Position numbers and translations under genes: made by a program
Notes under the pieces: model-generated
Databases searched by the model: none
What the model was told of the DNA's origin: nothing
Seen by the model: only the letters and a program-made list of their open reading frames with translations
Assembly: GCA_029866325.1 (NCBI GenBank)
Contig: JARWZO010000027.1
Location: 186,001-250,000, forward strand
DNA: 64,000 nt
Source of the DNA: Fluviicola sp.
GTDB lineage: Bacteria > Bacteroidota > Bacteroidia > Flavobacteriales_D > Crocinitomicaceae
Reading direction: 5' to 3'
Shown: one piece after another, positions 1 to 64,000 of the stretch
How the letters are laid out: each line of letters opens with the position of its first letter
Numbering within the stretch: the stretch's first letter is position 1

Positions 1-1
1 G

Positions 2-2053
2 GTGGAATTGTATCCCGATTTCATGAATGGTGGAATGGCCGATTTTTCCAATTACAATGACGGATTGCGTGGCGGAAAAGTCCGCGTGAGAGCCAAGATC
101 AAAAAGTTCGATAACAAGACCTTGATGATCAATGAAATTCCATTTGGTTGCACTACCACATCGTTGATCGAATCGGTATTGAAAGCCAATGAGAAAGGAA
201 AAATCAAGATCCGTAAAATTGAAGACAATACTGCAGCCGAAGCAGAAATTGTTATTCATTTGGCACCCGGAGTTTCGCCCGACAAAACCATCGATGCGTT
301 GTATGCTTTTACCGATTGCGAAGTTTCCATTTCGCCCAATGCATCGGTAATTGACGGTGATACACCGCGTTTTATGGGAGTCACCGAGATTCTCAAAACC
401 AATACCGATAACACGCTGCAATTGCTCAAGCGTGAGTTAGAGATTCGACTTACCGAATTGCAGCAACAATGGCATTTTGCGACGCTTGAAAAGATTTTCA
501 TCCGTGAAGAAATGTACATCGACTTTAAGCATTACTCCGACAGAGAAACGCTTTACGGTTATTTGTACAAACGTTTTGATCCGTTTAAAAAGAGCTTCCT
601 TCGTGAGATCGTGGATGAGGATTTGGCGAAACTGACGCAAATTCCAATGATTCGTATTACGCGTTTCGACTCCGATAAAGCAGATGAACTCATCGCGCGT
701 TTGGAGGCTGAAATGGAAGAGGTTCGTGCCAATCTAGCCAACCTAATAGAATACGCCATTGAATATTTCAAAGATTTGAAAAAGCGTTTCGGTGCCGGAA
801 AAGAACGCAAAACCGAAATCAAAATCTTTGATACCATTGCGGCTAGTAAGGTAATCATAGCCAACCGCAAGTTGTATGTTGATACCGAAGAAGGATTCAT
901 CGGTTGGGGCTTGAAAAAGACCGAAGCAGTGAACGATTGCTCCGAAATTGACGATATCATTGTGTTTTTCAACACCGGTAAGTTTATGATTACCAAGGTA
1001 TCGGAAAAGAAATTTGTCGGAAAAGGAATCGTGCATGCCGATGTCTGGAAAAAAGGCGACAAACGAACCATCTATCATGTTATGTATCAGGATGGAGTAG
1101 GCGGTGCTACCATGATGAAGCGCTTCTTCGTAAACTCTGTGACCCGCGATACGGAATACGATCTTACACGTGGCTTGAAAGGTTCCAAATTGCTGTATTT
1201 CTCTGTTCACCCGAATGGCGAGCGCGAGGTGGTAACTATTCACTTACGACCGCGTCCGCACTTGAAGCGTTTGCGTTTCGATATCGATTTAGGTGATTTG
1301 CTGATCAAAGCCAGAAGTGCTGCAGGAAATCGTGTCACGAAAGAAATCGTACAAAAAATCACTCAAAAAGAAGTCGGAGGTTCCACACTTGCCGCCCGTA
1401 AGATTTGGTTCGATACGGTAGTGGGACGCTTAAATGACGACGGTCGAGGGAAATTCCTTGGTTCGTTTAAAGGCGAAGATCGTTTGCTGACGCTTTATAA
1501 AAACGGCGAATACCGCTTGTCGACCTTTGATCTGTCGAATCACTTTGATGAAGACATGGTGCACATTGAAAAATGGGTACCGGACAGACCGATTTCGGCG
1601 GTGTATTTTGATGGCGAACGCGAACTGCATTTTGTGAAGCGTTTCTGCTGCGAAGTAACTTCCGATAAGCGTGTGAGTTATATTTCCGAATCAGAAGGTT
1701 CTTACCTCGATGTAGTGTCTACGGCATACAGACCAAAGATCAAAATCGTGTACAATAAGTTGCTGAAAGAGACCAAAAATCTACCTGATAACGAAGTAGA
1801 AGTTGCCGATTTCATCGAAGTAAAAGGCATGAAAGCACAAGGGAATCAACTCACCAAATTGAAGATAAAAGAGGTGATTCTAGCTCATCCGATTGAAGGA
1901 GATATTCCTTGGCCGGAAGATGAAGTGGTTGATCTTGAGTTGGATATGGATGCTGAAGACGCGGAGTCTGTAGATGGTGAAGCACCTACAATCGAGTGGG
2001 ATTTATCGAAGCCGGATGAAGACGATGAAGATGTTCAGCCAACACTTTTCTAG
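2..2053 (+). CDS. Type IIA DNA topoisomerase subunit A (topoisomerase IV ParC-like), 3' part
   Basis: This is the C-terminal 683 residues of a GyrA/ParC-family subunit, which cleaves and rejoins DNA to control supercoiling or decatenate chromosomes. The gene enters from the left edge, so the GTG at base 2 is an internal valine codon and not a start; the winged-helix domain with the catalytic tyrosine lies outside the window. The visible part begins at the conserved tower-domain entry (a YNDGLRGGKVRVRAKI segment near residues 18-33), continues through the coiled-coil gate (about 115-270), and ends in a C-terminal domain with an Asp/Glu-rich tail. The divergent C-terminal domain suggests the second Bacteroidota topoisomerase (ParC type) more than GyrA. 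That choice is inference, so no symbol is given. The stop is followed at once by a TATACC/GGTATA hairpin. Confidence 0.88.
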   Translation: MELYPDFMNGGMADFSNYNDGLRGGKVRVRAKIKKFDNKTLMINEIPFGCTTTSLIESVLKANEKGKIKIRKIEDNTAAEAEIVIHLAPGVSPDKTIDALYAFTDCEVSISPNASVIDGDTPRFMGVTEILKTNTDNTLQLLKRELEIRLTELQQQWHFATLEKIFIREEMYIDFKHYSDRETLYGYLYKRFDPFKKSFLREIVDEDLAKLTQIPMIRITRFDSDKADELIARLEAEMEEVRANLANLIEYAIEYFKDLKKRFGAGKERKTEIKIFDTIAASKVIIANRKLYVDTEEGFIGWGLKKTEAVNDCSEIDDIIVFFNTGKFMITKVSEKKFVGKGIVHADVWKKGDKRTIYHVMYQDGVGGATMMKRFFVNSVTRDTEYDLTRGLKGSKLLYFSVHPNGEREVVTIHLRPRPHLKRLRFDIDLGDLLIKARSAAGNRVTKEIVQKITQKEVGGSTLAARKIWFDTVVGRLNDDGRGKFLGSFKGEDRLLTLYKNGEYRLSTFDLSNHFDEDMVHIEKWVPDRPISAVYFDGERELHFVKRFCCEVTSDKRVSYISESEGSYLDVVSTAYRPKIKIVYNKLLKETKNLPDNEVEVADFIEVKGMKAQGNQLTKLKIKEVILAHPIEGDIPWPEDEVVDLELDMDAEDAESVDGEAPTIEWDLSKPDEDDEDVQPTLF

Positions 2054-2054
2054 T

Positions 2055-2072
2055 TTATACCTTTTGGTATAA
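2055..2072 (+). terminator. Short perfect hairpin after the topoisomerase gene
   Basis: TTATACC-TTTT-GGTATAA is a perfect 7-bp stem directly after the stop at 2053. It has no T-run after the stem, so termination is possible but weak. Its right arm is also the first unit of the 15-bp tandem repeat that follows. Confidence 0.35.
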
Positions 2073-2105
2073 TACTATTTGGTATAATACTGTTTGGTAT
2101 AACAG
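2063..2105 (+). repeat. Three tandem 15-bp units (TTTGGTATAATACT)
   Basis: TTTGG recurs at 2063, 2078 and 2093, an exact 15-bp period. The first two units are almost identical (TTTGGTATAATACTA and TTTGGTATAATACTG) and the third is cut short (TTTGGTATAACAG). The third copy supplies the TTTG of the promoter for the next gene, so the array may be a repeated regulator-binding site or a slipped-strand duplication of a promoter part. Confidence 0.8.
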
Positions 2106-2124
2106 AAAAAGGTTCGTACATTTG
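2093..2124 (+). promoter_or_regulatory. Bacteroidota-type promoter for the AAA ATPase gene
   Basis: TTTG (2093-2096), 20 bases, then TACATTTG (2117-2124) match the Bacteroidota -33/-7 pattern TTTG...TAnnTTTG exactly. Transcription would begin near 2130, so the ATG at 2139 is the usable start and the GTG at 2124 lies inside the -7 box. Confidence 0.7.
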
Positions 2125-2138
2125 TGAAAAGGAATGTT

Positions 2139-3353
2139 ATGGACCATGATGTGTTTTCGCCATTTATATTCGGTAATACGGTAAGTACCAAATCATTTAC
2201 CAATAGAGAAGAAGAGGCATTAAAGCTTAGTCGAAACTTACTCGGAGGCACCAATACGATTATTATTTCTCCACGCCGTTGGGGTAAATCTTCGTTGGTA
2301 GAAAAGGTAGTTTTAGACATTCAAAAGACCGAAAAGTTGCACAAAACGGTAGTCATCGACTTATTCACCATCAGCAACGAAACCGAATTTTTCGAAGTAT
2401 TCACTCGCGAAATCATCAAGGCAACTTCCACCAAATGGCAAGATTGGATGGATGATGTGAAGCAATTCTTGCATCATTTGGTACCATCGGTGCAAATTGG
2501 TGTGAAACCCAACATTGACCTTACTATCAAGTATGATTGGGAGAAAATCGTACAGCACACAGATGAATTGCTTGACTTACCTGAGCGCATCGCCAAAGCG
2601 AAAGGAATTCACCTCATCATTTGTTTGGACGAATTTCAAAATCTCACTTCATTTCCGGAGTTTGAGCGCTTCGAAAAGAAAATGCGGGCTATCTGGCAAC
2701 GTCAAAAACTTGTTACCTATTGTTTATACGGAAGCAAGCGGCACATGCTTTCCGATATATTCAATAACAAATCCAAACCGTTTTACCGATTCGGAGATCT
2801 GTTCCTGCTTCCTAAAATCAAAGAAGAAAAGTGGGTTTCATTTATTCAGGAAAGTTTTCGTGAAACCGGCAAAAAAATAGAACCTGTCATTGCACGCATT
2901 ATCCCGATGATTATGCGGAACCATTCGTGGTATGTTCAACAATTATCACACTATGTTTGGAATACCACCGACAAAATAGCGCGCTTTGATCAGTTTGCCC
3001 ATGCGCTCGATGAACTCATTTATGCCAATCAACCATTGTACCAGCGCGAAATAGAAGGGTTGAGCAATACGCAAGTCAATTTATTGAAAGCAGTAACGAT
3101 GCAGGAAAAACAATTGACTTCAACGCGGGTGATGCAGCGCTACAATATCGGCACTCCCCGAAACGTATCAAAAAACAAAGAAATCCTAGCCGGTAATGAC
3201 ATGATCCACAAAGGTGAGGATGGGATTTACGAATTTTTAGATCCGGCCTTTGAATTATGGTTCAGAAAACAATACTTCAAAATTCCATGGATTATTAGTG
3301 AAGAAACACTCAAGGATTACGACCACAAGGTTGTAGAAAAGCTAAAATCGTAA
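2139..3353 (+). CDS. AAA-family ATPase (archaeal ATPase_2-like), stand-alone
   Basis: The protein is 404 aa. A P-loop with the sequence SPRRWGKSS (about residues 44-52, Lys50) and a Walker B ending in LDEFQ (Asp164, Glu165) are seen. The C-terminal 100 residues look like a winged helix (STRVMQRYNIGTPRNVSKN) followed by a short tail with EFLDPAFELWFR, the arrangement found in the ATPase_2/STAND-like AAA proteins common in Bacteroidota and archaea. Their cellular role is mostly unknown. An upstream GTG at 2124 lies inside the predicted -7 element, so the ATG at 2139 is preferred. The gene is monocistronic and converges on the desaturase gene with a 14-base gap. Function beyond ATP hydrolysis cannot be stated. 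Confidence 0.82.
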   Translation: MDHDVFSPFIFGNTVSTKSFTNREEEALKLSRNLLGGTNTIIISPRRWGKSSLVEKVVLDIQKTEKLHKTVVIDLFTISNETEFFEVFTREIIKATSTKWQDWMDDVKQFLHHLVPSVQIGVKPNIDLTIKYDWEKIVQHTDELLDLPERIAKAKGIHLIICLDEFQNLTSFPEFERFEKKMRAIWQRQKLVTYCLYGSKRHMLSDIFNNKSKPFYRFGDLFLLPKIKEEKWVSFIQESFRETGKKIEPVIARIIPMIMRNHSWYVQQLSHYVWNTTDKIARFDQFAHALDELIYANQPLYQREIEGLSNTQVNLLKAVTMQEKQLTSTRVMQRYNIGTPRNVSKNKEILAGNDMIHKGEDGIYEFLDPAFELWFRKQYFKIPWIISEETLKDYDHKVVEKLKS

Positions 3354-3367
3354 GTCAACAGCCGATT

Positions 3368-4459
3368 CTATGAAACAGCTGGAGTTGGATGATCCATTTG
3401 CCCCAAGTGCTTCATGTGGCGGAAATGCGATGCCAAAGCTTCATTCATAGTTGGGTAATAGCGGTACTCAACACCATAATCAGCGCAGGTTTTAGCTACA
3501 ATTTGCTGAATAGCCGGGTAATGAACGTGAGAAATACGCGGGAATAAGTGATGTTCTACCTGAAAGTTTAATCCTCCAAGAAACCAACTTACAACCTTGT
3601 TTCGGGGAGCAAAGTCACTGGTAGTAGCAATTTGATGAATAGCCCATTCCGCATTGATCTCGGTAACTTCGCCGTGATGGTGTTCAAACTCTACGTTTTC
3701 AACTACATGTGCCAATTGAAATACAAACGACATTACAGAACCGAGCATCGCGTGCATCAATATAAATCCAACTACCGTAGGCCAGACGCCCCAAACCATA
3801 ATCGGTAGTACAATATAAAGGCCCATGTAAACAAGTTTGGTAGCCCAAAACATCAGGTGATCCATTAATTTCATTTTTCCTACTTCAACAGCGTAGCCAT
3901 TCCCCATAAAATAATGCTGGAAATCTTTCAGCAACACCCAGAAAATGGTACTGATCGCATATAAAAAAGTAAGATAGATATGCTGAAAACGATGTGCTTT
4001 AAAGCGAGGTTGTGTTTCGCTCATGCGCAAGAGCGGCGATTTGGCAATATCATCATCTACACCGTCGATGTTGGTATACGTATGGTGAATAACATTGTGT
4101 TTCTGGCGCCACATAAAGGCATCACTACCCAAAGCGTTCATTGATAGTCCGAAGAAATAATTGATACGCTTGTCGTTGCTAAACGCTTCATGACAAGCAT
4201 CGTGCATGATATTAAACCCGACCAACGCTTGGATAAATCCCAATAACAATGCTAAAACAGCACCTAACCACATTGGAATGGGTAATAACATGATTGTTAG
4301 ATAACAAGCAATATAGGTAGTGATCAGAATGGTCGCTTTCCAATACAGGTGCGCGTTGCCGGATGAATCCAGTTTATTTTCGCTAAAATACTGCTCGACT
4401 GACTTGCGGAGAGTCGCAAAAAAATCGCTGCTCGGACGGGAAAAATGTATTGTTGCCAC
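3368..4459 (-). CDS. Membrane fatty-acid desaturase, acyl-CoA/acyl-lipid type
   Basis: This 363-aa protein is a di-iron integral membrane desaturase that inserts double bonds in acyl chains. All three histidine boxes are present: HDACH (86-90), HNVIHH (121-126) and QVEHH (300-304). The last box has the Q-x-x-H-H form seen in front-end and related acyl-lipid desaturases. Hydrophobic segments lie around 44-84, 150-175 and 195-240, giving the usual two paired membrane hairpins. No cytochrome b5 domain is present, so electrons must come from a separate donor. The gene stands alone. A perfect TAACTTTG -7 element sits about 20 bases upstream of the ATG on this strand. Regiospecificity cannot be read from sequence. 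Confidence 0.9.
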   Translation of the reverse strand: MATIHFSRPSSDFFATLRKSVEQYFSENKLDSSGNAHLYWKATILITTYIACYLTIMLLPIPMWLGAVLALLLGFIQALVGFNIMHDACHEAFSNDKRINYFFGLSMNALGSDAFMWRQKHNVIHHTYTNIDGVDDDIAKSPLLRMSETQPRFKAHRFQHIYLTFLYAISTIFWVLLKDFQHYFMGNGYAVEVGKMKLMDHLMFWATKLVYMGLYIVLPIMVWGVWPTVVGFILMHAMLGSVMSFVFQLAHVVENVEFEHHHGEVTEINAEWAIHQIATTSDFAPRNKVVSWFLGGLNFQVEHHLFPRISHVHYPAIQQIVAKTCADYGVEYRYYPTMNEALASHFRHMKHLGQMDHPTPAVS

Positions 4460-4477
4460 AGGCTCTAATTTTGATTA

Positions 4478-4485
4478 CAAAGTTA
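4478..4485 (-). promoter_or_regulatory. -7 element of the desaturase gene
   Basis: TAACTTTG on the minus strand matches TAnnTTTG and lies 18 bases before the ATG at 4459. No clear TTTG at -33 was found. Confidence 0.45.
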
Positions 4486-4542
4486 GGGAATAGAAACGAA
4501 AGTAGGCTGATACAGGTTCTTTCTTAATTTAAATTCTTTCTT

Positions 4543-4550
4543 TATCTTTG
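4543..4550 (+). promoter_or_regulatory. -7 element of the ornithine aminotransferase gene
   Basis: TATCTTTG matches the Bacteroidota -7 element. If used, transcripts begin near 4557 and carry a leader of about 90 bases, long for this organism's otherwise short 5' UTRs. Confidence 0.5.
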
Positions 4551-4560
4551 TTCCATCTAT

Positions 4561-4620
4561 CGGATGATTTCTCTCCGACAACCGTGAACGAGGAAAGGAT
4601 GGTTGCTCTCCGCGACGAGC
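4561..4620 (+). promoter_or_regulatory. Possible structured 5' leader of the ornithine aminotransferase mRNA
   Basis: The leader is richer in GC than its flanks and holds three consecutive complementary pairs: CGGA (4561-4564) with TCCG (4574-4577), CAACC (4579-4583) with GGTTG (4601-4605), and GCTC (4605-4608) with GAGC (4617-4620). CTCTCCG also occurs twice (4571-4577 and 4606-4612), which would allow alternative pairing. It resembles no riboswitch known to me. The stems are short and may be chance. Confidence 0.3.
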
Positions 4621-4648
4621 AAAAAGATTCAAAAAAACGTTTTTAATT

Positions 4649-5890
4649 ATGGAAACAATGGAAAAATTGTCGTCGCAGGAATTGGTGCAATTAGAGGATC
4701 GTTTTGGAGCGCACAACTATCATCCGCTACCGGTAGTGCTTTCCCGCGGAAAAGGAGTTCACGTTTGGGATGTGGAAGGAAAGCAGTATTTTGATTTTTT
4801 ATCGGCTTATTCGGCGGTAAATCAAGGTCATTGCCACCCGAAAATCGTTGATGCGCTAATTGAGCAAGCGCAAACGCTTACGTTAACATCACGTGCTTTT
4901 TACAACGATTCATTAGGAGTTTATGAGCAGTTCATCACCCACTATTTCGGTTTTGATAAAGTTCTTCCTATGAATACGGGAGCTGAAGCGGTTGAAACAG
5001 CTATCAAACTAGCGCGTAAATGGGGATATGAAAAACGGGGTATTGCTGAAAATCAAGCGCAAATTGTGGTGTGTGAAGGTAATTTTCACGGAAGAACTAC
5101 CACTATCATTTCGTTTTCAAATGATCCGGATGCCAACAAAAATTTCGGACCGTTTACTCCCGGCTTTATTCGTATTCCTTACAATGACACAAAAGCACTT
5201 GAAGCGGCATTGCAGCAACCGAATGTAGTTGGTTTTCTAGTAGAACCGATTCAAGGCGAAGCAGGCGTTTTTGTTCCTGAAGAAGGCTATTTGGCTACGT
5301 CAAAAGCACTATGTGAAAAAGCAAATGTTCTGTTTATAGCTGATGAGGTGCAAACCGGAATCGCGAGAACTGGTAAGTTATTGGCAGTTGATCATGAAAA
5401 TGTGAAACCGGATATTTTGATCCTCGGTAAAGCGGTTTCAGGTGGTGTGTATCCTGTTTCTGCCGTATTGGCAAATGATGAGATTATGATGGTGATCAAA
5501 CCAGGTCAACACGGTTCTACATTTGGTGGCAACCCGCTTGCTGCAAAAGTGGCAATTGCTGCATTGGAAGTAGTGCGTGATGAAGAATTGGCAGACAACG
5601 CAGAGCGATTAGGAACAATTTTCCGTGCTGAAATGAATCGTATCATCGAATCGACCGATTTGGTAGTGACCGTGCGTGGAAAAGGATTGTTGAATGCAAT
5701 TATTATCAATGATACACCTGAAAGCAAAACAGCTTGGAATTTGTGTATACAAATGAAAGATAACGGTTTGTTGGCAAAACCTACACACGGCAATATTATT
5801 CGTTTTGCGCCACCATTGGTGATGACAGAGGAGCAATTAATGGAATGCGTAGCGATTATCGAAAAAACGATTCGTGAATATACTGCTTGA
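4649..5890 (+). CDS. rocD: Ornithine--oxo-acid aminotransferase
   Basis: This PLP enzyme moves the delta-amino group of ornithine to 2-oxoglutarate, giving glutamate semialdehyde (which cyclises to pyrroline-5-carboxylate) and glutamate, linking arginine and proline metabolism. It is 413 aa, the usual length of the family. The PLP lysine is Lys261 in ILGKAVSGG, the cofactor-ring aspartate is Asp232 in FIADEVQTG, and [10 protein letters not shown] (109-118) and NFHGRT (145-150) fit the phosphate-binding and substrate regions of ornithine aminotransferases. N-terminal [14 protein letters not shown] is also typical. The ATG at 4649 follows a leader of about 90 bases behind a perfect -7 box. It stands alone, with no arginase or proC beside it. 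Confidence 0.93.
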
Positions 5891-5969
5891 ACAAATAAAA
5901 ATCACTATTAGTGTAACCAATTGATTTACTTGTCGTAACATCCCCTCGACAAACGATAAAATACATGCT

Positions 5970-6863
5970 ATGAAAAAAAGTTTATTAATTGCAACAGCTG
6001 TTTTAACCGGTTCTATCGGATTCGGACAAGAGTTGACTTCTAAAAAAGGTTTCCCGATTTTACCTGAAACAGGAGATTATTCCATCGGTATCGACGCGAC
6101 ACCATTTTTACAATATTTCGGACAAATTTTCTCGAACGGTGGAGCTACTGCACCAACATGGAATTTCCTCAATTCGACTCAAACGATTGTTGGAAAGAAA
6201 ATGATCGATGAGAAAACAGCGTATCGCGGAATCCTACGTTTAGGTTTTAGTTCAACGAACCAAAAAACGATGATTTCAGATGCAACTGTAACAACTGCAC
6301 CTACCTTCCCTAATTTAATTTCTATGGTAGAAGACAAGCAAACGGTGAATTCAAATTTCATTGGTTTGGGGGCCGGTTTGGAAAAACGTCGTGGTAATGG
6401 TCGTCTTCAAGGAATTTATGGTGCTGATGCGTTGATTTGGTCACAAGGTGGGAAATCGAAATACGAATATGGAAACACACTTTCTGCTTCAGGAACTGTA
6501 GTAACGGTTAATAACGCAACAACAACCGATTTTGGAACCAACCTGACAACAGATACGTATGGTAACTCAGCACGTGTTATGGAGTCAAAATCTGGGCGTA
6601 GTTTCGGAGTCGGTCTTCGTGCATTTGTAGGTTGTGAGTTTTTTATCGCTCCTAAAATTTCGTTGGGTGCTGAATTTGGTTGGGGACTTGGTTTCCAAAT
6701 GACAGGTGCTTCTCTTACAACAACCGAATCAGTAGGCGGAGGACCTGCTTCTGTGGGTGAACAGGAAATCGAATCAGGTAAATCATCTGCATTGGTTTTA
6801 GATGTTGATCGCAATGCATTTGGTACTGGTAATGGTGCTTTAAAATTAAATTTTTACTTCTAA
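5970..6863 (+). CDS. Outer-membrane beta-barrel protein, unknown function
   Basis: The 297-aa protein starts with a signal peptide (MKKSLLIATAVLTGSIGFGQ, cut near residue 19-20) and ends in ALKLNFYF. The terminal phenylalanine after alternating hydrophobic residues is the usual signal for barrel insertion by the BAM complex. The body has amphipathic strands with Gly/aromatic alternation (for example FGVGLRAFVGCEFFIAPKIS and GAEFGWGLGFQM), and a Ser/Thr-rich loop near 165-205. No enzyme motif is seen. It is monocistronic and followed by a strong terminator. A surface-structural or small-porin role is plausible but not shown. Confidence 0.78.
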   Translation: MKKSLLIATAVLTGSIGFGQELTSKKGFPILPETGDYSIGIDATPFLQYFGQIFSNGGATAPTWNFLNSTQTIVGKKMIDEKTAYRGILRLGFSSTNQKTMISDATVTTAPTFPNLISMVEDKQTVNSNFIGLGAGLEKRRGNGRLQGIYGADALIWSQGGKSKYEYGNTLSASGTVVTVNNATTTDFGTNLTTDTYGNSARVMESKSGRSFGVGLRAFVGCEFFIAPKISLGAEFGWGLGFQMTGASLTTTESVGGGPASVGEQEIESGKSSALVLDVDRNAFGTGNGALKLNFYF

Positions 6864-6882
6864 TAACAAGAAATAACTATTT

Positions 6883-6922
6883 AAATCCCGTTGTCAGCCT
6901 TAGGTTGATAACGGGATTTTTT
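6883..6922 (+). terminator. Strong Rho-independent terminator after the barrel protein gene
   Basis: The left arm (6883-6900, AAATCCCGTTGTCAGCCT) pairs with the right arm (6902-6919) over about 18 positions, with two G-T wobbles, and ends in a T-run (6917-6922). The core CCCGTT/AACGGG is GC-rich. It is the clearest terminator in the window. Confidence 0.85.
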
Positions 6923-7041
6923 AATTTTAGACCGATACAAAGCATTTATCGTATTTAGGGAAATTGATTGTTGTTTTTCTTCTCAAAAAGGTGTTTTGTT
7001 AAATAATACAGTTATCTTACTACCTCAATCCGAAACGGTTG

Positions 7042-8520
7042 ATGGGAAACAGGTTGCTTTTAAAACACTACTATTTGGAAAATCAGGAGGCGAAACAGAT
7101 TCATTTGTTGGAGGAAGAGATTCAGCGACTTCAATTGGAAAATGAACGTTTAAGAGAAAAGTTGAGTACCGGCAAAGCCCGCAAAACAGTGCAGGTTCCA
7201 GAAGCATTTGAGGCTATTTTCGAAACAGCTGAACGGAATGTGAATGCTTATTTCGAGTCAATTTCCATCGAACCCGAACAAGGAGAAATTATCATTAACA
7301 ATGAACGGTATGTCTTGTTTAAAAGTTCCTCGTTGTCGTATGAGTTCTTAGATATCATCAAAGAATTGTACAGCAATCGCCCCTTAGACGAAGCTATTCG
7401 CATCGGAAACAATTTCCTATTTGATATAGCACACGTATTGGGTAAAAAAGATGCTCTGTCGTTTCATCAGCGGATGAACCTCGTGGATCCGGTTGAAAAA
7501 CTGGCTGCCGGTCCTGTCCATTTTGCATACACAGGTTGGGCGAATGTAGAGATTTTGCCTGAAAGTAATCCGTCGCCCGATGAAAACTATTTTCTGAAGT
7601 TTCATCACCACAATTCGTTCGAAGCACAATCATGGAAAAAAGTCGGACGTAAATCAGATATTCCTGTATGTACGATGAGTTGTGGCTATTCTTCGGGTTG
7701 GTGCGAAGAAAGTTTCGGGCTATCATTAACGACTGTGGAACTTGAATGCGAAGCTATGGGAGCCGATCATTGTACCTTCATCATGGCTCCGCCGGAAAAA
7801 ATCAAGGAATACCTGAATGCAAATGAGAAAGGTAAATCAACAGAACAATTCGATGTGCCGGTTTTCTTTGAGAAAAAATATGCTGAAGATCGCTTGAGAG
7901 CTTCTCTAGAACAAAAGGAAGCGCTTTTGCAGGAAGTGCATCATCGGGTAAAAAACAACTTGCAAATTGTTTCCAGCTTGTTGAATTTACAATTGGATAG
8001 TGTAAAGGATAATGCAACCAAAAAGGAAATCCGTTCAGGAATCATGCGGATCAAGACGATGGCGCGTATTCAGGAAATGATTTACAGCGATATTAATTTG
8101 TCGACATTACAGACCGATTATTTTTTCAGACACCTTTTCCTGTCGTTGGTGCAAGCGCATAACATTGAGTTTTTACCAATCGAAATAGAAGTCTCCATTG
8201 ATGTAGATGCACAACTTTCACCGGATGTTGCCATATCCCTAGGATTGATATTGAATGAGATCGTTGGAAATTCATTTCAGCAACTCGAACAGGCAGAAGG
8301 AACCTTCCGATTGACACTTACTGAAGATGAAGAGTCCTTTCAGTTATCCGTTGTTGGTTTGGTGAAAAACAACCTTTGGGATTCACCCGAAAACGCATTT
8401 GCTTTGTCGTTGATCGAACTCTTGTGTCTACAAGCCGATTCGCAACTAACAATCGGAAATAGCAATGGCTATTCGTCCTATTTAATCACCATCAAAAAAA
8501 CAGAGGATAAAAAATCCTAA
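7042..8520 (+). CDS. V4R-domain sensor histidine kinase-like protein (HisKA_2), ATPase domain degenerate
   Basis: The protein is 492 aa. An N-terminal coiled coil (about 12-45) is followed by an XylR_N/V4R-type small-molecule-binding region (about 60-255) with a cysteine/histidine-rich end ([14 protein letters not shown], then a cysteine near 244). Next comes a HisKA_2 phosphoacceptor, [20 protein letters not shown] (His near 300). The HATPase_c region keeps an N-box-like [10 protein letters not shown], but the DxGxG motif is absent ([10 protein letters not shown] at that place) and the usual GLQLV is ALSLI, so ATP binding is doubtful. The reading frame opens with a TTG at 7039 next to an ATG at 7042; the ATG is chosen. 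The gene is monocistronic and no response regulator is adjacent. Domain naming is from recognised motifs, loss of kinase activity is inference. Confidence 0.82.
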
Positions 8521-8545
8521 ACGGCTGAATCAACAGCTGTTTTTA
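8519..8545 (+). terminator. Hairpin terminator after the sensor gene
   Basis: AAACGGCTG (8519-8527, overlapping the stop codon) pairs with CAGCTGTTT (8534-8542), one G-T wobble, loop of six, followed by T-rich TTTAT. It sits directly upstream of the next gene's -7 box. Confidence 0.6.
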
Positions 8546-8553
8546 TATCTTTG
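8546..8553 (+). promoter_or_regulatory. -7 element of the phosphohexomutase operon
   Basis: TATCTTTG matches TAnnTTTG. An in-frame TTG at 8551 lies inside it, so the coding start must be later, at the TTG at 8575. Confidence 0.55.
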
Positions 8554-8574
8554 ACACTCTTAAAAAAACGAGTA

Positions 8575-9984
8575 TTGGCAACAAAAATCAAATTTGGCAC
8601 AGATGGCTGGAGAGCGATCATCGCAGAAGAATTTACAGTAGAAAATGTAGCGCGTGTAGCGTATGCAACTGCAAAATGGCTCAAGGAATCGGGATTGAAT
8701 CAACGCATTGCTGTTGGTCATGATTGCCGGTTTGCAGGAGAATTGTTTGCTGATACTGTTACCAAGGTGTTGCTGAACGAAGGAATTGAAGTGAAATTGT
8801 CTCGCGGATTTGTGTCAACACCTATGATTTCTTTGGCAGCCAATCAGCTGTCGTGCGGTTTGGGAATCATCTTAACGGCAAGTCACAATCCACCGTCTTA
8901 CAATGGATATAAGCTAAAAGCACATTACGGCGGACCGCTAACTCCGGATAAAGTACAGGAAATCGAAGATATTATCCCTGAAACGGTGCCGTTTGATTAT
9001 GCTTCGGTGGAATTGGATCCGTTTATGGCAAGTGGACAGCTGGAAATCGTTGATTTTGAAACGCGTTATGTCAAACATATTGAGCAGCATTTCGACCTGG
9101 AAGCTATTCGTAAGTCGGATTTGAATTTGGTTTACGATGCCATGTACGGCGCAGGACAGAATGTGATTCGTCGTATTTTGCCAAATGTTCAGTTATTGCA
9201 TTGTGAGCACAATCCGTCGTTTTACGGACAAGCTCCCGAGCCGATTCAAAAAAACTTGCAACCGCTTGAAAACTATATCAAACAAAAAGGAAATATTCAT
9301 TGCGCTTTAGCAACCGACGGAGATGCGGATCGAATCGGTTTGTACAACGGAAAAGGAGAATTCATTGATTCGCACCACATCATTTTGCTGTTGATGCATT
9401 ATTTGGTGAAATACAAACACCAAACAGGTAAAGTGGTAACAGCATTCAGTACCACGCCTCGCGTTGGCCAATTGGCAAAGCACTACGATTTAGAATCGGA
9501 AGTCGTGAAAATCGGGTTCAAGTATATTGCCGGAATCATGGTAGAAGAAGACGTATTGATTGGTGGTGAAGAATCGGGTGGAATTGCGGTAAAAGGGCAC
9601 ATTCCTGAGCGAGATGGAATCTGGATAGGATTGATCATCTGGGAATTTATGGCTAAATCGGGTAAAACGCTGGATGAATTGATCGCCGAAGTTTATGAGA
9701 TTGTGGGGGCGTTTAAGTTTGAACGCAACGATTTGCATTTGACAGAAGCCTTGAAAAACGAAGTTGTTGCCAATTGTACGAACAATAAATACAAAGCCTT
9801 TGGGAAATATCAGGTTCGCGAAGTTGGAACAATCGACGGCTGGAAATTCATTTTCGATGATAATCGTTGGTTGATGATTCGTGCTTCGGGAACAGAGCCT
9901 GTGCTCAGAACCTATGCTGAAGCTCCAACATTGGAAGAAGTACGTGAGATTTTGAAAATCACCGAAGACATGATTCGTAACTAA
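8575..9984 (+). CDS. Phosphoglucomutase/phosphomannomutase family protein
   Basis: This 469-aa alpha-D-phosphohexomutase interconverts hexose 1- and 6-phosphates, feeding nucleotide-sugar synthesis. Motifs in order are FGTDGWR at the N-terminus, the phosphoserine loop LTASHNPPSYNGYK, the metal-binding DGDADRIG, the sugar-specificity loop GGEESGG, and the phosphate-binding RASGTEP. The GEESGG form points to the phosphoglucomutase-like branch, but glucose versus mannose cannot be decided. No ATG precedes FGTDGWR. The TTG at 8575 gives MATKIKFGTDGW, which fits homologues well, while the TTG at 8551 lies inside the -7 box. It is first in a run with the symporter (6-base gap), aroC and a GT-C-like gene. 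Confidence 0.9.
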   Translation: MATKIKFGTDGWRAIIAEEFTVENVARVAYATAKWLKESGLNQRIAVGHDCRFAGELFADTVTKVLLNEGIEVKLSRGFVSTPMISLAANQLSCGLGIILTASHNPPSYNGYKLKAHYGGPLTPDKVQEIEDIIPETVPFDYASVELDPFMASGQLEIVDFETRYVKHIEQHFDLEAIRKSDLNLVYDAMYGAGQNVIRRILPNVQLLHCEHNPSFYGQAPEPIQKNLQPLENYIKQKGNIHCALATDGDADRIGLYNGKGEFIDSHHIILLLMHYLVKYKHQTGKVVTAFSTTPRVGQLAKHYDLESEVVKIGFKYIAGIMVEEDVLIGGEESGGIAVKGHIPERDGIWIGLIIWEFMAKSGKTLDELIAEVYEIVGAFKFERNDLHLTEALKNEVVANCTNNKYKAFGKYQVREVGTIDGWKFIFDDNRWLMIRASGTEPVLRTYAEAPTLEEVREILKITEDMIRN

Positions 9985-9990
9985 GAAACT

Positions 9991-11520
9991 ATGGCGCACG
10001 TTCAAACAGGAGGTAAAAAGAGTCGGTTAACGCTCTATATTTTCATTGGCTTATTTCTTGGGATAGGAGTTGGTGTTTTGTTGAATAAAAACTACGTTAA
10101 TACCGAAAACGAAGGTTTACAGCGTATTGATAAAGAGGTTTTAGCAAATTCGAAGGCGCTCGATGAGTTGCCGAAATCAGAACTCGAAACGAAAGAGAAA
10201 AATAACCTGGAAGCCCTTACTGAGAACCTGGAAAACGCAAAGAAAAGAGCAAAAGGCGATTCTACAATTGTTGGTGAAGAGAAGGAGTTGACGGTTCGTG
10301 AATGGGAAAATGAACTAAAACGCGCCGAATTGGTAGCTGCGAATGATACATTGGCGGTTCACAAAACCAAAATGAATGAATCGCGTGATACCAAATTGCA
10401 GTATTTCACTGCGTTGAGCGAAAATATTTTCTTGCGGTTGATCAAAATGATTGTGGCTTTACTCGTGTTCTCAACATTGGTAGTAGGAGTAGCGCGTTTG
10501 GGCGATATCAAAGCCGTTGGACGAATTGGAGGAAAGACCCTGCTCTGGTTTCTCAGTGCTTCATTTGTGAGTTTGTTTCTCGGAATGGTGCTGGTAAACG
10601 TCTTCCAACCTGGATTGATGATGGATTTACCGCTCCCAGATGCTGGAACATCAACCGGAGTTGATAAAGTAGCGCTTTCGTTCAAAGAATTCTTGAACCA
10701 TGTGTTCCCGAAAAGCCCGATTGAGGCAATGGCGCACAACGAGATCTTGCAGATTGTGGTATTCTCGCTGTTCTTTGGAGTAGCATGTGCCGCGATCGGA
10801 AAAAAGGTAGAACCGTTGGTGAATGCCCTCGAAATGTTGGCAGACATCATTTTGAAAATTACCGGATATGTCATGAATTTTGCTCCGTTTGCCGTATTCG
10901 GTGCTATGACAGCTATCATTGCCAAACAAGGATTGGAAGTATTGAATACGTACGTGATCTTCATCGCCGAATTCTATGGTGGTTTGTTATTGCTGTGGGG
11001 AATTTTATTCCTCGCCGGTTTCTTGGTCATCAAAAAACGCATTTTCGGTTTGTTTAAACGCATCAAAGATCCGGTGTTGATTGCTTTTAGTACCTCAAGT
11101 TCAGAAGCTGCTTTCCCAAGAACCATGCAGGAATTGGAAGATTTTGGCTGCGATAAAAAGATTGTGAGTTTCGTTTTACCACTTGGTTATTCATTTAACC
11201 TCGATGGAAGTATGATGTACATGACCTTTGCTTCTTTGTTCATTGCGCAGAGCTACGGTATGGATTTGAGCATGGGAACTCAAATGACGATGTTGTTGGT
11301 ATTGATGCTCACCAGTAAAGGAATTGCCGGTGTGCCACGAGCTTCATTGGTGGTGATTGCCGGAACATTGGCGTCATTCGGTATTCCTGAAGCCGGTTTG
11401 GCCTTGCTTTTGGGAATTGATCCTTTACTCGATATGGGTCGAAGTGCGACCAATGTGATCGGAAATAGCGTTGCTACGGCAGTTGTATCGAAATGGGAAA
11501 ACCAACTTAAAGCCGATTAA
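9991..11520 (+). CDS. Dicarboxylate/amino acid:cation symporter (DAACS family) with a long charged insert
   Basis: The 509-aa inner-membrane protein is a Na+ or H+ coupled carrier for dicarboxylates or acidic amino acids (GltP/DctA fold). The re-entrant hairpin motif FSTSSSEAAFPRTMQ and the substrate/cation motif LGYSFNLDGSMMYM are intact, and DPLLDMGRSATNVIGNSVAT is the expected TM8 motif. Unusual is a charged, probably coiled-coil stretch of about 100 residues (about 38-135) between the first and second membrane segments, absent from GltP/DctA of enterics and making the protein longer than the usual 420-440 aa. It starts 6 bases after the mutase gene and its stop abuts the aroC ATG, so it is co-transcribed. 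Confidence 0.9.
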   Translation: MAHVQTGGKKSRLTLYIFIGLFLGIGVGVLLNKNYVNTENEGLQRIDKEVLANSKALDELPKSELETKEKNNLEALTENLENAKKRAKGDSTIVGEEKELTVREWENELKRAELVAANDTLAVHKTKMNESRDTKLQYFTALSENIFLRLIKMIVALLVFSTLVVGVARLGDIKAVGRIGGKTLLWFLSASFVSLFLGMVLVNVFQPGLMMDLPLPDAGTSTGVDKVALSFKEFLNHVFPKSPIEAMAHNEILQIVVFSLFFGVACAAIGKKVEPLVNALEMLADIILKITGYVMNFAPFAVFGAMTAIIAKQGLEVLNTYVIFIAEFYGGLLLLWGILFLAGFLVIKKRIFGLFKRIKDPVLIAFSTSSSEAAFPRTMQELEDFGCDKKIVSFVLPLGYSFNLDGSMMYMTFASLFIAQSYGMDLSMGTQMTMLLVLMLTSKGIAGVPRASLVVIAGTLASFGIPEAGLALLLGIDPLLDMGRSATNVIGNSVATAVVSKWENQLKAD

Positions 11521-12585
11521 ATGGGTTCAGTCTACGGCCATATATTTCGATTGTCTTCGTTCGGTGAATCGCATGGCGTTGGGATAGGTGGAGTTATAGA
11601 TGGTGTTCCTTCCGGATTCACCCTTGATTTTGAAGCCATTCAACACGAGTTGGATCGTCGCAAACCCGGACAATCAGCTATTGTTACACAACGCAAAGAA
11701 GCCGACGAAGTTGAGTTTTTCTCCGGTATTTTTGAAGGAAAAACAACCGGGACTCCCATCGGTTTTCTGGTACGCAATACAAATCAAAAGTCGCAGGATT
11801 ACAATTCGATGAATGCTGCTTTTCGCCCGTCTCATGCAGATTTTACCTATCAGCAGAAATATGGAATCCGTGATCCGCGAGGAGGTGGACGTTCCAGCGC
11901 GCGTGAAACTGTGGCGCGGGTTGTTGCCGGAGCAATCGCTAAACAAGTATTGGCAACAATAGGTGTTCGGATAGATGCTTTTGTAGATCAGGTAGGTTCT
12001 ATACGCTGGGAAGGAACTTGGTCGACCGATTTGGCTCAAGTGCGTGAAAACAATGTGGTTCGTGTGCCGGATATGGAAACAGCCGAACAAATGGAAAATC
12101 TGATTCGTGAAGTACGCAAAGACGGCGACACCATTGGCGGTTGTGTGCGTTGCGTTATTACCGGAACTCCGGTTGGTTTGGGCGAACCTGTTTTCGATAA
12201 ATTACATGCTGAACTTGGCAAAGCCATGCTGTCGATCAACGCAGTGAAGGGATTTACCATTGGTTCCGGTTTCGAAGGAGTTGAAATGCGCGGTTCGCAA
12301 CACAACGATGCGTTTACTGCAGGTGGCGCAACTTTGACCAATCATTCAGGTGGAATTCAAGGTGGAATTTCAAACGGAATGCCCATTGATTTCAGAGTCG
12401 CTTTTAAACCTGTTGCGACCATAATGACCGAACAGCAAACCATTGATACCAATCTGGAAGAAACAACCTTAACAGGTACAGGAAGACATGATCCGTGCGT
12501 GGTTCCGAGAGCCGTTCCCATTGTGGAAGCCATGGCTGCAATGGTGATACTTGATTTTTACTTACGACAAAAAGCTACTTTTTAA
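11521..12585 (+). CDS. aroC: Chorismate synthase
   Basis: This 354-aa enzyme makes chorismate from EPSP using reduced FMN, the last step of the shikimate pathway. Family signatures are all present: [14 protein letters not shown] near the N-terminus, [29 protein letters not shown] in the middle (split here only for description: positions about 100-128), and [18 protein letters not shown] near the C-terminus. Length is normal. The ATG at 11521 directly follows the symporter's TAA, and its own stop overlaps the next ATG by one base (TAATG), so translation is likely coupled on both sides. No other shikimate gene is in the window. Confidence 0.96.
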
Positions 12586-14402
12586 TGCAATTATTGGAAA
12601 CCGTTCGAAAACTGATCAATACAAAATTGTTTTTCGTTGTTTTTATGGTTACGATAGCTGTTACTTTCGGCACCAAATCAGATCGTTATTTCGGTTGGAC
12701 AAATGTACAGGCAAAAAAAGGTGAGCCCATTCTTTCCGATGGCGCGGGTTACTATGCTTACCTGCCACAATGGTTCATTTACAAAACGTCCAACTTTGAA
12801 TTTATCCCTACTGTAAAAAATGCCGATACACTCAATTATAAATTTTCCCGGTTTACGGATAACTTAACCTTTGATGCACAAGGGAAAGCAACCAATAAGT
12901 ATTACACCGGTACAGCTTTTTCAATGATTCCGTTTTTTGCCGTAGCGCATATCTACGCTAAAAACAGCGATTATCTTAAGGATGGTTATAGCAAGCCCTA
13001 CCAGTTTATGGCAAATTTTGCTTCGGTATTTTACCTGTTGTTTGGCTGTTTAGGTATTTATTTTCTACTAAGGCGTTTCCACATTGATCGGATTTTTATT
13101 GCAATTGTGCTATGCATGCTGGTTTTCGGGACGGATGTGAGTTATTTCACTTACGTTCTGACACCTTTTTCGCACGTGTTTTCGTTTGCTATTGTGGCTT
13201 GGATGTTGCTTTATGCCAAGAAATGGGCCGATGAACATTCAGCTAAAAACTTCATCTTGTTTTGCCTGTTTTTAGGTTGGGCGGTCATGATTCGTCCTAC
13301 CAATATTCTAGTGCTAGCCTTTGTACCGTTTATGTTTACCGGTACGCAATTGTTTTTCGGGCGTCTAAAACTGCTTTTCACAAAACATTGGATTCATGTG
13401 TTATCGGGTGCTACTGTTTTCACGCTTTTCCTCGGTTTTCAATTGTGGAATACATACGATCAAACCGGAAAATTTGCCTTGAATACCTATACCACAGAAA
13501 CATTTGAATTTTGGGGAAATCCTAAAATATGGGATGTGTTGTTTAGCTGGCGCAAAGGTTTGTTCATTTTCGCACCTGTATTGTTGTTGTTACTTCCGGG
13601 ATGGTATATATTGTATCGTCACCAACGAAATTTGTTTTGGGGAAGCATCGTCTTTTTCGCCATTTTCACTTACGTTACTGCATCGTGGTGGTGTTGGTGG
13701 TATGGTGGCGGTTTGGGTATGCGTCCTTATATTGATATATTGCCTGTTTTGGCAATTCCACTCGCGTTTTTGTTGCAACAATCCAAGTGGTATATAAATG
13801 CATTTACTTTGGCGTTTGTGCTACTCACAACTTGGATGTATCAGGTGTATGAATACCAAATGAAAAACAATATTCTGCATTACGACGACATGACGTATGA
13901 GCAATTTGCCCGTGTATTCATGAAAGAAGATTTGCGCTATGGCTGGTGTTTGCATTTGCAGTATGAATCGTTGCCCACGGAAGGATTTATGACTATGAAA
14001 CAGCAATCGTTTCAGATGTTCAACGAACCGATACCGCAAGACCGCTATTTCAAGTTGTTGGGGTATGATTTCAATGATAATCCGCAATTGATGATTTACA
14101 GCGATACCACCTATAAATCCAATCATTTCGGAGCGAGTATTACCGGAGAAGTGTATTTGTATTCAGGTGAAACCAATCCGACAATCGAAGCTGAGTATTT
14201 CAAAGATGGGGCTGTTTTCCGTAAAGGTCAGTTTTTCATTGGTCAGTTTATTCCTGAAACAGAAAAACTTTCTCCGATAGAAGTGCAGCTTTATCCTGGG
14301 TTGACTTATGCCGAGTTTGATTCGATACGGGTTCAGTTTTTTGAAGGAAATACGTTTACAGGGGTGAAATCGTTGAAGATCAAAGAATTGATTTTTGAGT
14401 GA
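12585..14402 (+). CDS. Polytopic membrane protein, GT-C glycosyltransferase-like, unknown substrate
   Basis: The protein is 605 aa. After an N-terminal membrane segment (about 14-32) comes a periplasmic loop with SDGAGYYAYLPQWFIY, a motif shared by many Bacteroidota GT-C-like membrane proteins, then about nine more hydrophobic segments up to residue ~415 and a soluble, probably beta-rich C-terminal domain of about 180 residues. GT-C enzymes use lipid-linked sugar donors at the membrane, and an acidic residue in the first loop (Asp near 49) is the usual catalytic candidate. Assignment is by topology and this motif only. It overlaps aroC by one base and shares its transcript. The upstream mutase could feed sugar-nucleotide synthesis for it, but that link is inference. 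Confidence 0.7.
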   Translation: MQLLETVRKLINTKLFFVVFMVTIAVTFGTKSDRYFGWTNVQAKKGEPILSDGAGYYAYLPQWFIYKTSNFEFIPTVKNADTLNYKFSRFTDNLTFDAQGKATNKYYTGTAFSMIPFFAVAHIYAKNSDYLKDGYSKPYQFMANFASVFYLLFGCLGIYFLLRRFHIDRIFIAIVLCMLVFGTDVSYFTYVLTPFSHVFSFAIVAWMLLYAKKWADEHSAKNFILFCLFLGWAVMIRPTNILVLAFVPFMFTGTQLFFGRLKLLFTKHWIHVLSGATVFTLFLGFQLWNTYDQTGKFALNTYTTETFEFWGNPKIWDVLFSWRKGLFIFAPVLLLLLPGWYILYRHQRNLFWGSIVFFAIFTYVTASWWCWWYGGGLGMRPYIDILPVLAIPLAFLLQQSKWYINAFTLAFVLLTTWMYQVYEYQMKNNILHYDDMTYEQFARVFMKEDLRYGWCLHLQYESLPTEGFMTMKQQSFQMFNEPIPQDRYFKLLGYDFNDNPQLMIYSDTTYKSNHFGASITGEVYLYSGETNPTIEAEYFKDGAVFRKGQFFIGQFIPETEKLSPIEVQLYPGLTYAEFDSIRVQFFEGNTFTGVKSLKIKELIFE

Positions 14403-14570
14403 TTTAAATCATTTAAAATCAATAAGTTAAATTCAGTAATCTCGCAATATTACGGAATTTTTTCAGGTCGCATTTTACTTCTAATTTTTAAATGTGAATA
14501 TTCGTTAAATCACACCACATTTGTTAAAAAAATCGGTTGCTCCCTCGGTTTCGGTGACTACCTTTAAAGC

Positions 14571-15842
14571 ATGGAACGCAAAAAAATAGTCATCATAGGT
14601 GGCGGCTTTGCGGGATTGAATGTCGCCCGTAAATTGGCAAAAGCAAATTGTGACATTCTGTTGGTGGACAAACAAAATCACCACATGTTTCAACCACTTT
14701 TTTACCAAGTGGCCAGTGCTCGATTAGAACCTTCGAGTATCTCTTTCCCTTTTCGTGCCTTGTTTCGAAGATCAAAAAACATCGATTTCAGGTACGCTAC
14801 CGTAACAGCTGTAAAGCCGGAACAGAATGAAATCGAGACCTCGATGGGAACCATTCCCTACGATGAGTTGATTATCGCTACCGGATGTCGCACCAACTTC
14901 TTTGGAAACAAAAACTTGGAGCAACATGCGATGGCCATGAAATCGACCCAGCAAACCATTCACATTCGCAACACCATTCTTTCCAAGTTCGAGAAAATCA
15001 TCTTTGTAGACGATGATGAGAAGGAAGAATTGATGAATCTCGTGATTGTAGGGGCTGGACCAACAGGAGTGGAATTATCGGGAGCTTTCGCTGAAATGAA
15101 AAAAAACGTAATGCCCCGCGATTACCCGCATTTTGACTTTTCGAAACTAAAAATCATTTTGCTGGAAGGCAGTCCGAATACACTCAACGCCATGGGAGAC
15201 GCTTCCAGAAAATGGTCGCGAACGTATTTGGAACGAATAGGAGTGGAGGTGCGCACATCAACGGTGGTTGCAGACTATGACGGTCACGATTTGAAGCTTG
15301 TCAGCGGAGAATTGATCCCGACTCAAACCGTGATTTGGGCAGCAGGTGTTACCGGAAATACCATTCCAGGGATGGATGAGACGATCATGGTGCGTTCGCG
15401 CTACCGCGTGAATCGTTTCTCGGAAGTAGAGAATCATCCGAACATTTACGCTATTGGAGATATTTCGTACATGGAAACACCGAAATATCCGCAAGGTCAT
15501 CCGCAGTTGGCGAATGTTGCTATTAATCAGGGAAAAACGTTAGCCAAAAACTTCCAGCGAAAATGGGCAGGCAAAGAACAAGTTCCGTTTGAATACAAAG
15601 ACAAAGGATCAATGGCAACCATTGGAAAACACAAAGCGGTGGTCGAATTACCCGGTTTTAAATTTCAAGGTTATTTTGCCTGGATGGTTTGGATGGCATT
15701 GCACCTAATGCTTATTTTGAGCGTACGAAACAAAGTTGTTGTTTTTTACAACTGGGCTTGGAGTTACCTCACCGGCGATAGTTCCCTGCGATTGATTTTA
15801 CGCGATGAACGTGATCGTGAAGCATTGCGGAGAAACGATTGA
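14571..15842 (+). CDS. NAD(P)/FAD-dependent oxidoreductase, type II NADH dehydrogenase (NDH-2)
   Basis: The 423-aa protein belongs to the NDH-2 family, which moves electrons from NADH to quinone without pumping protons. The N-terminal FAD-binding motif VIIGGGFAGLNVAR (about 6-19), an NAD-binding motif LVIVGAGPTGVELSG (about 157-171) and the third FAD contact YAIGDISYM (about 295-303) are clear. The C-terminal 60 residues hold a hydrophobic/amphipathic helix (GYFAWMVWMALHLMLILSV) expected to anchor the enzyme to the membrane face. It lies alone between the GT-C-like gene (168 bases upstream) and a convergent cluster. Confidence 0.9.
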   Translation: MERKKIVIIGGGFAGLNVARKLAKANCDILLVDKQNHHMFQPLFYQVASARLEPSSISFPFRALFRRSKNIDFRYATVTAVKPEQNEIETSMGTIPYDELIIATGCRTNFFGNKNLEQHAMAMKSTQQTIHIRNTILSKFEKIIFVDDDEKEELMNLVIVGAGPTGVELSGAFAEMKKNVMPRDYPHFDFSKLKIILLEGSPNTLNAMGDASRKWSRTYLERIGVEVRTSTVVADYDGHDLKLVSGELIPTQTVIWAAGVTGNTIPGMDETIMVRSRYRVNRFSEVENHPNIYAIGDISYMETPKYPQGHPQLANVAINQGKTLAKNFQRKWAGKEQVPFEYKDKGSMATIGKHKAVVELPGFKFQGYFAWMVWMALHLMLILSVRNKVVVFYNWAWSYLTGDSSLRLILRDERDREALRRND

Positions 15843-15875
15843 ATTGGATGAGTATTTAGCGTTACGAAGAAACTA

Positions 15876-16415
15876 CTAAATGTACACCTTGTTGCGCAAT
15901 CGAGCGGCTTTTCTACACTTTCCGGATTCTTCCAGACAATCAATCATTCGTTGACGGAGGCGTTTATCACGGTTTTCTCTTCCTGTTCCACAGTGTTCCA
16001 TAATGTATTTACGGAACATTAAAGACAGGTTTTTATAGGCTTTTTTGTGTTGCCCGGTTTTGTGATAGTATTCATAGCGTTGATAGCAGATATTGCGACT
16101 ATCAATATTTCGATACATTGTCTTCCGTGAATATCTAGGCAATGTAATGAGGGGAGTTACTTTTTTAGCCGTTTTTAAAGCTTTTTTGGAATCACCTATC
16201 GTGAAATAAGCACTTGTAAGATGCACATAAACATGCGATCTGCACCCAGCTTTTCGGTCAAGTTTGATGATCTCTTCGCAGGTAGCAATTAGTTGATTGA
16301 CTTGCAGTGAATCATTCATATAGCTATACATCTTTCTCTTTAAACTATCCACTTTACTTTGTTGAGCATTACTATTAATCGAAATCAAAAGAGTGATAAT
16401 GAGTAGAATTTTCAT
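15876..16415 (-). CDS. Exported protein of unknown function, TPR-like helices
   Basis: The protein is 179 aa from the ATG at 16415; an ATG at 16424 would add three residues. A signal peptide (MKILLIITLLISINSNAQQ) is followed by a basic, helical mature part with spacing like one or two tetratricopeptide units (AYFTIGDSKKALKTAKKV and YEYYHKTGQHKKAYKNL). The C-terminus is very rich in Arg/Lys. It is the last gene of a row of four exported proteins on this strand. No function can be given. Confidence 0.65.
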   Translation of the reverse strand: MKILLIITLLISINSNAQQSKVDSLKRKMYSYMNDSLQVNQLIATCEEIIKLDRKAGCRSHVYVHLTSAYFTIGDSKKALKTAKKVTPLITLPRYSRKTMYRNIDSRNICYQRYEYYHKTGQHKKAYKNLSLMFRKYIMEHCGTGRENRDKRLRQRMIDCLEESGKCRKAARLRNKVYI

Positions 16416-16436
16416 AAAGTACATCGCTATTAAGAT

Positions 16437-16961
16437 TCAATGATCAAAGCTAATAATCCGAGTAACTTTCCATTGCCCATCCTTTTTTTGCCAGGTATGC
16501 ACAAACTGAAAGGTACCGCAATCATCTTTACCGTTTTCTTGATGACAAAATTGATGTCTGCCTAATTGAACGGCACCAAAATCCTTAATCGGATAAACTT
16601 GCATACTACCTTCAATTAAAACCCGCTTTAATCCTGTATGTTGATTGCGTTCAAAGAGCGATTTGAAGTTGTCCATCGTTTGCTGGAAATCGGTTAATCC
16701 GCCTTTATCGTGGTAAAATTCTAAATCATCTGAAAAAACAGCGGCTAATTTTTCCATATCCTGAGCGTTAAATGCATCGAACAAAACGCTGTCCATGTGT
16801 GTGATTTCATTGTAAAGTTGTTTTGAGACAGGGATGTATTTCGGTACGGAAATCGTGTCTCCTACAATTGGCAATAGCCTCTGCTGTTGTTGTGGCGGTT
16901 GGTCGTTACATCCGACGAAAGCGATGATGCTTAAACAACTAATGAGCAACTTAAAATTCAT
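16437..16961 (-). CDS. Lipoprotein with NTF2/SnoaL-like (DUF4440) domain
   Basis: The 174-aa protein has a lipoprotein signal peptide (MNFKLLISCLSIIAFVGC) with lipobox FVGC and Cys18 as the lipidated residue. The mature part (HMDSVLFDAFNAQDMEKLAAVFSDDLEFYHDKGG) is typical of DUF4440/SnoaL cone-fold proteins. The domain often binds small hydrophobic ligands. An in-frame TTG at 16967 would add two residues; the ATG at 16961 gives the better signal peptide. It lies 17 bases after the stop of the upstream lipoprotein gene. Confidence 0.78.
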   Translation of the reverse strand: MNFKLLISCLSIIAFVGCNDQPPQQQQRLLPIVGDTISVPKYIPVSKQLYNEITHMDSVLFDAFNAQDMEKLAAVFSDDLEFYHDKGGLTDFQQTMDNFKSLFERNQHTGLKRVLIEGSMQVYPIKDFGAVQLGRHQFCHQENGKDDCGTFQFVHTWQKKDGQWKVTRIISFDH

Positions 16962-16978
16962 ATTCAACTACAATTCAG

Positions 16979-17671
16979 TTACTTTTCAAACAACATCGGG
17001 AAATTATCCATCGTAATGTTCCTGATTTTTCCGTTGCAACTTTTGGCGATTTTCACAAACAAGGTATTTCCCCTTTTTTCATCCGTGCCTATTCTGATTT
17101 GAAAATGACAAGCTTCGCTTCTATCATCGCTGTATTCATCCACAAAATACAATCCTCCGTCATCATCCTGAATGGATTCTGAACCCAAAAAGAAACCGGA
17201 AGACAAATCGGCCGTTCCTTTTTGATCGTGATTGGCTTTGCCAAATTCTACCATTTCTATCCAATAACTCACAGTGGTGTAATTGATCCGCTTGATTGTA
17301 AGTGCAATCGCCAATTCATCTTTTCGTCCGGTGAATTTCAGTTCATCACCGATTTTGATACTTTGCGGGAAAAGAATCGTGTCTTGGTTATCCACTATCA
17401 ACAACGAATCTTCTAAGTTGAATTTTCTGAAACCGGTGCTTTCACGCAATCCTGCAATGAATGCCTTGGAATAATCGGAAGGGTTTTTCACAACCACAGT
17501 AGCTTTTCGTGGCGGATTGGTTGATGGTTTCTCAGAATCGAGTGGGTGAAATTCCGCTTGTGGTTTTGTAGGGTTTATTGTCGATTCCAGATTGGGTTGA
17601 GGTTGTTCATTACGACATTGAATCAAGGTACTGACAGAAAATAAAACCAATAATAGTTGAAATAGCTTCAT
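16979..17671 (-). CDS. Lipoprotein of unknown function
   Basis: The 230-aa protein begins MKLFQLLLVLFSVSTLIQC, a good lipoprotein signal with Cys19 at the cleavage site. A low-complexity Pro/Asn/Lys stretch follows, then a compact domain of unknown type (about 60-230). An earlier ATG at 17710 overlaps the upstream stop as ATGA and would allow translational coupling, but it adds 13 residues that spoil the signal peptide. The ATG at 17671 is preferred and the earlier one cannot be excluded. No domain is recognised. Confidence 0.65.
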   Translation of the reverse strand: MKLFQLLLVLFSVSTLIQCRNEQPQPNLESTINPTKPQAEFHPLDSEKPSTNPPRKATVVVKNPSDYSKAFIAGLRESTGFRKFNLEDSLLIVDNQDTILFPQSIKIGDELKFTGRKDELAIALTIKRINYTTVSYWIEMVEFGKANHDQKGTADLSSGFFLGSESIQDDDGGLYFVDEYSDDRSEACHFQIRIGTDEKRGNTLFVKIAKSCNGKIRNITMDNFPMLFEK

Positions 17672-17706
17672 GAATTTGAAGGTGAAAGAATATGAATATT
17701 GCGGTT

Positions 17707-18354
17707 TCATTTGACGATTTTTTTATTGGTTTCCAATTCTTCTTTCATGCTGAATGCGCAGTTGATAAGGTAATTCACCAACGAAGAATCAATGACTGTT
17801 GAAATTGTTTTTTGTCCGGCGCTTTTTCGGAACTTCCATGTTTTTCCGAGTTCAATTGAATATAGAGTGTCTGTATACATCATTTTTGTCTCGTCAAATT
17901 CATTTTCGTTTGGATACTTTTTATTGTATTTCTCCATGTCAACCCAATTCTCTTGATAGAGAATTTTTATAGGTTGATGATTCTGCCAATATATTTTTTG
18001 GCTTGTTTCACTTCCTAATTCACCGCCAAAAGCAGAGTTAATGAGAATCAGTTCATTCCCCGAATAATATCCTTCTAATGTTCCACCGCAACGTGACATT
18101 GGTGGGTAGCGGTATTTCGTTAGTTTTTTTGTCCGATTAAGCAATTCGATATCTTGTTCTCGTTTTTTGATTTCTGAGCCTGTTAGCTCGTTCGGTTGCA
18201 GTTTTGTTATTGCTTCTATTGGGTCAGCGATTTCTTTTTCTTTCTCCGATTGCTGAATAGTTTGTTTTTCCTGCGTCGGCTTCTTTGCATCATGGGTTTC
18301 TGTACAAGCAGCCAACAAACCATAAAGAACTAGGAAGATGGCGCAGACTTTCAT
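17707..18354 (-). CDS. Lipoprotein of unknown function
   Basis: The 215-aa protein starts MKVCAIFLVLYGLLAACTET, where LAAC is a good lipobox. A Lys/Glu/Gln-rich linker of about 40 residues leads to a domain with GGTLEGYYSGNELILINSAFGGELGSETSQKIYW, a form seen in small Bacteroidota lipoproteins that I cannot name. It is the first of four consecutive exported proteins on this strand. An ATG at 18363 would add three residues. Confidence 0.65.
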   Translation of the reverse strand: MKVCAIFLVLYGLLAACTETHDAKKPTQEKQTIQQSEKEKEIADPIEAITKLQPNELTGSEIKKREQDIELLNRTKKLTKYRYPPMSRCGGTLEGYYSGNELILINSAFGGELGSETSQKIYWQNHQPIKILYQENWVDMEKYNKKYPNENEFDETKMMYTDTLYSIELGKTWKFRKSAGQKTISTVIDSSLVNYLINCAFSMKEELETNKKIVK

Positions 18355-18381
18355 TGGTATCATTCTTGGTTTATCGCTAAA

Positions 18382-18855
18382 TTACTGTTTTACCACACAC
18401 GTAGGTTGATGATCGACCTTGAAATTCAACGAATTGGCAATAAAACACAACTCATTTGCTTTGTGATGCAGTTCATTGGCTTTGTCGACCATCGAAGATT
18501 CGGAAACAGTAACAACAGGGTAGAGGGTTACGGCTGAAAAGCGACCTCCGCCATTGGGAGTTTCCACCATCAATCCACTTGCTGTATCGCTGTAATCAAC
18601 AACTATCACGCCTGCTTCCGAGCACAAATGCAAGTACCACAACATGTGACATGAAGCGATGGAGGCCATTAACAGATCTTCGGGATTGTACCTAGTTTTA
18701 TCACCTCTGAAAGCCGGATCAGAAGAACCCAAAATAAGTGGTTTTCCTTCCGCAGAAATGGTGTGATCGCGTTCATAATCGCGGTAACTGGAGGTTCCAT
18801 TTCCACTGTTTCCTGTCCAGTGAATAGTTGTTTGGTAGGAGTGTTGTTTTTCCAT
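18382..18855 (-). CDS. OsmC/Ohr family protein
   Basis: This 157-aa cytoplasmic protein belongs to the OsmC family of thiol peroxidases that reduce organic hydroperoxides. NPEDLLMASIASCHMLWYLHLC (about 58-79) holds the conserved first cysteine (near 70), and ANELCFIANSL (about 131-141) holds the second (near 135), so the catalytic pair is present. Length is normal. It lies downstream of the metallo-beta-lactamase-fold gene on the same strand with a 95-base gap and may be its second cistron. Confidence 0.88.
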   Translation of the reverse strand: MEKQHSYQTTIHWTGNSGNGTSSYRDYERDHTISAEGKPLILGSSDPAFRGDKTRYNPEDLLMASIASCHMLWYLHLCSEAGVIVVDYSDTASGLMVETPNGGGRFSAVTLYPVVTVSESSMVDKANELHHKANELCFIANSLNFKVDHQPTCVVKQ

Positions 18856-18950
18856 TTCAGATGTGATTTAATTGTTGTTGATACTTCTACAGGCCAGTAA
18901 AGATGGACTTTCCGACTGAGTCGGATGTAAAAGTGCGCAAGTTTAAACAT

Positions 18951-19670
18951 TTACAATTTTACAATTTTCTCCTGAAAAAGCGCTTCGGACAAATTTCCTC
19001 TCCATAATTTCCCATGCCCCGGATAAAGCGTTATTTCTCCGATTATTTTCAATTTTTCAAGGGATTCCTTTGCTAGTTGCGGATGCTGATTGATGCTGTT
19101 GTGCAACAATTGTGGTTCGCAGTCTATGCCTGTAAACACATTTTTGGTAACGAGCGCATCACCGCTAAACAACAACCCGGCTTCGCGGAAATAAAAACAA
19201 CTCTCGCCCAAGGTGTGTCCGGGAGTGTGAATCACCAATGGTTTTCCGGGAACAGGTAATTCGTCGCGGTCGGCAAACAAGGTCACTTCTTTTAAAGGTT
19301 TTGTAGCAAATGTTCTACCACCAAAAAGCGCATGAAACATGGATTTCAAAACCGGCAAGCGCCAGCAATTTTTGATGAACCACAATGGCGGAAAGTGATT
19401 TATTTTCGTGGCCGATGTTTGATCCGTTTCATGAATGTAAACAGGAACCTGAAATCGCTGTCTGATTGCTTCGGCGCAACCTATGTGATCGTTGTGGGCA
19501 TGTGTGAGCAATACCGCTTTCAGATCTTTTGGATTGATTTGGTGTGTTTCCAGTGCCTGCTCGAATTGGGAACGATATCCGGGAAATCCCGCGTCGATGA
19601 TTACAACACCTTCGGCACTGCGCAGGATGTACCAGTTTACATAAGCCGAACCGAGTGTGATGACGTCCAT
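18951..19670 (-). CDS. Metallo-beta-lactamase-fold hydrolase
   Basis: The 239-aa protein carries the full metal-binding set: THAHNDHIG (His-x-His-x-Asp-His), HTPGHT, GDAL and a final YPGHG. It resembles glyoxalase II-like and quorum-lactonase-like MBL proteins. The substrate cannot be named. It diverges from tetR across a 207-base region full of TTCGC/GCGAA palindromes. An OsmC gene follows, so a detoxification role is possible, but this is context only. Confidence 0.86.
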   Translation of the reverse strand: MDVITLGSAYVNWYILRSAEGVVIIDAGFPGYRSQFEQALETHQINPKDLKAVLLTHAHNDHIGCAEAIRQRFQVPVYIHETDQTSATKINHFPPLWFIKNCWRLPVLKSMFHALFGGRTFATKPLKEVTLFADRDELPVPGKPLVIHTPGHTLGESCFYFREAGLLFSGDALVTKNVFTGIDCEPQLLHNSINQHPQLAKESLEKLKIIGEITLYPGHGKLWRGNLSEALFQEKIVKL

Positions 19671-19744
19671 TGATTTCGTTTTTCGAATGCGGAGATGTTC
19701 ATTTCTGGTAAAGTTAATTGAATCGGGAGGTTTTCAAAAACGAT

Positions 19745-19802
19745 GTTCGCAAATATGGGTGTTTGCGTGTTCGCAATATTGCGAATTCTAAAATTCGCGA
19801 AC
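19745..19802. promoter_or_regulatory. Dense palindrome cluster between divergent MBL and tetR genes
   Basis: TTCGC occurs at 19746, 19770 and 19794 and GCGAA at 19781 and 19797. TTCGCAATATTGCGAA (19770-19785) is a perfect 16-bp palindrome, and GCGAATT (19781-19787) also pairs with AATTCGC (19792-19798). The pattern differs from the TetR-type operator next to it, so it may bind a second regulator. It also could form hairpins in RNA. Confidence 0.5.
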
Positions 19803-19826
19803 TCCAGAATGAAAAATATCCTAAAA

Positions 19827-19846
19827 AATATACCGATCAGTATATT
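19827..19846. promoter_or_regulatory. Predicted TetR operator O1 (upstream of tetR)
   Basis: AATATACCGATCAGTATATT is a near-perfect 20-bp palindrome with one mismatched pair. It ends 5 bases before the tetR -7 box, so a bound repressor would cover the -33 region. The same site recurs at 20488-20507. Confidence 0.7.
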
Positions 19847-19851
19847 ATTGA

Positions 19852-19859
19852 TACATTTG
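19852..19859 (+). promoter_or_regulatory. -7 element of the tetR gene
   Basis: TACATTTG is an exact TAnnTTTG match, 18 bases before the ATG at 19878 and next to operator O1. Confidence 0.6.
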
Positions 19860-19877
19860 CACCATTAACACAAAATC

Positions 19878-20471
19878 ATGCTGTCAAAAGCCGAACGTAC
19901 GAAACAGTTTATCATCGAAAAAGCTGCTGCCGTTTTCAACGAAAAGGGGTATGCAGGAACATCTATGAATGATCTGACAATCGCTACAGGTTTGACGAAA
20001 GGAAGTATTTACGGCAATTTTGAGAACAAAGACGATATCGCAATTGCGGCGTTTGATCACAATTTTCAATTGCTGACTACGTATATCAAACAGCAAATGG
20101 AAACACAAATTTCCGTGATTGATAAATTGATGGTGTATCCTAAAACCTATCGCCAGTTTTGGCAATTGCCCTTTTTACAAGGTGGTTGTCCCTTAGCCAA
20201 CACAGCCACTGAGGCCGACGATACGCATCCTGCACTTAAAACAAAAGCGGCCTTCGCATTGCAATTTTGGAGAAACGCCGTTGAATATCGCTTACAAACG
20301 GGAATTGACACAGGTGAAATCAAACCCGATACGAATATTACTGAATTTGTTGCTGTGCTTACTTCTGTTATTCAAGGAAGTGTGCTTCAGGCGAAAGTTT
20401 CAGGCAATCTGCTGTACCTGAACGCTTCAATGAATTTTATGGAACGAATGATCAATGATTTAAGAACTTAA
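19878..20471 (+). CDS. TetR/AcrR family transcriptional regulator
   Basis: The 197-aa protein has the N-terminal TetR helix-turn-helix: IIEKAAAVFNEKGYAGTSMNDLTIATGLTKGSIYGNFENKDDIA (about 12-55, the recognition helix around LTKGSIYGNF). The C-terminal ligand-binding half contains the PFLQGGCPLANTATEADDTHP segment typical of the YcdC/TetR_C branch that often carries redox- or electrophile-reactive cysteine. Two matching 20-bp palindromes flank the gene, suggesting autoregulation and control of the DinB-thiolase genes that follow. The ligand is unknown. Confidence 0.9.
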   Translation: MLSKAERTKQFIIEKAAAVFNEKGYAGTSMNDLTIATGLTKGSIYGNFENKDDIAIAAFDHNFQLLTTYIKQQMETQISVIDKLMVYPKTYRQFWQLPFLQGGCPLANTATEADDTHPALKTKAAFALQFWRNAVEYRLQTGIDTGEIKPDTNITEFVAVLTSVIQGSVLQAKVSGNLLYLNASMNFMERMINDLRT

Positions 20472-20487
20472 AAAAAATTTAACCCAT

Positions 20488-20507
20488 AATATACCATTCG
20501 GTATATT
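20488..20507. promoter_or_regulatory. Predicted TetR operator O2 (upstream of the DinB gene)
   Basis: AATATACCATTCGGTATATT has perfect 8-bp inverted arms (AATATACC/GGTATATT) around four bases. It matches O1 at 16 of 20 positions and lies 16 bases before the DinB ATG at 20524, inside the 52-base tetR-DinB gap. Confidence 0.72.
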
Positions 20508-20523
20508 TTATAAACTAAACGCT

Positions 20524-21039
20524 ATGGAAATAACATCAATTGAACCTTTTTTAGCTTATTTCGAAAGAACCCGTGAGGCAACGCAACGACTGATTCAGGT
20601 GATTCCGCATGACAAACTCGACTGGGCGTATCTGCCGGGTAAATTCACCATTGCCGATTTGATCAGGCACATTGCGGCCATAGAACGTCATGTTTTTGCG
20701 GAAACAGCGTTGGGAAATCCGATCAATTATGCCGGTTGCGGAAAAGAATTAGCCGACGGATTTGATGCTGTAGTACAGTATTTCAACCGGATGCACGATG
20801 AGTCGGTTCAAATTTTCAAATCGCTGAAAGATGAAGATCTCAAAAAAACGATTCATGCTTTGAATGGAAAGGAAATGGAGCTCGGACAATTTCTACGCGC
20901 ACTGATCATCCACGAAGTGCATCACCGCGGTGCGCTCTACATTTACCTCAATTTGTTGGGCGTAAAAACTCCTCCCGTATTGGGATTCACTGAAGAGCAA
21001 GTGAAACAAGTCGCTCATTCGGTAAAGAAGAACGTATAA
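20524..21039 (+). CDS. DinB family protein
   Basis: This 171-aa four-helix-bundle protein belongs to the DinB/YfiT-like putative metalloenzymes, some of which are thiol transferases (bacillithiol-type) while most have no known reaction. The metal triad is intact: His49 in IRHIAAIERH and His130/His134 in IIHEVHHRGALYIY (numbers approximate). It starts 16 bases after operator O2 and is followed by a thiolase gene after 11 bases, so it is probably the first gene of a TetR-controlled pair. The substrate is unknown. Confidence 0.87.
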   Translation: MEITSIEPFLAYFERTREATQRLIQVIPHDKLDWAYLPGKFTIADLIRHIAAIERHVFAETALGNPINYAGCGKELADGFDAVVQYFNRMHDESVQIFKSLKDEDLKKTIHALNGKEMELGQFLRALIIHEVHHRGALYIYLNLLGVKTPPVLGFTEEQVKQVAHSVKKNV

Positions 21040-21050
21040 AAACAAAGGCA

Positions 21051-22226
21051 ATGAAAGAAGTATATATTGTAGCCGCCAAACGCACGGCAATTGGTGGTTT
21101 TTTGGGAAGTTTATCGGGTTTTAGTGCCACCGAATTGGGAGCGCTCACCATTAAAGAAGTGATTCAATCATCGGGAATAGATCCGAATGCGATTGATTCG
21201 GTGTACATGGGAAATGTGCTTTCGGCGAACTTAGGACAATCTCCCGCGCGACAAGCAGCCCGTTTTGCAGGAATTGCCGATCATACCGATTGCACCACGG
21301 TGAATAAAGTTTGTGCTTCAGGTATGAAGGCAACGGCTTTGGGAGCGCAGCAAATTCAACTCGGGTTAGAAGAGTTGGTGATTACCGGTGGAATGGAAAG
21401 TATGAGCAATGCACCGCATTATCTGTCGATGCGCAAAACAGTGAAATTGGGCGATGAAACAGTGATTGACGGTTTACTGAAAGACGGTTTGACGGATGCT
21501 TATAATCATCAACACATGGGTAATGCTGCCGAGTTATGCGCTAAGGAATTTCAACTTTCACGCGAGCAGCAAGATGCCTTTGCTTTAGAATCTTACGCGA
21601 AAGCGGAAAAAGCAACCAAATCAGGGAAGTTTGACCTGGAAATTGTTCCGGTTACGCTTGCAAGTAAAAATGGATCCATTCTTTTTGCGGAAGATGAAGA
21701 CGTTGCGAAGATCATTCCCGAAAAGGTGGCTGCGCTAAAACCTGTTTTTGTAATAGACGGAACCATCACTGCTGCCAACGCAAGCAACCTCAACGATGGA
21801 GCGGCTGCAATCTTATTGGCTTCAAAAGAAGCGGTAGAAAAATACGGATTAAAACCACTGGCAAAAATCATTGGTTATGCAGATGCCGCTCAAGCTCCGG
21901 AGTGGTTTACCACAGCGCCTTCTCTAGCTATTCCGAAAGCACTGAAACAGGCAAATCTTACGCTTAGCGAGATCGACTATTTTGAAATCAATGAAGCTTA
22001 CGCAGCAGTGGCGTTGGCCAATCAACAATTATTGGAATTGGACAGTTCGAAAGTAAACGTTTATGGCGGAGCGGTAGCTATGGGACATCCGTTGGGAGCG
22101 TCCGGCGCGCGCATCCTGTGTACCTTGATTTCGGTTTTGCATCAGGAAGGAGGAAAGTACGGTGTTGCGGCTATTTGTAACGGCGGTGGAGGCGCTTCTG
22201 CAATGGTTTTAGAGCGTATCAATTGA
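21051..22226 (+). CDS. Acetyl-CoA C-acyltransferase (thiolase)
   Basis: The 391-aa protein is a thiolase II-type enzyme that condenses or cleaves acetoacetyl-CoA or longer 3-ketoacyl-CoA. Nucleophile Cys88 lies in TVNKVCASGMK, the catalytic histidine in GHPLGASGAR, and the second cysteine in AICNGGGGASAMV. EINEAYAAVAL is the expected NEAFA-type motif with Tyr for Phe. Length matches the biosynthetic thiolases (AtoB/PhaA). It follows the DinB gene by 11 bases. Chain-length preference cannot be read. Confidence 0.93.
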   Translation: MKEVYIVAAKRTAIGGFLGSLSGFSATELGALTIKEVIQSSGIDPNAIDSVYMGNVLSANLGQSPARQAARFAGIADHTDCTTVNKVCASGMKATALGAQQIQLGLEELVITGGMESMSNAPHYLSMRKTVKLGDETVIDGLLKDGLTDAYNHQHMGNAAELCAKEFQLSREQQDAFALESYAKAEKATKSGKFDLEIVPVTLASKNGSILFAEDEDVAKIIPEKVAALKPVFVIDGTITAANASNLNDGAAAILLASKEAVEKYGLKPLAKIIGYADAAQAPEWFTTAPSLAIPKALKQANLTLSEIDYFEINEAYAAVALANQQLLELDSSKVNVYGGAVAMGHPLGASGARILCTLISVLHQEGGKYGVAAICNGGGGASAMVLERIN

Positions 22227-22246
22227 GAAGTAGAATTACACTTGGA

Positions 22247-22293
22247 AGAAACTTAAGAACTTAGAAATTGAAAAACTGAGTTCTTGAGTTTCT
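22247..22293. terminator. Bidirectional terminator-like inverted repeat
   Basis: An 18-bp left arm (22247-22264) pairs with 22276-22293 with two G-T wobbles around an 11-base A-rich loop. It lies between the convergent thiolase and AlkD-like genes. There is no long T-run, so strength is uncertain. Confidence 0.55.
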
Positions 22294-22309
22294 AATTTGA
22301 GTTTAGGGA

Positions 22310-23017
22310 TCAACATTTCAGTGTTTTCTTCTTTTTCCCGAGTTTTCCTTTGCTTTCAACTTTGCCGATGTATTCAATCACGTTGGGAACTTTACACGCA
22401 GTGCCGTTCATTTCAACGGTTACTAAACCTATTCTGGAGGCGGCCGCTTTGGCATCTTCAGTTAAGGCTGTAACGCTGGAACCAACACTGATCAGAAAAC
22501 TGTTCATGGAATAACGTTCGCGGTTTTTAGCAGTATGAATGGTTTTTTCAATACGAGCAATTAATTGACGATATGCCTCCAAATCCAACTCTTCGTCTTG
22601 TTTCAACGCGGTTAATCCGGCGAGTGTATTCCAGCCAGCAGTTGCAATGTGTTCCTCATCCGAATCGATCCATTCCATTCCGAGTTCAAATCCGTAGTTA
22701 CCGGCAGCACAAACCCAAGGCACGGTGTATTCGCAGATATTTGCTGAAATAGCCTTGTTGACCCATGTTTGCAAATCTTCCTTGGTCATTCGGGAATCGT
22801 CGGCAATCAATCCCGCGAGGTACATTGCATCTGCGTTGCCTGTTTGAAACAAGCCGAGTGCCAAATTATGATCTTTTTTGACTTTCTTTTCAATAACTTT
22901 CAGATCCCCCACTTTTACGCCAAAAAACGGTTCTTTTACTCCGTGTTTCAGTAAAATATTCTTAATGGAAGGACTTCCGTATGATTCCAATTGGGTCATT
23001 ACTTCTTCTACAGTCAT
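22310..23017 (-). CDS. DNA alkylation repair protein (AlkD-like HEAT-fold)
   Basis: The 235-aa, all-helical protein matches the DNA alkylation repair family (AlkC/AlkD-like glycosylases for N3/N7-alkyl purines). Recognised segments are the N-terminal HGVKEPFFGVKVGDLKVIEKK and a middle WVCAAGNYGFELGMEWIDSDEEHIATAGW. It ends in a basic tail (GKKKKTLKC) fit for DNA contact. A perfect -7 TAAGTTTG lies upstream (23066-23073). A HEAT-repeat gene follows the same strand upstream. Activity on DNA is inferred from family membership only. Confidence 0.78.
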   Translation of the reverse strand: MTVEEVMTQLESYGSPSIKNILLKHGVKEPFFGVKVGDLKVIEKKVKKDHNLALGLFQTGNADAMYLAGLIADDSRMTKEDLQTWVNKAISANICEYTVPWVCAAGNYGFELGMEWIDSDEEHIATAGWNTLAGLTALKQDEELDLEAYRQLIARIEKTIHTAKNRERYSMNSFLISVGSSVTALTEDAKAAASRIGLVTVEMNGTACKVPNVIEYIGKVESKGKLGKKKKTLKC

Positions 23018-23065
23018 GCGGATTTTTTTTTGAAAGAACTAAGATGTAAATTTCTAATTACACCA

Positions 23066-23073
23066 CAAACTTA
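23066..23073 (-). promoter_or_regulatory. -7 element of the AlkD-like gene
   Basis: TAAGTTTG on the minus strand, about 48 bases before the ATG at 23017. It lies in an intergenic stretch whose wording (cttagaaactc, gtaagaact) echoes the inverted repeat at 22247-22293. Confidence 0.4.
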
Positions 23074-23116
23074 GAAACTCAAAAAACGTAAGAACTCCGT
23101 TTTTAAGTTGTTGAGA

Positions 23117-23635
23117 TTATTTGGTTGCTTTCTTGATTCCGTCAAGGTAGATTTTTCGGATGCTATTTTTTTCTTCTCGATTACAGATAGCTTCTATAGC
23201 CGGAATCAAGTCCTTATTGTGAACCGTTTTGAGTTGGATGATTTCTCCCAATGCATAAGCCGCACTCCAACGCACCACCGTTCCTTCGTGTTCCGAATTC
23301 TGAAGTAAGTTCACAATTGCTTCGTCCAACTGATCTGCAAACAAGGCCGCGGTATTTCCTATAACTTTAGCACTTTCCCATTTGATGCGTGGCGCTTTTG
23401 CCGTTAGTGTTCCAGTTACAAACCGAAACGCATTCTCGGTAATAATAGACGGTTGTTGTTTCGTTGCGAATTCAATGGCTTCTACGCAAGTGGCTTTTGA
23501 AGGATCTTTCTGTGAGCTGGCAAATTCTACCAATTCATCTACATTTAATGCAGCGTTGAGTAACCAAGTGCCGATCTTTTCGGTTTTCTCTTTCGGTTTC
23601 AAGGTTTTATCGGCTACTAAATCAGCTACATTCAT
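23117..23635 (-). CDS. HEAT-repeat protein
   Basis: The 172-aa, fully helical protein shows HEAT-like periodicity, for example RIKWESAKVIGNTAALFADQLDEAIVNLLQNSEHEGTVVRWSAAYALGEI (about 84-132), with the usual spaced Ala/Leu and Asp/Arg pattern. HEAT arrays bind proteins or nucleic acids and are not enzymes as such. It precedes the AlkD-like gene by 99 bases on the same strand. No further role can be stated. Confidence 0.75.
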   Translation of the reverse strand: MNVADLVADKTLKPKEKTEKIGTWLLNAALNVDELVEFASSQKDPSKATCVEAIEFATKQQPSIITENAFRFVTGTLTAKAPRIKWESAKVIGNTAALFADQLDEAIVNLLQNSEHEGTVVRWSAAYALGEIIQLKTVHNKDLIPAIEAICNREEKNSIRKIYLDGIKKATK

Positions 23636-23748
23636 TTCGCTATTTTTTAATGTAGGACGAATGTAGCCAATATCGTTTTTGTTTCAAGAAATTCTTATGT
23701 CGAACTTACGTTAATTTAATTGATCGACACAAGGGTTGTGTAATGAAA

Positions 23749-24129
23749 TCAATGTCTCGAGAAGTAGTGTCTCACAAAAACGTGTTCCTGATTGGTTGTC
23801 ATTTTATCGGCTTGTACCACATCAATTTTAATGTCATTATACTGATGATTTTCCCGAATCAAGTTGGCTAATTCTTGTTTGGCATCCGATGGTCCGAACA
23901 ACAAGGCTTCCTCGTGAAGTTTGATGATTTCTTCGAGTTTTTTATAATATTCCGCTTGCAGATGTTGCTCTTTGTTGTGCATGGATTTTTCGCCTTTTGC
24001 CAAGCTTTTTTCCTTTTTCTGATGCGTAAATTCCGATTCTATATAAACGGTTTTGATGGTCGTGGTAAATTCCATGACATGTGCTTTTGAATGATCCATC
24101 CAAATACCGACACTTTTTGCTGTGTTCAT
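23749..24129 (-). CDS. eRF1-like / host-attachment-type small protein
   Basis: From the ATG at 24129 the protein is 126 aa and begins MNTAKSVGIWMDHSKAHVME. The opening strand with a D-H-x-x-A motif and the ending ALLFGPSDAKQELANLIREN ... DKMTTNQEHVFVRHYF resemble the eRF1-domain family of small bacterial proteins annotated as host-attachment or translational-machinery proteins. The middle is a Lys/Glu-rich coiled coil. A longer frame from 24189 adds 20 residues with no support. Function is unproven. Confidence 0.65.
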   Translation of the reverse strand: MNTAKSVGIWMDHSKAHVMEFTTTIKTVYIESEFTHQKKEKSLAKGEKSMHNKEQHLQAEYYKKLEEIIKLHEEALLFGPSDAKQELANLIRENHQYNDIKIDVVQADKMTTNQEHVFVRHYFSRH

Positions 24130-24236
24130 CTTTTCTAGATTAATGTGTACGTAAAAATGAGGATTCAGCGGTCGAAAAGTGTTACACAATTAAGCCTAAA
24201 GCTTACATAATTGCTTGTTTTGGAACATTCAATCGG

Positions 24237-24911
24237 TTACAGAACATTCCGTGCAATGCGAAACCCGAGATCGTCTATTTTAAACGAAGTAGGGTGACTG
24301 CGCCGGCGATTGGTAGCCAAACAACCTCGTTCTTCGTCGTACCAGCCACCGCCTCTCAGAATGCGGTAAGAACCGTAAACGGTTTCGTCGTAAATATCCG
24401 AGCACCATTCCCAGACGTTTCCAAGCATGTCGTACAATCCCCATGCGTTGGGTTCTTTTGTACCAACCGGATGCGTTGTTTTGCCGGAATTGTCTTTGTA
24501 CCAGGCAATGGCATCTAGTTCACCGTAACGAATAGCCGTGGTTCCAGCCTTGCAGGCATATTCCCATTCGGCTTCGTTTGGGAGTCGGTATCCGTTGGCA
24601 GTAGTATCGAAGGTGATTTCTTCATCGTCGAATGAATAACACGATTTCAGTCCTTCTTTCACAGAAAGTGCATTGCAAAACACAACGGCATCTTTCCAGC
24701 TTACGGTTTCCACAGGAAGATTTTCACCGGTAAACGTGCTCGGTTTTTCCTGCATGATTTCGAAATAAAACGCTTGTGTTACAGGAAATTTCGCCAGTAA
24801 AAAAGCAGGAAGGTCAACCGCCCATTGCTGTTTGGTACGATCGTCTCTCAGAACAATGCTTCCGGCAGAAAGCTCTATCATTAGTTCCGAAAGATTGGTG
24901 TGCGTTGTCAT
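24237..24911 (-). CDS. Formylglycine-generating-enzyme (FGE-sulfatase/SUMF1) domain protein
   Basis: The 224-aa protein shows the fold's markers: PVTQAFYFEIMQEKPSTF, PVETVSWKDAVVFCNALS, YRLPNEAEWEYACKAG, MLGNVWEWCSDIY and RILRGGGWYDEERGCLATNRR, with a closing DLGFRIAR. True FGE converts a sulfatase cysteine to formylglycine with two active-site cysteines. Here cysteines occur at WEYACKAG, WEWCSD and RGCLA but the canonical reactive pair is not clear, and no sulfatase is nearby. Without a signal peptide it is likely cytoplasmic. A family-level call is safest. Confidence 0.85.
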   Translation of the reverse strand: MTTHTNLSELMIELSAGSIVLRDDRTKQQWAVDLPAFLLAKFPVTQAFYFEIMQEKPSTFTGENLPVETVSWKDAVVFCNALSVKEGLKSCYSFDDEEITFDTTANGYRLPNEAEWEYACKAGTTAIRYGELDAIAWYKDNSGKTTHPVGTKEPNAWGLYDMLGNVWEWCSDIYDETVYGSYRILRGGGWYDEERGCLATNRRRSHPTSFKIDDLGFRIARNVL

Positions 24912-24985
24912 GTTATTGAAGGTATAAAAGTAATACTTCCTTTCTAACGGAAGATATTAGCTTTTAGATGTCTGGATAGACTTAG

Positions 24986-25342
24986 CTACCGACTATGCTT
25001 CCGGATATACCACGGCCAATAGATCAACACAAACTGAAGCGGTAATCTGATATAAGCAAGCGTTTTACTTCCGATAGCAGGCTGGTCGGCAAATACATCC
25101 ATGACATGAAGCGGCAGAAAAGCGATCATGAGTAAAAATACTCCTCCGGCAGCCAAACGACGGTATTTGGTTGTCAATAATCCGATTCCGAGTACGATTT
25201 CGACAATTCCCGTAGCATAATTGACCGCCAGTTTCGGAAGAGTATCAGGGATAAACGGGTTGTACACTTCGGGGCGGATGAAATGCATCACTCCTCCTGA
25301 AATAAGTATAATCGCGAGTAGAAAAATGAGTATTCTGTTCAT
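24986..25342 (-). CDS. DoxX-like small membrane protein
   Basis: The 118-aa protein has four hydrophobic segments (about 3-20, 40-57, 65-83, 100-113) and the N-terminal GGVMHFIRPEVYNPFIPDTLPK pattern of DoxX-related proteins in Bacteroidota. Such proteins are linked to quinone or thiosulfate metabolism in some bacteria, but members like this have no shown function. It is monocistronic with a 74-base gap to the FGE-fold gene downstream. Confidence 0.72.
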   Translation of the reverse strand: MNRILIFLLAIILISGGVMHFIRPEVYNPFIPDTLPKLAVNYATGIVEIVLGIGLLTTKYRRLAAGGVFLLMIAFLPLHVMDVFADQPAIGSKTLAYIRLPLQFVLIYWPWYIRKHSR

Positions 25343-25395
25343 GTAGCTGCAAGTTAGAATTTAAAAACAGTGTACAAACTAAAGCTCATTGTTTT

Positions 25396-25899
25396 TTAAC
25401 GCAAACCCCAGGAATGCAAGACACTATCTCGTTGTTGTTGGTTGATACTGATTTTCGTTGAGTCGATGTAATGTTCGTTTCTTATTATAACAACATAACC
25501 TTCAACTTCTTTGGATATATAGTTGGTAACGCTACTCATGTGCCAAGTAGAAGAATCATCGAAGGAGTAATAGTAACTATCCAGTTCTTCAGTTATTTTT
25601 TTCGCAGAAAAGTAAATGGATTTTGATAAGTAGTAAGGTCTATGGTTCGACTGATTTACTTTTTCTAAACTCGGAGGTAATCGGAACAAAGAAAAACCCT
25701 CGGTGTTATCGTCACTCGTAGAAAGAATGTTGTTGACCATTTCTTTTTTCAAAGGAACCCCTAGCTTTTTTCTAAATGAATTATAGGCCATTCCGTAGTC
25801 GTTTACTTTTTCACAAGAAGGAATTTGCATGACTAACCATATTAAGATACCGATACTAATCAAGTAAGCAAAAGGATATCTGATTGGATTAGGTAACAT
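25396..25899 (-). CDS. Putative lipoprotein of unknown function
   Basis: From the ATG at 25899 the protein is 167 aa with a hydrophobic N-terminus (PFAYLISIGILIWLVMQIPSC) whose end fits a lipobox. The rest shows no known domain. A longer frame from 25935 would overlap the upstream gene by 35 bases and place residues before the membrane segment, so it is rejected. The gap to the upstream stop (25901) is one base, implying co-transcription. Confidence 0.6.
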   Translation of the reverse strand: MLPNPIRYPFAYLISIGILIWLVMQIPSCEKVNDYGMAYNSFRKKLGVPLKKEMVNNILSTSDDNTEGFSLFRLPPSLEKVNQSNHRPYYLSKSIYFSAKKITEELDSYYYSFDDSSTWHMSSVTNYISKEVEGYVVIIRNEHYIDSTKISINQQQRDSVLHSWGLR

Positions 25900-25900
25900 C

Positions 25901-26230
25901 CTACTGATTGAAGATTGAATCGTGCAACAAATCACTTACTACGGTGAGTTCGTGTTCGGTTTTTATCTCGGTACAACAAGCCCGCATTGTGGTGCGCAAT
26001 TCATGGGCGCTTTCAGGTAAGTTGTCGCCTGATTCTTCCCAAACTTGGCGACTTGGCCATTGCGCGTAACCGATAAATAAGGTGTCGGAAGCCCGATGCA
26101 AACGCGATCCGTAACTGCCTTCATATTGGTAAATGAGTTTGGTCATTTCGCTCCATGCATGAATAAATTCTGCTGATTTTCCTTCGTGAAGTGCGAAAGA
26201 ATAAATAACGGTGAATGTTGAGGTTTCCAT
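25901..26230 (-). CDS. Antibiotic-biosynthesis-monooxygenase (ABM)-like domain protein
   Basis: The 109-aa protein looks like a ferredoxin-fold dimeric ABM-type protein: an opening strand FTVIYSFALHEGKSAEFIHAWSEMTKLIYQYEGSYGSRLHRASDTLFIGYAQWPSRQVWE is the usual order of strand, helix, strand for this family. Members break down heme or oxidise small molecules, or have no known activity. Two minus-strand -7 boxes, TATTTTTG (26236-26243) and TAGTTTTG (26245-26252), lie just upstream. Confidence 0.7.
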   Translation of the reverse strand: METSTFTVIYSFALHEGKSAEFIHAWSEMTKLIYQYEGSYGSRLHRASDTLFIGYAQWPSRQVWEESGDNLPESAHELRTTMRACCTEIKTEHELTVVSDLLHDSIFNQ

Positions 26231-26235
26231 AATTC

Positions 26236-26252
26236 CAAAAATAACAAAACTA
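26236..26252 (-). promoter_or_regulatory. Overlapping -7 elements upstream of the ABM-like gene
   Basis: TATTTTTG (26236-26243) and TAGTTTTG (26245-26252) both match TAnnTTTG on the minus strand. They lie between the TolC-type gene's stop (26267) and the ATG at 26230. Confidence 0.5.
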
Positions 26253-26266
26253 CAACGATTGGTTAT

Positions 26267-27640
26267 CTACCCTAATTTACCAAGTGCAAATAGCTCAGCC
26301 AATGCCGATTTACGTGTTTTGGCAGCATATTCCAGGTATTTTGATTGCGCCGAAAGATAACTTTGTTCACGTGCATTGACTAAGAACAATGAGCTTTCAC
26401 CTAATTCTAGCATTGTGCGTTCAGCATCGGCTAATTGTTTAAAGCTTTCAGCTGCATTTTGGCTTGATTCTGCTTGTAAAACAGTTGTGTTCCATTCATT
26501 TCGCACTTGCAGTAGTTTGGTGCGAAGGTCGCGCTGTTTTTGTTGCAATTCCCATTGTGTTGATTCAATTTTAAAGCGTGTGATCGCAAGTGAAGAACGT
26601 TCCTTTCGTAGCAAAATGGGCATGTACAAGGTTGCACCCCACTTGTAATTGGTGAAAGCATAATTACCTGAAACAAGATTTTGAGGTGTTTGCAAGAGGT
26701 TGTAGTTGACGTTTAATTCCGGTTTGAGTTGTTCTATTTTCCACTTGCGTTCCAGTTGTAAATCTTGTAGTTTATAATCATACCACGATAACATAGGGTG
26801 CTGATTGATTGAGTCGGAGAGTAAACTCATCGGAGCTTCAACTGCCAAACGTTCAGGTGTAACAAATGATTCTAATGTCAATGGAATAACTCCTTGATCC
26901 CATAGGTAATTTTCTATTGACAATCTGGCGTTTAAGGCATTTAGTTTTCGTTGTTCCACGTCAATCAACCGATTGTAATATTGTGCGGAAGCTTCCACCG
27001 TATCAATGATTGGACGTTCACCTAAATCGGCACTTATTTTTACTTGTTCCAAACGAATACGGGCCAATTCCATTCCTTCTAAGGCAAGTTCCAATTGCGC
27101 TTCTTGTTCTTGCCAGTTAATGAATTGCTGACCGGCCTGGTACAATAGGTCGTTAAGCGTTAATTGGCGCTCAAGTTGTGATTGCTGAAACGATACTGCT
27201 GCTCTGCGCAATTGGGTGCGACGTTCGTCGGTAAACAAGCCCCGACCGATGGGAACTTCCACGCCCAAATAGGTCAAACCATTATCCGGAACGCGGTTTT
27301 GCGGATTGAGGTAATCACCGTTGTTCCAATCGCCCATCACTTTAAAATCCACACCCAATCTGGTTGGAATTTTGATACCCGTACTGATGGTACTGTAATA
27401 GGTTTTACCATCATAGTATTTTTGATCAATTCCACCAAAAAGCACCGGATCAAAAGCACCTTTAGCCATGCGAATCACTTGTTCGGCTTGTTGCACATTA
27501 TTGCCAGCCACCAAAGCGACAGGATGGTGTTCTTTTACGTGTTGCAAAAACACTTTTTGTGTAAGTAGTTTCACCGTGTCGGACTGTCCGAAAACAGAAC
27601 AAGACAGGTTGAATGCAACGAGTATGACAATTAATCTCAT
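26267..27640 (-). CDS. TolC family outer-membrane efflux protein
   Basis: The 457-aa protein has a signal peptide (MRLIVILVAFNLSCSVFGQ) and two halves of long amphipathic helices with short barrel segments, as in TolC. Markers are the N-terminal helix with AEQVIRMAKGAFDPVLFGG, the central LSIENYLWDQG and a second-half LERKWKIEQLKPELNVNYNLL. It forms the outer-membrane exit duct for an HlyD-type adaptor and exporter. It overlaps the HlyD gene by four bases (ATGA) and is the last gene of the TetR-ABC-HlyD-TolC operon. Confidence 0.9.
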   Translation of the reverse strand: MRLIVILVAFNLSCSVFGQSDTVKLLTQKVFLQHVKEHHPVALVAGNNVQQAEQVIRMAKGAFDPVLFGGIDQKYYDGKTYYSTISTGIKIPTRLGVDFKVMGDWNNGDYLNPQNRVPDNGLTYLGVEVPIGRGLFTDERRTQLRRAAVSFQQSQLERQLTLNDLLYQAGQQFINWQEQEAQLELALEGMELARIRLEQVKISADLGERPIIDTVEASAQYYNRLIDVEQRKLNALNARLSIENYLWDQGVIPLTLESFVTPERLAVEAPMSLLSDSINQHPMLSWYDYKLQDLQLERKWKIEQLKPELNVNYNLLQTPQNLVSGNYAFTNYKWGATLYMPILLRKERSSLAITRFKIESTQWELQQKQRDLRTKLLQVRNEWNTTVLQAESSQNAAESFKQLADAERTMLELGESSLFLVNAREQSYLSAQSKYLEYAAKTRKSALAELFALGKLG

Positions 27641-28956
27641 TTTTTATCAGATTTATCTGCTGGTTTTTTCGGTGTATAAAAATTTGGCGGGAAGCCGTTG
27701 ATTTTTCGCCATAATTCGTACCAAATTGGCACATCCTTGAGCAAGGTCATGCTTTTTACGGCAACTCCCATTCTTAATCCTTTAGGCCATTTGTGTTCCC
27801 TTTCATCGGGTGCAACCAACACGCGGTACTTCCCATTCTCTCCAATGAAGTTATCAATCGCAACTACTTTTCCACCGTAGGTACCGTAACTTACATTCGG
27901 CCATCCGGAAAACACAATTGCTGGCCATCCGTCGAACTGAACACGTACTTCATTTCCAACGTGCATGAGTGGAAGATCAATTGGCTCAACAAACATTTCT
28001 ACTGCAAAATCAGACAAACTTGGAACAATACTCACCAACGGAGTTCCTTCTTTGACCGTTTCACCAACACCGTTTTTCAAGGCTTGAGAAATATAACCGT
28101 CTTGCGGAGCAGTTACGTAATAATATCCTGCACGAACGATGTAAGTAGAAATATCGTTCTGCATTTTAGTAACCGTTGCCTCCGTATCATACAAGCTTGA
28201 GAGTGCGCTTGACTTTTCTGATTCGCTTTTAGCAATTTTGTCCTGATAGTCGGCATTGATCGACGATAATTCCGTTCTGGAATTGATCAATTCATTGCGC
28301 GAAGTGAGCAGTTTGTTTTCAGCACTCACCACTTTGGCTTCCATTTCTTGCACTTTCAAGCGTTTGGCTTCTAAATCGGCTGTTGATTTAATTTCTTGAT
28401 TAACCAATTTTTGAGTCCGGTCATATTGCGTCTGTGCTATGACAAGCTGCTTTTCAAATGCGCGATAATCCATACTATCTGAAATCACTTTCAGACGGTT
28501 TTGTTTTACTTTATTCTCGGCCTGTTGCAGTTTAAAAATTCGACTATCAATTAACGCGTCAATTTGACTATCAAGTGCTTGTACTTTACTCATGTAGGAG
28601 CCGGCACTGCTTTCTTTCGATTTCATCTGCTCTTCTGCGCGCTTAATCAAGTCGGGGTTCATGTATTCTGATTTTGTCTCCGACAAATAAACAATCGTAT
28701 CACCCTTTTTGACAAGTTGTCCTTCTTGAACGTACCATTTTTCTATTCGGCCACCAATGATAGCGTGGATTGTTTGAGGCCGGTTATTGGGACTCAAAGC
28801 TGTTACATTTCCGGTAGAAGTAATGGTTTGCGTCCAAGGCAATAAAACAACAACAAATAATATTCCTAGAGCCCAGTAAAGCGTTTTCAACAATGCTTTT
28901 GATGTCTTTTTGGTACCCATCGACTTATAAGAGCCATATTTTTTATAACGATTCAT
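27637..28956 (-). CDS. HlyD family membrane-fusion protein
   Basis: The 439-aa adaptor spans the periplasm between exporter and TolC. From the ATG at 28956 it has a cytoplasmic basic tail, one membrane segment (about 26-44, LYWALGILFVVVLLPW), a lipoyl/biotinyl-like half (GGRIEKWYVQEGQLVKKGDTIVYL), a coiled-coil hairpin (about 95-260) and a second lipoyl half with YYVTAPQDGYISQAL. A longer frame from 29010 would overlap the ABC gene and is not supported. The start lies 10 bases after the ABC stop, and the end overlaps the TolC gene. Confidence 0.9.
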   Translation of the reverse strand: MNRYKKYGSYKSMGTKKTSKALLKTLYWALGILFVVVLLPWTQTITSTGNVTALSPNNRPQTIHAIIGGRIEKWYVQEGQLVKKGDTIVYLSETKSEYMNPDLIKRAEEQMKSKESSAGSYMSKVQALDSQIDALIDSRIFKLQQAENKVKQNRLKVISDSMDYRAFEKQLVIAQTQYDRTQKLVNQEIKSTADLEAKRLKVQEMEAKVVSAENKLLTSRNELINSRTELSSINADYQDKIAKSESEKSSALSSLYDTEATVTKMQNDISTYIVRAGYYYVTAPQDGYISQALKNGVGETVKEGTPLVSIVPSLSDFAVEMFVEPIDLPLMHVGNEVRVQFDGWPAIVFSGWPNVSYGTYGGKVVAIDNFIGENGKYRVLVAPDEREHKWPKGLRMGVAVKSMTLLKDVPIWYELWRKINGFPPNFYTPKKPADKSDKK

Positions 28957-28966
28957 CGTAAAAGGT

Positions 28967-30589
28967 TTAAGAAAGTGAATGAATAACAAATGAGTGCTTG
29001 GCATCTGCAATCATAGTAGATGCGGCACAAACAATAGTTGTTTCTGTGTAATTGCGTTTGATAGAGTCGAGTAGTTCTATTTGTTCAATTGCAGTAAGAG
29101 CCGATCCATGGAAGGAGATAAGTAAGATTGCAGGATGATGAACCAACGATCTGGCTATCAAGATGCGTTCACGTTCTACTTCTGATGTTACACGATGACT
29201 TTCGGTAAGGTCGGCTTCATAACCTTTGTTTTGTCGACTCACAAAATCACTCATTTTGACTGTTTCTAAGGCTAACTGAAGGTCATCTAAAGTCAGCTCA
29301 GTTCTTCCTAATAAGATATTTTCTCGCAACGTACCTTCAAACAAATGGGTTTCTTGGGTAAACCAACCAACATGTTCGAGCGCATCGCCTAAAATTTCTA
29401 CCGTAGGAATCGTATTGTTCCATCGTGGTTTGAATATGGCTGAAGAACTAGGGTCAATTAGCTGACGAAGCAGCTGTGTAACCTCTAATTGATGTCCTCC
29501 ATCAATAAAAATGTGTTCTCCTTCGTTCACTCTCAACACTACAGTAGCTTCTTTTGAACTCGTATCAATCACTTCCATTGGGAACAACTGGTCGGATTTA
29601 ATAGGAACAGAACTTTCTTCATACGTCATGTTGATGTCTTGTACTTGACCTAGTTTTTCAAGTGAAGTAAACACATCGTAAAGCGATTCCATGAGTTGGA
29701 TCATTTTTTCAACAGCTCCAAGTAAGAGCAAGATCAATATTTCTGCTGCTACGAATTGCCCTAGATTCATTTGCTGATCGATGACCAAATACCCACCTAA
29801 TCCAAGCAAAGAAGCAACAACAATCGATTTGATACCGATCATCCAACTGTATTGTTTCCATAGAATCTTGAAATGGGCATCGCGGCTATTTAAGTATCCT
29901 TTTGCATGTTCATCCAGACGCTTTAAAGCCAAATCCCCATTAGGAACCAACCTAAAACTCCAATCGGCGCGTGCAACTTCTTGAAGCCAGTATGCCGTTT
30001 TGTACTTGTATTTTGATTCGCTCAAACTGGTTTGAAAACCATAGCGGATAATTGGCTTGAAAATCATATAGATCAATAGAACAAGTGCCAAGCTGAATAC
30101 AATATAAAACGGGTGATAGAAAGATAGTACAATCAAACTAAAGGCGATTTGTAATGCAGAAGACGAAAAATCCAATAATACTTTTGCGACTCCTTTTTGT
30201 AAGTTGATGACATCGAAAAAACGATTGACTAGTTCGGAAGGGTTTTTACCATCTAAATCTTGTCTGTTCATACGAGGAAAACGAAAGGCAAAATCAAACG
30301 TGTAACGAACGAAAATGCGTTGCTGGATGTTTTCGGTAAGTCGCAACTGCATGATTTGTAAAATACCTGTAAGTACAACGCCTCCTATTACCAAGGCTAC
30401 AAGAATCACCCAACTAGTGGTGATTTGACCACCTTGTATAAAATGAATAACAGATTGAATCCCTAAAGGTAAACTCAAGCTGATAATACCGCTAAAAATG
30501 GCGTACATGTATAATTGCGTGACCTCTGCTTTATCAAGGTTTAGCAGTTCGCTGAGGCGTTTCCAGGGTGACTTAGTGACTGTTTCCAT
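28967..30589 (-). CDS. ABC exporter (type I secretion-like) with a degenerate nucleotide-binding domain
   Basis: The 540-aa protein has a six-helix exporter membrane domain (about 25-310) followed by a domain laid out like an ABC ATPase. The Q-loop region is easy to place (HVGWFTQETHLFEGTLRENILLG), yet each catalytic motif is lost: the Walker A place reads IDGGHQLEVTQLL without Lys, the LSGGQ place reads VTSEVERERILIARSL, Walker B reads ILLISFHGSAL in place of LLDEATSAL, and the switch histidine is Ala in VCAASTM. ATP hydrolysis is therefore very unlikely. The frame is intact and the genes for TetR, HlyD and TolC are adjacent, so it is probably functional rather than a pseudogene. It overlaps tetR by 17 bases. 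Confidence 0.88.
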   Translation of the reverse strand: METVTKSPWKRLSELLNLDKAEVTQLYMYAIFSGIISLSLPLGIQSVIHFIQGGQITTSWVILVALVIGGVVLTGILQIMQLRLTENIQQRIFVRYTFDFAFRFPRMNRQDLDGKNPSELVNRFFDVINLQKGVAKVLLDFSSSALQIAFSLIVLSFYHPFYIVFSLALVLLIYMIFKPIIRYGFQTSLSESKYKYKTAYWLQEVARADWSFRLVPNGDLALKRLDEHAKGYLNSRDAHFKILWKQYSWMIGIKSIVVASLLGLGGYLVIDQQMNLGQFVAAEILILLLLGAVEKMIQLMESLYDVFTSLEKLGQVQDINMTYEESSVPIKSDQLFPMEVIDTSSKEATVVLRVNEGEHIFIDGGHQLEVTQLLRQLIDPSSSAIFKPRWNNTIPTVEILGDALEHVGWFTQETHLFEGTLRENILLGRTELTLDDLQLALETVKMSDFVSRQNKGYEADLTESHRVTSEVERERILIARSLVHHPAILLISFHGSALTAIEQIELLDSIKRNYTETTIVCAASTMIADAKHSFVIHSLS

Positions 30590-31271
30590 TGGTGTTATTG
30601 TTATGATTTGCTATGAAAGAATGGATGAGTTGACTGAAAAATGCTTTCACATTGTCGTTTGAGGCATTTTTATTGGTGAGACGCGGTAAGTGATCGGAGA
30701 AATAATGCTGTAGATGCGCGCCCTCAATAATGGTGCTTACCAACATATTCGGATAGGGGAATGAAGGATTGAGTTCCAATATCCAACCGGCTAATTTCTC
30801 TACTAACTGTTTGTAATCTTCAAAAGCACCGCCGTTATTTACCGCATCTACGTTTTTTGTTAGAATAGATTTGATACCTTCTTGTTCGATGATACGCTTG
30901 AGTTTTTCTTCATTGATAAAAGGCGTTTGCGGATCGTCTTCCAATTTGCTAATGAGCAGTTGAATAGCCATTTCTAGTTTTTCCGATGCGGAACTGATGT
31001 TGTAAGTTTCCTGCTGCAAACGATAGTTCATCCAACTCCAATACCAAGCGTAAAGAAACAACAGCAATTGGTGTTTATTCTCAAAATAACGATAAATGGA
31101 AGCTTCTGTCGATTCCATACTGAGCGCCAGTTTTTTAAAGTTGAAGGCATCAAACCCAATTTCGTCAATCAGTTCTATACTCGACTGAATAAGTTGAATG
31201 CCTAGTTTTGTTTCCTGAGGATCACGTAAATACGTACATTCCGGAACTGAAAATTTTATCTGTGTAATCAT
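30573..31271 (-). CDS. TetR family regulator of the ABC-HlyD-TolC operon
   Basis: From the ATG at 31271 the protein is 232 aa. The N-terminal HTH is GIQLIQSSIELIDEIGFDAFNFKKLALSMESTEASIYRYFENKHQLLLFLY (about 23-73). The C-terminal helical half is unlike well-known ligand families. Longer frames up to 31346 run through the predicted -7 element and are rejected. It is the first gene of the exporter operon and overlaps the ABC gene by 17 bases, so it may control its own transcription together with the exporter. Confidence 0.86.
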   Translation of the reverse strand: MITQIKFSVPECTYLRDPQETKLGIQLIQSSIELIDEIGFDAFNFKKLALSMESTEASIYRYFENKHQLLLFLYAWYWSWMNYRLQQETYNISSASEKLEMAIQLLISKLEDDPQTPFINEEKLKRIIEQEGIKSILTKNVDAVNNGGAFEDYKQLVEKLAGWILELNPSFPYPNMLVSTIIEGAHLQHYFSDHLPRLTNKNASNDNVKAFFSQLIHSFIANHNNNTNGNSH

Positions 31272-31276
31272 TTTTG

Positions 31277-31289
31277 ATAGTATTACTAT
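31277..31289. promoter_or_regulatory. Candidate operator upstream of the exporter tetR
   Basis: ATAGTATTACTAT is a perfect 13-bp inverted repeat just before the ATG at 31271. Its position between promoter and start would fit autorepression. It is short, so support is modest. Confidence 0.4.
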
Positions 31290-31313
31290 TATGTATGATT
31301 GTTTTACATTCAA

Positions 31314-31321
31314 CAAATATA
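31314..31321 (-). promoter_or_regulatory. -7 element of the exporter operon
   Basis: TATATTTG on the minus strand is an exact TAnnTTTG match, 43 bases before the ATG at 31271. Confidence 0.5.
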
Positions 31322-31426
31322 GTGACACTTTGTTTTGTGAAAGCATAAAAAAGTTTAAAAAAAGTAGAAATGAGTAAAAATGATGTGTGAAATACTACTT
31401 TTAATAAACGCTATTAGAACCGTTGC

Positions 31427-32647
31427 ATGAAAAAGATATCCGACTTCATCTCTAAATTAAAAGACGAAAAAGACCAATTCACAATTAGAAGAACTCCTTG
31501 CAGTTTGGGGTTTGCCGTGTTTGATTCGATTCATTATGTTTCTGAAAACGAATGGAATGCGATTATTCCGGAGAGCAAAGGTCTGATGCGGATTCCGTAT
31601 TTAAAAGCGATTGAAAATTCGTCAAACGAAGATGAGCGTTTCAAGTACATTTTGATGTATGACGGTAAAAAAGCGGTGGCAGCTGCCGTTTTCACCATTG
31701 TAGTTGTGTCGGGTAAAGATTACGGGAGCAGAGAAGCTACAGAATCGAAACTTGGCAAGATTAAAGGAACGCTGAAAGAGAAAACGAAACTAAAAATGTT
31801 GATTTGTGGTCTTACCCATATCAGTGGTGATCACGGTTTTCATTATTCACCCGAGATTTCGCCAGAGGAAGCCTACCATGCTTTGGCTGATGTGACGTAT
31901 CAAATTCGCAATTCGGAAAAACTAAGAGGCGCGGTTCATTTGCAATTGATCAAAGATTTTTACGAAAATCAATCGATTCCTTCCGAACAGTTGAAGGTAT
32001 TTAATTACCGCAAGTTCAAGTTGGATCCGAATATGTTTCTTCCCATTCGACCGGAATGGCAAACGTTTGAAGATTACCAAAATGCATTAAAATCCAAGTA
32101 CCGCACACGCATGCGCGATATGTACAAACGCGGAAGCGCATTGGAAAAACGCAGTTTATCAACCGAGGAAATTGAAGCTCATTTTGACAAAATCCAGGAA
32201 TTGTATGACAACGTAGCGAACAAAGCCAAGATGAAGATCAATCATTACGACACGTCTTATTTTGTGGAGTTAAAGCGGAACATGAACGATGATTTTGAGT
32301 TGACCGGTTATTTCCTAGATGGGAATATGGTCGGATTTAGAACCAACTTGTTTTGGGGCGAACATTGCGAAGCACATTCCGTGGGTGTTGATTATACCTT
32401 CAATACAGAATACGTAGTTTATCAACAATTGCTGGCGGATACCGTAAAACGGGCAATTGAACGAAAAAAGACTAATGTGATTTTCGGGCGTACGGCCATG
32501 GAAATGAAAAGCAATTTGGGAGCAGTTCCCGTGGATATGTATTGCTACATGCGCCATTCGGAGGTAATGACCAATAAACTGATCAAACCGGCGTTTTATT
32601 ACATCAAAACATCAGAATGGACACAGCGGAATCCGTTTAAGGATTGA
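31427..32647 (+). CDS. GNAT-fold acyltransferase-like protein (FemAB/peptidogalycan type)
   Basis: The 406-aa protein matches the double-GNAT arrangement of FemAB-like and DUF482-type proteins: the first half has LMRIPYLKAIENS (about 58-70) and the second RTRMRDMYKRGSALEKRSLSTEEIE (about 224-248) followed by GYFLDGNMVGFRTNLFWGEHCEAHSVGVDY. FemAB-like enzymes add amino acids or acyl groups to cell-wall or lipid acceptors; the acceptor here is unknown. No signal peptide. It diverges from the exporter tetR. Confidence 0.7.
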   Translation: MKKISDFISKLKDEKDQFTIRRTPCSLGFAVFDSIHYVSENEWNAIIPESKGLMRIPYLKAIENSSNEDERFKYILMYDGKKAVAAAVFTIVVVSGKDYGSREATESKLGKIKGTLKEKTKLKMLICGLTHISGDHGFHYSPEISPEEAYHALADVTYQIRNSEKLRGAVHLQLIKDFYENQSIPSEQLKVFNYRKFKLDPNMFLPIRPEWQTFEDYQNALKSKYRTRMRDMYKRGSALEKRSLSTEEIEAHFDKIQELYDNVANKAKMKINHYDTSYFVELKRNMNDDFELTGYFLDGNMVGFRTNLFWGEHCEAHSVGVDYTFNTEYVVYQQLLADTVKRAIERKKTNVIFGRTAMEMKSNLGAVPVDMYCYMRHSEVMTNKLIKPAFYYIKTSEWTQRNPFKD

Positions 32648-32677
32648 ATAAAGCGGTGAAGTGAAATTCCCGAAACG

Positions 32678-33487
32678 TTAACTTTTCGATAGTTCTTCCG
32701 ACTGCGTTTTGTACCAATCACCATTTTTGGTATCACCTTTCAGGTAATAGACATCGCTGATGTTTTTGTAAAACTTCGTCAAATCTTTGTGCTTGTCACC
32801 CACTTGCTTGATTTTGTTTGTCAATGCTTTGTCAAAATAAAGGAGTGCTTTTTTGTAATTCTTGCTTTCGCGATAGGCATTGCCCAGATTTGTATACGAC
32901 TGAGTCAATTCCACGCCTGCTTTACCAAACAGTTTCTCACGCACTTTCAGCGCCTTTAAATGGTTTTCAATCGCTTTTTCGTAGTTGCTGCTGTTGAAGT
33001 AAACGTTCCCTATGTTTCCATAGCTTGTTGCAACATCTGCATGGTTTTTACCGAATTTCAGCAATCTGATGGCAAGCGCTTTTTGGTGGTACTCCAAGGA
33101 TAAAGGAAAGTTTTCTTCGGCGCTGTATATCACTCCGAATGCAATATAGGTGTTGGCAATTACAGGATTGTTGGTGTCGAGTGAAGACCGTGCCGCTACA
33201 AGCGCTTTGTTCAAATATACTTTGGCTTCTTCGTAGTTGTCTTGTCGTGTTAGCAATACACCAATCTGGTTACACGAACTCACGAACTGTTCTACCTGAT
33301 TGAGTTGTTGAAACTCGACACTCGCTTTTTCGTAGTAAACAATTGCGCTATCCGGAGCTGCATTTTTCTTAAAATCGTCCGCCAATCGCATGTATTCACC
33401 TGCAATAGAATCGCTTTGGGCGCAGATGGTTGACATCGAAAAGACAGCAAACAAACTACATGAAATTATGATTTTAAGAGTTGCCAT
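32678..33487 (-). CDS. Exported tetratricopeptide-repeat protein
   Basis: From the ATG at 33487 the protein is 269 aa with a signal peptide (MATLKIIISCSLFAVFSMSTICAQ). At least five TPR units follow, for example SPLSLEYHQKALAIRLLKFGKNHADVATSYGNIGNVYFNSSNYEKAIENHLKALKVRE, with the kinesin-light-chain-like longer turn. The array makes it a protein-binding scaffold in the periplasm or at the surface. Longer frames up to 33571 cross the -7 box at 33529 and are rejected. Confidence 0.85.
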   Translation of the reverse strand: MATLKIIISCSLFAVFSMSTICAQSDSIAGEYMRLADDFKKNAAPDSAIVYYEKASVEFQQLNQVEQFVSSCNQIGVLLTRQDNYEEAKVYLNKALVAARSSLDTNNPVIANTYIAFGVIYSAEENFPLSLEYHQKALAIRLLKFGKNHADVATSYGNIGNVYFNSSNYEKAIENHLKALKVREKLFGKAGVELTQSYTNLGNAYRESKNYKKALLYFDKALTNKIKQVGDKHKDLTKFYKNISDVYYLKGDTKNGDWYKTQSEELSKS

Positions 33488-33528
33488 AAGACTGGTTTTG
33501 AATGAGTTAAATTTCAATACTGTTTTAC

Positions 33529-33536
33529 CAAAAATA
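33529..33536 (-). promoter_or_regulatory. -7 element of the exported TPR gene
   Basis: TATTTTTG on the minus strand, 42 bases before the ATG at 33487. Confidence 0.45.
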
Positions 33537-33703
33537 GACAATTTCCGCTTAAATGAGGTTGTCAGATACACTTTACTTTACTGTTCGTTTTGATCCAAAC
33601 ATACCTCATCAATCAGTTCTTTACTGCGATGATGACAGTTAATTTCTGCTCTATTTTTCTCGGGTGCAGCTCTTCTACATTCAGAATACATCCAAGGGTA
33701 AAA

Positions 33704-35047
33704 TTATCGCATTAGAACAAAACGGTTATTGAGCTGTTTTTCATTGTTTTGAAAATGAATAATATAGGTGCCATATACAAAGTCTGTTAAATCAATTTGC
33801 AGATTGTTAGCACCCGCAACTGAACTGCGGTATCGCAATTGACCTTGTAAATCGTAAATATGTAGTTCACCATTGGTATATTCAACAGGTAATCGAATTT
33901 CTAAAAAATCAGTTACAGGATTTGGAAATACTTCAATTAAACCGTTGTCGTCCGTATTGATTTCGGATAATCCCACAATTTCAGAAGTCGCATATCCGAT
34001 TTCCCAATAATAATCGAGCGATGCAGCTGGCAACGGATCCAAATCTCGTCCGGTATACCACATTTTATAGGTGTTGCCATCATTCAGTACACTTGGAAAT
34101 GAAGACAGGATTTGGTCCCATTCACCCGGATTCCCACGTTGCAAAACAGGATTGAGTGGCGATTTAGACCAGTTAATTCCATCAGAAGAAGTCGCATATC
34201 CGACTTGTTGATCGTAATACGTATCATTTTGTCCACCACCATACCACATGCGGTATTCATTCCCTTCTTTAATCACATGCGGATCTTGAACATAAATACT
34301 ATCCCATGTTGCAACACCTGTTACAATAACCGGATTGTTGACATATTTTGTCCAAAAAATGCCATCGGTTGAAGTTGCATAACCAATGTTTGCTTTTCCA
34401 TCTGTTCCGCTTCCATCAACAGTAACATCATAACCGCAATACCACATTTTGTAGTTATTTCCTTCTTTAATAACAGAAGGTCCTTCTAGAAAGCCATTGT
34501 CCCATTCAGACCCTGCACCAACTTGTAAAACAGGTGTTGGATATTTTGTCCAACTAATTCCGTCGGGTGAATAGGCATAACCAATTTCATAGCGATAGTC
34601 ATTAAAGGTTTGTCCGGCATACCACATTTTATAGCGTTCAGTTGAAGGCGCAGCACTATCAATAAGTATCGAAACCGTTTCTACTCCTAATGAATCCCAT
34701 CCGCCACTGTAAGAGATATCAAGCACAGGATTAGCCACATATTTATCCCAGGTAACTCCATCGGTTGATGTTGCATAACAAATACGTGAACGCATAAGTG
34801 TATCCGGCGGATAATTAAAACCACCTCCGGTATACCACATTTTGTAGGTGTTGCCTTCTTTTAGAACCCAGCAGTCGCTAATGGCATACAAATCTTTTGG
34901 CAATGAAGCAATGGTTGTGTCTCTTCGTAAAACAGGATTGTTGGCATCCTTTATCCAATTTGTTTGAGCGAACACCGAGCTAAGGCTAAACAAAAGAGAA
35001 ATAATGGTTAGAAAAACATACCGACGAGAGCCATTGATATTCTTCAT
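33704..35047 (-). CDS. T9SS-exported five-bladed beta-propeller protein (glycosidase-like)
   Basis: The 447-aa protein has a signal peptide (KYVFLT.. to VFAQ) and five repeats of the form YKMWYTGG ... IGYATSTDGI.W.KY..NPV, each a propeller blade, with the opening NWIKDANNPVLRR completing the last blade. The fold resembles GH43/GH62/GH130-type glycosidases and arabinanases, but no conserved acidic catalytic triad could be placed with certainty. The end (residues about 370-447, VFPNPVTDFLEIRL to FVLMR) is a T9SS type A sorting domain, so it is secreted or attached to the surface. The ATG at 35047 is chosen; a second ATG at 35050 overlaps the upstream stop. Confidence 0.85.
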   Translation of the reverse strand: MKNINGSRRYVFLTIISLLFSLSSVFAQTNWIKDANNPVLRRDTTIASLPKDLYAISDCWVLKEGNTYKMWYTGGGFNYPPDTLMRSRICYATSTDGVTWDKYVANPVLDISYSGGWDSLGVETVSILIDSAAPSTERYKMWYAGQTFNDYRYEIGYAYSPDGISWTKYPTPVLQVGAGSEWDNGFLEGPSVIKEGNNYKMWYCGYDVTVDGSGTDGKANIGYATSTDGIFWTKYVNNPVIVTGVATWDSIYVQDPHVIKEGNEYRMWYGGGQNDTYYDQQVGYATSSDGINWSKSPLNPVLQRGNPGEWDQILSSFPSVLNDGNTYKMWYTGRDLDPLPAASLDYYWEIGYATSEIVGLSEINTDDNGLIEVFPNPVTDFLEIRLPVEYTNGELHIYDLQGQLRYRSSVAGANNLQIDLTDFVYGTYIIHFQNNEKQLNNRFVLMR

Positions 35048-35613
35048 CATTCCGGGTTATTTACAATTACTTCTGCTGAAATTGCTTCCTTTTTTTCAAT
35101 CGCAGTTTTATGCCTGTCTTTCACTTCTTTTACCAGATCATCGAAGTTGTAGATCAGTGTTTTGGATGTTACAGCAACCATTGTACCCTGCACTTTCATG
35201 TTGTTGCGAACATAGCGTCCTTTTTTACCTTTTACACGGTCTAAAATGGATCTTGGATCTCTAACGTACACGAGCAGGACCTTGCTGTTGATTGCAAATG
35301 TTTCTACTTTGACAGTTGTCATTTCATCCCATCTGATCAACCCAAGTTCGGTAGAAGCCGTATTATCAATAATTCCTTCGTCGGAGATGATAAACCCAAC
35401 AGGAATCCTGATTTTTTTAAGATTATACAAGATCGAGAAAACAAAAATAGACATCACGGCAGCGGTAATACCAATCATTAGCAGCGGATGCATTACTTGC
35501 TGACTATAGGCAACAAATGCCATCAGGTAAATACCATATAGAATGAGAATCGAACTCAAAACGACTGCGATTTTCATTCTTGTTTTGTTTAGTGGAATTT
35601 CAATTGTGCTCAT
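35047..35613 (-). CDS. STM3941-family membrane protein
   Basis: The 188-aa protein has two membrane segments (about 14-34 and 42-62) and a soluble PH-like strand region (GFIISDEGIIDNTASTELGLIRWDEMTTVKVE), the arrangement of the STM3941 family, which is of unknown function. It is co-transcribed with the beta-propeller gene, whose ATG overlaps its stop (AATGATGA). Confidence 0.72.
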   Translation of the reverse strand: MSTIEIPLNKTRMKIAVVLSSILILYGIYLMAFVAYSQQVMHPLLMIGITAAVMSIFVFSILYNLKKIRIPVGFIISDEGIIDNTASTELGLIRWDEMTTVKVETFAINSKVLLVYVRDPRSILDRVKGKKGRYVRNNMKVQGTMVAVTSKTLIYNFDDLVKEVKDRHKTAIEKKEAISAEVIVNNPE

Positions 35614-35704
35614 CTTGTTGGGGTTTTAAAAGTTGTATAATTATTCTTTACGTTTATGAATCGAGTTTGTTTTCTTGAATATAAATCGCCTATTGATCAA
35701 TAAC

Positions 35705-36199
35705 TTAGAATAACTCATCCATCAGTGCATTAATTTTTTCAGCGTCTTCTAAAGGGACAATTGTAATAGGATGACTATCGCTTTCTAATGCAAATTCAAC
35801 AATACTGAGGTCAAATTCAGTTAAACGATCATCGGCATCCATTAACAATTCAGCCATACCATCAGCATCTTCCTCGTCTTCATCATCAAACAATTCATCC
35901 TCGATTTCACCTTTTGAAAGTACAATGATAGCCTCATTTAAAGCTTCTACATCTGCTTTCCAGTCCAACTCAAACAAATGACCATGTTCTTCTAGTTTAT
36001 CAAGCAGGTAACAAAGTGTTTGTTCAGGGTTACCAGCCTTTGTAATGTTTCTGTTGCTGAAATGTTGTGGGCTGTGTTTTGCAAAGAACCCTTCCGGATC
36101 GTTATCTGATTCAACGAGTTCGCTGGCCAGCTCTTTGCTCAACGATTCATCATGTGTTAATAAAAACACAAACGTATAATAGTTTTTTTCACTTTTCAT
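35705..36199 (-). CDS. Acidic cytoplasmic protein, unknown function
   Basis: The 164-aa protein has no signal peptide and no recognised domain. It is strongly acidic with a DELFDDEDEEDADG stretch near 105-118, and the flanks are helical with a regular Leu pattern. It stands alone on the minus strand. No function is offered. Confidence 0.55.
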   Translation of the reverse strand: MKSEKNYYTFVFLLTHDESLSKELASELVESDNDPEGFFAKHSPQHFSNRNITKAGNPEQTLCYLLDKLEEHGHLFELDWKADVEALNEAIIVLSKGEIEDELFDDEDEEDADGMAELLMDADDRLTEFDLSIVEFALESDSHPITIVPLEDAEKINALMDELF

Positions 36200-36273
36200 G
36201 AACGACTTTTTGGTTCTTGTAAATTCTGTGAGAACATCTTTTGCTAGTCCTTGAGGTTTTAAAAGTCATGTAT

Positions 36274-36723
36274 TTATGGGAGTTTGTTTGATTTTACCTT
36301 TATTTTTGAAATTGTTTTAGCGGTTGACTTTGTTGGTTTGTCCATGTCTTTGATCGCAAATGCGATGGCTTCCCGTATCAAAGCCGTTACTTCCGAATTT
36401 CGGTAATCGGCTGGTGTTTTAATATCAATGTGTCGAATCAAATTACCGGTTCCCGTAAGTAAATTGTTCGGATCGTTTAACAAAGCGCCTTTGTTGAAAC
36501 CTAGGTTCACATGATTGGTGTAAATGGGTAACATACAAAAGGCATCCGAGAGTTTGTCGGAAATGGAAAACACCGAAGTTAAAGCATGTGTATGATAGAC
36601 CAATTCATTGCAATCCGGCGCTAATTCAAGCATATACTGACGTGCATCGCTGAACAGATCAATCACTTCCTGCGATTTTAAATCGAGTATAAATTGAAAG
36701 TCGGGATGTATTGGTCTTACCAT
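36274..36723 (-). CDS. DUF1801 domain protein
   Basis: From the ATG at 36723 the protein is 149 aa. It matches the DUF1801/YdhG-like fold: an N-terminal helix (FQFILDLKSQEVIDLFSDARQYMLEL), a central YTNHVNLGFNKGALLNDPNNLLTGTG with the usual small-residue turn, and a C-terminal helix RNSEVTALIREAIAFAIKDM. The family has no proven role, though some members bind iron or sit in repair or stress contexts. A longer frame reaching 36831 is not supported. Confidence 0.75.
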   Translation of the reverse strand: MVRPIHPDFQFILDLKSQEVIDLFSDARQYMLELAPDCNELVYHTHALTSVFSISDKLSDAFCMLPIYTNHVNLGFNKGALLNDPNNLLTGTGNLIRHIDIKTPADYRNSEVTALIREAIAFAIKDMDKPTKSTAKTISKIKVKSNKLP

Positions 36724-36852
36724 GTTTTGTTGAGTCGCAGGGTTGTTTTCGTTTGTTAAACGGACTAATTTAATAAAAAAATAATGGTTTATCCCTTCCG
36801 CTAAAATGTTCGTTACCAAGCAGTGAACCAATTACCTTGGCGATTTTTCGAT

Positions 36853-37389
36853 TCAATTGTCATTGGAAATCGCCACCATCCGGTCGATGGAAATGAGCAG
36901 TTGTCCCTGACTATCGTACATTGGATTATGAATGTTCTTGTTTTCAATTCGATAGGCGATGGCTGCAATTTGGATGGAATGTTCACCTTCCAATTGAAGC
37001 ACCAATTCATACGGGATGTACTGTTTTTCTCCGATTTGTTCCAATTCATCATCCAGATCGTAATACCAGTTCCAGGTTGTTTGTACCGATGCCACTGCAG
37101 ATCCGATGATTCCATCCGGTAGTAATTCTGCGGTTGGGATTTGGTAAAAATCGAGTTTACCCAGAAGAGTTTCAATTGTGTTTGTAGTAAGAACCACTAA
37201 TTCCAACTCTTCGCTCCAACCGATCACCAATTGATAATCGTTGAACGTCAACACGACACCGCCGTCGATAACCACCTGACTTTTGGGGCTGAAGACAAAA
37301 TAATTATCACTCACATTGAAGAATTGTATGTCAGTAAGAGCCTGACCTATCAGCTTCGACTCCAGTTCCTCCGTTTCATTTATCGTCAT
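36853..37389 (-). CDS. Protein of unknown function
   Basis: The 178-aa protein from the ATG at 37389 is rich in Ile/Leu/Val strands and has no signal peptide or known domain. A frame reaching 37497 crosses a perfect minus-strand -7 box at 37443-37450 and is rejected. It diverges from the alpha/beta-hydrolase gene and ends 129 bases before the DUF1801 start. Confidence 0.55.
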   Translation of the reverse strand: MTINETEELESKLIGQALTDIQFFNVSDNYFVFSPKSQVVIDGGVVLTFNDYQLVIGWSEELELVVLTTNTIETLLGKLDFYQIPTAELLPDGIIGSAVASVQTTWNWYYDLDDELEQIGEKQYIPYELVLQLEGEHSIQIAAIAYRIENKNIHNPMYDSQGQLLISIDRMVAISNDN

Positions 37390-37442
37390 TATATTCTTTA
37401 TTAAGGATTGTTTACTAGCGGTAACCAGCTCGTTTTTAGTTT

Positions 37443-37450
37443 CAAATATA
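37443..37450 (-). promoter_or_regulatory. -7 element that decides the start of the unknown gene
   Basis: TATATTTG is an exact TAnnTTTG on the minus strand, about 54 bases before the ATG at 37389. Confidence 0.5.
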
Positions 37451-37583
37451 CCCAAATCCGCCTCTTCAGGATTGTCGATCAGCTGTGAAATCTGCAATTC
37501 TTTTCAGACATCGTGTAAAACATTCCGCTGCTTCATACAGTAGGTTTACAGTTGGTAAAAGACCAATTAAAGTACAACTCACC

Positions 37584-38402
37584 ATGGAAACAGTAGCTAA
37601 AGGAACTAATTTGATTGCAGTAATAGACAACTTTGATTTATCGTATGATGAGTTCGGAGAAGGAAATACGCCGATTATCTTTTTACACGGTTATCCTTTT
37701 AGTAAAGCAATGTGGCAGGGGCAATTGGAATTTCTAAAATCGAAGCACCGCGTTATTGCATGTGATATCAGAGGTTTTGGAAGGTCGAAAGACGAAGAAT
37801 CTACCCTTAGTATTGATTTGTTTGCGGATGATTTGATCGCGTTTATGGACAAACTGACGATTGAGAAAGCAGTTATTTGCGGCTTGTCGATGGGCGGTTT
37901 TATTGCGTTGGATGCTTTGAAGAAATTCCCGAATCGGTTTGAAGCCTTGATTTTATGCGACACGCAATGCATTGCCGATACAGATGAGGTGAAAGCGAAA
38001 CGCTACAAGATTATTGACGAAATCACCTTTTCCGGAGTAACCGAATTCAACGAAGGATTTGTAAAAAGCGTGTTCCACAAAGATTCATTGGCAACTAAAT
38101 CAGATATCGTTGAGCGATTGCGCAATGTGGTGTTTTCGAATTCACAGCGAATCATTACAATGGGCTTAACTGCACTTGCCGGGCGCACAGAAACGTGCTC
38201 TATACTTAGTAAGATCACCATTCCGACATTGATCATCTGTGGTAGAGAAGACGCCGTAACGCCACTCGAACAATCCGAAAGTATACACGCTACCATCAAA
38301 GGATCGGTACTGAAGGTAATTGACAAAGCAGGACATGTATCCAATCTGGAACAGCCAGATGAGTTCAATAAATACGTACTTGATTTCCTGACGGTTTTGT
38401 AG
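37584..38402 (+). CDS. Alpha/beta hydrolase
   Basis: The 272-aa protein, from the ATG at 37584, shows the full alpha/beta-hydrolase set: oxyanion-region LHGYPFSK, nucleophile elbow CGLSMGGFI (Ser near 98), acid in ICGREDAVTP and histidine in KAGHVSNLEQPDEF. The pattern is that of the peroxidase/esterase branch, and the substrate is unknown. The longer frame from 37485 adds 33 residues without a hydrolase N-terminus and is rejected. It diverges from the unknown gene. Confidence 0.88.
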   Translation: METVAKGTNLIAVIDNFDLSYDEFGEGNTPIIFLHGYPFSKAMWQGQLEFLKSKHRVIACDIRGFGRSKDEESTLSIDLFADDLIAFMDKLTIEKAVICGLSMGGFIALDALKKFPNRFEALILCDTQCIADTDEVKAKRYKIIDEITFSGVTEFNEGFVKSVFHKDSLATKSDIVERLRNVVFSNSQRIITMGLTALAGRTETCSILSKITIPTLIICGREDAVTPLEQSESIHATIKGSVLKVIDKAGHVSNLEQPDEFNKYVLDFLTVL

Positions 38403-38454
38403 TAAGCGATAATAGGAGTATGATCAATAGTGTTGTCTTCATAGTAATCCAATG

Positions 38455-39027
38455 TTATTCTTGTTGCAGCCAATTAAATTTTCCGTTTTTCCAAAATATG
38501 AAGCCACCGCCACATGACTCAAGTGCATGAACATAGATTGCATCATAATCCAGTACCACTTTTTCGCTTTCAGGAACCTGATCCAACGACCTAAAATCGT
38601 CTTCGTAGTTTGACCAAAGTATTTCTCCGCCTTTAACTGTTTCAAATTTTCCTGCCCAACTATAATCAATACCCATTGGTAATTCATCGTTTCCAGTTCC
38701 TAAAAAATGAAAACGATTCTTTTTTCCGGCGCGAATGACGCATATTTTAACCGTATCATTGCGTGAGAGCATAATAGCTAAGTCGTTGGTTTTAGTACCG
38801 TAAAAATCACCTTCTATTGCAAAGTCTTTAAACCCTGTGAAGACTTTATACTTAGATAGTTCAGGGAATTTTGTCAACAATTCAGCGACACTTTCTTTGT
38901 CGATGTTTGAAGAGAACTCGTTGTTTTTGTTCGATTTTTCTGTTTGTGCTGCCTTGATTTTTTTGGTGCTACTTTCGCTGCAAGAGAAGCAAAAGAATAC
39001 TAAAATCAACAAAGGTAATCGTTTCAT
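38455..39027 (-). CDS. Lipoprotein of unknown function
   Basis: The 190-aa protein starts MKRLPLLILVFFCFSC, with Cys16 in a good lipobox. A Lys/Asn/Ser linker leads to a domain with DFAIEGDFYGTKTNDLAIMLSRNDTVKICVI, and a C-terminal SCGGGFIFWKNGKFNWLQQE that is conserved in small Bacteroidota lipoproteins. No domain name can be given. It converges on the alpha/beta-hydrolase gene with a 52-base gap. Confidence 0.65.
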   Translation of the reverse strand: MKRLPLLILVFFCFSCSESSTKKIKAAQTEKSNKNNEFSSNIDKESVAELLTKFPELSKYKVFTGFKDFAIEGDFYGTKTNDLAIMLSRNDTVKICVIRAGKKNRFHFLGTGNDELPMGIDYSWAGKFETVKGGEILWSNYEDDFRSLDQVPESEKVVLDYDAIYVHALESCGGGFIFWKNGKFNWLQQE

Positions 39028-39138
39028 ATTAAATGGTCTTTGACGAAAACACAGTAATTAATTATGCAACTAAGTTCGAAATTTAAACAGGCTCTAAGTT
39101 TCACAACCGATCTAGAAAAGCTTAAAGTCAAAATTTAG

Positions 39139-40578
39139 TTAGTTGTTAATGACCAATTTTCCCGTAGCGATAAGCTCAGTTGCCGATTTTATACAATAAG
39201 TATAAATACCATTCGATAATGTTGAAACATCCAATTTGAGTTCTTGAGTGATATTTTTAGCCAATACAACCTGTTTTCCTTGCAGGTCTGAAATAATAAT
39301 TTCAAGTTCCTCTGAACCCGTATTTGCAGTTGAAAAAACAACAGTTTTGTTTGTTGGGTTAGGATAAACCGAATAAGAAACCAGTTGTTTTGGTGAAGAA
39401 ATGGAGTTTGTTGGGTTACAAGCAGGGTTACCAACCCCGGATGTTGAAAGTGTAAGCCCATAGTCAAACAACAATTCCAGAATTGGAGAGGCTTCACTTT
39501 CAGCATTTGCCAATACAGCAATTCCGGTGTTAGTTGTGAGGTCAAAAAACATTTCTGTACTTATTCCCAACTCGCCACCGTTATGTCCCCAAAGTGTTAC
39601 GTTACCAGAAGTGACATTAAATGTTTCCTGATAGAATTGAAGACCTTGGGTTGGTTCAATTGCCGGTATTTGTGCTGTAAGCGCATTGTTTAGACTAGAA
39701 GTAGAAAGCAGTTGCTCACCATTAAAAGAACCTTCTTGAAGTATTGTGATCATAAAATTTGCCAGATCTTTTGCATTAGAGCGCAGCATACCATTCGGGT
39801 AATCTGCAAATCCGTAATGCGCAATAGGTTCGAATTGGTTGGCTACATAATCATGCGGATTAGCAAGCATGTTTAAGTTTTGATACTCAGAAAGGAACCA
39901 ATGTGTATTGTTCATGCATAGTTGATCAAAAATGTGTTGTTCACAGTAGACATTGAAAGGCATTCCTGAAATGATTTCTACCAGATAACCTTCAAGAGCA
40001 GTTCCCATGTTTGAGTATTCATAAACGGTGCCGGGCTGATTGGGTAAAAAATTCTGTAACGCATCATAATCTGCACCAGATGTAGAAAGATACCGCTGGA
40101 CGCAATCGGCCAGAGTAATGGAAGGATCACCGCTATAATTGTAATAATTATCCATCACGTCACTGTCTAAAATAGAAGCGGTATGTGTTAAAAGCATTTT
40201 AAATGTAATGGGTGTATTTTCATAACCCGGCACTGTCACTGAAAAGGGGAGATGATCGTTTATAGGATCATCAAGTGCAATTAATCCGTCTTCCACCAAT
40301 TGCAGAAGAGCTACTCCGGTGAATACTTTAGAAACAGAGGCTAGCATCAATGATGTTGTATCAGTAAGTAGGGTTGATAGGTCGGTATTGGCAAAACCGT
40401 ACGATTCTACCCAAACTATTTCACCATCTTTTACCACTACGGTTGATACGCCTGGTAAGTTATTCAAATTCATTATGTTCGATATCTCGGCGTCAATTGT
40501 TGATGAGGGATTTGGATTTTGAGCGGTAGCAGCTAACTGTAAGTTTACAACAGCGAATAAAAGAATTAATTGCTTCAT
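39139..40578 (-). CDS. T9SS-exported serine hydrolase (beta-lactamase class C/DD-peptidase type)
   Basis: The 479-aa protein has a signal peptide (MKQLILLFAVVNLQLAATAQ), the active-site SVSK (81-84, Ser81 nucleophile), YSN (188-190) and an HNGG near 333 in place of the KTG/HxG motif. That is the full class C beta-lactamase/DD-carboxypeptidase set, usually esterase or peptidase rather than true lactamase. Its end (YPNPTNKTVVF ... GKLVINN, about 405-479) is a T9SS sorting domain, so it is exported to the surface or outside. It is monocistronic. Confidence 0.9.
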   Translation of the reverse strand: MKQLILLFAVVNLQLAATAQNPNPSSTIDAEISNIMNLNNLPGVSTVVVKDGEIVWVESYGFANTDLSTLLTDTTSLMLASVSKVFTGVALLQLVEDGLIALDDPINDHLPFSVTVPGYENTPITFKMLLTHTASILDSDVMDNYYNYSGDPSITLADCVQRYLSTSGADYDALQNFLPNQPGTVYEYSNMGTALEGYLVEIISGMPFNVYCEQHIFDQLCMNNTHWFLSEYQNLNMLANPHDYVANQFEPIAHYGFADYPNGMLRSNAKDLANFMITILQEGSFNGEQLLSTSSLNNALTAQIPAIEPTQGLQFYQETFNVTSGNVTLWGHNGGELGISTEMFFDLTTNTGIAVLANAESEASPILELLFDYGLTLSTSGVGNPACNPTNSISSPKQLVSYSVYPNPTNKTVVFSTANTGSEELEIIISDLQGKQVVLAKNITQELKLDVSTLSNGIYTYCIKSATELIATGKLVINN

Positions 40579-40971
40579 TTTTTTTGAATTTACTGATTCA
40601 CATTAGTACAACTTCACGATAGTTTTCGTGCTAAATTGAAACGAAAGGTAAGAAAGTTTTGTTTAGAAATCGAATTCAGATGAGTAAGCTTTTCATGAAT
40701 TGTTGATGCATTTAATATAGAGCAATTGGTAAATCTTGAACTAGATAATTGACGATCGTTATGATTGATTTAACCAACGTGTATGTTGCTTAAACGAACG
40801 GTTGACTCTCACCGGTGAATTGAACAACATTCATGGTTTACCTCATGAGTATATTTCTGACCGGAACTTCGTCAGCATCGGCAGGCTCTTTTCACGACCC
40901 CACTTTAGGTATTAAATGATTCCATGTTTTTGGTTAAAAACACATTTCTCATTAACAAAAATAGCGTGTAC
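40579..40971. other. Intergenic region with no gene seen
   Basis: There are 393 bases between the serine hydrolase start and the rhomboid stop. No coding frame of convincing length, clear promoter or hairpin was found. The stretch around 40800-40905 is slightly richer in GC than its surroundings. Confidence 0.5.
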
Positions 40972-41820
40972 TCAATTCCTCTTCCGCTTAGAATAATCAT
41001 CCAGTTTTTGCCGTTCTTTTTTAGATAAACTATTGATTCCTTTGGCGCTTATTTTGTCCAATAATCGGTCAATTTCTTGCTGCTGGGCCAATTTGTTTTC
41101 GTTGTATTGGTGATCGATGTCAATATGCTTTTTTTGAGATTTGAAAAAGGTGTTGTCGATGAAAAGTATGTGCGGTCTTGTTACAATCAGATAAATGAAA
41201 AGCAACGTAGGAATAGCAATTAACAGAATGGGAAGATAATTCTCAACCAATGAATGCGGTTTCAACAGAATGGCGATGAGCAGTCCAATGAGGGCTCCTC
41301 CTAAATGCGCTTCATGACCGATATTGTCTTTTTTGGACTTGATTCCGTAGATCGAATAAGCAACGAAACCGATTCCGTACAACCAACTCGGAATAAAGAA
41401 CGGAAGTATAAAAAAACGGATGCCAAGGTCAGGAAATAGGGCGATGGAAGCGAAAATAACACCGCATACCGCTCCGGAAGCACCAACAGCACTGTAATCA
41501 CCATGAAAACGATGGACAACAATGGCAAGTAGATTCCCACCGATTAAACTAGCGAAATAAACTAACACAAAGCCAATGCTTCCAAGTTGGTGTTCTAAAA
41601 GACCGCTGAAAGCGAATAAGCTGAACATGTTAAAGAACAAATGAGTCCAACTGACGTGCAAAAAACCGGAAGTAATGAGTCTTTTATATTCCTTGTAAAT
41701 CAGGATTCGGTCAATTTCAAATTTATAGGCATCTAGAAAGGAGTGATTCGTAATCCCTCTATACGAAACCACGATGTTTACTAGTATCAATACGATTCCA
41801 ACTATTCCTAGCTCTGCCAT
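40972..41820 (-). CDS. Rhomboid family intramembrane serine protease
   Basis: The 282-aa protein has six membrane segments. Catalytic Ser115 lies in GASGAVCG and His172 in EAHLGGALIG, with the oxyanion His60/Asn64 in HVSWTHLFFNMFS, so the active site is complete. The C-terminal 45 residues (QQEIDRLLDKISAKGINSLSKKERQKLDDYSKR) are a tail typical of Bacteroidota rhomboids. Rhomboids cleave transmembrane segments of other proteins; the substrate is unknown. Confidence 0.92.
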   Translation of the reverse strand: MAELGIVGIVLILVNIVVSYRGITNHSFLDAYKFEIDRILIYKEYKRLITSGFLHVSWTHLFFNMFSLFAFSGLLEHQLGSIGFVLVYFASLIGGNLLAIVVHRFHGDYSAVGASGAVCGVIFASIALFPDLGIRFFILPFFIPSWLYGIGFVAYSIYGIKSKKDNIGHEAHLGGALIGLLIAILLKPHSLVENYLPILLIAIPTLLFIYLIVTRPHILFIDNTFFKSQKKHIDIDHQYNENKLAQQQEIDRLLDKISAKGINSLSKKERQKLDDYSKRKRN

Positions 41821-41890
41821 GCCATGCGATTGTTGATGGTGTCCAAATTAATTCGTCACATTTTTACTTCGATTTCAAAGATAACAGAGT

Positions 41891-42247
41891 TTAAACACTC
41901 TGCCCAAACGTCAACAAATTGTGATCAGGATCCAGTAACGAAAACTCTTTTTGTCCCCAAGGTTTCAGTTGCAAAGATCCGTTTGGGTGAATGCTTATGT
42001 GTTGATCCAGCAATGATTGATACACTGTATCTATATCATTGGTACGGATGTACACCTGTCCGTAATTCTCTTTCGGATCTAATTCTTTGAACAGAAAAAA
42101 ATGAAGCTGAATCGCGTCTTTTTGCACCATAAGATAATCCTCAAAGTCGGCATTTCCGAATACGTCAAAGCCAAGTTGGTTAACGTAATAATCGTGTGTG
42201 ATCGCTTTGTTGCGCATTGGGAGTTTCGGATGAACGGATGTGAGCAT
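41891..42247 (-). CDS. Glyoxalase/bleomycin-resistance (VOC) family protein
   Basis: The 118-aa protein follows the VOC beta-alpha-beta-beta-beta order: KLPMRNKAITHDYYVNQLGFDVFGNADFEDYLMVQKDAIQLHFFLF and a second half ENYGQVYIRTNDIDTVYQSLLDQH... FSLLDPDHNLLTFGQ. It resembles bleomycin-resistance-type binders more than glyoxalase I. Metal ligands are only partly visible. Ligand unknown. Confidence 0.82.
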   Translation of the reverse strand: MLTSVHPKLPMRNKAITHDYYVNQLGFDVFGNADFEDYLMVQKDAIQLHFFLFKELDPKENYGQVYIRTNDIDTVYQSLLDQHISIHPNGSLQLKPWGQKEFSLLDPDHNLLTFGQSV

Positions 42248-42344
42248 GGTTTATTTTGTTAGTTAAGGAACCTTAGTCTGCAAATCGGTTTAAATACGGA
42301 AAGATCGCTTGAGAATTTCATGGCTTTGCAGGTTTAAAGTAAGG

Positions 42345-42848
42345 TTATTGATACAGATAAGGTTCCTTATTCAGGGTCATTTTCCGAATGTTCTCCAACA
42401 CGTGCTTCATATATGTTCGCCAAAACAATTTGGTGAAGAGCCAATTCAACGGATACAATAACACATTGGTTGAATGCAGGGTGTATGTGTAGTCGATTTG
42501 TATTTTGTTGGGTTCTAGTTCGGTGGTTTTCCATTCACCTACGAATTTTGAGAAACTAAGCATCCATGCTTGAAAGTCGCTGACTTCAATTTTCCAGTAT
42601 TCATTTTCTATCCGTTCAATGACGGTGTCAATAGAAGTAAATCCACCTTTTTGAGTCAACGATTTTGCCGTAAACACCTTTTTGGAAGAACCGGGTTTTC
42701 CCCAGTTTTCATCGTCGGTGCAGTGGGTGACTTTCGGCGTCACGCCATAACCGGTGTGAACTTTTGAGATATCACACAGCATGGGAGTCTTGAAAGCTCG
42801 CTCGAGAGAACATGTGTAGATGGTTGAAATGGTAACTGTTGAGGTCAT
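42345..42848 (-). CDS. SRPBCC (START/Bet v1-like) family protein
   Basis: The 167-aa protein begins with STVTISTIYTCSLERAFKTPML and continues with the strand-rich KKVFTAKSLTQKGGFTSIDTVIERIENEYWKIEVSDFQ, then a long C-terminal helix (LNWLFTKLFWRTYMKHVLENIRKM). This is the SRPBCC layout, which binds hydrophobic ligands. It lies 22 bases upstream of the stop of the PAS histidine kinase gene on the same strand, so they may form a unit. Confidence 0.78.
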   Translation of the reverse strand: MTSTVTISTIYTCSLERAFKTPMLCDISKVHTGYGVTPKVTHCTDDENWGKPGSSKKVFTAKSLTQKGGFTSIDTVIERIENEYWKIEVSDFQAWMLSFSKFVGEWKTTELEPNKIQIDYTYTLHSTNVLLYPLNWLFTKLFWRTYMKHVLENIRKMTLNKEPYLYQ

Positions 42849-42870
42849 AGCTTAGTTTATTGCGAGTAAA

Positions 42871-44085
42871 TTAGGCACTTTCATCAAACATGATTTCGTC
42901 TGAACTGCCTATTTTATATGCTGGTTCTTCGGTTGGTAGTGTAAAATAAAAAGAAGAACCTTCACCTTCATTACTTTCCACCCAAATCTCACCACCATTT
43001 TTTTCTAAAAATCCTTTCACCAATAATAATCCGATTCCGGCTCCTTTGTTTTGTTTTCTGGTTTCGGTTAGGGTTTTCATTTGTGGAGTGAAGAGTTTTT
43101 CCATGATTTCTTTCGACATTCCAATGCCTGTATCTTTCACCTGAACAATGATTTTGTCAGGTTCAATTTTTGCCGAAATCTTTATTTCACCACCTTTTTC
43201 AGTGTGCTTGAGTGCATTTGATACGATATTCTGAATGATGGAGAGCAGCATTTTACCATCTGCATACACAGCAATATCAGGCTTGATTTCGTGATGCAGC
43301 TTAATAGTATTAACAACGGCCGTTTCGTTCAGCTTTTCAAAAACTTTATCAATGGTTTCACATAGTTTTAGTGTTGTTGGGGTGAATCCATCTGCCGCGT
43401 ATTTGATTCGCGCCCATTCTACCAGATAATCCAACATATCCAATTCATCGATTGATGATTTGTAAAGTAAGTCGAGCATTTCTTGCACATCATCCGCTTT
43501 CATTTTCATGAAATTGTCTTTGAGGTATTTCGCTGTTCCGATGATTGCCGATAATGGACTGCGTAAATCATGCGATAGGATTGCCATAACACTTTCTTTG
43601 TGCGTGTTCAGTTCTTCCAATTCTTTGATATACGTTTTGATCGCATCTTCGGATTGTTTCCTGTCAGTTAAATCACGCAGAATTTTAACATAGCCCAACA
43701 TTTCCCCGTCTAGGCCTGTGAGCGGAAAAACCAATCCATAGGCATAAAATAAGGTGTTGTCTTTTGTAACATGCCATCGGTTATCGGTTGCTCTGCCTTC
43801 TTTTAAGGATGTTTCAATTTCCTTTGCAGAAACTCCGTTTTTCAAATCGTCCTCTGTGAAGATCAAATCAAAAGATTTGCCTATGATTTCCTCCGATTCA
43901 TAGCCAAAGATTTTGGTTGAACCGGAGCTCCAACTATTAATAATAAGTTCGTTGTCTAACGTGAAAATGGAATAATCCTGCAAGCTGTCGATGATTTGGC
44001 TATAAAACTCTGCAGTAGGGATGTACTTATTTTTTAGAACTTTGGGGTTGTCTTGTTTGTTTTCCATTGAATTTGTGTTTAACAT
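42871..44085 (-). CDS. PAS-domain sensor histidine kinase
   Basis: The 404-aa protein has a PAS/PAC sensor (about 26-145, with IFGYESEEIIGKSFDLIF and MLGYVKILRDLTDRK), HisKA phosphoacceptor SHDLRSPLSAIIGT (His near 171), and a complete HATPase: N-box NIVSNALKHTEKGG, G1 VKDTGIGMS and G2 KGAGIGLLLVKGF. No membrane segment is seen, so it is cytoplasmic. It precedes the SRPBCC gene on the same transcript. No response regulator is near. The ATG at 44085 is used; an ATG at 44067 would remove six residues. Confidence 0.9.
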   Translation of the reverse strand: MLNTNSMENKQDNPKVLKNKYIPTAEFYSQIIDSLQDYSIFTLDNELIINSWSSGSTKIFGYESEEIIGKSFDLIFTEDDLKNGVSAKEIETSLKEGRATDNRWHVTKDNTLFYAYGLVFPLTGLDGEMLGYVKILRDLTDRKQSEDAIKTYIKELEELNTHKESVMAILSHDLRSPLSAIIGTAKYLKDNFMKMKADDVQEMLDLLYKSSIDELDMLDYLVEWARIKYAADGFTPTTLKLCETIDKVFEKLNETAVVNTIKLHHEIKPDIAVYADGKMLLSIIQNIVSNALKHTEKGGEIKISAKIEPDKIIVQVKDTGIGMSKEIMEKLFTPQMKTLTETRKQNKGAGIGLLLVKGFLEKNGGEIWVESNEGEGSSFYFTLPTEEPAYKIGSSDEIMFDESA

Positions 44086-44413
44086 TTGTGCTTACTGGTT
44101 ATGTTGTTCTATCGACTGTCAATGAAACAGACTACAGGCCAACGTACAATCAATGGTGTTGCATTTTTCAACCGCTAAATTTACACTTAAATTGGTTGAT
44201 CTTTTTTTTTGAGACGCACTATTTCACTACTTCACTTGTAATAAAACAAATGTTGGTCGGAAATATGTCGGTTTTACCCGTTAATGATCACAAAATGTAC
44301 TGTTTGTTTCCCCGAACTCACGTTAATCTGTGTTTGCATTCTCTGTTGTGGGTTATTGTAGTTGATACGAGAGGGGGAACAGGGTTTTTCATAACGGTTC
44401 ATCCTAATTTCAC
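44086..44413. other. Intergenic region with no gene seen
   Basis: There are 328 bases upstream of the PAS kinase. Short reading frames exist but none has family likeness. No exact TAnnTTTG was found on the minus strand, so the kinase promoter is unplaced. A T-run at 44202-44210 is noted. Confidence 0.45.
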
Positions 44414-44833
44414 TCAATCCTCAATTGCCTCAATTCCTTGTTGTTTCAGCCGCTCCAGATTAGCCTTCATTGCCTGCAGTTGCTCCGGTGCGTGTCCTTG
44501 CCATTCGGAAACTTCACCAATTACTTTGAACGGATGCAGCGAACGGTATAATTTTGTAGGATTACCGGGGAATTTTTTATCGGTTAAGTTGGGATCGTCT
44601 TCAATCGGACCTGTGGGCTCAACGATGTAAATCCGGCCTTTTCCTTCGCCAACAGCCAATTCGGCGCCCCAAATAGCAGCGTCGAGTGTGGCGGTGAGGT
44701 AGATGTATTTTGCCTTTTTCTGGCTACCATAGTTTGAATGAAAACCAATTTCGATCAAGTCGTCGGTTTTTAAATCGGCTTTAGTACCGTGATAGAAGAA
44801 GGGGTGTGCAGTCGGATTGTTGGTTGTTTCCAT
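44414..44833 (-). CDS. arr: NAD+-rifampin ADP-ribosyltransferase
   Basis: The 139-aa protein matches Arr enzymes, which transfer ADP-ribose from NAD+ to the C23 hydroxyl of rifampicin and so inactivate it. Shared features are PFFYHGTKADLKTDDLI at the N-terminus (His of the R/H-Y-E/D-like core), SNYGSQKKAKYIYLTATLDAAIWGAELAVG, GRIYIVEPTGPIEDDPNLTDKKFPGNPTKLYRS, and EVSEWQGHAPEQL. Length is the same as known Arr proteins. It sits alone without integron features, which suggests an ancestral chromosomal copy. Whether it acts on rifamycins here is not shown. Confidence 0.9.
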   Translation of the reverse strand: METTNNPTAHPFFYHGTKADLKTDDLIEIGFHSNYGSQKKAKYIYLTATLDAAIWGAELAVGEGKGRIYIVEPTGPIEDDPNLTDKKFPGNPTKLYRSLHPFKVIGEVSEWQGHAPEQLQAMKANLERLKQQGIEAIED

Positions 44834-44944
44834 TGATTTGTGTTTTTAGTCTAAATCGCTGTAAATTGCATTTTGGTTTTCTGTTTATTATTCTCCTTCA
44901 AAGAAATTAACAACTGATGGCTAAAAAGGCGATGTATCATCACA

Positions 44945-46081
44945 TCACTTACCGTTAAAACTGGTTGAAGCTCCTTTGGTTAATTTTCCATCCAACACAA
45001 GAATGACCGCTTTTTTTAATTCTTCAAGGGTAATGTCGTCAGTGGTCCATCCGTATGGATAAGTGATATGATCACCTGTTGTTTTGTCTTTTTCACATAA
45101 TAAATGTTTCGGGCTGTCTTCAGAAAATTGGATGGTTTTTTCTACCATAAAAATGCGCTCAACTTTATCTCCGACTTTGTTAAGTAAATAAACTTTATAA
45201 GAAAGATCGATCGATTCTTTCGGATCTTCAAAATACTTGTGAACGGTAATTTTTTGTCCATTCCATTCTGATTCATCAACGGCAGCATTTTTATATTCCA
45301 TGTCGTCTTCCGAAAGAACCTTGTTGTAGTAAGCCGTTTTCATCAGGTTGAATATACTATCTGCTTTCGCATATTCTTTTGCGGCATTGTATGCTTTGAT
45401 TAATTTGGGATAATATTCATAATCTGTCGGATTCAAAATGATTACTTGCGAATAAGCCTTGGCAGATTTCGTGTAATCGTGTGTAAACGTATATTCTAAT
45501 TGGCCGATACTTTGAAGCGTTGTCAAATAATAACTATTCGATTCGGGAATGCTGTCAGCAGCTCGGTAATAGAGTGATAGTGCTTTTTCGAAGTCCAATT
45601 TCCCATGAACTATATGCGCTATCCAGAAGTAAGGTTCGCCATAGGTATTCGGAAGTTTGATGGCCTCTTCAAAAACCTCCAAGGCTTTATCTTCTTGACC
45701 TTGATTTTTATAAATCAACCCTTTTTGATTCATAAACTCCTGATTAGATGGTTCTTTATCTAAAGCAAGCTCAATCTCCGTCATTGCCTCATCATATTTT
45801 CCTTGATAACAATATGAAAGTCCTTTGTAAAAGTAAACCGAACCGTTGTCTAGTCCTTTAGCAATAGCTTTGTCATAAAACTCAATAGCTTTATCATCAT
45901 TTTCAAGTTGGAAGAACGCGAAGCCTATCATAAACAGTTCTTCAGGGGTTAGTTTATTAGCTTTCTTCTCGAATTTGATTACTTCTTGAAAATCTCTATT
46001 CTCGTGTAATTCGGTTATTGTTTGTCCGAAAGAAAAGGAGAAAAGCAAAACAGTCAACGTAATTGTAAGTATGGTTTTCAT
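44945..46081 (-). CDS. Exported tetratricopeptide-repeat protein
   Basis: The 378-aa protein has a signal peptide (MKTILTITLTVLLFSFSFG) and TPR units from about 50 to 240 (for example KAIEFYDKAIAKGLDNGSVYFYKGLSYCYQGKYDEAMTEIELALDKEPSNQEF). The C-terminal 120 residues form a non-TPR domain with DMEYKNAAVDESEWNGQKITVHKYFEDPKESIDLSYKVYLLNKVGD, seen in related Bacteroidota proteins. Role unknown. Confidence 0.85.
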   Translation of the reverse strand: MKTILTITLTVLLFSFSFGQTITELHENRDFQEVIKFEKKANKLTPEELFMIGFAFFQLENDDKAIEFYDKAIAKGLDNGSVYFYKGLSYCYQGKYDEAMTEIELALDKEPSNQEFMNQKGLIYKNQGQEDKALEVFEEAIKLPNTYGEPYFWIAHIVHGKLDFEKALSLYYRAADSIPESNSYYLTTLQSIGQLEYTFTHDYTKSAKAYSQVIILNPTDYEYYPKLIKAYNAAKEYAKADSIFNLMKTAYYNKVLSEDDMEYKNAAVDESEWNGQKITVHKYFEDPKESIDLSYKVYLLNKVGDKVERIFMVEKTIQFSEDSPKHLLCEKDKTTGDHITYPYGWTTDDITLEELKKAVILVLDGKLTKGASTSFNGK

Positions 46082-46194
46082 GGTTTCAGTCGTCTTTATA
46101 GATTGAAAAAAGTTAAATATGCCGTATAAAAATGTGTTTTCATCATGCTGAAAATTATGAAAAATAATTCAGTTCATTTTATACCTACGGCTAC

Positions 46195-46893
46195 TCATTT
46201 CACCGCAACTCCATAACAGATGTATTTCCAACTGTTGGGACAAATTCTATTTAGGAATAGATTATCAACTGATGAAAGAAAATTCCGTTGTCCTTCCGTT
46301 CTCCCGAATGTTCCTAGAACCCCGGTTGTTTTTAGGTCGACAGACGAAAAATCTTTCAGAAAATCGTTCATTTCGTTGATGGATAGGTATTTCCAATAAT
46401 CGTCCCAACGCACAAAACGTTTTCGAAGATACCGGTGAAAAGGAGAAGCAATCAGGTTTTCTGCAAACAACAGTTTTCCACCCGGTTTTAATGCTTTATA
46501 GATTTCGTTGAAAACCTGTTGTTTGATTTCAAGATTATCTTTCCCTCCAATTCCGCCAATAATTGATTTAAAGACTATAACATCAAACTGATTTTCGTAA
46601 GGAATATTGGTTGCGTCAATGTCTTCATAAGTTATAAGCGAAGATACTTGGTGTTTGATGTGAAGTTCTTCGGCTGTTTCTTTCACATCTTTCAGATCAG
46701 AGCAAATGATATGCTTGCCTTTTAGTGCGAGCCATAAAGAAAGCCCACCTTGTCGTCCGCCCAACTCAAGTCCGTTTTGAATACTGCTCCAATCAATGGT
46801 TTTATCCCAATAAACGATTGCCTTCGACCAGGATTTAACATCCCATTGTACGATATCTTTCGTTAAATCATCTGTCATTATTCGGTTTGTCAT
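46195..46893 (-). CDS. Class I SAM-dependent methyltransferase
   Basis: The 232-aa protein shows a Rossmann methyltransferase with SAM motif I GLELGGRQGGLSLWLALKG (motif LELGGRQGG), the acidic ribose contact near IICSDLKD, a helix motif II in FDVIVFKSIIGGIGG and LKPGGKLLFAENL. The GG rather than GxG form of motif I is unusual but seen in small-molecule methyltransferases. Substrate unknown. It is monocistronic. Confidence 0.82.
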   Translation of the reverse strand: MTNRIMTDDLTKDIVQWDVKSWSKAIVYWDKTIDWSSIQNGLELGGRQGGLSLWLALKGKHIICSDLKDVKETAEELHIKHQVSSLITYEDIDATNIPYENQFDVIVFKSIIGGIGGKDNLEIKQQVFNEIYKALKPGGKLLFAENLIASPFHRYLRKRFVRWDDYWKYLSINEMNDFLKDFSSVDLKTTGVLGTFGRTEGQRNFLSSVDNLFLNRICPNSWKYICYGVAVK

Positions 46894-47244
46894 TGTTGCT
46901 GCAAACGGTTTGCGTCTTGGCGATGCGCGGTTTTTTTAGTGTTGATTCTGATTTGAAAAACCGAATTCAAATATAAGCAAAATGCGTTAGGTGGTGCAAT
47001 TCACCTTGTGTGATGGAAACGTTGAGGGAGATCACCAATCCATCTTTTACTGATTTAAGTACAGAAATCACCTAGCTGTTTTAGTAGTTAATTGATGATT
47101 CTTTTATCTAAAGCTACAAATTTAGCGAATGCCAAAAATGTGTCTTTGAGCCATTTCCAATTCTTTTTTTCGTCTAAATCAGAGTCGTATTTTCGAGTCG
47201 AACTCAGGTTAGTACGTTGTTCTTCCCGTTTTCCCAAAATCGGT
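46894..47244. other. Intergenic region with no gene seen
   Basis: There are 351 bases between the methyltransferase start and the end of the barrel remnant. No convincing frame, promoter or terminator was found. Confidence 0.45.
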
Positions 47245-47823
47245 TTATGTGGTTTGCCCTTTTTTTATCTTGTATTTCTCCAATAATTTGCGCCCATTTA
47301 TGTTTAAACCTATTTTAAAATAATAACCGCTGAGGTCATAAGAATGAGCAGGAAATACAAATCGACAGCCCCCGCCCACTTTTACTGTAAGCCAGGGTGA
47401 AATTGAATAATTACTTTGCACGCCTATTTCCAGAGGCAGAATTGGGTTTCGTCCTGAAAGAATTTCCATTTCCAGTTGGTCTATCTTTCTAAAGTAGTTG
47501 TAACCCATACCGGCCTGAAAATAGGTTGTAAAACGCAGTTTTTTATAAACGAAGAAATCAAATTCCTCGCCAACAACACCAAATAGCAATCGATTCTTTT
47601 GGATCAAATTTTTGTCATCCAACACTTTGCCTTTTTCAAAAGGCATTTCGCTAATACCGGCTTTAAATCTTAGTTTTCCACCGAAACCGATTCCCAGGTA
47701 AAGTCCATAGATTGATGCATTTTGTTGACCGATACGTGTTCTCCGGTTGTCAACACCGTAAATGAATTTGGTTGTTTCTTTTAAAGTAAGGAAAGGATTT
47801 GACAGCGTTTGAGCTTTAAACAA
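47245..47823 (-). pseudogene. Outer-membrane barrel protein lacking its 5' end (likely decayed)
   Basis: The 192 residues, read from a TTG at 47823, resemble the barrel domain of Bacteroidota outer-membrane proteins (IYGLYLGIGFGGKLRFKAGISEMPFEKG, FTTYFQAGMGYNY). There is no ATG and no signal peptide. The frame stays open upstream for about 20 more codons, reading SGCDACCRYGLFKAQTL, whose RYG.FKA part looks like homologous coding sequence, and then meets a TAA with no start codon before it. So the gene has probably lost its 5' end. A start in another frame or an unusual initiation codon cannot be ruled out. Confidence 0.6.
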
Positions 47824-47938
47824 CCCGTAGCGACAACATGCATCACAACCACTAGTTTCGTTATCCTCAAAGTAGAATTATGGAGACGTTTTTGAAGCAT
47901 GTTTAGCTTGATCATCCTCAAAAAAGCATGTTATCATT

Positions 47939-48448
47939 TTACCGCTCTTCAAGCAGTTTATTCATTTTATGAATCAGCAACCAATGGTAGATCACCAAAA
48001 CCATTCCGAGTAAACCGGCAATTTGCCCAACGATGTTTGGGATAAAGGATAAGATTTGTGCCAAGCACCAACCGATTCCCGAAACCATTCCGAAATCGCT
48101 TACGTTTTTCAGTTTTTCATTGGATACTTTCTCTTTTTCCAATGAGTTGGCAAGGTTGATCACAATAAAAAAGTCTTCCACAAAATTGAACGGAATGGCA
48201 AACATATACCAAACTGCTGTGGGAGTTGTTTTTCGATTGTCGGGCTTAATCAGCGTCAAACATTTCTGAAGTGTACGACAATAAAAAGCCACCATTATAA
48301 AAAAAGCCAACATAATAAGAATGGAAGGAATGATCCCTATTCGGTAAATTTCATTTAACATACCTGCACCTTCAGTGTTGCTAAAGAATGGAAAAACCGC
48401 CCAGCAGACTAAAAGAACGGTTAGAACGAATCGGATCAATAAATTCAT
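47939..48448 (-). CDS. Four-helix membrane protein of unknown function
   Basis: The 169-aa protein has hydrophobic segments at about 5-22, 38-56, 78-95 and 125-155. It resembles Bacteroidota DUF4328-like or hypothetical membrane proteins, but the family name is uncertain. It lies downstream of the Crp-family gene on the same strand (75-base gap). Confidence 0.65.
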   Translation of the reverse strand: MNLLIRFVLTVLLVCWAVFPFFSNTEGAGMLNEIYRIGIIPSILIMLAFFIMVAFYCRTLQKCLTLIKPDNRKTTPTAVWYMFAIPFNFVEDFFIVINLANSLEKEKVSNEKLKNVSDFGMVSGIGWCLAQILSFIPNIVGQIAGLLGMVLVIYHWLLIHKMNKLLEER

Positions 48449-48522
48449 GGATTGATAGTTAACTGTTTATGTGGCGAAAATAAAGCAGCTAAAGCTTAGA
48501 AAAATTGACTTAGGTCAAAAAA

Positions 48523-49089
48523 TTAGATGTTGGATCGTATTCGGCTCAATGTTTCAACTGCCACGCCTAAATAGGAGGCAATAATGTTTAATTGAATGTG
48601 CTGAATATAGTGTGGATTTTGCTTGAGCAAGTTCAAATACCTTTCGGAAGCGTCAAGAGTGCGAAAGTCAATCAGTCTTTTCTCTAACCAAATGGTATAA
48701 TGTTCGGCAATTACCAAATCCAGTTTGATTAATTCAGGATGAGTTGTTTTTAGCTCTTGAAATTCATGAAAGTTCAACAACGTAATTGTTAACTCAGTCA
48801 ACGCTTGGATCCATTCATTGCCCGGTATCTGGTTGCAAAAGCTATCAAATGAAACCGCGACATCGTCTTTAAAGTAAAGTTCAGTTGTGATTTCTTTGTT
48901 ATTCATGATCAGAAATTTTCTGGCAATGCCCTCTTCGATGATCATACAATGACGGCATATCGAACCTTCTCTAAGCAGGTATTCTCCTTTTTTTACCTGT
49001 TTTTTCACCAACAACTTCTCCAAACTTCGTTGAATATCTATGTCTAATCCTTGGACAATGTCTACTATTTTTTGTGAAAGGAGAGTCAT
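48523..49089 (-). CDS. Crp/Fnr family transcriptional regulator
   Basis: The 188-aa protein has a cyclic-nucleotide-binding-type N-terminal barrel (KKQVKKGEYLLREGSICRHCMIIEEGIARKFLIMNNKEITTELYF) and a helix-turn-helix end, NIIASYLGVAVETLSRIR. The phosphate-binding Arg/Ser of true CRP is not clear, so cAMP binding is doubtful. In Bacteroidota this size class usually acts on small-molecule or stress responses. Upstream sequence shows no clear target palindrome. Confidence 0.86.
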   Translation of the reverse strand: MTLLSQKIVDIVQGLDIDIQRSLEKLLVKKQVKKGEYLLREGSICRHCMIIEEGIARKFLIMNNKEITTELYFKDDVAVSFDSFCNQIPGNEWIQALTELTITLLNFHEFQELKTTHPELIKLDLVIAEHYTIWLEKRLIDFRTLDASERYLNLLKQNPHYIQHIQLNIIASYLGVAVETLSRIRSNI

Positions 49090-49321
49090 GTTTTTTGGTT
49101 AAATGTGTTTGTTTAACGTGAGTTCGAGATAATGTTTTGAGCTTTGGGTTGACGTGTTTTTGAACGCGTTCATGGTTGTATTAGGTTATGTGTTTCATAG
49201 TTAATAGTCTATAACTTTCCTGCCACCGAAGATAACCAATATCCCTTCAATTATTGCTGATACTTGATTCTAACGTTAATGATGACTAATCAATTATAAA
49301 CTGATTGTAAAGGAAATCTTC

Positions 49322-49402
49322 ATGAAATCAAGAAAATCCATCTTTTACAGTATGTCCGCCTTAGTTGTGATTTTCAATTTTACCTTTTCATTTTTCAATT
49401 AA
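49322..49402 (+). CDS. Very small hydrophobic reading frame (26 aa), doubtful
   Basis: An ATG preceded by AAAGGAAATC opens a 26-codon frame with a hydrophobic centre (ALVVIFNFTFSFF) that ends exactly inside a repeat copy. It could be a small membrane peptide, but it more likely is the start of a former signal-peptide gene cut by the repeat, or chance. Low confidence. Confidence 0.2.
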   Translation: MKSRKSIFYSMSALVVIFNFTFSFFN

Positions 49403-49425
49403 AATGACCAAAACCGTGCTTCCTA
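49371..49425 (+). repeat. Intergenic repeat, copy A
   Basis: This AT-rich copy contains TTTTCAATTAAAATGACC (49392-49409) and an adjacent AATTTTACCTTTTCA. It is matched in inverted orientation at 52040-52100 over about 50 bases (roughly nine in ten bases equal by eye). A shortened version lies at 49481-49505 (TTTTCAATTAAAATCACC). Confidence 0.65.
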
Positions 49426-49529
49426 TTGGGACCAATCTTCATAATTTATCATTGATAATTGATCATTCAAACAAACCTTGCTTTTCAATTAAAATCACCA
49501 AAATCATCCATCCACTTCACTATTTTCGG

Positions 49530-49537
49530 TACTTTTG
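49530..49537 (+). promoter_or_regulatory. -7 element of the DUF4293 gene
   Basis: TACTTTTG matches TAnnTTTG and ends 15 bases before the ATG at 49553. Confidence 0.55.
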
Positions 49538-49552
49538 ATCAAAATTTAAAAC

Positions 49553-50032
49553 ATGATCCAACGCATTCAAACCGTTTTTTACTTGATCGCTCTGTTGTTA
49601 GTGGCTCTTCCGTTGTTCGGAATGGAAATCTTTGCATTTTCCAATGGGGATGTAACGCACCATTTCACTTTATTTGGTAATACACGCGAAATATTTGCAG
49701 GCAAACCGTTGGTGCTTGATATGCTGCAATTACCGCTTTACTGGGGAAATGCGCTGTTAATCGTGTTGTTATTGTTGACCATCATTCTCTATAAAAACCT
49801 GCGTCTGCAATTGCGTTTGGGGCGTTTTATATTGATGGTTTACCTTGTTTTTATCTTCGGATTATTTATAGCAATGTACTTCAATTACACCTTGCTGGCT
49901 ATCACAAAGGTTGATCTTAGCATTGGCGCTTCAACTTACCTGATGATTGCCGGAATTCCATTCGTGTGGCTCGGAAACCGCGGTGTAAACAAAGATCGCA
50001 AGTTATTGGATTCGATGGATCGCTTGCGTTAA
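49553..50032 (+). CDS. DUF4293 membrane protein
   Basis: The 159-aa protein has four membrane segments (about 6-24, 56-75, 87-108, 117-135) with MIQRIQTVFYLIALLL at the start, the signature of the DUF4293 family found in Bacteroidota. A conserved but unknown membrane function is all that is known. It lies 91 bases upstream of the ABC-F gene. Confidence 0.85.
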   Translation: MIQRIQTVFYLIALLLVALPLFGMEIFAFSNGDVTHHFTLFGNTREIFAGKPLVLDMLQLPLYWGNALLIVLLLLTIILYKNLRLQLRLGRFILMVYLVFIFGLFIAMYFNYTLLAITKVDLSIGASTYLMIAGIPFVWLGNRGVNKDRKLLDSMDRLR

Positions 50033-50123
50033 GCAAAGCGTTTTTTGTTTTTTTAAGAGTTCGAGCACAATGAGCGTTTTGTGAGATTCTCCTCGCATAT
50101 TTTCGCTCAAGTTTAAAAATAGT

Positions 50124-52004
50124 ATGAATTACCTTTCAGTTGAAAACCTCACCAAATCGTTTGGTGATCGAATTTTATTTCAAGATCTCAATTTCGGGAT
50201 CGACCTCGGGCAAAAAGTAGCTATCGTTGCCAAAAACGGAAGCGGAAAAACCACTTTGCTGCGTTGTCTCATGGAACTTGAGCATTACGATACCGGGCGC
50301 ATTGTCTACCGCAACGATATCCGCATTGCGTTCATGGAACAAAGCGAAAACCTCGACGAAGATCACACGATTCTGGAAGCGGTTTTTGCCCACGATTTAC
50401 CTGAAATTCAAATTGTAAAGAAATACAACCTCGCGCTCAAAAGCGGTGATGAAGATGCTGTAAACGATTGTTTTCAGGAACTCACCGACCTCAATGCTTG
50501 GGACGTAGAAGTACGCGTGAATCAGATTTTGAGCGTACTGAAACTCGATAATACCGACCTGAAAATCGGAAGCCTTTCCGGTGGACAGAAAAAACGCGTG
50601 GCGCTTGCTAAAGTATTGGTGGCCGAAGCCGATTTTCTGTTGCTCGATGAGCCTACCAATCACCTCGACCTCGACATGATTGAATGGTTGGAAGAATACC
50701 TTTCAAAGTCCAAATCAACGATTCTGATGGTGACGCACGACCGCTATTTCTTGGAAGTTGTTTGTGATACGATTCTTGAAATGGACGACAAAACGATTTA
50801 CCGTTACAAAGGAAATTTCTCGTATTACCTCGAGAAAAAAGCCGAACGTCAGGAACAACTGGAATCTACGATTGATAAAGCACGCAATACGTTTCGCAAG
50901 GAATTGGATTGGGTACGTCGTCAGCCGAAAGCCCGCGGGACTAAACAAAAAGCGCGTTTGGATTCGTTTCAGGATATCAAAAAAGTAGCCAGTCAGCGCA
51001 TCGACGATAGCGAAATGGAAATTCCGGTGAAAATGGAGCGTTTGGGAACCAAAATACTTGAGCTTCACAAAATCGGGAAATCCTACGGCGATAAAAAAAT
51101 CATTGATAATTTCTCGTACCATTTCAACCGCAAAGAGCGTCTTGGAATTGTTGGAAACAACGGTACCGGCAAATCAACTTTCCTGAACATGATTCAGGAG
51201 CGCGAACCGCTCGACTCAGGAAAAGTGGTGGTGGGCGAAACCGTTGTGTTTGGATACTACAGCCAGGAGTTGATTCAGGTCGACGAAAACAAAAAAGTCA
51301 TTGATGTCATCCGCGATATTGCCGAGTTTATTCCGCTGGAAAAAGGACGTCAACTTTCGGCAGCGCAGTTCTTGGAGCGTTTCCTGTTCAACCGCGACAT
51401 GCATTACAATTATGTGTACAAACTCAGCGGTGGCGAAAAACGTCGTTTGAAACTGATGACGGTGCTCATGTCCAATCCCAATTTCCTGATTCTGGATGAG
51501 CCGACCAACGACCTTGATATCTTTGTAATGAGCGTTTTGGAAGATTACCTGCGCACGTTTGAAGGTTGTTTGATCGTTGTGTCGCACGACCGTTATTTCA
51601 TGGACAAAATGGTGGACCACGTATTTGTATTCGAAGGTCAGGGCGCAATCAAAGACATTATTGGAAACTACACCGAATACCGCAAGCAACTGGCGCAAGA
51701 TAGCAAACGTGATAAAAAGCCGTCAGATGAAAAAATAGAAGCGGTGAAAGTGACACAAATGTCAGACAGCGCAGCTCCTACAGCCGAAAAGAAGAAACTT
51801 TCCTTCAAAGAAAAACAAGAATTTGAGCAACTCGAAAAGGAATTGGAAACGCTGGAAACCCAAAAGGAAACGTTCACAAAGGTGTTGTCAAATCCGGAAT
51901 CGAGCAACGAAGACATCATGAATGCAGGTATTAAGCTGGGCGAGATCGTAGCGCGAATTGATACGGCTACTGAAAGGTGGATGGAATTGGCGGAGTTTGC
52001 TTAG
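50124..52004 (+). CDS. ABC-F family ATPase (Uup-like)
   Basis: The 626-aa soluble protein carries two ABC domains: Walker A AKNGSGKTTLL (about 38) and GNNGTGKSTFL (about 345), signatures LSGGQKKRVALAKVL and LSGGEKRRLKLMTVL, Walker B with LLLDEPTNHLD and LILDEPTNDLD. The charged linker (about 240-320) and a C-terminal coiled coil (about 560-625) fit the Uup branch, which acts on ribosomes or branched DNA. It has no membrane domain, so it does not transport. Confidence 0.93.
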   Translation: MNYLSVENLTKSFGDRILFQDLNFGIDLGQKVAIVAKNGSGKTTLLRCLMELEHYDTGRIVYRNDIRIAFMEQSENLDEDHTILEAVFAHDLPEIQIVKKYNLALKSGDEDAVNDCFQELTDLNAWDVEVRVNQILSVLKLDNTDLKIGSLSGGQKKRVALAKVLVAEADFLLLDEPTNHLDLDMIEWLEEYLSKSKSTILMVTHDRYFLEVVCDTILEMDDKTIYRYKGNFSYYLEKKAERQEQLESTIDKARNTFRKELDWVRRQPKARGTKQKARLDSFQDIKKVASQRIDDSEMEIPVKMERLGTKILELHKIGKSYGDKKIIDNFSYHFNRKERLGIVGNNGTGKSTFLNMIQEREPLDSGKVVVGETVVFGYYSQELIQVDENKKVIDVIRDIAEFIPLEKGRQLSAAQFLERFLFNRDMHYNYVYKLSGGEKRRLKLMTVLMSNPNFLILDEPTNDLDIFVMSVLEDYLRTFEGCLIVVSHDRYFMDKMVDHVFVFEGQGAIKDIIGNYTEYRKQLAQDSKRDKKPSDEKIEAVKVTQMSDSAAPTAEKKKLSFKEKQEFEQLEKELETLETQKETFTKVLSNPESSNEDIMNAGIKLGEIVARIDTATERWMELAEFA

Positions 52005-52373
52005 GAAGGATTTTTGATGCTTGATTTTTGATGACTCACAGGTGGGAAACACGATTTAGGTCATTTTAATTGAAAATTGAAAATGTAAAATTGAAAAGGG
52101 GGGGGGCGCCAGGAAGAAATTATCAATTGGATAATGATCAATTATCAAGAAGTTGCCGGTTGAAAAAATTAGTTTAGCTAAATTAATCAAGTTTGTTTTC
52201 CTGAATCTACTTTTCAATTCTTCTAAAAAGGTTTCCAAAGTTGAGCTTCTGGATAAAATCTTATCAAAAATCAAGCATCAAAAATCCAACATCATCTAGT
52301 CATCTAACCAAGGTTTCCAAGATTGAGTTTTTAGGTAAAATCTCATCAAAAATCCAACATCAAAAATCAAGCA
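52005..52373. repeat. Repeat-rich intergenic region with inverted arms
   Basis: A perfect 25-bp sequence built from GGATTTTTGATGC and TTGATTTTTGAT (52008-52032) recurs inverted at 52263-52287. An imperfect direct repeat, AAGGTTTCCAA ... TCATCAAAAATCC, occurs at 52229-52287 and 52311-52356. Copy B of the copy A repeat lies inverted at 52040-52100. A nine-G tract is at 52098-52106. No gene is seen. Confidence 0.75.
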
Positions 52374-54269
52374 TTAATCGTTATAGATTCTCACCTGCTT
52401 AATATACAACTCTCTAGTCACGGCGCTGAATTTAAACTCCAAATCCAAACCAAAAGTATCATACTCTTCGTTGATTTTTGGCGTGTGTGCGTGTTTCCAG
52501 TAATAGCGTTTGATGCGCTCCAATTCCGATTGTAAAAGTTCTAGTTCGGTGTCAGAAAGCACCAGTTTCCCTTCGTTGAGATTGGATGTAGTAATGACCT
52601 CCGTTGTGCGTTTAAACGCTGATAATTCATTGGCAGGGTAAAGCACCAATTGATCGCAGATGATTCCTGCCGGAGGTGTCACCACACTTACATCGCCTTT
52701 TTGCACATTGATGATGAACCCGGCATAACTCTCGCGGTAAATGTTTTTGGTAATCGCGACACCATTGGCCGCTTCATCCGGAAAGGAACGATGCACCAAC
52801 ACACCCATGGCAACATCTTCGTCGGCAATCCCGAAATAAGTGCGTTCAATGTAGGCTTCATACGACCACAAACTTGCCCAAACGGTTTGTAAACCCTCTG
52901 AAATGGTTTTGTTGCAATCGTCTAGATCAACGGTTTTGGAAGCATACAAACCGGCTCCTGAAAAACCGGCAGCGTCTTCTGCATTGGTCGACGAGCGGAA
53001 ACGAAACGTGCGGAAACCCGAATCATCCAAACGGTTTTCCAACTGATGCAGCAAAGCCGTGTCGATTTTGGTTTTTGTGAAACACTTGCGAATGGCTTTG
53101 AGCTGCAACTGCAACGAATCGGGGTCGAGTGGGGGATGTGCGATCAATTTCCGGATCAATTCATCTGCTCCCGAACGCTTTGCGTGCTCTTCGTACCAAT
53201 AAAACGGTATGGCAAATCCTGCTTCGGGAACCTTGTAATTTCCGGATTGACTAACCGTGTAAAGCAACCCGAAATTCGCGGCTTTATTCCCGACTGTTTC
53301 TGCCAGTTTCGGTTCTAAATCGGCCGCAGCTATCAGCGATTTGGTTTCGAGATCTTTTTTCAGGTGAACCTTTTTTACATTGGTCGTTCCCAATGAAACT
53401 TCGGCCTTTTTAATGTAAAACGTATCTGACAAAATCGTGAGTTCCACCCATTGTTGATCGAGCGTACGTAAAAGTGAATCATTGTATAATCTCGTATAAA
53501 CTCCAATAGGAATGTGGCGGTTTTTGGCTAAGATGACCAAGTGACTCAAAGGCGTTTGAAAAGCCGTGAGCATCAAACCACGAACCGTTGGTAAATATTC
53601 AGGTGTAGCTTTGGTAAACACAATATCGGTTGCCAGAAGAGGCGTTTTTAAAGAATCGAAGTTTGGTTCAAAACGCAAACGTCCTTTCACTTTTCCTTCG
53701 CTGATTGCCTGATAATCGATAGCTGCATAAATATCACTTGGCGTGGCGGTTTTGATGTGTTTGTCGAGTTCGGGCTTCAGGGCTATTAGCCGCTCGGTAT
53801 TGAGTAAAAACACCAATTGTTCGCTGAAATAAGCGTTTGCTTTTACTGCTTCAAACAATTGAATGATCCGATTGGCAGGCATTTGGTCAAATACAGAAAG
53901 ATCGAGGTAATACATACCACTGGCTTCATTGCAATTGATGTTGGCTAACAGGTAATCGCGTTTTGAAGCTGCGTTGTAGTTCTCTTCGTTGAACACATAT
54001 AAATCGTACGGATAAAACAGTTGCTGTGTCGCAAAATCGTAGTGATAGCGGAAGTTTTTCGAACTGATAAAGTAGAGTTTCTCTTTTTTGGTATCAATGA
54101 TCAGTTTAATCGACGCAATGTTGCCGTACTTGGAAGAAAGCGGTTGACCTGCCAGTTGCAGGAATTGTTTCTTATCCGTAAGCGAAGTCAACGAACGCTG
54201 CGACCAAAGGATCACAACCGAAGAACAACAAATAAAAGTCAACAAAAATAAACGCAATCTCATAGTCAT
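52374..54269 (-). CDS. Exported protein with phosphohistidine and ATP-grasp (glucan water dikinase/PEP synthase-like) domains
   Basis: The 631-aa protein has a signal peptide (MRLRLFLLTFICCSSVVILWSQ, from the ATG at 54269 or 54263). Residues about 205-260 form a phosphohistidine domain with TPLSHLVILAKNRHIPIG (His243). Residues about 320-631 form the dikinase ATP-grasp domain: GNKAANFGLL (Lys329), RSSTNAEDAAGFSGAGLY (Arg424), VWASLWSYEAY, AMGVLVH and a closing YIKQVRIYND. The order phosphohistidine then ATP-grasp is that of glucan water dikinase, and the reverse of PEP synthase and PPDK. Export of an ATP-using dikinase is odd because ATP is absent outside the cytoplasm. The catalytic residues look intact, but activity and acceptor are unknown. 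Confidence 0.85.
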   Translation of the reverse strand: MTMRLRLFLLTFICCSSVVILWSQRSLTSLTDKKQFLQLAGQPLSSKYGNIASIKLIIDTKKEKLYFISSKNFRYHYDFATQQLFYPYDLYVFNEENYNAASKRDYLLANINCNEASGMYYLDLSVFDQMPANRIIQLFEAVKANAYFSEQLVFLLNTERLIALKPELDKHIKTATPSDIYAAIDYQAISEGKVKGRLRFEPNFDSLKTPLLATDIVFTKATPEYLPTVRGLMLTAFQTPLSHLVILAKNRHIPIGVYTRLYNDSLLRTLDQQWVELTILSDTFYIKKAEVSLGTTNVKKVHLKKDLETKSLIAAADLEPKLAETVGNKAANFGLLYTVSQSGNYKVPEAGFAIPFYWYEEHAKRSGADELIRKLIAHPPLDPDSLQLQLKAIRKCFTKTKIDTALLHQLENRLDDSGFRTFRFRSSTNAEDAAGFSGAGLYASKTVDLDDCNKTISEGLQTVWASLWSYEAYIERTYFGIADEDVAMGVLVHRSFPDEAANGVAITKNIYRESYAGFIINVQKGDVSVVTPPAGIICDQLVLYPANELSAFKRTTEVITTSNLNEGKLVLSDTELELLQSELERIKRYYWKHAHTPKINEEYDTFGLDLEFKFSAVTRELYIKQVRIYND

Positions 54270-54411
54270 TACTACACTTTAGTTTGCAATCGGTTTAATG
54301 GAGATGAAAAGAAAAGTCGTTTCCATAAACCTGATTTCACAACGAAGGTTAAAAATAGTCAAAGACCTGCACTGAATAGAAGAATCATTTATATTCGATA
54401 AAAAAAGAACG

Positions 54412-54888
54412 ATGAAACTACCAACTAAGATTCCTGTTTGGCGTACATTCCTCAATTGGATTATCGCCGTATTAATCGGAAGTTTTATTTGGCCCTTGCT
54501 GGCATCAATGTTTAAAGGTGGTCCGGATGATCTCGAAGAAGCAGGTGCGCTAATGCTTATTTCTGTGATGATAAGCGGAATGACCTCTTTGCCAACCATT
54601 CTCTTAATGACACTTGCCAACTGGATTCTCAATAAACGGGAACTAGAGCGAAAAGCGTACCAACTCATTCATCTGGCCATTCACTTGTTTTTGGCGATGC
54701 TAACATTCTTTGTATTGTATGTTTTTGCAGATCATTTATCAGGAACGGAAACCTTTCAGTTTTTGTTAATTGCGTTTTCGTATACCTTAGCCGGAATCTG
54801 TACATGGGCTGTGACCTTTGCCATTTATCGCCGGAAAGCACTGGCACCATCTCCGTATTCAAGTGAAATTTTGGATGAAATCGTTTAA
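54412..54888 (+). CDS. Four-helix membrane protein, first of a tandem pair
   Basis: The 158-aa protein has four hydrophobic segments (about 14-35, 44-66, 83-105, 115-137). It shares with its neighbour TLLNWIIAVLIGSF, SLPTILLMTLANWILNKRELERKAYQLIHL and CTWAVTFAIYRRK. The pair begins and ends with the same pattern, so they arose by tandem duplication. Function unknown. A TATATTCG, one base off the -7 consensus, lies upstream. Confidence 0.7.
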   Translation: MKLPTKIPVWRTFLNWIIAVLIGSFIWPLLASMFKGGPDDLEEAGALMLISVMISGMTSLPTILLMTLANWILNKRELERKAYQLIHLAIHLFLAMLTFFVLYVFADHLSGTETFQFLLIAFSYTLAGICTWAVTFAIYRRKALAPSPYSSEILDEIV

Positions 54889-54914
54889 ACAACCATTCCT
54901 AAAGCACTTGTGAA

Positions 54915-55346
54915 ATGAGTGATAGACTCTTCATCCCCATCCGGATTACTATCCTTAATTGGTTCATCACTGTTTTGGTGGGTAGTTTTGTCTATTCAAT
55001 CTTAAATAATTATTTCACGAAAAGCGGCGAAAATCTGTATCAAATAGTTCGGTTTTCTGGGCTTACAGCAACGTTTAGCGGACTCTATTCCTTACCTGCT
55101 TTGGTTGGAATGATAGTAGTGAATTGGTTCCTTAATAAACGGCAATTATTACCTCGCAGGTATCAGGTAATTCATACCATTGTGCAGCTATTGGTAGTGA
55201 TTCCGTCCTTTTTATTGCTTGTTTTGGGCAACAATAAAGTAACCTATGTCGATTTGATTTATTTGCTGCCGCTGTTTGTTACCTTTAACTGTGTTTCGCT
55301 AATTGTGTGGGCCATAACGTTTTCCATTTACAGATCGAAGGATTGA
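54915..55346 (+). CDS. Four-helix membrane protein, second of a tandem pair
   Basis: The 143-aa paralogue of the preceding gene has the same four-segment layout and shared stretches (ITILNWFITVLVGSF, SLPALVGMIVVNWFLNKRQLLPRRYQVIHT, IVWAITFSIYRSKD). It starts 26 bases after the first gene's stop, so both share a transcript. Function unknown. Confidence 0.7.
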   Translation: MSDRLFIPIRITILNWFITVLVGSFVYSILNNYFTKSGENLYQIVRFSGLTATFSGLYSLPALVGMIVVNWFLNKRQLLPRRYQVIHTIVQLLVVIPSFLLLVLGNNKVTYVDLIYLLPLFVTFNCVSLIVWAITFSIYRSKD

Positions 55347-55515
55347 ATGATGAAAACAGATTCCCGGTCGTTTCAGTTCATTACTAAAAATCAAGTTGCG
55401 GCTATTATCTAGTATCGAAACAACACGGAAATCTGTTTAGGGATTGCTCCCGCTTACTTCACCAATGAAATTTTTGTCTTTATTACTTAGCTAACTGTCA
55501 ATTGGTAAATGGTTT

Positions 55516-56706
55516 TTACAATTTAAGTATGCGTTCGGTATACACTTCGTTTCCGACTTTCACATGAATCAAGTATGCTCCGTTTGCCACGGTAATTCCG
55601 GATAAGTTTACTGGTAACTCATTGAAACCTGGGTTGAGTAGTTGTTCTTCCAATGTAATGATTTCTCTACCCGATAAATCGGTTACCGAAATGGTTACAG
55701 GAGCATTTTTCTTTAGAGCAACGTGCACATTCACGACCTCTTTAAACGGATTGGGTGAAATACCAACTGTTCCGGCTTCTAAAACACTGGTTTCCAAACC
55801 TGCTATACCTGAGTAATTATAGATATTATCCAGATAGGTGCGCACGCTGTCTTTGTTGTCTTCGGTTAACGCGCCTTCGTAAACGATCATTGAGGCCACA
55901 TCACCGTACATTCCCACATCGCCCTGGGTTTTGAAATTGGAAAACAAATATCCCAAACGGAAGTTGGTTCCGTTCACATGTACCACATTTGTTACGTCTA
56001 CTCCATTGATGACACATGTTACAGTGTCAGTGGCCGATCGGTGAATTTCGATGAGTTGCCATTCGTCAAGCGCAACTGAATTGTCAGGAGAAATCTGAAC
56101 AACTTGCGAAGGACCATTCATGTGAAATAGCAGTGAATTGTTGGATACCTTGTGCTGTAGATTTGAGTGAGCCTGACCAAAATAGTACCAATTGCCGGTT
56201 GGAGTTTGGTCGATAGGCTTGCACAACAAAAAAATCGAAAAGGCACTGTCGAGCGTCATGATATCCGAAACCTGATTCTCGATGGTTTTATCTTGGTAAA
56301 ACACACCATAAGGCGCTCCGCCTCGCACACAGGGCTGTCCGTTGAGGCAATCCGGGACATAACACGGTTTTTCGTGGTCGTCTTGACCAAAGTTACGTCC
56401 GTGTGTATATTCCGGCGGATTAAATCCGTTGGCAGGAATGTATCCCGAACGGTCTTGCCAACGTCTCACACAACCATCCGGACAAGTAGTAATGTCGCAG
56501 TATTGCTCGTCTATCGGAGCTTGTTCGGTATTGGGATGATTGAAACAAAAGCTGTCTGCGCAATGAGCAACATGAAGGTTGGTGTCAATGTCTATACTTT
56601 GCACAAAGAAAACCAATGTATCCAGATCTTCGGGCACAAATTGGGCTCGGACCGGCGTGCTTGCCAGTGCACAAAAAGCGAGTAGAAGAGAAGAGAAATA
56701 ACGCAT
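55516..56706 (-). CDS. T9SS-exported LamG-like (concanavalin A-fold) protein
   Basis: From the ATG at 56706 the protein is 396 aa with a signal peptide (MRYFSSLLLAFCALASTPVRAQ). The centre (about 150-290, with ITIFLLCKPI, WQLIEIHRSATDTVTCVINGVDV and GMYGDVASMIVYEGALTEDNKDSV) is a LamG/lectin-like jelly-roll. The last 80 residues (ISPNPFKEVVNVHV to YTERILKL) are a T9SS type A sorting domain. Cysteines are frequent in the N-terminal third (CADSFCFNHP, CDITTCPDGCVRRW). It follows another T9SS protein gene with a 19-base gap and is probably co-transcribed with it. Ligand unknown. Confidence 0.85.
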   Translation of the reverse strand: MRYFSSLLLAFCALASTPVRAQFVPEDLDTLVFFVQSIDIDTNLHVAHCADSFCFNHPNTEQAPIDEQYCDITTCPDGCVRRWQDRSGYIPANGFNPPEYTHGRNFGQDDHEKPCYVPDCLNGQPCVRGGAPYGVFYQDKTIENQVSDIMTLDSAFSIFLLCKPIDQTPTGNWYYFGQAHSNLQHKVSNNSLLFHMNGPSQVVQISPDNSVALDEWQLIEIHRSATDTVTCVINGVDVTNVVHVNGTNFRLGYLFSNFKTQGDVGMYGDVASMIVYEGALTEDNKDSVRTYLDNIYNYSGIAGLETSVLEAGTVGISPNPFKEVVNVHVALKKNAPVTISVTDLSGREIITLEEQLLNPGFNELPVNLSGITVANGAYLIHVKVGNEVYTERILKL

Positions 56707-56725
56707 AGAAATAATTATTTGAAGA

Positions 56726-58471
56726 TTAGTGAACATAAAATACCTGAGAAATGTGTTGAGTTTGTTGATTGCCCACACGAATGAAATACTGGCCTTTGGC
56801 ATAGTTGGTGAGCGGAAGTTCGAAGTTGTTGCTTCCTTCGTCCAATGAAAGTGTGCGATGTTCCACTATTCGGCCGGTGGCATCGGTAACGGATAATTCA
56901 AAAGCGGTTTCGGTGGTTGAATAAATGATGAAGTTTATTTCTTCGGTTCCCGGGTTCGGAAAAGCGCTCAGTATAGAAATACCTTCAAAATTGACACTTT
57001 TCAGTTCCGAATAAGTGAATGTTCCATCCAGATCTACTTCTTTTAAGCGATAGTAAGAAGTCCCTGATAAGGCGTGTTCATCGATCAACTCATAGTGAAT
57101 TGGTGCCAAGCTCAATCCTACGGCATCAACTGTTCCAATAGCTTCAAATTGAACACCATCTAACGTTCGTTCTACCACAAAATAATCCGTATTGATTTCG
57201 CTCGCTGTAATCCAATCGGCAAGTACATTTCTTTCTTCCAGTGCAGTTACATTAAAGGCGATTAATTCCACAGGTAATGGAGAGCAGTTGATATAGGCGT
57301 CTGTTTCCGGTCCGAAAGTGGCAAATCCCATAGGTGTAGTTTGGTTGTCGAATTCAGTTTTGATCCAATCTGCAAATCGCGGTTCGTTTAGAATGCGAAC
57401 TTCATCCAAAAATCCTTTCAAAAAACGGGTGGCATTCAGGTCGGTTCGGCTACCCAGAAATATATTTCCCGGCGGTGTGTACGGATCACTTCCCTGAAAA
57501 GACAAGGTAGCAATCTCCACTCCATCAACATACACCCAATCTCCACCGGGAGCATTCCCCACAACAAACGTGTAGTAATGCCAGTTTCCGTCGGCGTAAC
57601 CCGGAGAACTGTCTAATCCTTCGGTACTAATCGCATCATTTTGATCCATAAAGATGGTTTTCAACACATCAATATCACCAACTACCGGGCAGGATGATTC
57701 TGCAAAATAGACGTTAAGCGAATGTTGAAGTCCGTAATTATTATGGCTGAACATATATTGATAAGAGGTGCCCGAATTATCATCGATGCGAAACCAAAAG
57801 GATACCGTAAAGCCCAGTGGAGCGCTCGAATAATCAAATCCTGGTACTACAACGTAATCATTTGTTCCGTCAAATGAAAGAGCTTCGTCAATTATGCCGG
57901 GTACCGAATTCGCGATTGTCATGCCACCGTTGGCTGTTCCGTTGTTTGAATTGCTGGTGGCGTCTCTCATTTGCGGAGCGCCTGTGCTCGGGTTGTTTTG
58001 CAGGTGCTGCACCATTTTGTAGGCTGCCGACCAAGCGTCAACAGATTCGGTAGGTGAAGCAATGGAACTATTGCCATAATACAGATGAAATAGCGTGTTT
58101 CCAGTAGCGTAAAGAACAGGAAACCTTACCCAAACCAATAGTTCGCCTGTGGTAGGAACGTAGCGTTCTATTTGGTGGTAAAGCGGTTGACTGCAATCAT
58201 CCAGGGTAAAAATAATGTCATTTCCGATTGCGCTGTAAACATGCCCGCCGTTTATAGTAGTTCTTAAATCCGGATCAATTAAGTGTAACAGCACCGGAAA
58301 GTCTGTGTGATCAGTAAGTCCGGTAACATTTGCCGCATCGATTGTTCCTACTTTAGACCATGCATATCCAAATGGTTGAGACCATCCTTTAACAGAACAA
58401 AAAAAGAAGGTAAATAAAACAAAGAATAGTGCATGAAATAGGTTGTGCAATTTGAAGGTAGAGTTTTTCAT
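56726..58471 (-). CDS. T9SS-exported protein with DUF2341 and LamG-like domains
   Basis: The 581-aa protein has a signal-type start (LFFVLFTFFFCSVKGWSQ), a DUF2341 domain (about 45-150, LTDHTDFPVLLHLIDPDL and LLVWVRFPVLYATGNTLFHLYYGN), a LamG-like domain (about 195-370, DYVVVPGFDYSSAPLGFTVSFWFRIDDNSG) and a C-terminal T9SS sorting domain (about 505-581, LSAFPNPGTEEINFII). DUF2341 is usual in archaeal and bacterial surface glycoproteins. It is the first gene of a two-gene unit with the LamG-like gene downstream. Confidence 0.85.
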   Translation of the reverse strand: MKNSTFKLHNLFHALFFVLFTFFFCSVKGWSQPFGYAWSKVGTIDAANVTGLTDHTDFPVLLHLIDPDLRTTINGGHVYSAIGNDIIFTLDDCSQPLYHQIERYVPTTGELLVWVRFPVLYATGNTLFHLYYGNSSIASPTESVDAWSAAYKMVQHLQNNPSTGAPQMRDATSNSNNGTANGGMTIANSVPGIIDEALSFDGTNDYVVVPGFDYSSAPLGFTVSFWFRIDDNSGTSYQYMFSHNNYGLQHSLNVYFAESSCPVVGDIDVLKTIFMDQNDAISTEGLDSSPGYADGNWHYYTFVVGNAPGGDWVYVDGVEIATLSFQGSDPYTPPGNIFLGSRTDLNATRFLKGFLDEVRILNEPRFADWIKTEFDNQTTPMGFATFGPETDAYINCSPLPVELIAFNVTALEERNVLADWITASEINTDYFVVERTLDGVQFEAIGTVDAVGLSLAPIHYELIDEHALSGTSYYRLKEVDLDGTFTYSELKSVNFEGISILSAFPNPGTEEINFIIYSTTETAFELSVTDATGRIVEHRTLSLDEGSNNFELPLTNYAKGQYFIRVGNQQTQHISQVFYVH

Positions 58472-58796
58472 AGTTGTAGCGTAATATCGGAGGTAGCTCG
58501 CCGATGGTTTCTATGTCCAAATTGAGAAGTATTTGTATAAGAATCAATGGTGCTTGCCGCGAAATCAAGGTCTTGCAATCCAACAACCGATTAGTGCTTA
58601 TAAAACACGTGTTGAATCTAATGAATGCAACCTGTTACTTTCTTAAAGTTGTTTGAATTGTAAAGAGAAGATTTCTGTCAATTGCGTTTTTTTTCAATAG
58701 AATGTTTAGTTGAGAAATTTCTAGAAAAAAATGGTTTCAAGAATACAGGCAACTTTTCGTTTTTAGCCTTGGTAATTGTACCAGAGCCGTTTAACA
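58472..58796. other. Intergenic region between divergent genes
   Basis: There are 325 bases. No convincing gene is present. Promoter boxes for either side are not exact: a TAGCCTTG-like element near 58766 is the best for the epimerase-like gene. Confidence 0.4.
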
Positions 58797-60344
58797 ATGA
58801 ATGCAATAATTCACACAATTAGTATCGTTTTTGTGTTATCCAATGCCATTGGTCAACAGCTGCTTCCTTATGAATCGTTGACTCATTTTGATGTTGAAAA
58901 ATATTCAAAACAGTATGAACGTACTTTTGATACGAATGGAATTATCGTTCAGAAAAAAGAATACCATGCGCTTACGATTGGTTTTTACGGGATCATGAAT
59001 TACGATGCTTTTAAACAAACCGGTGATTCACTTTATTATAGACGGGTAATTAATCAATACAACTATTTCAAGGATACATCCAAGTTGATTTTCTTCAACG
59101 ATCAAAGCTTGGGACTGCCTTACCGGTTTGAGTTTAAAGGATTAAAAGAACCGTGGTATTCCGGCATGACCCAGGGCGTTGCGGCTTCCTTTTTATTACG
59201 CTATTACGATCTCACAAAAGATAAAGAAGCCTTGCGTCTTAGTAAACAACTAATTAACTTTATGTTGAAACCGGAAAGCGAAGGAGGGACTATTGGACGC
59301 ACTAAAGAAGGAGAATTATGGATTGAAGAATACCCCAATCTTACTTCTTCTAAATCAGTTTTAAACGGATTTATCAATGGACTGATAGGGTTGAAAGAAT
59401 ATTGCATGTATTTTCCTGATGATCAATTTGCTGCTTCAATACACGATAGTTGTTATGCTGCATTGTTTCATAGTTTGGATAAATACAATACTGCCAATTG
59501 GACCAATTACAGCAGGAATTCAGGACCGGTTACAAATTCCTACATGCGCTATGAATTAGAAGAGTTCGATCATTTATATTCCATGTACCACGATGTACGA
59601 TTGCGGGATCAAATGCGGATTTGGGCAATGTTTTCACTTGGAAAGTTTGATAACGAACTTAAATTTTTGAAGCGACCAAAGTATGATTTCGCGGCAGTTT
59701 TACCCTACGATAAGAAAATTGACGGTTGCAGTTTCAATCAATATGAATTGTTTTCAAAATCAATGGTTAACTGTCTTGTCAGGCACTCGGGAAGAAAAAA
59801 AAGCAAATATGAACTTCAAAAAGAGAGTTATTATTGCGAATTGAGATTAACGGATCAATTACTTAAAACAACTCAACCTCAACTGCTAGCATTTTGCAAC
59901 GGAAAAAAAGTGGAGATCACAACCGAAATAAAAGAAGGGTGCTTATCTGCAAGCGCAACTACTCCGTTTGATGCGATTAAAGTACATTTCAAACGCAAAC
60001 CACAAGTTGATACTTCCGAAGTTAAGCTAATGGTTTATGATTACAGACATTCTGACATTCCGCAGTTTGCTTGTTATACACTCTCGAAAAAAGAGTACCT
60101 TACAAAGGGTGAAGTAGTTAAATTCACCGGTAATCAAGTCAATTCAACTGGTGCCAAAGTGTATTACCGATTTGGAAAAAAACAGGACATGGTGAAAGAT
60201 AAAAAGTATTCCATTGAACAATCGTTTGATTTTGAAACAGGATCTTTTGTTGTTCAGGAAACCGGGATTTATGAGTTTTTTGTTAGTTACGATATCACTC
60301 ATCCAGTTTCGCAAATTAACCAGATGAAGATCATTCACCAATAA
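58797..60344 (+). CDS. Exported glucuronyl C5-epimerase-like protein
   Basis: From the ATG at 58797 the protein is 515 aa with a signal-type start (MNAIIHTISIVFVLSNAIG). Residues about 60-340 match the D-glucuronyl C5-epimerase C-terminal domain: PWYSGMTQGVAASFLLRYYDLTKDKEAL, LWIEEYPNLTSSKSVLNGFINGLIGLKEY and SYMRYELEEFDHLYSMY. In animals that domain epimerises glucuronate in heparan sulfate. Bacterial members act on uronate-containing polymers. The C-terminal 150 residues are beta-rich and have no name. It stands alone. An upstream TTG at 58776 is not a good start. Substrate unknown. Confidence 0.8.
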   Translation: MNAIIHTISIVFVLSNAIGQQLLPYESLTHFDVEKYSKQYERTFDTNGIIVQKKEYHALTIGFYGIMNYDAFKQTGDSLYYRRVINQYNYFKDTSKLIFFNDQSLGLPYRFEFKGLKEPWYSGMTQGVAASFLLRYYDLTKDKEALRLSKQLINFMLKPESEGGTIGRTKEGELWIEEYPNLTSSKSVLNGFINGLIGLKEYCMYFPDDQFAASIHDSCYAALFHSLDKYNTANWTNYSRNSGPVTNSYMRYELEEFDHLYSMYHDVRLRDQMRIWAMFSLGKFDNELKFLKRPKYDFAAVLPYDKKIDGCSFNQYELFSKSMVNCLVRHSGRKKSKYELQKESYYCELRLTDQLLKTTQPQLLAFCNGKKVEITTEIKEGCLSASATTPFDAIKVHFKRKPQVDTSEVKLMVYDYRHSDIPQFACYTLSKKEYLTKGEVVKFTGNQVNSTGAKVYYRFGKKQDMVKDKKYSIEQSFDFETGSFVVQETGIYEFFVSYDITHPVSQINQMKIIHQ

Positions 60345-60373
60345 TTTTAATTTCAAACAGTATAATTTAACGT

Positions 60374-60381
60374 TATTTTTG
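60374..60381 (+). promoter_or_regulatory. -7 element of the LprI-like gene
   Basis: TATTTTTG matches TAnnTTTG exactly, 13 bases before the ATG at 60395. Confidence 0.55.
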
Positions 60382-60394
60382 GCAAAAAACTGCC

Positions 60395-60958
60395 ATGAAA
60401 AAGTTACTGTTCCCACTTTTTGTTTTTTCCCTTTCACTAAGCTGGTCGCAATTGGAAGACGAACAACTTGATTCTCTGAAAAAAGTTTGGACCATCGAAT
60501 TGACACAACAAATGACCGAATTGGGCATTGGTGAAGAAGACCACGAAGGTTGGGTTGGATTTTCAGATTCTATTTACAGTATCTATGCAAAAGACACGTT
60601 TTTGTTAAACCATATTTGGACGCTTCAGGCAGATGCCGATCAAACAACTTATGGGATGGCCCGTGCTGCTTATGATTGCGAAAGCGGATATGACCAATTG
60701 CTGAATAAATATTATGTCATCTTGTTGAAAAAACTTTCGAAAGAGGATCAATTAATGCTCAAAGAATCACAACGCAATTGGATCAAATTTCGTGATTCGG
60801 AACAGTTATTGAGTCAGCGATTGACCGATCCGAGCTATTCCGGTGGAGGAACGATTCAGCAGTTGATTTATAGTAGTTGGACGGTAAGTCTGACGCAAAA
60901 ACGAGTGAATGAATTGGTCGATTACTTAATGCGCATCTGGAATGAAGAAGGTGAATGA
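60395..60958 (+). CDS. LprI-like exported protein (DUF1311)
   Basis: The 187-aa protein has a signal peptide (MKKLLFPLFVFSLSLSWSQ). The C-terminal half fits DUF1311/LprI, known as a lysozyme inhibitor in Mycobacterium: YDCESGYDQLLNKYYVILLKKLSKEDQLMLKESQRNWIKFRDSEQLL. Only one cysteine is left in the mature domain, so the usual disulfide is absent. Whether it inhibits lysozyme is not known. It overlaps the methyltransferase gene by 17 bases. Confidence 0.8.
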   Translation: MKKLLFPLFVFSLSLSWSQLEDEQLDSLKKVWTIELTQQMTELGIGEEDHEGWVGFSDSIYSIYAKDTFLLNHIWTLQADADQTTYGMARAAYDCESGYDQLLNKYYVILLKKLSKEDQLMLKESQRNWIKFRDSEQLLSQRLTDPSYSGGGTIQQLIYSSWTVSLTQKRVNELVDYLMRIWNEEGE

Positions 60959-61742
60959 AGATTACTTAGCAAAAAACAAAGAAGCCTGGAATCAAAAAAC
61001 GGCTGTTCATATTGATTCCGATTTCTATGATATGCCGGCATTTTTGCGTGGAGAGACAACGCTCAAGTCATTGGAATTGGGCTTGCTAGGCGATGTTTCA
61101 GGTAAACGGATTTTGCACTTGCAATGTCATTTTGGGCAGGATACACTCTCGCTGTCGCGAATGGGAGCAAGCACCGTTGGGGTCGACTTATCGAGCGCTG
61201 CGGTTGAGAAAGCTACAGCTTTGGCCCATGAGTTGAAACTTGATGCGCACTTTATCTGCTGTGATTTGTACAGTTTGAAAGATCATCTTGCAGAACAGTT
61301 TGATATTGTTTTTACCAGCTATGGAACCATTGGTTGGTTACCTGATTTAGATAAATGGGCCGATATCGTGCAGCATTTCCTGAAACCTGGTGGTACATTC
61401 ATTATGGTTGATTTCCATCCTGTAGTTTGGATGTTCGATGATCATTTCAAGGAAGTTGCCTACAATTATTTCAACACGGAAACAATTGTAGAACAAGTAG
61501 AAGGAAGTTACGCTGATCGCGAAGCCGATATTGCTTACGAAACCGTTTCATGGAATCACCCTACATCGGAAACACTGCAAAGTTTGCTCGATTCAGGTTT
61601 AAGATTGACCAACTACCATGAATGGGATTATTCGCCATACACGTGTTTTCAGGAATTACAAGAAGATGCTCCTGGAGTTTACAGAGTAAAGCATTTGGGG
61701 AATAAAATCCCGATAGTGTATGGGATTGTGTGCGTAAAGTAA
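60942..61742 (+). CDS. Class I SAM-dependent methyltransferase
   Basis: The 266-aa protein has SAM motif I ILHLQCHFGQDTLSL (about 53-67), acidic contact VGVDLSSAAVEKA, motif II IVFTSYGTIGWLPD and motif III FLKPGGTFIMVDF. It belongs to the small-molecule methyltransferases similar to arsenite/DUF-type methylases of Bacteroidota. It starts inside the LprI-like gene (17-base overlap). Substrate unknown. Confidence 0.85.
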   Translation: MKKVNEDYLAKNKEAWNQKTAVHIDSDFYDMPAFLRGETTLKSLELGLLGDVSGKRILHLQCHFGQDTLSLSRMGASTVGVDLSSAAVEKATALAHELKLDAHFICCDLYSLKDHLAEQFDIVFTSYGTIGWLPDLDKWADIVQHFLKPGGTFIMVDFHPVVWMFDDHFKEVAYNYFNTETIVEQVEGSYADREADIAYETVSWNHPTSETLQSLLDSGLRLTNYHEWDYSPYTCFQELQEDAPGVYRVKHLGNKIPIVYGIVCVK

Positions 61743-61752
61743 GTTTTTAAGG

Positions 61753-61793
61753 TTGTAAGTTGAAACTCACCAAACACATCAACTTACAAAACC
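61753..61793. terminator. Inverted repeat after the methyltransferase gene
   Basis: TTGTAAGTTG (61753-61762) is a perfect inverse of CAACTTACAA (61780-61789), and flanking GG/CC add two pairs with a bulge. The loop is 17 bases. There is no T-run, so it may be a processing hairpin or a weak terminator. Confidence 0.4.
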
Positions 61794-61826
61794 GAAGAAA
61801 CTAGCTAAACTAAAAAAACTCAAAAC

Positions 61827-62918
61827 ATGAAACAGATTCTGTTAGTTGGTTGTTTATTTTTCACATTCTACACGTCGGCACAACTAAAACCGGGTTACAA
61901 ATTTGTGGAAAGCATGGAGTTGATCAAGGTCAATTTTCGTTTTGTTGATTCAGCTGAATATCCAGACTTTCCTGCTCCAACACGATTCAAACATGATTAC
62001 CGATCACCGATAGTTGGATTGGATAATTGCTGGGATTTTTGGAAAGATGATGCCGGAGTAGGAGTGATCAGTGTGCGCGGAACTACAGGTTCAACCGTTA
62101 GCTGGGCGTCTAACTTTTACTCGATGTTGGTACCGGCCACCGGTTGGATGAAAATTGCAGAAAAAGATACGTTTCGTTATGCTTTAGCCGAAAATCCAAA
62201 AGCTGCGGTTCATTTGGGTTGGCTGTATTCAACAGGCGCATTGATGAAAGACATGCTTCCGAAAATAGAAGCATTTATTGCCGGTGGAGGTCGCGATTTA
62301 TTGATTACGGGTCACAGTCAAGGCGGAGCGATTGCCTATTTGGTAACGGCTCATTTGTGGAGTTTAAAAAAACAAGGCTTGCTTCCGGATGATTTACGCA
62401 TCAAAACCTATTGCAGCGCCGCCCCAAAACCCGGAAACTTGCAGTTTGCTTATGCCTATGAATCGATGACGTATCCCGGATGGGCGTTTAATACCGTCAA
62501 TGCTGCCGATTGGGTGCCTGAAACCCCATTTTCGATTCAAACAGTGAACGATTTCAACGCAACAAATCCCTTTTCGGAAGCCAAACAATTGATGAAGGGA
62601 ATTCCGATTCCGGTGCGCTGGTTTTTGAAACATGCCTACAACAAAATGGATAAACCTACGCGCAGATCGCAGCGACGTTTTGAAAAATACCTGGGTCGAA
62701 AACTGGGCAAAATCATTCTAAAATCGGCTCCTGGCTTTGAACCGCCGGAATACTTGCACGAGAATGCCTTCGCTCGTTGTGGAATCTTTGTACCTTTGAT
62801 TCCGGATGCATCGTACTACGACGAGTTTCCCGAATACAACGCCGAAAACAAATTTGTTCACCATTTTATTTTGCCTTACCTAAGCTTAATGGAACGGATG
62901 CATGGTGAAACGAAGTAA
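61827..62918 (+). CDS. Exported lipase (class 3-like)
   Basis: The 363-aa protein has a signal peptide (MKQILLVGCLFFTFYTSAQ) and the lipase nucleophile elbow GHSQGGAIAY (Ser near 158). The rest resembles fungal-type class 3 lipases: GVISVRGTTGSTVSW (oxyanion), TYCSAAPKPGNLQFAY with the acid region NTVNAADWVPETPF. The lid or C-terminal part (about 255-363) is basic and positively charged. It is exported to the periplasm or beyond, with no T9SS domain seen. Substrate unknown. Confidence 0.85.
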   Translation: MKQILLVGCLFFTFYTSAQLKPGYKFVESMELIKVNFRFVDSAEYPDFPAPTRFKHDYRSPIVGLDNCWDFWKDDAGVGVISVRGTTGSTVSWASNFYSMLVPATGWMKIAEKDTFRYALAENPKAAVHLGWLYSTGALMKDMLPKIEAFIAGGGRDLLITGHSQGGAIAYLVTAHLWSLKKQGLLPDDLRIKTYCSAAPKPGNLQFAYAYESMTYPGWAFNTVNAADWVPETPFSIQTVNDFNATNPFSEAKQLMKGIPIPVRWFLKHAYNKMDKPTRRSQRRFEKYLGRKLGKIILKSAPGFEPPEYLHENAFARCGIFVPLIPDASYYDEFPEYNAENKFVHHFILPYLSLMERMHGETK

Positions 62919-62962
62919 GATTTCAACGAACGAAATCGGCAATGAAACGTTAGTAAAGAACT

Positions 62963-63364
62963 ATGAAAGAAGAATCCCGTCCGAAAGACCTGCAACGCGC
63001 CGATTTATTAGAACCCGTTTTTTTTGAAGATCGCCCCGATGTGAGTGAAGACGAGCGTTACCAAAATACCGTATTGCGTCCAATTCTGAAGTTTCAGCAT
63101 GCGAGTTTGTGTTTGGTAACAGTAGAAGCTATGCGGTCGCTCAATCCCGGATTTATTGATTTACCGGAACGCAAACAGAAACAGTTTATCACTACGGCAC
63201 TTACTTCCAACCTTGCGTTACGTAATCAATTGCTAGGGCTGGTGCTTGGAATGCTCGACGAAATTCAACTGATTATTTTTCTTTCCAACAAAAAGGAATA
63301 TTCCAAACGGGTTCAGGCAATGGTATTACAGCGCGTGATAGAAGGATACAAGAAGTTTTTGTGA
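62963..63364 (+). CDS. Small cytoplasmic protein of unknown function
   Basis: The 133-aa protein is helical with no signal peptide and no recognised domain (FVEDRPDVSEDERYQNTVLRP-like start, LLGLVLGMLDEIQLIIFL core). It follows the lipase gene by 44 bases on the same strand. No function is proposed. Confidence 0.55.
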   Translation: MKEESRPKDLQRADLLEPVFFEDRPDVSEDERYQNTVLRPILKFQHASLCLVTVEAMRSLNPGFIDLPERKQKQFITTALTSNLALRNQLLGLVLGMLDEIQLIIFLSNKKEYSKRVQAMVLQRVIEGYKKFL

Positions 63365-63703
63365 CTAGGTAGAAAACAAAATATCTCCCAAAGATGCCCA
63401 GATTTGGCTCGGCTAATGCTTACGCTGAAGCTTGTGCCATCGCTAAAGCTACTGGCGGCATGCGATCAGCAAAGGCGCAACGCCCTCGCATATAGTTCGT
63501 CACGAATAATATTCATAATAAAGCGTGTCCGTTAGGCACGTCAGCCTCAGGCTGATGCATCTGTGGGAAACAAAAAAAAGCATTCGCGTAAGTGGATGCG
63601 TAGCTGTAAAACCAAAATGGCGCAAATTCCCTCCTCTGAGAAAATCTGCGCCACGTGTCAGCCTCAGGATGATCTGTGGCTTAAAATAAATCTGCGGAAT
63701 CTC
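63365..63703. repeat. REP-like non-coding region
   Basis: This 339-base, GC-richer stretch shows no gene but several inverted repeats: TCAGCC-TCA-GGCTGA (63541-63555), TGGCGCA (63618-63624) with TGCGCCA (63647-63653), and CTTACGC (about 63421-63427) with GCGTAAG (63586-63592). The TCAGCCTCAGG unit recurs at 63658-63669 with a decayed arm. The pattern fits small transposon-related repeats (REP/BIME-like) between convergent genes. Confidence 0.6.
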
Positions 63704-64000
63704 TTACCAAACGATCTCTTCTTCCACCGAAATCGGTTTTCTGAACACAATCTTTCCGTCGAAGATATCCATCACAACCGTTTTTTCGGTGTCGATTGTT
63801 CCGGCTAGTAAGGCTTTCGATAACTCATTGAGCACTTGTTTTTGAATTACACGTTTCACCGGACGAGCTCCGAAATGGGGATCAAAACCGGCTTCCACAA
63901 TGTGTAACTTCGCTTCTTCGGTCATGTGCATGCGAATTCCGCGCTCTTGCAACATGCTCGACAACTGATCCAATTGCAACTGTACAATTGCTTTGATGTA
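63704..64000 (-). CDS. clpB: ATP-dependent chaperone ClpB, C-terminal part (partial)
   Basis: The 98 residues seen (YIKAIVQLQLDQL onward, reading from the right edge) are the C-terminal small domain of the second AAA module of ClpB/Hsp100, including EAGFDPHFGARPVKRVIQKQVLNELSKALLAG, a hallmark sequence (the GARPLKR motif). ClpB disaggregates proteins with DnaK. The N-terminus and both AAA cores are outside the window. The end is a normal ClpB terminus. Confidence 0.92.
   Translation of the reverse strand, partial: YIKAIVQLQLDQLSSMLQERGIRMHMTEEAKLHIVEAGFDPHFGARPVKRVIQKQVLNELSKALLAGTIDTEKTVVMDIFDGKIVFRKPISVEEEIVW

Follow-up and report, generated by a model that had tools for sequence, protein, structure and literature searches.

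Several described systems resemble parts of the protein reported here. In the glucan water dikinase (GWD) of plants, an N-terminal domain is followed by a His domain and a C-terminal ATP-grasp, and the enzyme is much longer than our protein. Rifampin phosphotransferase (RPH) and the phenol dikinases HpeHI, CreHI and PpsAB are cytoplasmic, and to our knowledge ATP-driven enzymes are unexpected outside the Gram-negative inner membrane. The CotH fold is protein-kinase-like. In the account of RPH, Lys22, Arg117, Thr136 and Glu297 contact ATP phosphates or magnesium, activity is lost in Lys22Ala and kept in Glu297Ala, and the catalytic His sits C-terminally (PMC4844700). The phenol dikinases are described as two-chain small-molecule kinases whose acceptor domain is related to that of RPH (PMC12167813), and VadK as another PPDK-derived kinase (PMC13400623). 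In Gram-positive pel loci, the genes for CotH, a polyphosphate polymerase and DUF4956 were reported to lie together as one contiguous set (PMC7112168). NTT nucleotide transporters of intracellular parasites import ATP, and NTT-HEAT fusions of unknown function exist in free-living bacteria; Bacteroidetes are within the NTT sample of that account, which, in the part cited here, links the fusions to cNBD and not to a dikinase (PMC5381601). No description of an exported dikinase was found in searches of the open-access PMC literature, in agreement with the original prediction, made from the sequence, which knew of no such described system.

The window, i.e. the whole stretch of 64,000 nucleotides of Fluviicola sp. 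DNA that was analysed, carries on its minus strand a gene for a predicted exported dikinase-type protein of 631 aa (52374..54269; open reading frame, strand and coordinates exact). The frame starts with the ATG at 54269, and comparison with the orthologue L002 showed that the ATG at 54263, two codons on, is the likelier start. Gene calls throughout were simple ORF lists, so starts are approximate. Residues 1-24 (54198..54269, minus strand, as are all features of this gene) form a signal-peptide-like leader by hydropathy, with a WSQ end. The next segment is an N-terminal domain with no recognisable relative, presumed to be the acceptor domain (residues 25-190; 53700..54197). It is followed by a presumed swivel-type phosphohistidine domain (residues 191-295; 53385..53699), in which His243 of the motif QTPLSH (codon 53541..53543) is the presumed phosphate carrier, as judged from a 92-row residue tally. 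Residues 310-631 (52377..53342) make up a PPDK/PEPS-type ATP-grasp, identified by Pfam, PDB profile alignment, Foldseek and the same tally, and containing Lys329, Arg425, Ser444, Asp609, Glu611, Gln625 and Arg627. In the intergenic segment after the gene (52008-52374) there is a direct repeat of 65 bp with 83% identity, and ATCAAAAATC-like words make up a perfect inverted repeat of 25 nt. Divergent from the dikinase gene are two similar small membrane-protein-like ORFs (54412-54888 and 54915-55346). The former has weak DUF4271 similarity (E = 3.7e-4, under the cut-off) and the latter has none; the order of the dikinase and these two ORFs is retained in genome G011 (L133).

PPDK_N (PF01326) was the sole Pfam domain, at residues 324-627 (E = 2.2e-18; 67.1 bits against a gathering cut-off of 27). 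At E <= 1, Pfam gave no call for the phosphohistidine domain, and no match to a PEP/pyruvate barrel, a glucan-binding or starch-binding domain, the GWD His-domain model or CotH (PF08757). The type IX C-terminal sorting domain, Por_Secre_tail, was also absent from the window protein in the Pfam scan. NCBIfam models for PEP synthase, RPH and prodigiosin ligase matched the ATP-grasp part, far under their cut-offs. Membership of PEP synthase/PPDK was rejected by the equivalog scores (58 bits against 598, and 46.2 against 739.75), and so was membership of RPH (40.8 bits against a cut-off of 999). A role in anti-phage defence was rejected as well, with 0 PADLOC families matching at E <= 0.01.

The arrangement had been predicted to be like that of GWD. 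The domain order, a His domain followed by a C-terminal ATP-grasp, is indeed common to both, but the glucan-binding domain is missing according to Pfam; membership of GWD was rejected because the order alone agrees and neither a GWD His nor a starch-binding model matched. Compared with GWD, the window protein is prokaryotic, predicted to be exported and without a starch-binding domain. The model GWD1_pHisD was touched weakly by one relative of 980 aa (L122; E = 0.012, below the cut-off). The ATP-grasp fold, its contact residues and a swivel phosphohistidine domain are shared with RPH (5hv1/5hv2), in which, however, the His does not precede the ATP-grasp as His243 does. PEP synthase (PEPS) and PPDK have the ATP-grasp and a TSH-type His motif in common with our protein, which differs from them in having no PEP/pyruvate barrel, another domain order and a predicted export signal. 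The ATP-grasp of HpeI also resembles that of the window protein, and the phenol dikinases share the swivel His.

We modelled the protein with AlphaFold2 using 66 sequences (mean pLDDT 92.2, pTM 0.89). When searched against the PDB with Foldseek, its ATP-grasp had RPH 5hv2 (E = 3e-16), PEPS 2ols, HpeI 9goj and PPDK 1kbl as top matches. The predicted fold thus matches solved dikinase ATP-grasps, PPDK included. The N-terminal domain modelled alone (residues 25-192) reached a pLDDT of 91.3 and had 0 PDB matches in Foldseek at E <= 0.001. As this domain has no fold match, we do not propose an acceptor.

The window protein is a member of an uncharacterised Bacteroidota protein family, which occurs in several families of the phylum but has a patchy distribution. 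Three subfamilies were distinguished, of about 630, 830 and 980 aa (hereafter short, long and 980-aa forms), and the catalytic residues are kept in all of them. The window protein is the single match in its own genome. A protein search of 59 related genomes gave matches in 19. Some of the matches were ordinary PEP-synthase-like proteins, and the rest were either short, at about 630 aa, or long, at about 830 aa or more. A scan of GTDB contigs with the window protein alone gave no match; with a 15-row alignment, at least 559 relatives were confirmed by tblastn, and the best 80 of these were retained. By record titles, these best 80 were mostly from Flavobacteriales, and also from Chitinophagaceae, Lentimicrobiaceae, Marinifilaceae, Paludibacteraceae and Cytophagales. 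Of 395 genomes that sample the phylum evenly, 13 matched the short-form profile at E <= 1e-30 (eight short, six of them from one genus, one long and four 980-aa forms), and 12 matched the 980-aa-form profile. These genome searches scored few candidates per genome (two or three with the short, 980-aa and NTT profiles), so misses are possible. Alignment A1 comprised the window protein and 14 of 23 loci. It omitted L001, which is the window itself, L006 and L020, which are two pieces of a single gene, as well as L012, L015, L023 and the PEP-synthase-like L017-L019. Alignment A2 comprised 65 of the 80 loci, after exclusion of 15 near-duplicates or disrupted genes, and A5 comprised 44 of these loci. 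The gene appears disrupted by broken or split frames in L033, L081 and L006/L020, which may be assembly errors. DxDGDG calcium-loop-like stretches were read by eye in the long subfamily (L010-L016, L021 and L022).

The residue tally was made over 92 aligned rows (66 short, 7 further short, 7 long and 12 of the 980-aa form), which came from two collections and count at least two genes twice (L004/L027 and L005/L026). His243, Lys329, Arg425, Ser426, Asp609, Glu611, Gln625 and Arg627 were invariant in 92/92 rows. Position 444 was Ser in every short and long row and Thr in 12/12 980-aa rows. In the N-terminal domain, Asn110, Asn112 and Gln187 never varied within the short subfamily, and His76 was constant both there and in the 980-aa rows. 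With a profile of 66 sequences, the ATP-grasp aligned with solved PEP synthases and RPH, and a weak alignment (conditional E = 8.5e-4) paired the region of His243 with the TSH stretch in PEP synthase 8a8e. In the former alignment, read by eye, Lys22, Arg117, Thr136 and Glu297 of RPH correspond to Lys329, Arg425, Ser444 and Glu611 here, with Thr in place of Ser444 in the 980-aa form. The intact motifs and the order of His before ATP-grasp that the original prediction had named are supported. Of its two ATP-grasp residues, Lys329 was right, but the arginine is residue 425, residue 424 being Phe. Against the 90%-identical orthologue L002 (G011), dN/dS was 0.045 for the mature part and 0.025 for the ATP-grasp; synonymous sites are close to saturated (dS = 1.26). 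The leader diverges faster than the mature part (64% against 91% identity).

The N-terminus, MTMRLRLFLLTFICCSSVVILWSQ, has a basic start and then a hydrophobic core, with an 11-aa Kyte-Doolittle maximum of 2.43. A hydrophobic core in the first 40 residues (mean 1.9 or more) was found in 76 of 77 short relatives, after removal of L033 and L081, whose frames are disrupted, and of L048, which lacks an N-terminus. It was also found in 318 of 687 (46%) other ORFs at the same loci, so this test is weak alone. A simple lipobox pattern was present in 12 of the 77. The long relative L016 ends in a type IX sorting domain (E = 6.7e-12); none was detected in L014, the other long form scanned, which runs to the locus end. 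The predicted leader, the relatives' lipobox patterns and the type IX tail of L016 agree with the export that had been predicted. Forms with a signal peptide, with a lipoprotein signal and with a type IX domain occur side by side in this family, which argues that the catalytic part works beyond the inner membrane.

The neighborhood of the short form was surveyed in the best 80 loci. A DUF4956 membrane-protein gene adjoined it in 41 and stood 9.3 kb off in one more; within the flanks examined, some of them on short contigs, it was absent in 38. One locus with the adjacency is L090, from Flavobacterium johnsoniae strain CI04. PF16316 matched the four adjacent copies scanned with E = 2.5e-45, 6.7e-45, 2.9e-18 and 1.2e-20. 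The gene was directly upstream on the same strand in five loci (Tenacibaculum and uncultured Flavobacteriaceae), and directly downstream and convergent in 36 (Flavobacterium, Chryseobacterium, Epilithonimonas and Edaphocola). The convergent arrangement accounts for 36 of the 41 adjacencies and comes mostly from Flavobacterium and Chryseobacterium, so common descent explains part of the count. A midpoint-rooted FastTree tree of 52 DUF4956 proteins, excluding the partial L062, placed the upstream and downstream sets in separate clades (supports 0.96 and 0.94), and the upstream set grouped with VTC-linked copies. From these two clades, it seems probable that dikinase and DUF4956 became associated on two occasions or that the association outlasted a replacement. 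In the sample of 395 genomes, which overlaps the 80 loci (at least G075, G258 and G278 duplicate L092, L071 and L072), DUF4956 was adjacent in seven of eight short-form carriers, six of the seven being from one genus. The exception was the window's genome: it has a single DUF4956 gene, which lies on a different contig next to the gene of a VTC-type polyphosphate polymerase. Four relatives from the window's order (L133-L136) had no DUF4956 nearby. The window's own clade has neither DUF4956 nor NTT adjacency.

Among the 59 related genomes, DUF4956 was found in 50, VTC in 48 and CotH in 54, and the VTC match was accompanied by a DUF4956 match within 291 bp in 48/48 cases. In L024 (by Pfam scan) and L136 (by similarity), the gene divergent from the dikinase encodes a CotH protein that also has a lamin-tail and a type IX sorting domain. 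The pel gene set likewise has DUF4956 beside an extracytoplasmic phosphotransferase gene (PMC7112168), whereas the phosphotransferase here is an ATP-grasp/phosphohistidine dikinase. In eight loci of the long subfamily (L126-L132 and L137), local models detected no DUF4956, CotH or NTT, mostly within 6-10 kb of flank and within less at contig ends.

The 980-aa form has a different neighbor. A match to the NTT profile was present in all 12 genomes with this form and in 38 of the 395 overall (hypergeometric 1e-13, kinship ignored). The profile (A4) was built from neighbors of the 980-aa form, and three of the four discovery genomes (G159, G120, G174 and G118) supplied it; without these four, NTT was found in 8/8 against 34/391 (1e-9, kinship again ignored). 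The NTT gene lies one gene from the 980-aa form in nine of the 12 genomes, and in five of eight without the discovery genomes, a gene for a beta-lactamase-fold protein standing between them. It lies elsewhere in G234, G239 and G255; the match in G239 is a short NTT without the HEAT-length extension, and the adjacent NTT of G118 is a fragment at a contig end. Among four scanned NTT neighbors, the TLC ATP/ADP transporter model was above the Pfam cut-off in three (L122, L154 and L157, not L123) and HEAT repeats were found in all four. TLC plus HEAT is also the make-up of the published fusions (PMC5381601). An exported-looking beta-lactamase-fold protein adjoins the 980-aa dikinase in 11/12 (by similarity or a YPIDGY start; Pfam-checked in three). 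In L122-L124 and L153-L157 we observed a four-gene module of the 980-aa dikinase, a YPIDGY-type beta-lactamase-fold protein, the NTT-HEAT transporter and a second beta-lactamase-fold-like protein (Pfam-checked in L154); the module is cut by the contig end in L125. The NTT profile had no match in the window's genome at E <= 1e-20. A PF03219 search of that genome also gave no match, a negative that carries no information, as no control matched in that search either.

A His_Phos_1-type phosphatase gene adjoins the dikinase gene in six of 96 loci and lies within 5.2 kb in three more. Two of these loci carry a long form and one a 980-aa form; the others carry short forms and come from Tenacibaculum and Olleya. 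In the six loci (L050, L056, L058, L074, L128 and L129), a predicted secreted phosphatase is directly beside the dikinase; the adjacent domain was Pfam-checked in L050, L128 and L129, E ranged from 2.5e-10 to 5.2e-16 in the four proteins scanned, and leaders were read by eye. Among the eight long loci, only L128 and L129 have such neighbors. A histidine phosphatase would fit as an off-switch of the phosphohistidine, and its occurrence is sparse.

Stated most safely, the window protein is, judging from its sequence, a dikinase-superfamily protein whose active site is complete and which is predicted to be exported. It files as a superfamily variant that would work extracytoplasmically, new as such in a known superfamily. 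From the gene, its domains, intact sites, export signals and linkage, which were observed, we infer catalysis, donor, direction of transport and acceptor. The reading to which we lean, with a little more belief than doubt, is an exported dikinase-type phosphotransferase that acts outside the inner membrane on a donor handed across by a membrane protein. The place of action would be the periplasm, the outer membrane or the cell surface. The C-terminal ATP-grasp would bind ATP or a related phosphoanhydride and pass the phosphoryl group to His243; the small swivel domain would then bring it to an acceptor, which the N-terminal domain would hold. The donor might cross the inner membrane through the NTT in the 980-aa subfamily and through DUF4956 in much of the short subfamily. 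The linkage to DUF4956 and NTT thus suggests a possible donor route, which lay beyond the sight of the original prediction. That membrane proteins feed the donor is the bolder statement; linkage supports it in two of the three subfamilies and not in the window's clade.

The donor might instead be polyphosphate, another phosphoanhydride or a phospho-compound from a VTC/DUF4956 system, used by an exported His-phosphotransferase that does not take ATP; a donor other than ATP was among the options of the original prediction. The close pairing of DUF4956 with VTC in the relatives, the reported gene set with CotH and the polyphosphate polymerase, and the failure to detect an NTT in the window's genome are all consistent with this. 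However, the residues with which the ATP-grasp would contact ATP never vary, no VTC-like gene was seen by eye in four layouts with adjacent DUF4956 (L042, L050, L059 and L092), and the 980-aa form accompanies an ATP/ADP-type transporter; we regard such a donor as less likely. It is also conceivable that the exported enzyme takes up whatever ATP strays outside the cell, or that it works backwards there, forming ATP or recovering phosphate from a phosphorylated compound, with the linked genes being unrelated. Dikinase reactions are reversible, and the window's clade has no linked transporter. HpeH alone is reported to transfer phosphate between two phenols (PMC12167813). Against this, the linkage recurs, in two DUF4956 lineages and with NTT, and we hold this reading to be quite improbable.

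The remaining explanations deny either export or catalysis. If the N-terminal segment were an uncleaved anchor, the protein could be an ordinary dikinase with its catalytic part in the cytoplasm, an option that the original prediction had left standing. Hydropathy cannot show cleavage by itself, and nearly half of the other ORFs pass the same criterion. Still, by the positive-inside rule, basic residues before the helix predict that the C-terminus is outside, and the lipobox patterns of the relatives and the type IX tail of a long form speak against a cytoplasmic catalytic part; we give little credence to an anchor. A pseudo-enzyme whose ATP site is structural or regulatory would suit an N-terminal domain that matches no solved fold. 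But because His243 and seven ATP-site residues never vary, position 444 accepts only Ser or Thr and the ATP-grasp is under strong purifying selection, the structural role once suggested for this site is very improbable indeed.

Returning to the exported phosphotransferase with a donor handed across the membrane, a wider scheme can be offered, tentatively and with more doubt than belief. Bacteroidota would carry out dikinase chemistry outside the cytoplasm, with NTT-HEAT proteins supplying ATP and taking AMP/ADP back for the 980-aa form, DUF4956 supplying ATP or polyphosphate for the short form and for CotH, and exported histidine phosphatases serving as the off-switch. If true, this would give a function to DUF4956 and to the NTT-HEAT proteins of free-living bacteria. 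What is new here is that gene neighborhoods offer candidate answers to the puzzle of ATP outside the cytoplasm. With a full dikinase active site and, in many genomes, linkage to ATP/ADP-type transporters and to the CotH/polyphosphate-associated DUF4956, this family brings two questions within reach of experiment: by what means bacteria drive reactions beyond the cytoplasm, and which cargo the uncharacterised NTT-HEAT and DUF4956 proteins move.
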